NCBI GenBank assembly: GCA_002104895.1
Contig: MCFG01000081.1
Coordinates: forward strand, 134,319-198,318
Origin: Anaeromyces robustus
Lineage: Eukaryota > Neocallimastigomycota > Neocallimastigomycetes > Neocallimastigales > Neocallimastigaceae
Length of the DNA stretch: 64,000 bases
Reading direction: 5' to 3'
Every line of letters begins with the position of its first letter. Position 1 is the first letter of the stretch. Under the pieces are notes generated by a model that made no database searches, had not been told where the DNA came from, and saw nothing but the letters and a program-made list of their open reading frames with translations. A program made the position numbers and the translations under genes. Shown here one piece after another: positions 1 through 64,000 of this stretch.

Positions 1-1129
1 TGTGTAATTATGTAATAATTAACACAAAATATTTATTTATTTATTGGTCAATAATAAAATAAATTAAAATTAAAATATTAAACTTTATTAAATATATATT
101 AAATTATGGAGGTATAAATAAACTAAATAAATAATGGAGTAGATAGAAAAAAAAATAAATAAATAAATAAAAAACAAACAAAAATATTCATTTTAAGTAT
201 ATAAACAAATAAAATGAAAAACACATGTAAAGTTAATTATAAATGCTATTAAAAAAATGGAAGTATAACAAATATAAAAATAAAATATATTATTAAACTT
301 TTAGAGTTATAAATAAACTAAATTTATGGAATTATGAAGCATATAAAAAAATAAAAAAATAAATAAATAAATAAATAAAACAAAAAAAAAATTTTTTATT
401 TTGTGTAAATAAAAAATCCTATATAAGCAAATAGAATAAAGAGTATATGAAGAGTTTATAATAAATGATATATAAAATTGAAATTGAAGTATAACAAATA
501 TTAAAACAATATTCATTAGTTTTATTTTTTTAATTATATATACTATATATTAAATAACAAATAAACATTTAAATAGTATACATATAGAAATATATCATAA
601 TATTATAGTCATCTATACTAATTATCTTTTAATATAACTAAATATCTTTCTGTTTTTTAATTATTCCTATCTTGTCCTTTCTCCTTTTTATTGACTAATC
701 TTAAGTCAAAAAATAATAATAATAGTACAGTTATTTTATTTTTCTAAAAAAAATTTTTTTTTTTTTTCTATTTATTAATATTAGGAATTCAATTTTATTG
801 GTCATTAAAAAAATGATTCACTAAATAAAGTTTATTAAATATAAATTAAAAATTCTTTGGTATATATTAATATTTATGGATAATAAATGAATAATAATGA
901 TAAAAAAAAACATATAAAAGTAACTTTGTTTCCTCTTTATTTTTTTTTTTTTTTTCAACACACAAAAAAAAAAAATAAATATTTATTTTATAAATATATT
1001 TATAAAATAAAATAAACAAAACTATAGATATATTTGTATAATATATATATATATATATTATATTATTAAATAAAAAAATATATATATCAAAAAAAATAAT
1101 TGTATATATATTAGAAATAAAAATTTAAA
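1..1129. other. AT-rich intergenic region, no gene seen
   Basis: Homopolymers and (A)nT runs with stops in all frames. I see no exon-like stretch or structured RNA. The last about 100 bases form the A-rich leader of the gene that starts at 1130. Confidence 0.6.
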
Positions 1130-3163
1130 ATGAAATTAATAAAAACTTTTATTTGTGCTTTTATAGCACTTATAGGTATAGTTTCTACTCAATCTATAAG
1201 TACAAATGAATATACAAAAGAACTTTTTACAGTAAATTTAATCGAAACTAAAAAATATACAGTTGAAGGTAGTACATGTACAGTTGATATGATCTATCTC
1301 GAAGGTTCTTGTGCTGGTGAATACTTCAATGGTGAACTTATATTTAAAGATAGTAGTGATGTTGTTAAAACATTTAAAGATGGTAGAATTGAATCAATTG
1401 CAAGATATTATGTTGAAGGTACTGATAATAACAAAAATGCTGGTCGTTTACATTTTGAAGATATTTTTGTTGGTTATGATGAAGATGAACATCCAATTAC
1501 CAGACCAAACTTTATTACTGATATTGAAAGTTTGACATGGATTCAAACTGCTGATGTAATAGGTATTGTAGAAAAAACTGATGAAGGAAGAATTGTTCGT
1601 TTTATGTGGAATAAAAACGGTAAAAAATCATATCCAGTTGCTAAAACACCAGAATTAACCAAAAATTATAGTAAACAAATTTTAACAATTGATGTCACTA
1701 TTCCAGGTTTAGGTTTTGATGGTGTCCCTGCTTTAACTTTTGATGGTACCAAAGGTAAAGAAGATGCTAGTGTTTGGAAACTTGGTTTTACTTGTGCTTC
1801 TAATTCTACAGAATTCCAAGGTGTAGGTTTAGATTATTTTGTTGATACTAGATACAATTATATTGGACAACCACAAATTATATCAGCTCGTTATATCATT
1901 GAAGGAAAAGATAAAGAAGGTAATAAAATGAGAATCTACGTTGAAAATAATGGTATTGATGATTTTGGTGATAATAAAAATGTTAAAACTGAACCAACAA
2001 TTATTACTGATAATCCAAAATGGGCATGGATTGAAACTGCTCCACTTCATGGTACACATTCTGATGTAGCTCTTCAAATCTTTTTCTGGACTGTTGAAGG
2101 TGCTGATGAAAATCAACAACCAGAAATTGAAGAACCAACAGAACTTCAACCAGAAGACACTGATCTTCCAGTAGAAGTAGAAATAGAAATACCAACAATA
2201 ATGCACATAGAAGATTCAGAGTTTTCAGAACAATCAGAACCATCAGACATTGTAGATACAAGCAAATATACAAAAGAAGTTTTTACAGTAAATATCGCTG
2301 AAACTAAAAAGTATACAGTTGAAGGTACTACATGTTTAGTTGAAATGATCTATCTTGAAGGTACTTGTTCAGGTGAATATTTCAATGGTGAACTTATATT
2401 TAAGGATAGCAGTGATGTTGTTAAAACATTTAAAGATGGTAAAATTGAAGCAACAGCAAGATATTATGTTGAAGGTACTGATAATAACAATAATGCTGGT
2501 CATATACATTTTGAAGACAACCTTCTTGGTTTTGATAACAGTCAACATCCAATTACCATACCAACTATTATTACTGATATTGAAAATTTAGAATGGCTTC
2601 AAACAGCTGATATCATAGGTGTCACAGAAAAAATTGATTCAGGAAGAATTATTCATTATATGTGGAATGAAAGTAATACTACCAAGAAACCATATCCAGT
2701 TGCAAAATATCCAGATGAAACTAGAAACTACAATAAAAAGGTACTTAGTGTTGATGTTATTCCAGGTGGTTTAGGTTTTAATGTTTTCCCAGGTGTTGAT
2801 GGTACTTTTGTTGGTAAATATGGTTTCCAATGCTTTGTTAATAATACCATGTTCCAAGGTGAAGGTGTAGACTATTTCGTTGATACTAGATATGGTTTTA
2901 CTGGTCAACCACAAGCATTATCCGCTCGTTATATCGTAGAAGGAAAGGATGATGAAGGTAATGCTATGAAAATTTACGTTGAAAATAACGGTCTTGATGA
3001 TAATGGTGATAATCAAAATGTTAGAACCGAACCATTAATCATTACTGATAATCCAAAATGGGCATGGATTGAAACTGCACCACTTCATGGTAATATGACA
3101 ATGGAAGAAGGTATTCAAATTTTATTCTGGACTGTTGAAGATGCTGATGTTGATTTAAATTAA
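1130..3163 (+). CDS. Secreted protein with four DUF3237-like domains (two tandem pairs)
   Basis: A single exon of 677 residues. Residues 1 to about 21 (MKLIKTFICAFIALIGIVST) look like a signal peptide, so the protein is probably secreted. The mature chain is an A-B module (about 28-335), an acidic Glu/Pro-rich linker (about 340-378), then a second A-B module (about 380-677). Each of the four segments has a GEY/ARY(Y/I)(V/I)EG strand, a HFED or YVENNG turn, a (I/P)xxITD motif and a W(I/L)(Q/E)TA(D/P) strand. This resembles the DUF3237 (UPF0311) barrel pattern ARY-to-YVxNRG-to-WL. The two halves are highly similar in protein and DNA, offset by about 1,055 bases, so the gene arose by internal duplication. 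Cysteines recur at matching places in each half, suggesting disulfides. Function and substrate are unknown. The DUF3237 link is from pattern memory, not a search. Confidence 0.75.
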   Translation: MKLIKTFICAFIALIGIVSTQSISTNEYTKELFTVNLIETKKYTVEGSTCTVDMIYLEGSCAGEYFNGELIFKDSSDVVKTFKDGRIESIARYYVEGTDNNKNAGRLHFEDIFVGYDEDEHPITRPNFITDIESLTWIQTADVIGIVEKTDEGRIVRFMWNKNGKKSYPVAKTPELTKNYSKQILTIDVTIPGLGFDGVPALTFDGTKGKEDASVWKLGFTCASNSTEFQGVGLDYFVDTRYNYIGQPQIISARYIIEGKDKEGNKMRIYVENNGIDDFGDNKNVKTEPTIITDNPKWAWIETAPLHGTHSDVALQIFFWTVEGADENQQPEIEEPTELQPEDTDLPVEVEIEIPTIMHIEDSEFSEQSEPSDIVDTSKYTKEVFTVNIAETKKYTVEGTTCLVEMIYLEGTCSGEYFNGELIFKDSSDVVKTFKDGKIEATARYYVEGTDNNNNAGHIHFEDNLLGFDNSQHPITIPTIITDIENLEWLQTADIIGVTEKIDSGRIIHYMWNESNTTKKPYPVAKYPDETRNYNKKVLSVDVIPGGLGFNVFPGVDGTFVGKYGFQCFVNNTMFQGEGVDYFVDTRYGFTGQPQALSARYIVEGKDDEGNAMKIYVENNGLDDNGDNQNVRTEPLIITDNPKWAWIETAPLHGNMTMEEGIQILFWTVEDADVDLN

Positions 3164-4235
3164 ACAACATAAATATTTAGAGTAATGATTAACTTTACTT
3201 ATTTTTATAAGTCTTCTTAGCCATTAATAATTTAAAATGTATGTTTATTTTTGATTTAATAAATTAGATTAGATAACTAAATAATTAGCTAAAAAAAAAA
3301 ATAAAACAAATACAAAAATAAATAATTAAATAAATAAAAAATAAATTAAATAAAAATAAATAAATAAAAATATATAAAAATAAATAAAAATAAATAAATA
3401 AAAATATATAAAAATAAATAAAAATATATAAATAAAAAATAAATTAATTAAAAAAAAAATAAAGCAAAGGAATAAAAACTTTATGTGTTCTAATTATATA
3501 ACTAAATTAATATTATTATTACTTTTTTTTATTAAAAATAAAATATATAAAATGAACAATTTTGAAAATTCAAGAAACTACTTAAAATTTAATCTATAAT
3601 TTCCTGAATATAAAAAAATGTTTAAAAAACCCTAAAATAAAAGATTTAAAAATATATTGTATCAAATATTCCAAACAAGCTAGATTGTTAGAATTAATTA
3701 TCAATAAACATATCTATAATGAAAAAAATTTGATTGTATTTTGGAATAATATAATATTGGAAAATAATTTATTGGTAATATTGTAATATATTCTTTAATA
3801 TAATTTAATATAATAAAAATTATTATTAAAATTAATATAAGATAATTTCAGATAGATACTGAAGAAAAGATGTGGATATAAAAATTGATGTTAGAGTTGC
3901 TAGAGTTGCTAAAGCTGCTAAATTTGTTAATAATTCTTGTCCTAATTGTTATTCATGTTGTTTCCATAGTGATAGTTATCAAAGAACTGACCATTGATTT
4001 ATTAATTGTTTCTTATTTAAAAATTTCCATATTAATTATTTCTCCGATTTAGATAGAAACTTTTTTTATTTTTTAGATAATTTTTTTAATAGTTTATATG
4101 TGACCTGTGATAACTCTAGTAAGATAATGGAATTAATAATATTGTTTTAAAGGTTATAAAAGTAGTTCTAATAATGGAAACAATAGTATATGTAATATTA
4201 ATATTTTAAGAAATAAAAAAATTGTTAACAGGTAC
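3164..4235. other. Intergenic; AAAT-rich tract and a possible gene relic
   Basis: 3290-3470 is an (AAAT)n/(AAAAT)n tract. Around 3880-3996 the composition rises and one frame reads DVRVARVAKAAK then a Cys-rich NSCPNCYSCC stretch before a stop. This could be a decayed coding fragment, but no start or partner exon is visible. The rest is featureless. Confidence 0.35.
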
Positions 4236-4770
4236 CGAATTTATATTTTTTTTTAATTGGTGGAAGAGAGCCTGGTTTTAATGAAATAAGTAACAATTGT
4301 TCATATAATAAGAAATAGAAATGTTTGTTTAAGTGTCAGACTGAGTCTGGTACATATTCAAAATCATCATTCCTGTTGAGATCTGCGGCTCTATTAAATA
4401 ATATCATGCCTGTTGTCTGTAAAAGACAACATATATTGTTCAATAAATTCAAAACCAACCTCTCCAGGAACGTCAATGCGTATAACACAGTAGAACAGCC
4501 TAATAGGGTAAATCCCAATCCTATTACCGACCCAAGTGGAATAAGATAGATCAATTCTTTAATTTTATATATAGAATTAAGGGCTAGTATAGATTTATTG
4601 TTTTTATGTATTACTATACTACTTTATACCCTCCAGTATTATTCATTATTATCTATAATATTTATCTGTTTTTTTTTTTTTATTGTGTTTTTTTATGATT
4701 CATATATATTAATATTTAAACTCAATAATAATAATGTACAAATTGTGTGTTAAAAAAAAATAAAAAATAA
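4236..4770 (+). mobile_element. Truncated non-LTR retroelement 3' end with A-rich tail
   Basis: The region is less AT-rich than its surroundings. An open frame runs from about 4325 to 4549 without an ATG start; it has Ser/Leu/Asn-rich content and could be the C-terminal end of a retroelement ORF. From about 4583 to 4752 the sequence matches the reverse complement of 55450-55640, including CCCTCCAGTATTAT, TATTATCTATAATAT, TTTTTTATGATTCAT and ACAAATTGTGTG. Both copies end in A-rich tails at the same point. A shared 3' UTR followed by poly(A) is typical of 5'-truncated LINE insertions. Whether it belongs to the LINE at the window end cannot be decided because that element's 3' end is missing. 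Confidence 0.55.
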
Positions 4771-5117
4771 AAAAAATTACTTTTTTAATTGATATTTTTT
4801 TAAAATTTTAATTTTTTTTTTTTTTTTTTTTTTTTAATTTTTAAAACCTATTATTACTCATTATTATTATAAAAAAAATAATAAATATAATAAATAGTAT
4901 CTTTCTATCTTATAATATTTCATAATCTAAATAATATGTTAACATTTTATCACAAATTTTAACTAAAATATACTGTTATTATTAATGTATTTACATTATT
5001 TTATGATATTTTTATTTGTTTTATTTTATTATATAATTTATTTATCTTTTTATCTATCTATTTATTTATTGATTTATTTATTCATTTATTTGTTTATTTA
5101 TTTATTCATTTATTTGT

Positions 5118-5184
<67 letters not shown>

Positions 5185-5241
5185 TGTATGTATGTATGTA
5201 TTTATGTATTTATTTATGTATTTATATATTTTTTTATTTTT

Positions 5242-5275
<34 letters not shown>

Positions 5276-6081
5276 AAAAATAAAAAAATAATAATTATCA
5301 TAATAAATAAATATTATATAAATAAATAATTGTTTTATTCAATTATACAATATTATTGATATTTATTTAATAAAAAATAATATAATTATTTCTTATTGTG
5401 TAACATTTAATGGAGAATTTATTATTAATAAAATATATTAAATAAAAAAAGTAAAAGTTTATATATAAGCTTTTTTTTTTTTCTTTTTCTTTTTTTTAAT
5501 ATTAAATTTAAATGAAAAAGTTTGTTTTTTATGTTATTTTACTTTTATTTTTGTTTTATTAAACATTAATATATATTTCATTATACAATAAATAGCTGTA
5601 GTATATTATTATATACAATTTATATAATTAAATATTATTTCAAAATTATAATTAATTAATGATAATTAAAAAAAAAAAAAATTTATTGTGGATATTGTAT
5701 TTTTCAAAATTTCTAAAAAATAATGCATAATTGTATATTTTAAATTTATTGATTTTTATTATTATCTCTATTCTTCTTTTATTATATTATACAATAATTT
5801 CATTTATTATAAATTATAATATGCATAAAACTTTTATATATATATATATATTTAACTGTTCAGCATAACTTGTTTTTTAAAATAATATAAAAATGATTGG
5901 TCAATATCTTTACTATTTAAAGTTCTAATTTCTCAATTTTTATTATTTAAAAAGAACAATTTTGTACCTTAAAAAAAATAGTTTAATAAAAAGTACAATA
6001 ATATTAAAAAAAAATAAAATAATAATTATCATAATATACAAATATATATATATCTACAATAATAATAATAATTCATAAAAA
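4771..6081. repeat. Intergenic with (TTTA)n microsatellite
   Basis: A (TTTA)n array with TTCA, TTTG and TATG variants spans about 5040-5220, flanked by poly(T) tracts at 4810-4835 and 5226-5269. The long open frame across it is only the repeat translated. Nothing else is recognisable up to the 7-TM gene. Confidence 0.7.
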
Positions 6082-6780
6082 ATGTTACTTACATTTACAA
6101 TTTCAATATTTTGTATTTGTTACTTCATATTATTTATTTTAACTTTAAAGAAAGCTATTCAACACAAAAAATTCTATATGTACATTATAGCTTTTCTTGC
6201 CTTAGGTTTATCCTATGACGCATTAATAATAGCTTTAGGTGGTATATTAAAATTAGATACTATAAAAACTCAAACATTTCAAACCATATCCCTAATAAGA
6301 TATATTCTTCATGGTATTATTATTCCTTTTCATTTTGTTATTTGTGAAGAAGTATTAAAACCAAAAAAGAAAATATGGTTCCCTATTATTTTATGTATAA
6401 CAATAATAGTTGCTATCATTGGTTTTATTCAAGGTATTTACACTCAACTTGAACTTGCTTTTGCCTATAATATTTATAGATATGCATCAAGTTCTTCAAA
6501 TCCAAGATGGGTTATAATTCTTTTCTTATTTATAACCATTTTCCCAATGATACCATTATTAATTACTGGTTTTATTGTTTATAGAAAAAGAAAGAATCCA
6601 CATATATTTTTAAGTGCTTTCTTTATGTTCGCATTTGCTTGGATTGCAGAAGCATTAAGAAGTCTTAAAGAAATTAAATTCTTTATTTCAATGATAGGTG
6701 AACTTCTTATGTGTGTCTTTTTCTATATATACATTAATAAAGATATTAAAGAACAAGAATCAAAAAGAATTCTTCTTTAA
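6082..6780 (+). CDS. Seven-transmembrane protein of unknown function
   Basis: An intronless gene of 232 residues. Hydrophobic segments lie at about 2-22, 33-55, 70-90, 97-118, 142-166, 173-190 and 198-216, giving seven predicted membrane spans. The tail is short and charged (KDIKEQESKR). Motifs shared with the next locus are RYILHG in the third span and the IYRY(A/T)SS loop, so these may be family signatures. There is no signal peptide beyond the first span. I do not recognise the family; a receptor-like or lipid-related role would be a guess. A decayed paralogue lies 970 bases downstream on the same strand. Confidence 0.7.
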   Translation: MLLTFTISIFCICYFILFILTLKKAIQHKKFYMYIIAFLALGLSYDALIIALGGILKLDTIKTQTFQTISLIRYILHGIIIPFHFVICEEVLKPKKKIWFPIILCITIIVAIIGFIQGIYTQLELAFAYNIYRYASSSSNPRWVIILFLFITIFPMIPLLITGFIVYRKRKNPHIFLSAFFMFAFAWIAEALRSLKEIKFFISMIGELLMCVFFYIYINKDIKEQESKRILL

Positions 6781-7752
<972 letters not shown>

Positions 7753-8330
7753 ATGGTTTTAATATCATTTGGTTTATTCTATAATAATGCTTCTATTATA
7801 TCGTTAAATGGAATATTAAATTTTTCCATTATTCTAACAAATATTAATAAAATATTATCATTTGGAAGATATATATTACATGGAATTTTATTACTTTTAT
7901 TGTTTTTAATTTGTAAAAAAATTATATCATCATCATCATCCAAAATATATCATTATTATTCAATTTTGATTACCACAACATATACAATTATAGATATAAT
8001 TCAAAGACTATATACAGTTCTTGAAATAGTTAAAACAAGTGTAATATATAGATATACTTCAAGTAATAAAACATCACCTCAAATATGTATGACTGTACCA
8101 ATTATTACAATGATTTATTTTTTTTATTTATTTATTTATAAGTTTATTAATAACATTGAAAAAGAAAAATTACTACAGGTTAATTGGTAGCCTGTTTATA
8201 TTTTTTTCCGTTGGCATCAGCCATTCGATCATTATTAAACTTTTTTTAATTTTTAATTATTGTCAATTTATTTGTTTTATTTTTTTTTTGTTTATTATAT
8301 TTTTATTTTTTTTTTTTTTTTTTTTTTGTT
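7753..8330 (+). pseudogene. Decayed tandem paralogue of the upstream 7-TM gene
   Basis: The first open frame (7753-8190, 145 residues) aligns with residues from about 40 of the gene at 6082. Shared landmarks are SFGRYILHGI versus SLIRYILHGI, LICKK versus VICEE, and LYTVLE...IYRYTSS versus IYTQLE...IYRYASS. The first membrane span is missing. After about 8160 similarity continues in the +1 frame (KKKNYYRLIGSLFIFF against KRKNPHIFLSAFFMF, then on to the last span), so a frameshift divides the copy. Ser runs and T-rich drift show further decay. It could still make a short membrane protein, but a pseudogene is the simplest reading. Confidence 0.65.
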
Positions 8331-9721
8331 TATTAATTTTTTAACAGAAAAAAATTATTTCTGTATAAAATCTATTGTATTCTTAAATGAAATAAAATAT
8401 AATGTTTATTTTATTTATTATATTTAATACAAAGAATAATATTAACATAAAATTGTTTTATTTATTTTATTGATTTAATTCAATAATTATTTTATGCAAT
8501 ATTTTATAATATACTTTTATGTAGTACAAATTTAAGTAATAAAACTATTTTATTAATTATTAAAATTAACAGAATAATAAAATAAAATTAAATATTAAGA
8601 ATTTAAATCAAAATCTCAATTTCATAATTTCGTGAAAAAAGAAAAAATTGAAATATTATTTAAAAAATTTCAACCAATCAATTAACTATTTTTATCAAAC
8701 AAAAAATAATTTAAAATATATATAATTTAATAAATATAAATAAATATCTATAAGATATTTATTCAATTTTTGAATTATAATTACTTATACAATTTATATA
8801 ATATAATACATGTAATTTAATTATAATAATAATATATTAATAATATATAAAAGGTATAAAATTAATAAAAATATGAATTAATATTCATATTTTTATTAAT
8901 TATATATAATATATAATTGTACCAATTGTACTATTTATATTATTTAATCGTTGTTATATTATATATAAATTTGATTATACACCTTGTATATATTAATTGA
9001 ATGATTAGTATAAAATATTCTATTCTGTAAATTTAATATATTTTTTTAAATCTATTATTAATTTTTCCTTTAATATTAATATGTTTGTATTCATTTTTTT
9101 TTGTTAATTAGAAAGGATTATATTATTTAATTTTTAATTTAATTGTTTATCCAAATTTACCCAAACCCTCTAAATTTAAGTTTTAATAATCATTAAATAT
9201 AACAAATTATAATAGAAATTGTCAATACCTAAAATAGAAATGATTTTAAAATAAAATTTTTTATAGATTAGAACAAAGTACGAGTCAAACCCAGAGAGTT
9301 TTTATTTTTTACGAAGTCAATTTTTAAGGACTGACGAATTGATAAATAATGATATTATTAAATCATAATTTCAGGCAAATTTAATATTAAATAATTACCA
9401 TAAATTTAAATTAAAAAAAAAAAAAAAAAAAAAAAATTAAATAAAACAATAATTGCATTTTGAGAATAATTGTACTTTAAGTTTTCTAAATAAATAAAAA
9501 AATAGAAATTTGAATATCATTAAGTTGGTTTTAAATATAATGAACAATAATTATAAATTATATTAAAAATAAAAGATGACTTCTAAAATAAAATAATAAT
9601 TAACAGAAAATATTTATTATTAAATGATTACTAAATTATTTCATTGCTATTTAAATTAATAAAAATAATAAATGTAATAACCAAAATATCAGATTAAATA
9701 ATAAAATTAATAATAAATTTA

Positions 9722-9760
<39 letters not shown>

Positions 9761-10110
9761 TATTATTATTATTATTATAGTTAAAAATCAAGTTAAATAT
9801 TACATAAATAAAGTAAAACAAAATACATTTGTGGCTTATATCTTAATCTATGTAAATCCTTGAGATTTGATGTAAAATTTTAACTTGGTTTAAGGCGTAA
9901 CTTGATCAGAATGTACGTACAATTTATATTCAACTATATTAATAATAATAAATGCTCAAGGATTTGAGGCATATGATCATATAAGATAATTAGTAGTTAG
10001 TAGATATAAAGTGGCTTATAAAATAAATCCGTTTAAATCATTGACATTGAAATTATGATTTAGAAAATAATAAATATTTAGAGAAATACGAAAATTTCAC
10101 GCTATCGAGT
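8331..10110. other. Intergenic; palindrome and (AAT)n(ATT)n
   Basis: Contains a perfect 19-bp-arm palindrome at 8860-8901, a poly(A) tract at 9412-9436 and an (AAT)n(ATT)n block at 9723-9778. A less AT-rich patch at about 9240-9350 (with TACGAGTCAAACCCAGAGAG) has no open frame and could be a small RNA. The 10-mer GTGGCTTATA occurs at 9831 and 10011. No coding exon is seen. Confidence 0.5.
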
Positions 10111-10182
10111 GGCTCAATGGTTTAGTGGTATAATTCTCGCTTAGGGTGCGAGAGGTCCCGGGTTCAATTCCCGGTTGAGCCC
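10111..10182 (+). tRNA. tRNA-Pro(AGG)
   Basis: A 72-nt cloverleaf. The acceptor stem GGCTCAA pairs with TTGAGCC (10175-10181) and is followed by discriminator C. The anticodon stem CTCGC/GCGAG encloses loop TTAGGGT, giving anticodon AGG (proline). The T arm is CCCGG-GTTCAAT-CCCGG and includes the internal B box GGTTCAATTCC; the D arm has GGTTTAGTGGTATAA. There is no intron. A run of about 23 Ts (10185-10207) right after the gene is a Pol III terminator. CCA is not encoded, as expected in eukaryotes. Confidence 0.97.
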
Positions 10183-10207
10183 TCTTTTTTTTTTTTTTTT
10201 TTTTTTT
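10183..10207 (+). terminator. Pol III poly(T) terminator of tRNA-Pro
   Basis: An uninterrupted T run begins three bases after the discriminator base of the tRNA. Confidence 0.85.
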
Positions 10208-10339
10208 AAATTCTTCAGTTGTATCCAATATTTTATTTTTCTTTTTAAATTTTTTAATTTATATATATTATTATCATTTATAATATGTATAAAATTTATA
10301 TTTAATATATAAATTTATTCAAACCAATAATAAATTTAG

Positions 10340-10371
<32 letters not shown>

Positions 10372-10908
10372 TATAAAAAAATTTTTTACATGAAACAATA
10401 GTATAACAATATATAAAAAAGAAAAGAAAATAAAAATACATAAATATTTATTTATCTATTTATTAATTTATTTTTCTATTTTTTTTTTTTTTTTTTTTTC
10501 AAAAATTTATTGTTTTAAATGTTTTTATTGTTTATATTATTTTTATATTATTTTTCTACTAAATTCTATTAATATTTGGTGATACATTAAATAATTATTA
10601 ATTTATTTTATATTATTATTTATTTATTTTATAATTTTTTTTTTAATTATAACAATAATAAAAAAAGAAAATTATTGTAATATATGATAATATATGACTT
10701 GAATTATTAATTTAAATAAATATAATTGTGTGAATCATTAATATATAAATTTATGAATCAGAATTAATAGATAGGAATAATTAAAAGATTAAAGGTTCTG
10801 GTTCTGGCCATATTAAATCTTTTTTAATATAGATAATAATGTATAATTAATAATATGAATCCATGAATATATTATAATATAAAATAAATTTTTTTTTTTA
10901 TAATATTA
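10208..10908. other. AT-rich spacer between tRNA-Pro and the next gene
   Basis: Poly(T) tracts at 10340-10365 and 10479-10499 and otherwise featureless AT-rich sequence. Confidence 0.6.
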
Positions 10909-12638
10909 TTATATATTACCACTTTCTAATACTAATCCATAATCTGGTGAGAATATTTCATTCCATTCATTAATATTTATAATATTTATATTTGAATTTA
11001 ATAATTGTATTAATTGGGTATCCGAAGGAATATAATTACTATGTTTATTTCCTAATTCTTCTAAGGTCGTTTTGATTTCATCCTAAAAATATATATATAT
11101 ATATATATATATTTATTTAAAAAAAATAAGTATATAACATATTATATATCAGTATTATATAATATTATATAATAATAAATATATATAAATAATTTTTTTT
11201 TTTACTTTTGTAATTTTTGAAAGTGTACCACCTAAAGAAACTAAATTATCAATTAAATTAAATATCTTATATAATAAACATAATAAATATTATAAATATA
11301 ATAAAAAAATATTATATTAAAAAAATTAATTAATATATATATATATAAATTTGATTAATGATACATATATATATTTAACTATAAATATATTATTATATAA
11401 TAATAGATAAATTTTTTTAATTATTACTGTATCATCAATATGTTCATCAGATAATTCATCTTCAGTATAAGTTTTATCAAGTTTTGGTAAAGCTTTATTA
11501 ATCCAAAATGGAAAAGATCGATTCTCAATGTAATATATTATAAAGTTAAAGATTTATATTGCTTTAAAATAACATATAGGTAATATATATATATATATTT
11601 AATTTAAATAAATTAAAAGGATATATAGTCATTATAATAAATATATCTAATGGAATCATAATCAATTAATTTATTTTCTTTAATTTCATCCATTACACAA
11701 TTAGTGATTTTTTGAGAAGCCTTAAATGAATATTTATTATTAATGAAATATTTAAATTAATAATTATTATTAGGTTAAAATCATAATAATATATTTTTTT
11801 TTTATATTTTGTTATTATTAATATAAATTTGATAGTTTATTAATATAATTATTTAAATCTAATAAATATTAGTCAATATTCTTTTTTTTTTTATCTTTCG
11901 AAATATAATATAAATAAATAATTTTTTTATATTATTTTTATTTGTGATAAAATCATACTTCAAGGAAATGAATGAATGCAATTTCAGAGTATAGAAATAA
12001 TCCCGTTATAATAGAATCTGCATTTTGGTGTTTTTTAACAAATGTAGCGTAATAAACTAAATTATAATTATTATATATCATATAAAGAAATAATAATTTA
12101 TTATTATTTTTTTTTATTTCATAATATTAAATATATATCATATTAATTGATATTAATTTATATGATATATAATAATTAAAATAATTGATTATATATATAT
12201 ACCTCCTAAATCTGGCTGAGTAATTTTGTTTTTTTCTTCCTCTGGTAAATCATCAATATTTTTTAATTTTCCACAAATAACTATTCGGCGTAAAATTTCT
12301 TTCTATTGATTAATACAAAAATTTCATTATCAATGAATATAAAATGAAAGTAAACGATTAAAAAATACAAAAAAGTTAAAATTTTTACATTATTATAAAT
12401 CTCTATATAATTATTATTATAATTATCATTTTCATTAATTATATTATAAAACAAACAAAAATAAAAAAAATATATATATATATATATTTACTCTATTATG
12501 ATTTGTATTGTCACGAATAATATCTAAGTAATTAGTATTTTTTACTTCAATTTCATTTCCTGCAGTTGTAACTGAACGTTTAGTATCTTTTTCACTGTCG
12601 GCTTTATTTTGATTATTTTTTTTATTGTCAGAAGCCAT
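10909..12638 (-). CDS. Seven-exon conserved-looking gene of unknown function with an AT-AC intron
   Basis: Exons on the minus strand: 12492-12638, 12203-12302, 11959-12056, 11625-11720, 11428-11529, 11206-11265 and 10909-11082. Together they encode 258 residues (259 codons) in one continuous frame. The start is MASDNKKNNQNK with a polar N-terminus of about 45 residues. A mostly helical body follows, with landmarks KEILRRIVICGKL, FLYSEIAFIHFLEASQK, RSFPFWINKALPK and NEWNEIFSPDYGL. All introns are GT-AG except the fourth (11530-11624), which runs from ATATCC to AC with U12-type signals. There is no signal peptide or membrane span. I do not recognise the family; a flagellar or cytoskeletal protein was considered without evidence. 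The exon model is well supported because six junctions preserve frame. Confidence 0.75.
11530..11624 (-). other. Probable U12-type AT-AC intron
   Basis: Read on the minus strand, the 95-nt intron starts ATATCCTTTT, a perfect match to the U12 AT-AC donor consensus ATATCCTT. It ends TTATAATATATTAC. A U12-like branch site, TCTTTAACT (complement of 11544-11552), lies about 16 nt before the 3' end, the expected spacing. Joining after codon TAT (11625) and before ATT (11529) keeps the frame. No GT donor exists between 11625 and the intron start. An in-frame GT-AG alternative (donor GTAATG inside exon 4, acceptor ATTGAG) would delete about 24 well-formed codons and use a poor acceptor. Confidence 0.7.
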
Positions 12639-14163
12639 CTTTTTTTTTTTTTTTTTTTTTATTATTATTAATTAAATAGATAAAAAATAATAATTATTAA
12701 ATAATAATAATTATATATTTATATTTGATAATATAATTAAATCAATAATTAAAAATTTTGTAAAATATTTTTTTATTACGTTTAAATACATTTTAAACTC
12801 AGAATAATGTACATTAATTTAAAATATAAATATAAAAACAAAAATAATAAATAATAAATTTTATTTTATAAGAAATTAAAAAAAATTATTATGTTAATAT
12901 TTTTACAACAAATTTTGAGATGTAATGTATATTTCAAATTTATTTTATTTAACCATTCATTTATTTTTATTATTACAATGTATACATATTTTATAATCAT
13001 TATATATAGTTTACTACATGAAAATTTACTACATAATTTTATTGTACTACATCATAATACATTATAAAATACTATATAAATAGTCTATAATAAATATATT
13101 ATAATATCATAAGAAAAAAATATAATATTGAACTTTATTTCTAACAATATATTTATATTAAATATATTAAATATATTAAATATATTAAATAATATAAAAT
13201 AATATTATATTTCATTTATTAAATATATTAATTTTTTTATTTAATTTTAATTATACAATTAATATTTTATTAATCTTTTATTATTAATAATAATATTTAT
13301 TGATTTACCAAAAACTTTAAAATTTTTAAATTTTTTTTTAAATTAAATAGATTAAAAAAATTGTTACACTTTTTATATTAAATGAAATTTTCGAAAAAAC
13401 TAGAATATAAAAGAAAATTGTAAAAAAATAAAAAAGGACAAATTAACAAGTTTTTAACACAAATATATATTATATTTTATGGTATTTTAAATATATTTTA
13501 TTTAATTTTTTTTTATTTATTTTAAAAATTTACCAGCAATTTCTAAAATATAAAATTTTTATTAATATTTTTTATTAGTTATAGAATGAGAAAAAAAAAA
13601 AAAAAAAGAATATAATCTTTTTAAACATTATTATTTTCCTTACTGACAAAAATATTCCTTTTTTTTTTTTTTTTTTTAAGTATTAACATTATTTAAAAGT
13701 TATATTTATTTAATATTTATAGTAATATAGAGCTATTATTATCAAAATTGATAATATAATAAAAAAATTATTTTTTCATATATTATCTTTTTTATACATT
13801 TTTTTTTTTCAAATATCAATACAATATTTTTCAGATAAAAAAAATAAAATGATATATATTATGGGAATATGTTTTATAATAATAATATTTATTTATAAAT
13901 TTTAAATATAATATTATTATTATTAAATATAAAAATTTGATATTTTTAAAAAATTTTTTTTTCTACTTTTAATTATTAGTTAAGATAGTAATATTATGAT
14001 TTTTTTTTTTTTTTTTAAAAGAAAAAAATTTTTAATGTCTTTTTTAATAATATTTTTACATATTATTTTTTCTTTTTTTATATATAAAGTTTTTTGTTGT
14101 ATTTTTTATAATTTTTTATATATCTTTTTTATTTTTTATTTTGTTATTATTATATATTTAATA
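12639..14163. other. AT-rich intergenic region
   Basis: Poly(T) at 12639-12660, several A/T tracts and short (TTAAATATA) repeats around 13155-13195. Open frames here are low-complexity Phe/Ile/Tyr runs and are not believed to be genes. Confidence 0.6.
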
Positions 14164-14940
14164 TTAAATATTCCAAGAGCTTCTCTTATTTTGATAATCA
14201 ATTTCTTGCCATTTTAAAAATTTTTGATATTTATTACGTTCATGATTTTCAAATTCAAGTTTTTCATGGCATTTAATTTGTTGACGATAAACTTCTAATT
14301 CAACTCTCTTTTTATATTCATCAACACTTAATGGAGCCTTACCATAACAATAAGAATAAGAACGATATCTATTAGCTTTTTTCATTTCTGGTTTTGTTTC
14401 ATTTTCATTTTCATTTTCATTTTCTTTATCTTTTTCTTTAATTAAACTATCAATACTTAAAACATCATTTTCAGATATAGCAGAGAGGGATTTAGAACGA
14501 GAATGAGTTTCCATTTTATTAGAGATTTTTCTTAATTTAGCATTTAAATTTGGATCAGTAGATACAGTATAATTTGTAAACTTTGGTCTTTGATTAGTAA
14601 TTCTAAATTCACCTTCTTCTTGAATTGGTTCGATTGTTGGTTTAATTAGAGTATTATTATTAATAGGTAAATCATTAACTTGTTTAGTATTATATTCAGA
14701 TAAGAAAGAAGCTGGAACACTATTAGAACGAGGTCTAATTAATGTACATTCAATATCACATTGTCTACGAGAAGAACCATATAATCCATATGAATTTGGT
14801 GGTGCCATAGATTTTGGTCTAGTATTCTTTTTTGCATCTTTTGCATTTAATTCATCAATTTCATCTTTATTTTCAAGAATAAGTTTTTCAAAAATTTCTT
14901 GACATTTTTTTGTTAATTCATCATAATTATTAGATGCCAT
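14164..14940 (-). CDS. Charged protein of unknown function with C-terminal helix
   Basis: A single exon of 258 residues, starting MASNNYDELTKKCQEIFEKL. Residues 1-40 form a charged helix. The middle (about 45-190) is disordered, with SSRRQCDIECTLIRPRSNSVPASF, an RSKSLSAIS phosphosite-like motif and an (EN)n run near 172-180. The last about 50 residues (from YKKRVELEVYRQQIKCHEK) form a strongly charged, probably coiled-coil helix. RxxS sites and the lack of a signal or membrane span suggest a cytosolic, possibly kinase-regulated scaffold. I do not recognise a family. It lies alone, 1.5 kb from its neighbour on the same strand. Confidence 0.7.
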   Translation of the reverse strand: MASNNYDELTKKCQEIFEKLILENKDEIDELNAKDAKKNTRPKSMAPPNSYGLYGSSRRQCDIECTLIRPRSNSVPASFLSEYNTKQVNDLPINNNTLIKPTIEPIQEEGEFRITNQRPKFTNYTVSTDPNLNAKLRKISNKMETHSRSKSLSAISENDVLSIDSLIKEKDKENENENENETKPEMKKANRYRSYSYCYGKAPLSVDEYKKRVELEVYRQQIKCHEKLEFENHERNKYQKFLKWQEIDYQNKRSSWNI

Positions 14941-24782
<9,842 letters not shown>

Positions 24783-25600
24783 ATGGATTATTTAAAGAGT
24801 AATAATAGTAATAAAAAATACAATGACAGTCATTTTTTAAATGCTTTAATTGATTTTTCACCACTCTACTTCTTATCTATATGGAGAGATATACCAATAA
24901 ATCAATTATCAAACCATGTATCCAGTAAATTAATATCAGACTTATCAAAAAAATTTAGATATCTTGTAGAAATAACAAAATTCCCATATCAATGTGTTCT
25001 ATCTTGTACCTATTATTTGTATATGTTAAGTAAAAAACATCCTGAATTAAAAGGTTATGGATCAGAAAAAAATTTAATGGTTATGGCTTTAATGGTTACT
25101 AATAAAATGGTATATATTACATATATAACTATATTTAAAATAAAAAAATATTTTTCATTTTTCATTTTTCATTTTCTTTTCTTTTATTTAATTATTAATA
25201 TATTTTTATTTATTATTCTTATACTTCTTTTTTTTTTTTTTAATTATAATAGTTATATGATAATACTTATTCAAATAAAACTTGGTCAGAAATTAGTGAT
25301 ATTCCGTTAGATGAATTAAACATTATGGAATTAGAGTTCTGCGGAGTATTAGATTATAATTTAAATATTGATCCAAAAAATTATGGAATTTGGGAAAATT
25401 ATATGAGAACCTTAGTATCAAAGTTTGAAAATGATTCTGTCAAGAGACTTAATTACTTAAAGACAGCTAGAGGTTTAACTGCAGAATCTAAATTAAATAC
25501 TAAACAAAAAATATGTAACCCACCAAGTCCAATTACACCAATTACTCCAGTTGATGAATACTCCTGTATAAATAGAAATAGAAAACATCAAATATACTAG
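24783..25600 (+). CDS. PHO80-like cyclin (Pcl family)
   Basis: Two exons, 24783-25109 and 25253-25600, joined by a 143-nt GT-AG intron, encode 224 residues. The joined core reads LMVMALMVTNKM, then LYDNTYSNKTWSEISDIPLD and ELNIMELEFCGVLDYNLNI. This is the conserved end of a PHO80/Pcl cyclin box (KxLxDxTYSNKxWxEVSGIPLxELNxLExEFL...LD). The N-terminal part (about 20-105) supplies the earlier helices, including YLVEITKFPYQCVLSCTYYL. Such cyclins bind Pho85/CDK5-type kinases and act in phosphate, glycogen or polarity control. The C-terminus carries SPITPITP, likely proline-directed phosphosites. The family call is firm; the specific partner is not. The intron falls inside the cyclin box. Confidence 0.9.
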
Positions 25601-25723
25601 ATATTATAGAATAAATATACTTTTTTTTTTATAAATATTAGTCAAACATATTAGATTAATACATATTATATATGATTTTTATTATTTAAAATATATTTAA
25701 TTTTCATTCAAACAAAATAACTT

Positions 25724-25757
<34 letters not shown>

Positions 25758-28128
25758 GGATCAAGAAAAAACTTGAATAATTTACTTTTAATTTTTTTTT
25801 ATTCCTTTTCTTTTTTTTATTAGAGTGAAAATGAAAATGATTATTATAAAAATCATAAAAACATCTTATAATTATATTTAATTTTTATTTAAGAAATATT
25901 TATATAGAGTGTAGATTTAAAAAACTATCTGCTCTACATAATATTATAAATATTATATATTATTCAATCAGCATTTATGAATATTTATGTTTATATATGT
26001 TACATCGACATATGTATTAACATAAATATTCATAAAAATATATATAAAAAAAAAATGAATAACAAATATCTTTTATTATTAAATTATAAAAATTTAATAA
26101 TGTAAAATATATAAATATTCATTATAAATTATATAATATCAATAGAACATATATATAACTTAAAGAAAAAAAAAAGATATATTTAATAATACTTTATTTA
26201 ATTTTTCTATATAATAAATTAATAAAGTATTATAAATTATTGTTTAATGTAGATATTTTTTATTTTCTTTTAACTTATTATTATATATATATTTATATAT
26301 ATATTAATAATTATGAGCGTCAAAAGATAATTATTAAAAAAAATAATTATTAAAATAATAAAATGCTTATCGAATATTTAAAATAATTGAAGTACTTTTT
26401 TCATATTTATTCTTTGTCATTCATTATGTGTCATTCATTATTCATTATGTGTCTCATTATGATTATATTAATTTTGGTATAAAAAAAAAAAAGGAGACTT
26501 ACTCATCAACTATTTAAATTTTGGTAATATGATGGATAGAATTATTGAATAAATATTTTTATATATTTATATATATTTTTTATAGTAATTTTTATCATAA
26601 TATAAAAATGTACATTGTTAATTAATTATGAAACAATGTATAATGAGAAATGTATAATATTAAAATATCATAGAATTATAATTTTTATATTAAAAATTTT
26701 AATTTTTTTATTTTTGACTTTTTAAATAAAAAAAAAAAAAAATAGGAGTATTTTTATTTTACTCCTTAATAAATTTAAACATAATTTTTTTTTTTTAAAA
26801 AAAAAAAAAAAAAGAAAAGAATATTTAATTAATCCTTATTAAGTTTTTCCAAGTTATACTTTTAGAAATATTGATAAACTTTGAACCTTAATCTTTTGTT
26901 TAACATTTTAATTTACTCCTTAATGTTTTCATACATTATAATATTTTTGAAATAATAATAATAGATATTATTTATATAATTTTTTTTTCAAATATTGAAG
27001 AAATTTGGAATTTTGTCTTCTTTTCAAAACATTTTAATATTTTTACTCCTTAATATATTATAATTATTTGTATATATATATATATTTATAACTCTAAAAT
27101 TTTTTAGATTATAGGAAGAGAATACGTTCCTATGTTATTTTATTGATTATAAATAATTATTATTATAATAAAATAGTAAAAAAAAAAAAATAAATAAAAG
27201 AAAATTCTATCAAAAAAATCTATAATAAATATTTAATAGTACTATATTGAAATTATATAATTTCAGTATAGTACTATTCGAATTAAGACTCGCAGAAAAA
27301 ACACTAGATAGTATCTTTTATATTTTTTAAAATTCAAAAATAAAATTCTATTTTTCGTTATTATAAGGAGTAAATAAAAAGTGTCATCATATAATTATCA
27401 TTATAATTTAAAGAGTTAAGAAAATTAACTGTTATATACATAAATTATTGTTTATATGCCATTAAAACTTTTTTATTTTTTTATATTATTATTATAAATA
27501 ATATTTTTTATTTAATTATTATTATTTTTATTAATATTATATAGTAAAGTTGGTTGTGTATCTGTAGTATTTTATATAATAAAATGAATAAGAAATAAAT
27601 AATAACTTAGTTTTATTAATAATAATATTATAATTCTACCACTACCACTACCACCACTACTACTAATAATAATAATACTAAATATAATAATAATATAATT
27701 AATAATAAAATGTATTATATAATTATTTTATGTTTATTAAATTAATAAAATAGTAATACAATTTTTAACGTTTTTTTTCTTATAATTATAGCTTTTTTTA
27801 AAATGAGTATTGATATATATACTTTTATTTTATTTTATTTTAGGTTTTTCTTTACAGTAATGTATAATTAAATAATTAAATAATTATAGATTTTGATTAG
27901 AATAAAATTTATTAATAACGAAAAATTGTTTGTATTAAAAAAATTATATAGATAAAATTTTTTATATATAATAATCGAACAAATGTTTTTTTTTTTATTA
28001 TTTTATTATATTAATTATTTTCTTTTTTTTTTTTTTTATTAATTTATTTATTTTCCATAATTTTTTTATTTATTATTATTATTATTAATTTATTTATTAA
28101 GCAGTTCTATAATATAATTTTATTATCT
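25601..28128. other. Intergenic; palindromes and repeated TTACTCCTTA
   Basis: TACTCCTTAAT-like motifs recur at 26760, 26924 and 27049, with a reverse copy near 27365. Hairpins lie at 26744-26765 (GGAGTA/TACTCC), 27114-27137 (ATAGGAA/TTCCTAT) and a strong one at 27235-27278. A (CTACCA)-rich patch is at 27638-27665. No coding exon is seen. Confidence 0.45.
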
Positions 28129-30690
28129 TTAATATTTTGAATTTTTATTATTAGTTTGTTTATTAAGTAAATCTATAACTTCACTATCTTTAATATTTGG
28201 AATAGCGTCATGTGGATAAGTTTCATTATGTCTTTGAATTAATGCTTCATATATTTTTATTTTTTCTTCTAATAATTGAATATAATCATCTTTTTCCATA
28301 TTAGCATCTCTTTCAAGTATAAAACTTTCATTAATTAATTCTGATTTTTCCATCCATTTTTTAAGTTCATTTCTTAATGTTACATAATCGTCTGTAATGT
28401 CTTCTCGGGCTTTTCTTTCAATTTCTAATTGCTTTCTTAATATCTTTATTTTATATCGAAGAAGATTAAATGCTTCCATAACATTCATATTACCTGTAGA
28501 TGTCATTTCAATTTTTCCATTTTCTACATATTTATAGTATGATGTAATGGAATCATTACTAGAAGTAATAATACCTGTACTGACACATTTACCTTTTGTT
28601 TTTAAAGAATTACTACTTTCATCATTATCGTTATCATCATCATTATCATTACCATCATCATTATCGTTACCATTATCATTATCGTTGCCATCATCATTAT
28701 CGTTGCCATCATCATTATCGTTATCGACGTCATTATCGTTATCGTCGTCATTATCATTATCATTATCGTTATCATCATCATCATCATTAATATTTATTTC
28801 ATTATTTTCATCTATTAAAGCCGTTTTATCATGTTTTTCATTATTATTTGATTTTTTTCCTGGTTTTTTAACTGGTCTTAAACTTTTAATATATAATGAT
28901 AAAATTTGATCATTTGTAAGATTTTCATCAGGACCTGGTGATAATTTAAGACATTTTACTTTTTCCTCACTTTTTATAAAGACTTGATTATTATTATTTT
29001 CTATATGTCATTAATTTGATTAATAAATAAAATATAAATAAATTAAATGAAAAAAAAAAATTATATATATATTAATAAACAAACAAACAAATAGATCAAT
29101 AAATTAATAAATATATAGAAAAAAATTACCTTTCATCATAATTTCTTTAGCCATTTTATCAACAAGATGTTGACTTATTATACTTTCTTCTTTTTTAATT
29201 GTTGGTTGTACTATATTATTATTATTATTATGATTATTAATATTTAATATAAGATCAGCAACTTTACCATTATTAGTTGATTTTTCAATTTTTACATGAT
29301 CATCATTTAATGGTTTATTATTAATATGATTATTGTTTTCAACTAATTCAATTGATGTTTCTTTTTGTGTTATACTTTCTTCAAAAGGTATTTCATCTTT
29401 ATATTCTTCTTTTGATTCATCATCATTATCTTTTAAAATGTTACTATCACTTACAGTAAAGTCATCAATACATGATTTGTAATTATTAATAGAAGATTGA
29501 AGGAAACTTTTTTTAAGTTCAATTAATGAATCTTTATTATTATTGAAATTGTTATAATTTTTGAAAATATATTTCATTTCAAATTCTGATATACTTTTAT
29601 TTCTTTTAAGTTGAGATTTAGAATTTACATTATTATTGTCATTAAGTTTTTGAGTACTATCATTATTGACAGTCAAAATAGAAAAATCTGAATCATCACC
29701 AACAGAATTCATTAAATGAATTTCATTTTTAATATTCGTAAAATCATTTATATCTAGAGTTTCAAAGTTTTTAAAGGTATTATCTCTTCGAGAAACAGAT
29801 ATTTCCATATTATTAACTCCTATATAAAGATCATTACATGAACGGATGAATTGATTATATTTTAATGATGTTAATTTTCCTGTTTTTAAACTTTTTATAT
29901 CATCAAGTAGGAAAAGATCATTATTAATATCTTTCGCTTTTAATTTTTCATCATTTTTTTCAACTGGTTTTGAATTATAAGGTTCAGATATATCATATAA
30001 TGTACGACTTACACTAGCATTAATATCATTATTTTCATTGGATTCACTTTCTTTTTTAATTGATTTTAAATTGTTATTATTATTTTCTATAGTTTCTTTT
30101 TCAGTCATTCCTGATAATGATATTTCATTTTCATTTTTATCTGTTTCATGGATTTCTTTCTCTTTTTCTTTTTCTTCATCATCATTATTATAATTTGTAA
30201 ATTTGAATCCAAAATTTCCTACTGTTCCTAATGGTATAGTTAAATTACCGAATAACCCTGTTTTAGCTTTAGCACTTTCTTTAGTCATTGATATTGGTGA
30301 TGGTGGTGGTGGTGGTAATAATTCTGTTTTATCATTTTCTTCAGTTATTGATACTGGTGATGGTGGTGGTGGTGGTGCTAATAATGTTTTATCATTTTCT
30401 TCAGTTACTGATACTGGTGACGGTGGTGGTGGTGCTAATAATGTTGTATTTTCATATAACGAATTAGTATTAAATGATGGTATAGAGGGTGGTGCTAATA
30501 ATGTTGAATTTCCGAATAATGAAGGTTTATTTAGATTAGAAGAAGATACATCAGTTGAATTCAAATTTAATTTATTATTACTATTAAACGAAAATCCGAA
30601 ATTATTAGTATTATTAATATTAATAGAAGGCATAACAAATTTTGGTTTAGAATTAAATAATGGATTTGAATCATTATTATTAGAGAATAA

Positions 30691-30732
<42 letters not shown>

Positions 30733-33700
30733 TAATGTATTAATTGATGAATTAAGAGAAAATGCTGAAAAGATTGAAGATATATTTTGATCATTATTAT
30801 TATTATTATTATTGTCAGTATCATTTTTAACACTTTTTTCTTTAGTATCATCTTTTGATGAGAAAAAGTCATTCATATCAAATACAAAATTATTATTATT
30901 ATTATTATTTTTAGATAATGAATTTTGCTGATCTTGTCCTGATATTGCTAATGGAGGTTTTTCATTTGTAGTCATAAAAGTAAACCCTGATAATAAATTA
31001 TTCATATTATTACTAGGTTGAACATTATTATTGTCATTATTATCTTTTTCTTCATTTTCTTCTTCATTTTCTTTTTCTTCATTTTCTTCTTCTTCATTTT
31101 TCTTTTCTACTTCATCTTTCTTTTTTACTTCATCTTTCTTTTCTTCTTCATTGTTATTATTTATTTCTATTTCTGTATTTTTATCTTTATCTTCTATTCC
31201 TTTTTCTTTTATTATTATTTCTTTTTCTTCTTCTTTTTCTGTATTTGTTTCAATACTTGCAATACTATTAACTTTTTCATTTTCATTTGTCTTTTCTGAA
31301 GTATTTAATAATAAATTAGGATTAGTAAATAAAGCGGAATCATATTTTTCATCAAGTATTTTAGAGTAATAATTAGAAAGTTTATTAATAAATTCGGAAA
31401 CAAATGCTAAAGATTTATCTGTTTTTTTAGAATAAATCATATATTCAAATATTTTTTCTTCATACATGAAATTTAACTCATAAACATTATCATCATGAAT
31501 ATTTTTATTTTTAAGAATAATACAATCTTGATTAATAGGGGCTCTAAGGAAACACATTAATGAAGATGATGAAGAAGTAGACATTCCTTGCTTTTTTAAA
31601 TCAGTTAAAGAATGAGCAGTAATAACTGGTTCAATAGAATATTTACTTAAAAGTTCCATTTCACTTGTATTATCTAAACTATCAATATCATTTTCCATAA
31701 TATAATTAGGAATAACTATATTAATTTTTGATAAACCTAAAGATACCCAATTATTTCCTTCTTTTACATAAAGTTGATCAATTATTTCATATTTGGTTGT
31801 TTTTTCACAATATAATTTAAAAGTATTTGTACTATCATCAATATTATTTTTAATTACTAAATCATAAGTAATATCAAGGGATGGGGATTTTTCAATTAAA
31901 AATAAATCATCTTTATTTTCATAAATCCAACAAATAGAATCTCTTATGAGATCTTTTGAAAAGTTTAATAAAGTATTATATTGTGCTATATCATATTTAC
32001 TAAATCTAATACTAAAAAGTCCTCTACTTTTAGTTTTAATTTGAATTACGTTTTCATTTTTAGAAGATTGTTTAATTACTGAATCTGGACAAATATATTC
32101 ATTTAATAAAGTACGACCTGTCGCTGAAGCATTTAAAGTTATAAAATTTCTACCATCTGAACTTTGATTAATACATATAATGGATTTTGGCATCTTAATC
32201 CATTCATTTTGTTTAAAGTAATAAGGTGAACATGTAGCTTGAAATAATGTGGTACTACTAAAATTATTATTATTATTATTATTATTATTATTTTTATTAT
32301 TCTCATCAATTAGCAAGAAATTTTGTGGATCGTTTTTATCCATATTTAGAAAATCAACACCATTATTTTCATTATTTTCTGTTCCTTCATGAATAGAGTT
32401 TTCTACTTCAATAGACATATTAGATATACTTTTTTTATTATCACTATTTTTAACATTTCTTAACATTGAAATGTTTTGATTTCCATTTTCACCTTCAATT
32501 GTAATCTTTATTTCATTTATTATTATTATTATTTTATTTTGTTTTTATTTCAAATATATATATATATAAATAATAATTAGTCAGAATAGTATGAATTTAA
32601 TAAAAATTATTATAATTTGGAAATAAATTATAATTTATAATAAAAAAACTTATTAATATTAGATATTTAATAATTATAAAAATTACCTGAGGTATTTTTG
32701 ATGCCACAACAAATTGACCAAGATTATCAAAATAAATTTCTATATGATAAAAATATTTATTATTAGAGTTTTTTTTTTCAATTATTTTGCAGTGGTGTTT
32801 TTTTAGGTTTTTTGTTTTATGTTTTTTTTTTTTTTAAATTAATTTGTTTCCCATTGAGATTTTTCGTATTTAGTATGTAAAGTACATTTTAAATGTATAT
32901 ATGTATATTTATTTATTTATATATTATCATTAATAAATATTTATATTATTGATTATATAGGAATTTAATATATATGATATAGATTAAAATATATATTTAT
33001 TTACCATGATTATCATTTAAAATACAATTTCTTTGTATTATAATAGAATTCATAAATTCTTCACGATCTTCATCACTATTTGCTTGAAGTACGATGAAAA
33101 TTTGTGGATTAGTACATCTTAATTCAAAAATAAAGTCTGTATAATTTAAATTATTATCCTCTTCATCATCCGTTTTAAATTTGAAATTATCATTTGCATT
33201 ACCATCTACATGATTTAATTTTTGTAAATGTTTTGGAACTTTTCTTTCTATAATAGAAACTTCTTTTAATGGAATAGGTGGGTATAAAAGTTGACTCTTA
33301 ATTTTGTTATTTCCTTCTGAATTTAATAAGGAATTATTATCTTTATTATTATTTTTTTGTGAATAAGTATCTTTAGTAAGTATTAAGAAATCTGAAAATA
33401 TTGTTACTGTGACATTATCTTTAGCTGATTTTTCATAATCTGAATTATTAATAGTAATTTTTTCTAGATTATATGTGTTAATAATATTAGGTGTATTTTC
33501 AATAGGTGAAGTATTAATACCATTACAGAGGAAAGTAAATATTGACTAATTTAAAATATTAAATTTTATTATTAGTTATTATAATTATTATCTATTATTC
33601 ATATAAATATTGTACGTATATATTATTTTATATTTTTATTACCATTGTTTCTCCATTAACATTCACTTTTGAAGAATCTAACTCTTGTTCAAATTTTGCT

Positions 33701-35324
33701 ATTCTCATAAAATCATCATTTTCAATATTTAATTCTTTTTTACATTTTATAATACTATTGACTAATGAATTTAATGAATGTATAATCTTATTATCATCAA
33801 TTTTTACTTTTTGGTTTTTACATCTTAATATATTCTATATAAAAAAAAAAAAAAAATAACAAAAATTTAAATTTTATATAATAGAATTAATATATATTTA
33901 TTTTTTTGTATATTAAATTATATAGATATTAAAATTGTAAATATTTAATGTTATTAAAATTACCCAGTAAATAGCTCTATAAAAGAATACTCTTCTTAAT
34001 GGTGCATTTAAATATAAATCAATATCCTAATAATATTCATATTTAGAAATTTTAATATATTATATTTAAAATTAATAATACAAATATATATATATTTTAT
34101 AATTGCTAATTATTATAGTGTGAATCCATTATTAAAAATTATTACTTTAAGTTGAATTTGTAATCTTGAATTTTCATTTTTTGCTTTTTGAATTTTTATA
34201 AAATCATTATTGAAATGGGATACATAATCTTGATATAATTTATAGAAAGACTTTTTTTTTTCAATAATATTTTATGTATTTATATAATTAATATATATAT
34301 AATATTATATATATATATATATATTAATATTAGTCTTAAATTCATATTTAGAAATTTAGGTAATATAATATATATGTAATTATTATATTTACAGATGAAG
34401 TAATGTAACTTATAAACACTTTTTCATCATTTTTTTTTTGTATAGACTATAAATATTTATTTTAATTATAATATATAAAAAAGTAATTAATATGATAAAT
34501 AAAATTTTTATAAATAAATTATTGATAATTTACATCTGTACATAACATAAATATACCTCGAGAAATTCTTCACAACTATTCCTGAATAAGGTTAATCTTT
34601 CTATAAATTCTTCAAAACCAACGTTTTTTATTTCAGATAAATGCATACATGCCTTATTTATATATTTAAGGTATTATATATATATATATATATACATTTT
34701 TTAAATATTAATATTAATTTAATATATTGATTTAATATAAATTACATTTATTATATTGTACAATGAAATATATAATACTATTGAAGGAAAAAAAATATTT
34801 AAAAAATAAATATTTTGTAATTACATTTAATGCTGTATCTAACGTTTCAATATAAACTTTTTCTGATTCAATTAATTGTTCTATAAATTTTGTAAGTTGT
34901 ATAGAATAATGACGAGCTAGATTACCAGATATTTTATTCTTAATTTACATATATAATATTATGTATTTATATATTATATATAAATGATAATTTATATTAG
35001 GTACAATTTCAGAAATTTGTATAAAAAAATATGTGATATATTCATAACCAAGTTTAATAAAATAATAATTATTATAATTTATAGAATATTATTTATTTCT
35101 TACAAATCTAAAACATTGTTCTTGATCTTCATCAGCATTCAATGCATCTTTATTATTAGACTTTTTTTTCAATAGAGTAAAAGAGATAAATATTTTAGTT
35201 TTATATATAATAAAAATATTTTATTGATAACTTTTACACATTTAAAAAAATCATATATTATTTATTTGAAATTAACCTTCTTTTTCTTCATCAATAATTC
35301 CTTCCATGCTGTTGATGTAGCCAT
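28129..35324 (-). CDS. Large RhoGEF (DH-PH) protein with long Asn-rich tail
   Basis: Twelve minus-strand exons: 35277-35324, 35104-35160, 34825-34938, 34557-34652, 34393-34446, 34146-34250, 33964-34026, 33643-33834, 33005-33545, 32687-32739, 29130-32505 and 28129-29000. They encode 1,856 residues in one frame. The DH domain (about 45-245) starts LTKFIEQLIESEKVYIETLD and its conserved third helix is DIDLYLNAPLRRVFFYRAIYW. A PH domain follows (about 250-420; VTIFSDFLILTKD, FIFELRCTNPQIFIVLQ). It should activate a Rho-family GTPase at the plasma membrane. Residues 450-800 may hold further PH-like folds. Beyond are Glu/Lys and poly(Asn) tracts, three APPPP(P)SP repeats (30290-30440), FG-like NFGFSF/LFGN motifs and a (ND)n tract (28620-28790). 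The protein ends in a coiled coil. The DH core is divergent. Confidence 0.88.
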
Positions 35325-35546
35325 TTTTAATATTTTTTAATTATTTGATATTAATTATATATATATTTTATAATTATCCTCCCTTATATATATATATATA
35401 TATATTTTTTATATTTGATATATATATATATTTTTTTATTTAATATATATTTTTTTAATATAAATATTATTATTTTTCAAATACTTTATAATGTAATTAA
35501 ATTAGTTTTTAACTTTAATATTTCATTATAAAGATTTTTTTTTTTG

Positions 35547-35579
<33 letters not shown>

Positions 35580-36142
35580 ACTAGCTTTTATTTTATTTTT
35601 CTTCCTTATTTTATTATATTTTTAATAATTAATCTTTTTTATATAATTATTATTATAACAGTTATTTAAAATCATAAATATATAAAAAAATGTTTTATAT
35701 GGATACAAAATCTTTTTAAAGCAGTAAAAGAATAGATGAAATTATCATAATTATATTAATATATTAATTTAGGATGAAGTAAAAATATTTTAAATTATAA
35801 TTCTTTAATATTTATAGTTTTTTTTCAAATTAAAAAAGAATAATCAAATTAGTTGTAGATACATGCTAAAAATAAAAAATATAAAAAGAAAGAAAATAAA
35901 ATAAAAAAAAATTAATAATAATTAAACTTTATTATTAAGATATAATATTTTATTTATTATATACATATACATATACAAATAAACAATTAGTAAATTATTT
36001 ATAAAATTTTTTTTTATACTTTATTAATACAATTACATATAATAACTGTTAATATATAATAAATTTTAATTTTTATTAACAATTAGTGGTATTAGTTATT
36101 TAATGTAATTTACAATTTACATATTATAAATTTTTAAATTTA
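35325..36142. other. AT-rich intergenic region between two minus-strand genes
   Basis: (TA)n tracts at 35350-35460 and a 32-bp poly(A) at 35549-35577. It holds the promoter side of the RhoGEF gene and the 3' side of the next gene. Nothing else is visible. Confidence 0.6.
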
Positions 36143-37110
36143 TTACTCATAACATGCTTCTTTATCTTTTTTTTCTTTGGATTCTTTTATGCTGTCTATA
36201 GTATCCTCTATACTTTCTATGCAATTCTTAATACATTCATGACATAAAATTACTAAGAACAATATTAAACTCATTCCAGCAAAAATACCCACTGTAATGA
36301 TAATAACCAATCCAGTATTTTTTTCTTCTATAGGTGTTATACAATAACTTCCTTTTTTAATTTTGAAAAAACATTCTGATTCTTCTTCCGCCGGAACACC
36401 AGATGCTATACCACATCTAATAAATTCATCAGGGAATTGATCTCCAGAACACATATAAATTATTTTATCGTTTTTATAATTATAAATACACCGATTATAA
36501 TAACACATTTCGGAATAACAATCAGTGTCATGTTTACAATACGTCGTATAACATTCATCTTGTTTATTATTATTATTATTTTGTTTAGTTTTATATATAG
36601 AGGTCTTTACTTTATTTCGTGGACATATTTTGATAATAGGGGAAGGAGTATAACTTAAATAATCTTGCATTACTTTCTCTTTTTGAATATCCCACATGGT
36701 TTCATTAATATAAAGACAAGGTTGATCATCATTAGAGCAAAGAAAATTTTCAAATCGACAGACTTTTAAAATGTTTTCATCTTGAGTAAAATTATTACAT
36801 TTGGAATATAATGGACAATCAATATCAGTAGTACATTCAGTTGCTTGAGATCTTAATTTATAATATATATTAATTTTAATTATATATTGATTTAAAAATA
36901 TATAATATAAAAAATTTAAATAATTAGTTTTATTATTTTTATTTAATATTTTTTATTTATTATTGAAAGAATAATATTTTTAATATTTAATTTTTACATA
37001 TTATAGGATTGAAAATAACTTAAAGTATAATTTGTAGTCAAGGTAAAATTTAGTCCATTTACAAAGTCACCAAAAATTATTACTACAAAATAAAAATATC
37101 GATTTATCAT
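36143..37110 (-). CDS. Cysteine-rich type I membrane protein
   Basis: Two exons, 36998-37110 and 36143-36851 (GT-AG, phase 2), encode 273 residues. The N-terminus MINRYFYFVVIIFGDFVNG is a probable signal peptide. The ectodomain (about 20-205) has about 15 cysteines, including CTTDIDCPLYSKC, DECYTTYCKHDTDCYSEMC and YNRCIY. These resemble repeated small disulfide modules of the CxxDxDC type found in protist and fungal surface proteins. N-glycosylation sequons (NFT, NYT, NET) are present. One membrane span (GLVIIITVGIFAGMSLILFLVIL, about 210-232) is followed by HECIKNCIESIEDTIDSIKESKEKKDKEACYE, a short acidic-basic tail. I infer a surface receptor or adhesin; the family is not recognised. Confidence 0.75.
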
Positions 37111-37848
37111 ATTTTAATTCTAAAAAATAAAAAAAAAAATAATAATTAAAATTGTATTTTAAAATAATAATAATACAAAAAAATTAAAATAAGTTTATAA
37201 ATTATATATATATATTTTATATATAATATCAGATATTTTACAAAGATTTTTTTTTTTAAAAAAAATAATTTTAATTATTTTTTGTATTATATTTTCCTTT
37301 GAATGTTTAAAAATATCAATATTATTACTATAAAGTGTAATTGTTTTAGTTAGATATTCATTATTTATATCTTTTTTATAAATATTAATGAATATTTTAA
37401 GTGTATATACATAAAAAAAATATATGAATTATTAATATTATATTCATATATAAGAAATAACAATACTTCATATGTACTGTCCATTTTCTCTATTTTATTT
37501 TATTGTATTTTTTAATTTTGAAATGTATATATATTAATAGTAAAATATATAAATTTCTTTATATAACTTTAATATAATGAAATTTTTTTATAAAATTTTA
37601 ATTATTTTTAAATAATTTTATAATAAATGAAAAAGTTAATATTTATAATAATTGTTATAATAAAAGTAAATAAATATATAAATAAATATTTAAATAAATA
37701 AATATATAAATAAATAAATATATAAATAAATATATAAATAAAAATATAAATAAATATATAAATAAATATATAAATAAATATATATATAAATATATATATA
37801 AATATAAATATATAAATAAATATATAAATAAATATATATATATAAATA

Positions 37849-37899
<51 letters not shown>

Positions 37900-38307
37900 A
37901 AAATATAATATATAATAATTAATATATAAAAATTAATATAAATTTTCTTTTTAAAAACAAAAATTATACATACATTTACTTAGTATCAAAAAAAAAAAAA
38001 AAAACAATAATAATAGCAATAGCAATAATTTAATAACAACAGTAATAAAAATATTAAGGAAATCAATAATAATAAATATAAATTTTCTTTTTAAAAACAA
38101 AAATTATACATTTACTTAGTATCAAAAAAATAATAATAAATAGCAATAGCAATAATTTAATAACAGTAATAAAAATATTAAGGAAATCAATAATATAAAC
38201 ATTTTTAAAAAAATATTATTTTGCGAGAGTAGAAGAAAACAAAATAAAATATAATAAAGTAAAAATTAAAAAAAAGAAAAGTAGTAATATAAATAATTAA
38301 TATAGTA
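37111..38307. repeat. Intergenic with (AAATAT)n tract and 140-bp tandem duplication
   Basis: 37670-37902 is an (AAAT)n/(AAATAT)n array. A unit of about 140 bases starting AATATAAATTTTCTTTTTAA occurs at 37935-38074 and again at 38075-38195. The second copy has shorter A and AAT runs. This duplication is directly upstream of SFT2 and probably in its promoter. A short GCGAGAGTAGAAG patch follows at 38222. Confidence 0.8.
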
Positions 38308-39263
38308 ATGTCTGCAGAGCAAGCATTTAGAGATTCGTTACATAGTTTTCAATCTTTTGGAACTAATAATAATGATAATGGTAGTTGGTTTTCAAGATTA
38401 GGGTTTGGAAGAAATTCTGAAAATGAAGAAGCTACACAATCTTTATTAGGTAATTTAAGAACTCGTGCTAATGATGGATTATCAAGTCTTGGTTTCGGAA
38501 GTAATGAAGAAGAAAATGACAATCCTTTTGGTTTATCAAGATTCCAACGTTATGTATATATAATTATTTTTTTTTTTTATTTAAATTAATAAATATTATT
38601 TATTATTTATGATATAATAACATAAATAATTAATATACATATATATATTTTATTTTATTTTTTTTATGAATATTAGTATTAATAGTCTATTTTAATTGAA
38701 TAATTCACTACATTATTAAATATTAAAATAGGTTACCTTTTTAATATTTTGTGCAGCTGGTGGTTTCTGTTTCGTACTTGTAAGTATATTTTTAGATATT
38801 ATTATTATTATTATTATTATATATTTATCATAATTATTATGAAAAAGTTTTTCATAATAATTATGGTATTGTTTTCATTATTATTAATATTTGTAATGTT
38901 ATTATTATATTAGGCTATATTTTCTCTTTCATTATTAAATCCAAAAAAATTTGCTGCACTTTTTACTTTTGGAAGTGTTTTAATTATGCTAAGGTAAATG
39001 CTATTTAATTATATTTAAATTAGTATATATATATACATTTTTTTTATTTTTATTTTAATTTTTAATTAATATTATAATAATAATTAATTATTATATATAA
39101 AAATTATATATATTAAATATAAAATTAATATATCTATTGTAGTTTTGGAATTTTAAATGGACCAAAAACACAATTAAAAAGTCTTCTTGTAAGAGAAAGA
39201 ATTCCATATACCGTTATATATATAATTTCTATGATATTAACTTTGTATGCTGCAGTTATTGTA

Positions 39264-39294
<31 letters not shown>

Positions 39295-39649
39295 CATGAA
39301 ATAGAAATTTTATTCATTATACAATTTATAATTGTATATTATAACATATATACAATATACAATTCATATATTTAATTATAAAATGGATGCAGATTAAATA
39401 TGAAATTGATTTTTTTTTTTTTTTTTTTTACAATTTTATTTTATTTATTTTATTAATTAATATATACTAACATATTTTGCAATGTAAATATATTTATATG
39501 AATACAAATAACAATAGAAAAGTAGTTTTATTTTTACAATAGTAGCTAGTTTAATACAATTATTAGCATTACTTTGGTTTATATTTACTTATCTTCCAAA
39601 TGGACCTTCAAACTTATCCAGAATGACTCGCTCAATTTTACCAATCTAA
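38308..39649 (+). CDS. SFT2: SFT2-like vesicle transport protein
   Basis: Five exons, 38308-38553, 38732-38779, 38914-38993, 39143-39260 and 39518-39649, encode 207 residues, the usual SFT2 size. The cytosolic N-terminus is Gly/Asn-rich and includes LSSLGFGSNEEENDNPFGLS then RFQRY. Four membrane spans follow, with the family signatures LIFCAAGGFCFVL, LLNPKKFAALFTFGSVLIML, SFGILNGPKTQLKSL and TIVASLIQLLALLWFIFTYL. SFT2 proteins sit in the Golgi and endosomes and assist retrograde vesicle fusion with t-SNAREs. The last acceptor is AACAATAG at 39517; later AGs nearby would give stops. All introns are GT-AG. Confidence 0.92.
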
Positions 39650-40297
39650 ATTTAAAATAAAAACTATATAAATATTGAAATCGAACGAATGGTCAATAAT
39701 TATATATTAAAGAAAGATTAATATAAAGTATATAATTAAATAAATAAATAAATAATAAATAAATAAATAAATAATAAATAAATAAATAAATTAATAAATA
39801 AATAAATAAAATTATTTATTATTAATCTATCTTTTATTATAATGATAATCATTTAAAATATAAAATTAAACATAAATATAATATTATAATATTCATATAT
39901 ATTCTTTAATAACACATTTTTAAATAAGCATAATAAAAAATAGAAAATGTAATATTATAACTTAACAGGAAAAAAATATAATAAATGAAGAAATATTTAT
40001 AATAAAATAAAAATAGTACTAAAAATAAGCAAATAATATAAAAATAATATAAATATATTAAAGATTAAAACAAATAAAGAAAAATGAAAATTGTAAGAAA
40101 GTATAAGAAGATATAATAATAATAAATAATAATAATAAATACATGTTCATTATTATTATTATTATTATTATATTTTTATTTCTATTTTTTATTTTACATT
40201 TTCTTCCTTTCTTTTTATTTTTTATTATTTTTAATTACTATTTATAATTCTTAATAATATTTATAATTCTTAATAATATTTATTTTTTTAAACTTTC

Positions 40298-40337
<40 letters not shown>

Positions 40338-40984
40338 TTTTTTATTTTTTTTCTTAAACTATTAATAGTTTCATTATTTATAAAATACATAAAGAAATAA
40401 ACGTTTCTATTTTATTTCATTTATTCTGTGATATTTAAAGAACAGAATAGTCAATAAATAGTTAAAGCTATATAAGCTGAGGTTATGTATATATGAATAT
40501 AATATATATGAATTTTTTTTTTTTCGAAAAAGCTAATTTTGTAAAGTTATTAGAAAGCTTGAAGAGACAGCAAAAAAACAGAAAATTTTAAGAAATTTTA
40601 ATAAAAAAATTTTTTAATAATTTATTTCATTTTTTTGATCGAATAAATGTATCAAAAAGAATAAAAATAATATTAAGAATATAAATATATATTTTAAAAA
40701 TACTTATGGATCAACAAAATGAAACATAACTTAATGTTAGTTAAAAATATAAATATAATTAAAATTATTATATTTTTATTGAAATAATCATCAAATATTA
40801 TTAAACTTAATCATTATTATAGATATAATCTTATATTTAAACTTATATAATTATTATAGATATAATATTATATAGACTAATATTTACTAAATCTAAATAA
40901 ATATACGTATATTATAAAAATATAAATTTTTAAATGAAACAGTATAAATGGACATAATTGTATATATGGACATAATTAATAATG

Positions 40985-41066
<82 letters not shown>

Positions 41067-41822
41067 ATAAAAATATTAATTTAAATTTATTTAATAAAAA
41101 CCAAAGTGAAGAAAATAAAAAGCATATTAAAGTAATACCATTATATATATTTCACATCAGATTACATTTATAGTATTTAAAAATAATTATCTTCTGATTG
41201 AACTTTTCTTTTATTCATAAATGCTTTTTTTAATATTTACTATATTCGTATAATTTAAATTTTTTTGTATTCCGTTGAATTCCTTTACATTTATATACTA
41301 CTTTAGAGTAAATTTAATTTAAAGATATATTGTATTTAAATTAAATTTAAAACAAAATGAAGACAAAAGATATTACATATATATAAAGATATCATTGAAA
41401 AATACTTTTTTATTGTATTTTTATATCACTTTAATTTTTTAAAACAGATAACTCTAAAGAAGAATAATAATAATCACTAAAATAATTATATTTATCATTA
41501 AAATAAGCATATTTGTTTGCAAATTATTATTATATTTTTATTTCTTTTTATAACATGTTATTTTATTTTTATTTTATCTTATTTTTTTTTTTATTTTTTT
41601 TTTTAATTTTAATTTGCTTTAATTATTTATAAATGTTATATTTTAATTATTAAATTAACATTTTATATTTTTTAATAATTTTTGTAAAAATATTATTATT
41701 AATAATAATTTAGTTTTATTTGACATAGATCAAACTTCTTATTATTTTTTTTTTCAAATAAGTGATTTAAAATTTATAAAAAACATGTATATTTTTTATA
41801 TATATTTTATTTGATTAACTTT
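39650..41822. other. AT-rich intergenic region
   Basis: (AAAT)n at 39738-39810, a poly(T) of about 30 at 40300-40332, (AAT)n at 40986-41036 and (AAAT)n at 41035-41068. Short less AT-rich patches at about 40440-40580 and 41150-41300 have no open frames; a small RNA there cannot be excluded. Confidence 0.5.
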
Positions 41823-42610
41823 TTAAAAAGATCCTCCAATTTGTTCACTGGCAGCAGTAATAATATCATCATTTTCCATATCCAACTTTATGTATTTATA
41901 TTAAATTGTTTAAATTATATTATATAATATAATATAACACAATATAATATATTATATATTATAAAAAATATATATATGATATACAATAATAAGAATAACA
42001 TATATTAATTATAATTTAAAAAATAGATCTATTAATATAAATTATTATTGTGCTTTAAATTTAATATTAATATATTACATCCTGTGGAGTGTTAGAACCA
42101 ACTAATCTTTGACCATCAAATAAGAATCTAACAGAGTTTCTTTCCTGTTATTGAAATTAAATTATAAAAATATTGAATTAACAAATTAAATATATTGATA
42201 TTATATAATATTGATAATTCTTAGCATGTATTATTCACTTACAAAACCCATCTTTTCTATATAAGCATCCATTAACTTTTGGAGTGGAGTGGTTCTCTTA
42301 ATCTTGAAAGCTATTTATTTTATCATTATTATTGCGTTATATGGAATATTTTATTACAACCCATTAATATATTAAAAGTAAAAAAGATAAAAAAATAAAA
42401 AAAAAAAAAAAAAAAAGAACATATATATATATAATTGAAAAAAAAAGTAAAAATTAGCCCATTGTCTAAATTATGAATTAAATAATAAATTAGATTTTTC
42501 TATTAATAATAATTTTAAAAATATTCATTACCAATTTCATTCTTGTCAGAACCAATGACCTTTAAATTAATGTGTTCAGAAGTTTGTTCCTTTTTTGGAG
42601 CACTATCCAT
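41823..42610 (-). CDS. SMT3: SUMO (Smt3-type ubiquitin-like modifier)
   Basis: Four exons, 42532-42610, 42243-42310, 42079-42144 and 41823-41885, encode 91 residues. Family landmarks are EHINLKVIGSDKNEI, FKIKRTTPLQKLMDAYIEKM, VRFLFDGQRL, and TPQDLDMENDDII then EQIGGSF. SUMO is conjugated to lysines of nuclear and other proteins after an Ulp/SENP protease exposes the C-terminal diglycine. Here only SF follows GG, so processing removes two residues. The short charged N-terminus (MDSAPKKEQTSE) is typical. All introns are GT-AG and frame is preserved at each junction. Confidence 0.97.
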
Positions 42611-43679
42611 TTTATAATTTTTTACTTAGATTAAAATAATATTTAATAGTGATAAAAAAAAAAAAATTTTTTTTTTTCAGTATATTAATATTTAATATTG
42701 ATATTTTTCAATTAGATAATTATTATTACTAATATTTTTATTAATAATATTTTAATTATATATATTTTAATTATTTTTTTAACTAAAAGTATTGAATGTA
42801 TATTATATTAATTAACTTTAGCCAATAATCTTAATTATAAGTATTTAATTAAAAAATTTTCTTTATACTTATGAATAGTTCATTTATAAACATCAAAACG
42901 TATACAATTCCCGAAATACACTTGTATACATATAACTTACGTATTTTCTATATTGTATACATTAATGAATTAGCCAAACTTATAATAAAAAAATTGAAAA
43001 TTCTAATTTTCCCAAAAAAACTTAAAGCTACTATAATATTCTTTGACTAATATCTTATTATAAAATTAAATAATAAAATTAAACTTTCAAATTTTATTAT
43101 GAATTAAAGTTATACCAATTTTAAGTTTCCACCAATGAAAAACAAACAACAAAATCTAATTAATTTTTATTTATTTATATTTATTTATTTATACTAGTTA
43201 TGCATATATTTTACATATATTATCAATAATATTATAATATATATAATAACTTTAATTATAATATATTATATAAATAGATATAATTATAGATAATATTATA
43301 TATTGAATGTGGAAAATCACATTCCAAAATATTCTGAAATGTTAAAAAATTTTATTAAAAAAAAAAAAATATATAAAGAAGTAAAAAAATCCCACATTTT
43401 TATTTCCTTAAGTGAAGTTAAATAAGAAATTTGAAGATTTTTTTTTATTGTAAAATTATAATATTATTTAAAAGTGAAATTTAAAGAATTTTATTGTATT
43501 TTTAATAATTTTAATAAACAAACAAACAAATAAATAAATAAATAAATAATAAAAATATAATATAAACGAGATAAATAAAAAATTAATAAATATTAAAGTT
43601 TAAAACAAGAACAAAAAAAAAAAAAAAAAAAACGAAAATAAGACAGAATAAAAATATATAAAATAATATATATATATAA
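42611..43679. other. Divergent intergenic region between SUMO and HAC1-like genes
   Basis: About 1.07 kb shared upstream region of two divergently transcribed genes. It has AT-rich sequence, an (AAAT) tract at 43518-43548 and poly(A) at 43612-43632 shortly before the HAC1-like start. At about 42895-42965 there is a slightly GC-richer patch (CATCAAAACGTATACAATTC). I cannot name a factor site. Confidence 0.45.
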
Positions 43680-44806
43680 ATGAGTTCTTTAAATTCACTA
43701 CCCGTACTTAAGCCAAAAAAGGTTGAATCAACCGAACAACCTAAATCTGATAAGGAAATGGAACGCTTAAGAAAAATAAGAGAAAGGTATTTATCAAATG
43801 TCTTTAAAAGAAATAAATTAATTAATTAAGAAAAAGTGTAATTAAATAAAAAAAGAAATAAATGAGTATTATTAAAATTATTTTGGATATTAATAAAATT
43901 TTTTTTGGTATATTATTTTAATAGAATAATTCGTAACAGAGCATCAGCCAATGCCTCAAGACAAAAGAAGAAGCAATATTTAGAATTATTAGAAAAGAAA
44001 AATAAAGAATTAACACAACAAAAAGAAATAGTAGATAAAGAAAACCAACAGTTAAAAAATGAAAATGAAAATTTAAAATTACAAATTCAATATTTAAATC
44101 AAACTGTAAATAAAATGAATGCCATATTGAATGAAAAACAACAATCAATAGAAAGCATCCAACTTCAAAATAATATTCTACTATCAAATAATATATATGC
44201 TTCTCCTCTTTCTGAAATAAGTAATAATTTCACTTCTTCTGATATAAATTCACCTGAAAGTCTTTCCAACGTATCCTACCCATCACCGTTATTTAATGAT
44301 AACTCAATATATCCATTTACATCATCACCAATAATTACCAATCTTCCAATAAATACTAATAATAATGTTAATAATACTAATGATACTACTAATATTATTG
44401 ATACCAACGTAAATACTATTGTTAACAATGTTAATGCATTATCTCCACAGTCGAGTGTTGGCGAGCCAGCAGTGCTCACCAATGAGAATTCCCTGCAGCG
44501 GACACTCTTCTGCCAGAGAATAATGCAACAACTATTGGAAACAATGATATTAACGACCTCCTTAACAACTTACTTGATGATGACCTTAGCCTCTACAATA
44601 CCGATTTCACTATTACGACGGCTGAACAACAACAACAACTACAAGAACTTATATCAGAGAAAGAATTATATAATTCAGCATGTTCCAATTTCCAATCAGA
44701 ATTCCCATCTGAATATGAAGGTAATGAATTATCCTATGAACAATTACTCCAATTATTGGAACAACAAGTTTTATTATTGGAAAGACAAGATCAGTTGATG
44801 GTATAA
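43680..44806 (+). CDS. HAC1: HAC1/XBP1-type bZIP factor requiring IRE1 mRNA splicing
   Basis: Exons 43680-43786 and 43925-44469, then 44496-44806 after removal of a 26-nt unconventional intron, encode 320 residues. The basic region is RLRKIRERRIIRNRASANAS (about 29-48) followed by RQKKK; the N-x-x-(A/S)-A-x-x-(S)-R core is intact. A Leu/Asn zipper follows to about 115, then an Asn/Ser/Pro-rich stretch. Unspliced mRNA reads on to a stop at 44796-44798 (326 residues). Spliced mRNA changes frame at residue 218 and adds 103 residues with acidic/Leu and Gln-rich features (NDINDLLNNLLDDDLSL, AEQQQQLQELISEKEL), a good activation domain. This factor should drive the unfolded protein response in the nucleus. 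The end is LMV-stop; a GT-AG alternative (donor 44801, acceptor near 44953) would give a slightly longer tail, LMISAL. Confidence 0.92.
44457..44507 (+). promoter_or_regulatory. Twin IRE1 splice-site hairpins bounding a 26-nt intron
   Basis: Hairpin 1: arm 44457-44466 pairs with 44474-44483 (TGGCGAGC/GCTCACCA core, one C-A mismatch) around the 7-nt loop CAGCAGT (44467-44473). Hairpin 2: TCC (44490-44492) and GAG (44484-44486) pair with GGA (44500-44502) and CTC (44505-44507) around the loop CTGCAGC (44493-44499). Both loops fit the IRE1 consensus CNG|CNGN. Cleavage after 44469 and 44495 releases 44470-44495, exactly 26 nt as in animal XBP1, and shifts the frame. The patch is strikingly GC-rich for this genome. 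Confidence 0.92.
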
Positions 44807-45480
44807 TTCTTTTTAATAAAAAATAAAAAAAGAAAGGAAAAAAGGAAAAATAAAATATAATAAATGAATAATATAAAGTCATTTAATTTATTTTAATTTT
44901 TCTTTTATTATAGTCAACGAAACATTTATACTTTATCTTTTTTTTTTTATAGATATCTGCATTATAATATAATATAATAATAAATTAATTAAAAAAAATT
45001 AAAAAGTATAAAAATAATTAAAAAAAAAAAAATTAAAAAAATAAAAAAAAAAAAAAATAATAAAAAAATAAAATATATATATATATTATTTTATTATTAA
45101 TATCTTAATAAAATAAGAATTAAAATGAAATTAAATAAAAAAAAAACATAATCATATACTAATATTATTAATAATAATCGAATATATTAAAAATAAATTA
45201 AAAAAAAAATTAAATATTAAAAATAAAATATTAATATAAAAAAAAAATTTTTTTTTAACTAAAATTTATTAAAAAATAATCATAAAATAATAATACTTTT
45301 TTTTTAAAAAAGTATTTTTCTAATAATAAACTCTTTTTCTGTGTAATTTTGTTTTTCTTTTGACTTTATTATTAATATATATATTTATTTTATTAATTTC
45401 TAATTATCTTTTTATTAATAATTTATTATTTAATTATTTTTTGATTTAATAATATATATATTTTTTTATATAAATATATT
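44807..45480. other. Convergent 3' intergenic region
   Basis: A/T homopolymers between the 3' ends of the HAC1-like gene and the focadhesin-like gene. 44880-44965 holds two T-tract-plus-ATAG sequences that could be acceptors for an optional last HAC1 exon. Confidence 0.5.
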
Positions 45481-47469
45481 TTAATCTTGACTTAGTTCAA
45501 TAAGATGGGATTTAATAAAATTACATTTATTATGGAATCGTATTAATCCAAACTTAATCTCATAGTAGCATTCATCTGAAATATCATCATCAGAATTAGA
45601 AAAATGTTTCATAATACTTAATAATCTTTTACATATCTATGATTAAAAATAATAAACAATAATAATAATAATAGTTATTAATATAATGTATTTGTATTAT
45701 TAAAAAAAAAATATATATTTTATATATAATCAAAAAAGTAAAAAAAAAAAAAAAATTACAGCTTCTTGTTTTTCCTTATTAATTTCTGGTCCAAACAAAA
45801 AATCAAAACCATTAAGTTGAACGACTAAATTATTATTTATTTCTTTAAGTGTTGAATATATATTCATAATATTTTCAAATAATTCCTTTTCTTCTTTATC
45901 TTTATCTTTTTCTTCAACTTTTTCATCTTCCTTATTTTGACCTTTATTATTAAGATTACAATTATCATTATTATTTTCTTTTCCTTCTTTTCCTTCTTCT
46001 TCTTCTTCTTCTAAGTATTTATCTTCCATTACAGGCGAATTCATCCACAAAAAGTTCATAATACCAAAAATAATTTTTCTTAAATAAAAAGTGCTATCTT
46101 CTTCATTACGATATAAAATAGATAAATCAAGAATTTCTTGTAGCCATTGTAATTTATCAAGTTGAATTAAACGTTTATGCTTTATACTCAATAAATTTTG
46201 AATATTTTGGAAAATACAACTAACATTCATTAAAAATACATCACGTTTAATATCATTTTCAATCTTTTTTTTTTCCATAATATGGAATACTTCAATTAAT
46301 GCTTTCTTTGTAACTTCTTCCTTACTATATTTAATACTTTTTCTAATATTATCCTTAATAGGTTTAGCATATTGTGTATCACATTCCATATCTACTAACT
46401 GACTTATACCTATATTCAATTTTTGTAATGATAAATCTTCATTAATATTATTATTTTCAAATTTTCCAAGACTTTCACGATCAGTTGTAGAATTCATTAA
46501 TTCAATTAAAAATTCTGGATCACAAACAAAACATGAAAACATTAAACGTATAATTTTCATATTTTTAACATCATCTAAAAGAGAGATAGATTCATAAACT
46601 TTTCTTAAAATATTTAAAATTTCATATTTAACTTTTTCTATATTAGAATTAGCTGTAATATTTTCCATTAATGGGATTGATAATAAATGTCTTGATAAAA
46701 CTTCAACAAGATTATCTAAATACTAATAATATAATACATTCAATAATTAATATGAAAAAATAAAATAAATTATATATTAAAATAAAATAAAAATAAAAAA
46801 ATAAATAAATAAATAAATAAAAAAAAAAAAAAAAAAAAAAAACATTTTTATTAATTATATTTATTATATATTTTTCTTACCTTTTGACTATTTTCACAAA
46901 TGTAAATACAATTAATTAAAGTTTGAATTATTTCAGCCATTTTTGTATAAGATATGACAACATCATTAACATTAACGAAAGTATTACTTTCTATTTGATC
47001 AAATGGTGGCAATCCTGCTAAAATTAATTGATTACCAAGTCCTTTTTCACTTATAAACCATACTAATAAATCTTTATGATGTTGAATATTATTTTCAGAA
47101 AAAAGAAAAGTAATAGAATTTAACAAATAAAATAAAATAGATTTTGATAATTTATGATTTAGGTAGACATGTTTTAATGCAAATTCTAAACATAAAATTT
47201 TAAGTTCATTACTATTAATGTTCATTAATGTTAATTGACTAAGTAATGGATTCCAATTTACACTTGGCAATGAATTATCAATACTAATTAAAGATTTTAA
47301 CAAAATTTTTATAATAGTATATTGTGTTTCATTAAGCTCGGTTTCTAATAATAATAAATAAGATATAATAATATATAATAATAATAATTAATAATTATTG
47401 AATAATAACAAAAAAAATTATAATTTATTCATTTATGTAGCTATTCATTTATTAATTAAAAAATACTTT

Positions 47470-47520
<51 letters not shown>

Positions 47521-50500
47521 AAAAAATATTAACCTTTTGATAACTTATTTAGAGTATTAAATATAGCTCGAAGATAACTTGTCTTTAATGGTAATCTAGA
47601 ATAATCTTTAGCTTCACTATTTCCTTCTTTTTTCAATTTAAGGTTTTGTTGTTGTTGATCTTCTGATGGTAATTTTTTTATCATATTTAATAAATGTATC
47701 ATACGAAGAATACGACCTTGTAAAATATATGATAATCTAGCATCTTTTAAAATTTTACCCATAGCATCCTTATATATTGATTTTAATTTTTCTAAAATAT
47801 CTTTTACCATATCGGGATATTCTTGTATAATAATATCAGAATCATTATCTAAATCAATAATATTAATACCAAGTGAAGCCATGGTACCAAATATACTAGA
47901 TATTTTAGTATTATTAGCAATGTTTTCTTCAGTGAAAAGTTGAACTAAACTTAAAACTTGAGATCGATAAGATATAGTTTCTAAAAGACTATCATCTGAT
48001 TCTTCTTTTAATTTCTTACTAAATTTAAGGAATTTACGATAACAATAAGATGCAAAAAGATGAATATATAAACTGTCTTGTGAATTATTAGTTCTAATAT
48101 AATTTAAAGCTTGATTAAATATAGGTTCAATTTTATTTATTAAATCATTATTAATATATTTATTGTTTTGAGTTGTAGTACTATTATTATTATTTTCTTT
48201 TCTTTCTTCTTTTTCATCATCACCATCATCTTCTTCTTCTTCATTATTATTTTCAAAAAGACTTGCATAAGCCAAAATCCAAAAATCACCTTCAATATAT
48301 TTTAATATTGTATTTCCAGATAACAATAATTCAATTTCTTTATAACAATGATTTAAAATTTTTAAAAGTGTTTCTCTTGGCAATATGGTATCATCTTCTA
48401 ATTCTAATAATTTTAGAAAACCTAACTTTCTACCAAAAAATTCAAGAGTTTCTCTTTGTTCTAAATTTTCAAATCCATTAATTAAACTATCAATATATTC
48501 ATTTAATATATTTACATGATCATTTTTTTGAAGACTTTTATTAGTATCTTGTGACTCATTAGATAAGGATTGAATTAAAATATTTAATATATGACCTAAA
48601 CCATAAGTTAAAGAAAAAGCATGCCAACTATTTTTATCTAATGATGAATCATGAATTAAATAGTTAAATTGATTGAAAATATTTTTCTTTCTTCTTTCAT
48701 CAGTTGCATGAATATAATTATAAAGATAAGTAAGAGAAATGATAATAGCAAAACGTATATCATCATTATTATTAAATTCATGACGAATATAAGAATCTAG
48801 ATTACTATATTGTAAAAGATTATCAATTAATTCGTTAATATATTGATATGAACTATTATTAGTTCTATAATAAGCAATAACCAATCCAGTATATGCCATA
48901 AAACTATTAGCACAAAGTGAAGGAATAGCTGAATTTCTCATTTTTTCATTAAATAATTCTTTACAATAATTAAACAATTCAGATTTAGTTTCTCCAGAAC
49001 TTTCAATATTAATAAATTGTTGTTCAAAAAAGGAACACCAAGATGAAATAAGACCTAATCTTGATGTCATACTATCAGATAAATCAATTTCTTCTAAACT
49101 AATATTAACTAAATGTATAAACTCTATATTATTATCTTTAGTGATTTTTTTAGTTGAATCTACCTTTATAATATTATTGGAAATGCTATGTAAAATACCA
49201 TGCATAATACCAGATTTTTTACCTTCTAAAATAGTTCCATTTTTCCATCCATTATACCATTCTTCACAAATAGAACGACCATATTGTTTTAAAGTATCAA
49301 CTGATTTCATTCTAGAATTATCAATTTTATTATTTTTAGCATTTTTATAACTTTTCATATTAGTAATTTCATTATTAATTATAATATGATAAAGCTTAAT
49401 TATTTCATCATAACTATTCTTTTCAGTAAATTTTATTATGTCATTTGGACTTGGTAATTGTTCAATAATTTCATTAACAGGATAAAGTGAAAGAGTGTCC
49501 ATAACATAGGACCTTATAATAACATTTTCACTACTTAATAATGGAAGAATATAATTTGAAAGAATTAAAGACTTGAATTCATAATAAATTTCTGTATCTG
49601 AATTTGTAAAATTAAAGAATTAAATAATTTAATAAAATAAAAAATAAATAAATTATCTTTATATTTAATTAAAATATAATTGAACTTTTAATATTTTAAA
49701 ATAGAAAATAGAAAATAGAAAAAAAAAAAAAAAAAAAAAAGAGCAATAAATATTTTTTTATATAATACCTTCAGCTTTTTTAGCAATTAAATTATAATAT
49801 TGGAAAAGATACTTATAAACTAAATGATGAGTATTTTCCTTTAATGAATTAACAAATTCATTAATAATAAGTATCCATGCTTTTTTTTTTTTTTTAATAA
49901 TAATAATATATTTATAAAAGATATATATGAAAAGTTAAACAATTATATATTTATAAATAATTATTATTTAAATTTTTATTTTAGGATTCAATAAATTTAT
50001 TTGTTAATAATAATAAAAATAGTAATAATAAAATATTTAGATTTAATTAAAATATATATTTAAATAATTAATATATAAAAAAAAAATTTACCGGCCCTAG
50101 CATTAATAATATCATTTTCTATACATTTATTTAATGTATCTAATAATAAGCATTTACAAGTCTGATTTAAATTTTTAATACCTAATAATGATTTAATCCA
50201 TGCAATTGATTCTTGTCCACATTCCTTAATACGATGATCACATATATCACTATTTTTTTTTAAAGAATAAAATATTTATTATTATTATATTTTGTTCAAG
50301 AAAAAATATTTATTATAATTTTTATATAATAATATAATAAAATAATAATAATATATGAATATATATATTATTTTATAAATATATATATATAAAAAGAAAA
50401 AAAAAATTATTTCTAATAATAATTACTGTAATATAGAAATATAAGCAATATCAAATTCATTTAATCCTTCATCTGGTTCACAATCAATAATACATCTTTC

Positions 50501-52475
50501 ATTAATATAATTACTAATATTATATTTTAATTGATTCCAAATTTTAGGTTGTCTTTTCCAAATTTCAAATAATGCTCTTAATCCAACACAAGATAAATAA
50601 CTCATTCTAATTTTAGAATCTGAATTTTTATGATTATAATAAAGAGTAATAATCTTAACAATTTTATTAGTAATAAAAATATCATCAAGTTCTGTAAGTG
50701 ATGGCAATTTATCAAGAATAATCTCCATTTGAAGCTCTGGAACAACTTCTAATTTTAGATAATAAAGATATAAATAAATAATACCGAAAACTAAAGATTT
50801 ATTTTCATTTTTGATTATAATACTATTTAATGCTTTGGATCTAATTTCTTCATTTTTATGAAATAAAAATAAGAATTTATATAAAACATTATAATTATCA
50901 TTGAAATTGAAATATACATCCTTTGGGAATTCATTATCCCTAAAAGCTTGATATATAATATCAATATTCCATACAAAAGTTGAAAATATATTTGTATTTT
51001 GGAATGGATAAATAATATCAAATATCTAAAAAAAATTCATATTATATGACATTAGTTAATTAATATAATTATACTACTTATAATTATTATTATTATTTAA
51101 ATATATATATATATTCAATTTATTTACAATAATATTTCTATTTAATTATATATATATAATTTTTTTCTTCTTTTCTTACCTTTGTTGAATCAAATTCATT
51201 TGAAGTTAAATATTCATTTTCTAATGCTAAAGATTTATCAAAATTTGCTATTAAAACATTTAATTCAATCGTTTTAATAAGATTTAAAGCCTTAGACTTA
51301 GTTTTATTGGCTGTAGTCTCTGAATAAACTTGTAATAATGGGAAAATAGCCAATGGTAAATATTTTACTAATGGTGTATGTTTTTGAATAGCTTGATTAA
51401 TAATAATTTCCATAATACTAACTAAACATTTTTCTTCGTCAATATCAATAACATCCAAAAGTAATAAACATATTTCTGGAAAGATTACTTTATATTCAAT
51501 AGTTAAATTAGAACTTTTTTCTTTTACAATAAGGTAAATTTGTTTGGTAAGAACATGAGTAGAAATATTATTCTTTCTTTGTTCTAGTATACAAGCTAAC
51601 AAATTATATATAAAATCACCCATAAATTCCTTCTGACAATCAAATTTGATTATAAGGTTAGTGAGTTCTGTAGTGAAACACTGATGTATGGTATTAATTC
51701 GATTACTATTGGGTGTTAAATGAATTAAAAGGAAATAAATTAAATGGACAATATTTTCTTTAAGTTGTTGAATTTTTTTATCTTTTGACTCTAATTTAAA
51801 AGTATTATTAAGTAATTGAATTAACCAATCCTTTATCATAAAAGAATTTTTTAAACATTGGTCATCATCAAAATTTAAAATAGTATATTTAATAAATGGA
51901 GAAAGCATTTCTAAAGTAATTAATAAATAATCATTTTTATAATAATTATTAATTTCTAATAATTCTTCTGTACAAGGTAAAAGATTATATAAATATGACA
52001 CAATATCAGGCCAAGTTTCAGAACGTTTTTGAATTAAAAATATAAGAGGATGAATATTTAAACTTTTCAATTCAAAAGGAGTATTATAATCCTTTACCTC
52101 CATTTTTGTACTAACATTTTCTACATGTAATTTCAATAATTTAATGATTACATCAACAATAATCGGAAGCTTTTCTTCCTCTATTCCTGGAATTATATTA
52201 TAAAAATTATTTAAAACGTCAATCCAAATATTTTTTCCATATTTAACTAATTCTACTAAAGCATTAGCACTTAAAGAACAAATGAAAACTCTTTTTGCAA
52301 TTGGAATGGAAGAATTATTATTCTTTATACATTCCCACAATAAATTATTTAAATTTGTAATTTCATTTTCATTTAATGAAGTTGATAATGTTTTTTTAAT
52401 TTTTTCTATAACTTGTATTTGAACAGTTTTATGGTCTGAATACAACCGTACTTTATATATATCAGTTTCACTCAT
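45481..52475 (-). CDS. FOCAD: Focadhesin-like HEAT-repeat protein
   Basis: Eight minus-strand exons: 51180-52475, 50427-51025, 50092-50249, 49769-49879, 47534-49597, 46881-47344, 45760-46722 and 45481-45636. They encode 1,936 residues; animal focadhesin is about 1,800. The chain is almost all helical, HEAT/ARM-like. Landmarks shared with animal focadhesin are NLLWE near residue 44, HPLIFLIQKRSETWPDIVSYL near 142, and SVNWNPLLSQLTLMNINSNEL in the C-terminal third (focadhesin has PVNWAALLSPLMRLNF). In animals the protein supports the SKI mRNA-surveillance helicase complex; the same role here is inference. Acidic insertions (EEEEDDGDDEKEE, EEEEEEGKEGKE) and poly(Asn) tracts are lineage additions. 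All seven introns are GT-AG and keep frame. Confidence 0.82.
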
Positions 52476-53389
52476 AATTTACTGATTTCTATTATTATTT
52501 TTTTTTTATTTCTTTTTTTCTTATTATTGCTTTTTTTTTACCACCTTAATAATAATAAATTATATATAAAAACAATATTAATTACTATATATGATTAATG
52601 AAATGTATACATAATGTATATAGTTATTAAATTGATCTAACCCTTTAAATTATCTCAAATCATTAATCATTAATATCTGTCAATAATCCTTTTGTTTTAA
52701 GGATTTGTTGTATATAATACATAAAAATGATTTATTATATAATAATAAATTTTGTTGCATATAATAAAAAAAGATATTTTATTTTATATTAATTAACTGA
52801 ATAATCTTTACCACAAACCATAAACATAAAAAAGTAACTAATTTATCTTAGATATAGCAATGAAATAATTTTTAAAGCTTATTAGGGTAAAATAGGAAAT
52901 AAAAAATAAAATAATAAGAAAATCTAATATTCATTAATGAAATAATTTTTAAAGCTTATTAAGGTAAAATAGGAAATAAAGAATAAAATAATAAAAAAAT
53001 TTAATATTCATTAAAAAAGTTAAGATTTTTTTTATTGTTATATATTATTTTTAAAGGATTTATTTTGGTTACAAAATTTAAATATTAAATAATTATATAA
53101 TTTATAACAAAAAAAGATTATGAACTTTTTACTGTTACAATAATGTTTTATTATGTTGAGTCTATTTTAATACAATAAATGGGAAAATCATATTTAAATA
53201 ATTTTTTTTGGTAGACAGTATTTTTATATTAAATAATAAAAATAAATTACATTAAAATTTTGTTAATGCATATGTATTATGCATATATAGATATAGATAT
53301 ATTATATGTTTATAAATTTTATAAATATATTGTAATAAATATTATTAATTTTTTGAAATTTTTTATAATTAATAAAAGTGATTATAATG
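52476..53389. repeat. Intergenic with a 77-bp tandem duplication
   Basis: A unit starting ATGAAATAATTTTTAAAGC occurs at 52860-52936 and again at 52937-53013, with few differences. The remainder is AT-rich promoter-side sequence of the focadhesin-like gene. Confidence 0.8.
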
Positions 53390-53790
53390 ATTTTTACCAA
53401 AGTCAAGGCTTCTGGATCGACACCGCATCTACCCCAAGCAAAGTGGTTTTCTCCTTCACGGGTTTTACACTGTGGCAAGGTAGTGCACAGGTATAGTATT
53501 TGAGGCGTAGCTACTCACGCCTCATTAAATAATATAAGTATATGAGTAGATCTTTAAGTCTAATAATGTGGGGTGCGGCTCTAAATTATTGGGCGGTTTC
53601 CTTGGTGACTACTATTCATATGTGGGGCTTGTAGACTGGACCCGTTATTAAGTTAGCGTTAGGGTTTAAGTACAAATGTAAAATATATGAATATACCAAG
53701 GGCATCGACGCCGAAAAGGTAAGGCAGGGAATTTAATTCCGATACATTCATGTGAAAAATCACATGATAAGTCAACCTAAAAAAAAAACA
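53390..53790. ncRNA. GC-rich structured island: candidate noncoding RNA or element fragment
   Basis: About 400 bases with GC far above the flanks. Clear hairpins: GCATCTACC (53425-53433) with GGTAGTGC (53479-53486, one bulge); GAGGCGT/ACGCCTC (53502-53508/53517-53523); GGAATT/AATTCC (53728-53740); TCATGTG/CACATGA (53748-53754/53761-53767). Such islands in AT-rich genomes are often structural RNAs. I compared it from memory with SRP, RNase P/MRP, U1-U6, U3 and 5S RNAs and found no diagnostic match. Short open frames exist (for example GFWIDTASTPSKVVFSFTGF and MWGAALNYWAVSLVTTIHMW), so a retroelement or exon fragment is possible. AAGTCAA occurs near both ends (53400, 53771). Strand is undecided. 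Confidence 0.5.
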
Positions 53791-55411
53791 ATTTTGAATT
53801 TAAGATTTTGTTGTTTAAGCAATAGTAATATAGTAAATAATATTAATTAATAATGTACTATGCACTTTTTCATTAATAATTTAATTCAATAAACAATCTA
53901 TATTATAAATAATATTGAATCTAACTTTTTATGAGACTCAATGTTATCTATAATATAAACATTTTTATAAAAAAATACATTCAAAATGTTAATATTTAAT
54001 AAGTAATATAGAAAAGATAATTAATCATTTAAAAACAATTTTTTTGTTTAATAAAAGTTTGTTTTTTATTGAACATAACTTAATACAAATCCAAATTTTT
54101 AAAAGAGAAGGAATATAGTTTTTAAAGATATACATTTAATAATAAAATTATTTCAATTAAGAAATTTTTATTTTGCTACTTCATTTAGTATAAATTATAT
54201 TTTTATTTTTCTTTAATCTTTTTAGTAATTTTATTCTTTATTTTTCTTTATTTGCTATTTTTTCATAATTCTTTAGGTTTCTATATTCTTTTTTAGTAAT
54301 TTTATTTTGAATAATTATTTGAAAGATTATTTAGTAATCTTTAGAAATTCTTTTTTCAGTATATATATATATATTTTTTTTTGTAATTAATTAATTAATT
54401 AATTATTATTGTAGGATTAAAATATCTCTATAATTTATCTTTTTAATTATTCTTTATTAGGAATATAAATATTAAATTAAAAAATTTTATAAATAATAAA
54501 TAATGTATAAACAACATATATATATGTATAGATACATGTGATTCATATGATATAATAATATATTTTAATAATAATTAATTACTAAATTTGGTAATAAAAT
54601 TGGTGATAGCCATCTTTCAATTTAAAATATTTATAAGTTCCGTTAATATTGTACTTATATTATAATATATTATAATATAATACATTATTTATCTTAACAT
54701 TATGTTCTAATATATTATAAATATTATACAATTATTAAACAAATGAAACAAAACGAATCTTCACTCAGGTTAAAATAAGAGAATAAAAATGTTAAATCTT
54801 ATATAGATTTAGTTTAAAATGAATATATTATAATATAATTATCATATATTATTATATAAAGAAAAGAAGGTATAATATGTTAAAAATATAATGAATATAA
54901 TAAATGGTGGATAAACTATTATATTTTAAAACTTTTTTGTATATAGAATCTATTTTAACATAAAAGTCTTTTTGAATATGAATTTAATCTTATGTAAAAA
55001 CTATTTCCAGTTTACTTCATCCTTTAATAGGTATTTATAATCTTATGATATAATGATTATTTATTTTTTAATAATTATTACTAATTTACAAAAAGATAAT
55101 TTATTTCATATAATTATAAAATTTTTGTTAATTATTAAAATAATACAATATTATTATTATTATTGTTAAATTTCTATTAAATATGCTTTTTGAGAGGCTG
55201 GCTTTTTCATATTATATTATATTATATTATAATATTTATTAAATATTTTATTATTGATTTTGTCTTAAAGTCATTATTTATGTTTATATTATTTATTTAT
55301 ATATGTTTATATTTAATATAAACAATATATTATACTATATTCACAATATATTAATATATATTCAATTCTAAATTTTTTTTATATTTAATTCAATAGTTCA
55401 TTATATAGAAA

Positions 55412-55416
<5 letters not shown>
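53791..55416. other. AT-rich intergenic region
   Basis: No exon or structure of note. ATTA-rich tracts lie around 54385-54405. Confidence 0.55.
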
Positions 55417-55450
<34 letters not shown>

Positions 55451-55650
55451 GGCACACAATTTGTATGTCACTTTTATTGAATTTAAATATTAAAATACAT
55501 GAATCATAAAAAAACACATAATGAAAAAAAATGATACTAAAAAAAATAAAAACCAGTAATATATTATAGATAATAATAAATAATACTGGAGGGAAAAAAA
55601 ATAGTATAATAATATTTAAAAACAATAATTCCTCTATTTGTAAGAATAAA
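55417..55650 (-). mobile_element. Second copy of the retroelement 3' end, inverted
   Basis: The reverse complement of about 55450-55640 matches 4583-4752: shared CCCTCCAGTATTAT, ATTATTATCTATAATAT, TTTTTTATGATTCAT and ACAAATTGTGTG. On the minus strand the copy ends in about 31 As (Ts at 55417-55447), a fresh poly(A) tail. No coding remnant is seen upstream, so it is a very short 5'-truncated insertion. Confidence 0.65.
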
Positions 55651-58737
<3,087 letters not shown>

Positions 58738-60944
58738 ATGAAATTCTATAATTTAAAGTATTTCTTTTTATTTTTAATCTTATTAATAATAAGTCAATGT
58801 AAGTTATCAATAAATTTCATAATATAAATTAATAATATAAAATATTATTATGATAATTGTTAGAATATTAATTTATTAAATATTTATTTTAAAAATTATA
58901 TAGCTGTTTTCTGCCAAGAAGCTGATACTGATAAACCAGAGGATAAAGTTACTACATCTACAGGTGATAATAATGATCAACCAACAGTGACTTCTTCACA
59001 ATCAGTAACTACAACAGCAAATGGTAAGAATTATTGAATATATAGAATAATTATTTTTAAAGTTTTTTTTTTCTTTATATGGACTAGAGAAATATTATTA
59101 TGTATTATTAATTTAATAATCCTTTTTCAATTATATTTGTTATTTTTTTTATTTTTGTTTTATTTTTTATTTAATAAGAACAAATTGAAAATAATGTTAT
59201 TGATACAAAAAAAGAAACGACGACAAGTATGATATATAAAATTATAGATGTTATTAATAATATATAATATGGAGTAGAAAATATATAAGATTAATAACAT
59301 TTTTATTTGTTTTTCTATAATTCTGTTGTTTTGGTTGTTTTTTATATTGTTTGTTATTATTTTATTTTATTTTTTTGTTAAAATAAAAGTTACAAACGAT
59401 GTTATTAATCTTAACGAGAAAGTGGAGGAACAAAATGATATAAAAACAGACGATAATAAAAATAGTGCATTCAATTTTATTATTAGTACTACTAGTAATA
59501 ATATTAGTAGTAGTAGTACTAATAATATTGAAGCGACAATTACATCAAATAGTATGATTGTTATTTTTTTTTATAAATAAATATATATTAATAGTTTTTT
59601 TTAATTGGTTTTTTATTTTAATATTTGGTATATATAATTTTATAAACATATAATTGAAGATAATATTGTACCAATAGAAACAACTACGGTTAATTATCAA
59701 ACAACAACTATATCGACAACTACAATTAGTATTAGTATGTTTATAATTTATAACACCATTTTTTTATTTTTATTTTTATTTTATAAATTTTTTATTTATT
59801 TTTTTTGTTTTTATTTTTATTTTTATTTTATATTTTTTTTTTAAAAAAATAAAATATTAAATAATATTTAATATATAACAATATTAAAAAAAATATAGCC
59901 AGAACAACAGATAAGGTTACAACAACTTCAAGTAAAAGTAGTACTCCATCTCCAACATCAGGCGGTAAACACGATGATGATCATCACAGTGGAAGTACTT
60001 CTACTTCTAGTTATAATAATGGTAGTAGCTCTAGTAATACTAGTAGTAGCTCTAATACCGGTTCAACACCAATACAACAACCACAACCACAACCAACACA
60101 AGATCAACAACAAAATCAAGATCAACAACAAGATCAACAACAACAAGCTCTTCAACAACAAAATCAAAATCCTGATCAAAGTACAAACGTTCCAAGTGGA
60201 ATCGCTAATACTATTGGTACAATAGACAGTGGTAATGTTGAAAATAAACAAAAGAAAAAAAATGATGGTGTTCCTGTTTGGTGTATTATTTTAGGTTGTT
60301 TACTTGTTGGTGCTCTTTTAATTGGTACTGTTGGTTTTGTTATGTCTGTTCAAAAGAAAAAGAAGAATAATGACCAATTAACACCAAACTTATGGACTGC
60401 GGATGATTTTGATTCAAGAGTTATCACACCAATTGCTGCTCCCGCCAACACTTATAATATGAATAATGTTCCAATCTCTCAACCAATGTATCAACAAACT
60501 ACATATGGCCAAGCCCCAGTTATGTCGGAAGCTTATCAATCAGTTCAAAGCCCAGCATATGCTGATCCAAATGCACAATTACCACCATCAACAACAGGTG
60601 GTGTTGCTGTTCCAATTGATAATTCTTATTCTAATGATTATCCAAATGGAAATCCAAATGAATACATCCCAACTTCTATTGATGAGTTAAAGGTTAATAA
60701 TGTCTACACATCTCAATTTACTTTCCAACCAGAATTAGATGATGAAATTGAAATTAATATTGATGATCAAATCTTTATAGAAGAGATCTTTGCTGATAAT
60801 TGGGCTTTAGGTGTTAATACTACTAATAATGCTCGTGGTTGTTTCCCATTGAACATTTTCTTAAATCCAAAGAGCACATTAGATAATTCAAGATCTCAAC
60901 GTACTTTATCATATTGCAGTAATGGAAATGGTCCATCATATTAA
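58738..60944 (+). CDS. Fus1-like mucin-type single-pass membrane protein with SH3 domain
   Basis: Six exons: 58738-58798, 58904-59023, 59179-59226, 59390-59551, 59660-59734 and 59899-60944, all phase 1, encoding 503 residues. A signal peptide (MKFYNLKYFFLFLILLIISQ) is followed by a Ser/Thr-rich ectodomain (about 21-260) likely O-glycosylated, ending in a Gln-rich stretch. One membrane span lies at about 283-306 (VPVWCIILGCLLVGALLIGT then VGFVM). A basic stop-transfer (QKKKKNN) follows, then a linker, and an SH3 domain at about 419-478 with motifs SQFTFQPELDDEIEINIDDQ, W(A)LG and GCFPLNIF. The order signal-mucin-TM-SH3 is that of yeast Fus1 and resembles osmosensor/wall-sensor proteins. A role in surface signalling and SH3-ligand recruitment is inferred. 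The exon 5 acceptor (59659) is the least certain junction. Confidence 0.85.
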
Positions 60945-61796
60945 ATATAATTTATCCAATTAATTTTTTATAATATATTTAAAAAATCATTTATTTTTAA
61001 TACGCAATATATATAGGTCAATTTTGACATATTAAATTACATATAATAATTAAAAAGAAAAAAACAATAACTAAAAAAAGAGATTAATTAAATATAATCT
61101 ATATTTTACTCTAAGTTTATATATAATAAAATAAATTATTTATTAAAAAATATTTTTTTTTAATTTTTTTTTCTAGTTTATTAATAATTAAGCTTTACAT
61201 CTATATATCGATTTTTTTTTTCATTTATTTTATAATATTTATATTTTAATTTATATTATTTATATATTTTTTTTTAGAAAAAAATAATAGGCGTTAATAT
61301 ATTAAAAAGATGAGATAAAGGATTAGAATTTGTAAAGTTTGATAAAAAAAAGTAGAAAAAAAAGTTTAAAGAAAAATGCTAAGATTCAATTTAGCAAATG
61401 AAAATATAAAATTATTGTTTATTAATATTTATTCATTAAGTTTTATATATCATAAATCTATATTATTATTAAATATATAAAAAATAGAGTAATGAAATAA
61501 TGATGTAACCAATTTTTTTATAAAAAAATCGGAAATCGAGAATTATTAAAAAAAAAAAAAAAAAAAAAATAAAAACAAAAATTAAAACTTTTAAAAATAA
61601 TATAAAGCGTAAATTTAACTTATTAAACGAATTTCCTTTTTTTTTTTTTTTTTTTTTTTATGCTGTTTTTTTTTAAATCTAAAGAATTATATTTAATGCT
61701 ATTTGAATTTTAAAATATTATCAATTATAGATATATAATTATTTGCTAAGAAAAGAATATTTACTTACCATCCATTTTTTTTTTTTTTTTTTTTTT
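60945..61796. other. AT-rich intergenic region
   Basis: Poly(A) at 61549-61569, poly(T) at 61638-61659 and 61775-61797. A small hairpin GCTAA/TTAGC sits at 61379-61396. The last poly(T) abuts the GC-richer start of the retroelement region. Confidence 0.5.
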
Positions 61797-61797
61797 A

Positions 61798-62509
61798 TCC
61801 CTCTTCTGAGGTCCTGTACTTTCCAATTTATTGGAATGGTCGGAAGAGGAAGAATGCCTGTCGAGACATGGCGACGTCAATGGCATTGTTACAACTTATG
61901 ATATTGTACTTGTATCTAAGTTGGGCATTATGCGCAATGATAATGCTTGGTGTAATGATTATTTATATTCACTATTCGGTTAAAGAAGTAGGTAACATTA
62001 TGCGCAATGATAATGTTAGTAATAAAAAGTACGACTTTTTATTACAATCCATTTTTTTCTTTGAAATAATTACCTTACACTATTTATGTTATTTAGTTTA
62101 TATTGCAGTTCTTTTTACAATTAAGTTTTTTATGTTTCTATCAATTCTACACTATTATTCTTATATACAGCACAATCAATACAACACAATAAATACTATA
62201 CAATACAATTTTTTACATACCAACAATAAAAGTTTTTTTATTCACTAATACATCATTCACAACGTTAAATTATATATACAACTACACAGTTGAATCTCTT
62301 ACTTTTACTCTCAACAATATTTCTCAGTCATTTACTATAATTCTTTTCATTGCTAAGTTTTTTTTTTATATACTTTTTTATTTTTTAATTATATATTAAA
62401 ATCATAAAAAAAAAAAAAAAAAAAAATTTGCTATTTTCTATTATAATACATTTATATTTTTTTTATTTTATTATTTTTTTTTTATATAGATTCTTATCAG
62501 CCTTATCAA
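61798..62509 (+). mobile_element. Probable 5' region of the LINE, with coding-like remnants
   Basis: GC content rises sharply after the poly(T) at 61775-61797. One frame (61810-61983) reads LEWSEEEECLSRHGDVNGIV then TTYDIVLVSK, and stops. A 20-base sequence, CATTATGCGCAATGATAATG, occurs at 61926-61945 and 61996-62015; each copy has CATTAT/ATAATG inverted ends. A second frame (61868-62248) is hydrophobic and less convincing. Poly(A) at 62405-62426 and T-rich DNA separate this from the endonuclease ORF. It may be the element's 5' UTR, an ORF1 remnant, or an older unrelated insertion. Confidence 0.4.
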
Positions 62510-64000
62510 ATGGATCATACGAACTATACTAATAAGATTAACTATATCAGACGGGGTATTAGGTGTCATGGTATTGATATCTCAGATACTTATGTTATTT
62601 TTATCCGTCGCATTCGTTCTTGGACTCTTCCAAAATTTAGAAATTTTCTTGAGAAGAATTTCCCTGAGTTTAATAATACCATCGTTGCTGTTAAACATTC
62701 CTCTCTTCTCAATGATAATTTATATCAAATTAAAACTACAGCTTCTGAGGAGAATATTAATAAATTTATTGATAGTTTCAAATTAATTATTAAAAAATGT
62801 TCCATTAACTTTCATCGATGTAGTAGGAAGAATCACAAGCCTTCCTTTGCTCTTATCAGGAGAAAACTTTGCCACTCTAAAAAGAACATTAAGGATATTA
62901 CTGACTTTTCTGAAATCAACAATTCTTTTACTTCTAAGAACAATTTGAATGAATTTTCCTTTTGTCTTAGTTGGAACACTAACGGGTGGAATAATAAGAA
63001 AAGAGATGGTATTCTGTATTTCTTTAGTCTCTTTAAACCGCTATTTGTTTGTTTTCAAGAAACTGGTAATGGTACTAATTCTAGTAATGTTATTCCTTGT
63101 AAAATCACTTTACCTAAATATAAATATTTCTGTAAGAGAGCAAATAATACAATTCCTGGTTTGAGAGGTTTATATATCTTTTATAATAGGTCTTTACAGA
63201 CTTCTATTGAAGATTTTTCTTTGAATTATATTATCTCAGTTACGACATATTCCTTGTGGAACTTCACTAAGTGTTCTATTGGAAATATTTATATACCTCA
63301 GAAAGGGCATAGTTTACACCATAAATCTGCTAAAGCAGAAGCTTGTACATGGTTTTCTCTTCACTTACATCATCCTTCTATTCTCCTTGGCGATTTTAAC
63401 ATTAATCTTGAAGATATTCAAAATTGGGTTTCTAATATAAATGGCTGGTATTTATTTCAACTCAATGGTTCTCCTATCTCGTGGGTAAGTGGAAGTCGTT
63501 CCTCTGCTATTGACCATGCTATTATTAATGAACCTATGAAAAATCTTCTGTCTTCAGCTTCAATTATTGATTTCTCTCCTATCTCCGATCATAAGCCTCT
63601 TCTTGTTTTTGGAAATTATTTTGATGATAATAATACTTTCTCACTCCCTAAAAAACCAGCTCGTTGGAATAGAATCAAATGTCTGGACGAAAGTATTAAA
63701 ATTGCTACTAGTAATAGATTTAGTATTCTTATGAAGGAATGTACAGATAATTATTATTCTTCTAATGCTATATATGATATGTTTGTATCTACTGCTAATT
63801 CTATTGCTGATGAATTGGAAATTGTATCTACTCCTGATATTCATGAATCTATGTTTCATATGTCTCAAAAAATCTTTAACCTTCAGAAACTCAAAGTTAA
63901 GGCTTACAAAGATATTAAAAAATTGGGTTCTGTTCGTGCCCTTGATGATTATATTAGACTTATCAATAATTATCAGAAGCTGTGTGATAATATCCACAAG
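62510..64000 (+). CDS. LINE ORF2 start with APE-type endonuclease (partial, runs off window)
   Basis: An open frame of 497 codons from ATG (62510) to the window end without a stop. The endonuclease motifs of non-LTR retrotransposons are in order: LSWNTNGW (about 153-160, metal-binding Asn), CFQETG (about 181-186, catalytic Glu), LLGDFNI (about 292-298), SAIDHAI (about 332-338) and SDHKPL (about 358-363). The protein would nick target DNA to prime reverse transcription; the reverse transcriptase domain should lie beyond 64000. About 150 residues precede the endonuclease, with many basic residues and cysteines, which is longer than usual. Codon use is much less A/T-biased than neighbouring genes, as expected of a mobile element. 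The frame is intact here, so the copy may be recent. Confidence 0.9.
   Translation, partial: MDHTNYTNKINYIRRGIRCHGIDISDTYVIFIRRIRSWTLPKFRNFLEKNFPEFNNTIVAVKHSSLLNDNLYQIKTTASEENINKFIDSFKLIIKKCSINFHRCSRKNHKPSFALIRRKLCHSKKNIKDITDFSEINNSFTSKNNLNEFSFCLSWNTNGWNNKKRDGILYFFSLFKPLFVCFQETGNGTNSSNVIPCKITLPKYKYFCKRANNTIPGLRGLYIFYNRSLQTSIEDFSLNYIISVTTYSLWNFTKCSIGNIYIPQKGHSLHHKSAKAEACTWFSLHLHHPSILLGDFNINLEDIQNWVSNINGWYLFQLNGSPISWVSGSRSSAIDHAIINEPMKNLLSSASIIDFSPISDHKPLLVFGNYFDDNNTFSLPKKPARWNRIKCLDESIKIATSNRFSILMKECTDNYYSSNAIYDMFVSTANSIADELEIVSTPDIHESMFHMSQKIFNLQKLKVKAYKDIKKLGSVRALDDYIRLINNYQKLCDNIHK

Follow-up and report, generated by a model that had tools for sequence, protein, structure and literature searches.

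A predicted HAC1/XBP1-type IRE1 switch with twin loops and a 26-nt intron in a bZIP gene of a gut fungus

Introduction

The question raised by this locus is whether a gut fungus regulates a bZIP gene by an IRE1 switch of the HAC1/XBP1 type, in which removal of a short intron framed by 2 RNA loops would exchange one protein tail for another. An earlier note, made from the letters of the DNA, had answered yes, naming an IRE1-type 26-nt intron in the gene. Enzymes that degrade biomass are secreted abundantly by anaerobic gut fungi, and a candidate IRE1 target with exact predicted cut sites would give a direct RT-PCR readout of their ER stress. Among the open-licence papers listed by our searches we found no earlier report of such a switch for Neocallimastigomycota, including none that pairs the phylum name with Hac1. 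A survey of stress genes in anaerobic gut fungi reports Ire1 in 4 genomes, and HAC1 is absent among its listed BLAST queries (PMC10512342). We put at roughly 93% the reading, based on sequence and computation, that the gene carries a HAC1/XBP1-type switch consisting of twin loops, a 26-nt intron and a frame shift to an acidic tail, and we predict that this switch is very probably functional.

Results

The window, meaning the whole 64-kb stretch of DNA that was analyzed, has a GC content of 16.3%. The genome it comes from has 683 candidate CBM_10 dockerins, and 150 of the 150 that were scored exceed the cut-off. We take such numbers to mark anaerobic gut fungi, which agrees with the suggestion in the earlier note that the DNA belongs to an early-diverging fungus. 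Elsewhere in the window, 1121-3163 encodes a 680-aa open reading frame (ORF) with 2 halves similar by eye, a DUF3237 match above the cut-off and a signal-like start. The ORF at 59865-60944 has a membrane-like segment, a weak SH3 match below the cut-off and, in its +1 frame, an open run of 108 codons. A further ORF at 62447-64000, running off the window end, is by eye like the endonuclease part of a LINE-type retroelement.

The HAC1/XBP1-like gene is modeled with these features:

43680-43786, forward strand: exon 1, from an inferred ATG at 43680, with the N-terminus and the first part of the basic region
43787-43924, forward strand: ordinary spliceosomal intron of 138 nt, GTATTT...AATAG, 11.6% GC, inferred from the frame and the bZIP match
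43925-44469, forward strand: exon 2 as far as the predicted 5' cut by IRE1, with the bZIP (PF00170 above cut-off) and a Ser/Pro/Asn-rich linker
44470-44495, forward strand: predicted IRE1 intron of 26 nt, containing the TGA 44483-44485 that closes the spliced frame
44496-44806, forward strand: spliced-frame tail of 102 aa, a presumed activation domain, ending with TAA 44804-44806
44470-44798, forward strand: unspliced-frame tail of 108 aa, ending with TGA 44796-44798

The GT-AG intron splits the basic region of the bZIP. The gene product matches PF00170 at 31.7 bits against a cut-off of 27.6; its bZIP matches in the Protein Data Bank (PDB) are weak and have no HAC1 or XBP1 chains among them, and the NCBIfam search gave no useful match. 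Searching the genome's own DNA with the gene returned one full copy, the other 76 matches listed being to the repetitive, Asn-codon-rich part of the query. Relatives of the bZIP part were sought in genome and viral contig collections, where 60 and 28 stretches, respectively, matched the pattern and none was confirmed.

With 44470-44495 removed, the spliced coding sequence is 963 nt long and encodes 320 aa; the unspliced product has 326 aa. The 2 tails are of opposite character. The spliced one has 102 residues after the junction codon, including 20 D/E, 2 K/R, 20 L and 12 Q, and the unspliced one has 3 D/E and 11 K/R in its 108 residues. Codon usage downstream of the junction, scored with a table of 2,102 codons from the exons of the IRE1 and Trl1 genes, gives +39.4 bits for the spliced frame, -65.4 for the unspliced frame and -123.2 for the third frame, which has 15 stops. 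This upholds the earlier claim that the bZIP frame would be joined to a coding tail that is acidic and rich in Leu and Gln. Because the TGA at 44483-44485 inside the 26 nt closes the joined frame, their removal is required for the joining.

The loops are read directly in the DNA as GAGC[CAGCAGT]GCTC at 44463-44477 and TCC[CTGCAGC]GGA at 44490-44502. Both 7-nt loops, CAG|CAGT (44467-44473) and CTG|CAGC (44493-44499), match CNG|CNGN, and cuts after 44469 and 44495 would excise CAGTGCTCACCAATGAGAATTCCCTG, exactly the 26 nt (44470-44495) that had been read there before. A second candidate 3' loop, CAGCGGA at 44496 on a 2-bp stem, would give a 29-nt intron with the frame unchanged, so 26 nt is the best reading and not the sole one. 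As a criterion for loop pairs we used CNG|CNGN loops on stems of at least 3 bp, spaced 15-60 nt apart. Dinucleotide shuffling of the gene, repeated 20,000 times, never gave a qualifying pair, in keeping with the low chance that the earlier note had assigned to the agreement of loops, spacing and frame; shuffling the GC-rich 101 nt alone produced 6 in 20,000, 5 of them frame-shifting. On both strands of the window the only qualifying pair is the one in this gene. The genome has 10 bZIP_1 matches, 9 above the cut-off, and no loop pair at 15-700 nt lies in the surroundings of the other 9, examined in stretches of 2.5-3.2 kb.

The loops sit within a larger structure, with these elements:

44408-44459, forward strand: closing stem, 5' arm, forming 42 pairs when folded freely and 40 in the twin-loop state
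44458-44482, forward strand: hairpin 1 as formed in the twin-loop state, with 8 pairs and one mismatch, predicted cut after 44469
44490-44502, forward strand: hairpin 2, 3 pairs, predicted cut after 44495
44501-44555, forward strand: closing stem, 3' arm, of which the first 2 bases pair with hairpin 2 in the twin-loop state

The extent first proposed for the element, 44457-44507, does contain the loops and has to be widened for the structure, which spans 44408-44555. In the free fold, 42 pairs join the 2 arms. Enforcing both loops leaves 40 pairs in the closing stem, with 8 in hairpin 1 and 3 in hairpin 2, and the 3 helices abut, no spare base separating the closing stem from either hairpin. 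Without the 26 nt, the closing stem forms over its whole length, as would be expected if the exons are held for ligation in the manner of a zipper (PMC6037481). The single GC-rich island of the window at the threshold used lies here, at 44441-44519; all 14 of the 65-mers in the window with a GC count of at least 37/65 have their starts at 44441-44455.

Pairing of the arms as stable as this was seen in 0 of 2,000 dinucleotide-shuffled arm pairs. The arm stability was equaled in 0 of 5,000 recodings by codon usage and in 2 of 5,000 synonymous permutations within the arms, and the full fold was more stable than 1,000 of 1,000 recodings. Since the stem goes beyond both shuffles and synonymous recodings, the RNA structure is likely under selection beyond protein coding. 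The full 148-nt fold has z = -6.13; the 86 nt around the loops are only moderately stable for their composition (z = -2.06, matched by 7 of 200 shuffles).

In the state of lowest energy the RNA is a rod, which is 5.1 kcal/mol better than the twin loops (-50.1 vs. -45.0 for 44408-44555), and free folding gives both loops together with a probability of about 7 × 10−5. The shortness of hairpin 2, at only 3 bp, also speaks against the twin loops. Energy models of the type used omit coaxial stacking, and the Rfam consensus, folded alike, likewise lacks its second 7-nt loop, so we weigh the preference for the rod as a caution.

Comparison with Rfam aligns RF04247 (bZIP non-canonical Hac1/Xbp1 intron) to 44448-44512 over all 72 model positions at 24.7 bits, with E = 0.072 in a search of 1,401 bases with 4,227 families. 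In the 70-Mb genome, where 73 of 260 first-look candidates were scored, the one match at E ≤ 10 is this same interval, 44448-44512, with E = 0.84. The score lies below the gathering score of 41 bits, which by the curated rule leaves the locus outside RF04247, and 7 of 14 control genomes also yield sub-threshold matches at E ≤ 10; by itself, then, the score would be no proof. Together with the loops, the coding tail and the shuffle test, the full-length alignment, below gathering as it is, sustains the original reading that this bZIP gene has a 26-nt intron of the IRE1 type. The printed RF04247 structure has 12 closing pairs vs. 40-42 bp here; the model may have been cut short, so we do not claim that the long stem is unique.

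The partner enzymes are encoded in the same genome. IRE1 has one locus, with a kinase and an RNase domain in which the catalytic His region is present, and phmmer aligns it to PDB chain 2rio_A, named IRE1, with E = 6.3 × 10−79. The RNase stretch RNKKHHY is common to this IRE1 and IRE1 chain 4yz9_A; where the stretch has its last H, the aligned residue of chain 3sdj_A is N. We take 2rio to be yeast IRE1, 4yz9 human IRE1 and 3sdj a catalytic mutant. The IRE1 start is signal-like (hydropathy 1.69), a segment is membrane-like (1.9), and the luminal PQQ_2 match is weak (E = 0.073).

For ligation, a search of the genome for RtcB detected none. The Trl1-type ligase domain PF09511 is found at 2 loci, and the tRNA ligase kinase domain PF08303 exceeds its cut-off. 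PF08302 (CPD) was unmatched in the 2 scanned pieces of one Trl1-type copy; two HxT motifs are visible by eye. The Trl1-type domains resemble 3 gene copies, 2 of them in tandem, at G000:C120:44727-50222 (L026) and G000:C734:113052-113925 (L027). By eye the kinase P-loop reads GFGKTT in the C734 copy, which seemingly is without part of the kinase region, and GSGKTT in the others.

No stop interrupts the unspliced frame for 96 codons; it ends at 44796, and the spliced frame stops 8 nt further on, as though translation of Hac1u were maintained. With TGA (unspliced) and TAA (spliced) both inside 44796-44806, the 2 transcripts have nearly identical 3' UTRs. Under synonymous recoding of the spliced frame, the unspliced frame stayed open in 78 of 20,000 cases by permutation and 9 of 20,000 by codon usage; a repeat of the test gave P = 0.0033, and overall P ranged from 0.0005 to 0.004. 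For comparison, the 24 ORFs that reach 250 aa and 22% GC included 4 whose +1 frame is open for 96 codons or more, and of their 8,503 stretches 221 were open. Among 180 half-overlapping stretches with hac1 excluded, 5 were open, all in locus L005 and all with P ≥ 0.15. The 23 other ORFs had 220 open among 8,267 stretches, in 4 ORFs, and in the 40 of those 220 that were tested P was never below 0.083. Open second frames as such are thus not rare in the genome, but the one in the HAC1/XBP1-like gene is less likely than any other that was tested.

The unspliced protein has a mildly hydrophobic run at residues 243-266 of 326, 60 residues before the C-terminus, and the best 19-residue mean hydropathy of the run is 1.34 vs. 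1.9 for the membrane segment of the genome's own IRE1. The hydrophobicity analysis made use of the Hessa scale. That the hydrophobicity of the tail is selected in itself was considered and set aside, as it is not beyond chance (P = 0.14 and 0.12).

Discussion

The proposed sequence of events is as follows. Unspliced mRNA would display 2 7-nt IRE1 loops atop a 40-42 bp stem formed by the flanking exons, and upon ER stress IRE1 would cut each loop after the third base and release the 26-nt intron. The long stem would keep the exons together while the Trl1-type ligase joins them, and the resulting frame shift would replace a basic, mildly hydrophobic tail by an acidic, Leu/Gln-rich tail that is presumably an activation domain. 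The loops, the stem, the frames and the IRE1 and Trl1-type genes are there to be read or computed; that the mRNA is cut and ligated, that this depends on stress, and that the product is an activator, we infer from them. How the exons stay together for Trl1 is a testable question posed by the long stem.

Other processes could bring the 2 frames together, and the most familiar is an ordinary GT-AG spliceosomal intron. With donors at 44150-44484 and acceptors at 44485-44640, there are 17 combinations of at least 35 nt in the right phase, among them 44221-44516 (296 nt, with a pyrimidine-rich CTTCTGCCAG end) and 44409-44518 (110 nt, with a GTAAAT donor), and the shortest candidates (44-62 nt) are compatible with the coding score. 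The long candidates would mostly sacrifice 44223-44465, however, which is stop-free, scores as coding by +53.8 bits against other frames and +58.0 against intergenic DNA, and has 28.8% GC vs. 11.6% in the gene's ordinary intron, whereas the short ones depend on donors GTGTTG, GTTGGC and GTGCTC unlike the gene's own GTATTT. As every candidate leaves the loops and the selected stem unexplained, we regard an ordinary intron as very unlikely. Equally improbable to us is that the loops are real IRE1 sites serving RIDD-like decay and not splicing. Mammals and fission yeast do use single CUG|CAG or UG|C loops as sites of decay (PMC6037481), but the presence here of 2 7-nt loops, an exon-holding stem and a coding second frame fits splicing, and ligation has been tied to such zipper structures in the same source.

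An assembly error or a broken gene, with an indel parting 2 halves of what was one frame, has in its favor that a one-base change would join the frames too and that one full copy is known from this one assembly. It does not predict twin loops of the CNG|CNGN form, an alignment to the Rfam family, a stem more stable than synonymous chance allows, or 2 frames that both stay open to stops 8 nt apart, and we give it even less credence than an ordinary intron. Programmed ribosomal frameshifting seems the most far-fetched of these explanations. In its favor, the spliced frame lies at -1 and there is a strong stem, as frameshifting on a stable hairpin would have it; yet the -1 frame is closed by the TGA at 44483-44485, so that a slip would have to come later, and by inspection 44484-44506 has no in-phase X_XXY_YYZ heptamer. 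Nor would frameshifting predict the loops. The IRE1 switch remains our preferred reading.

Why the unspliced frame is open is a separate matter. Because it is kept open for 96 codons beyond synonymous chance, we raise as a tentative and rather doubtful possibility a fungal XBP1u-like system, in which the unspliced mRNA would be translated and the hydrophobic run, emerging near termination, would draw the mRNA to membrane-bound IRE1, with the 40-42-bp stem holding the exons for Trl1. A simpler reason would be that an open frame lets the unspliced mRNA escape nonsense-mediated decay. The kept-open frame makes it a testable question whether co-translational membrane delivery of such an mRNA exists outside animals, and if the XBP1u-like system is old, such delivery predates animals.

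Relative to known systems, the locus has the architecture of RF04247 and aligns over the full length of that family, differing by a score below gathering. It shares IRE1, a Trl1-type ligase and 7-nt CNG|CNGN loops with fungal HAC1/HacA/HXL1. Cryptococcus HXL1 also has both an ordinary and an unconventional intron, the latter of 56 nt vs. 26 here (PMC3154848), and the unconventional intron of HAC1 ranges from 19 to 848 nt within CTG-Ser1 yeasts (PMC6222058). Plant bZIP60 has a short intron too, of 23 nt, and its frame shift takes away a hydrophobic segment, as the predicted one here would; in bZIP60u that includes a transmembrane domain (PMC4891664), whereas the segment here is weaker than the membrane segment of the genome's own IRE1. 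Given that published lengths vary so widely, the argument from length fails, and the idea in the earlier note that 26 nt is the ancestral opisthokont form finds no support in one species with a Trl1-type ligase and RtcB undetected.

Metazoan XBP1 is alike in its 26-nt intron (PMC4084626) and in the frame shift to an activating tail, which is predicted here. In XBP1u the HR2 stretch, of moderate hydrophobicity, lies about 52 residues away from the peptidyl center (PMC6624018), and the run here comes 60 residues before the C-terminus of a long unspliced tail. The differences from XBP1 are the Trl1-type ligase, with RtcB undetected, and the closing stem of 40-42 bp. The intron length of mammals is paired here with the ligase type of yeast and plants (PMC4891664).
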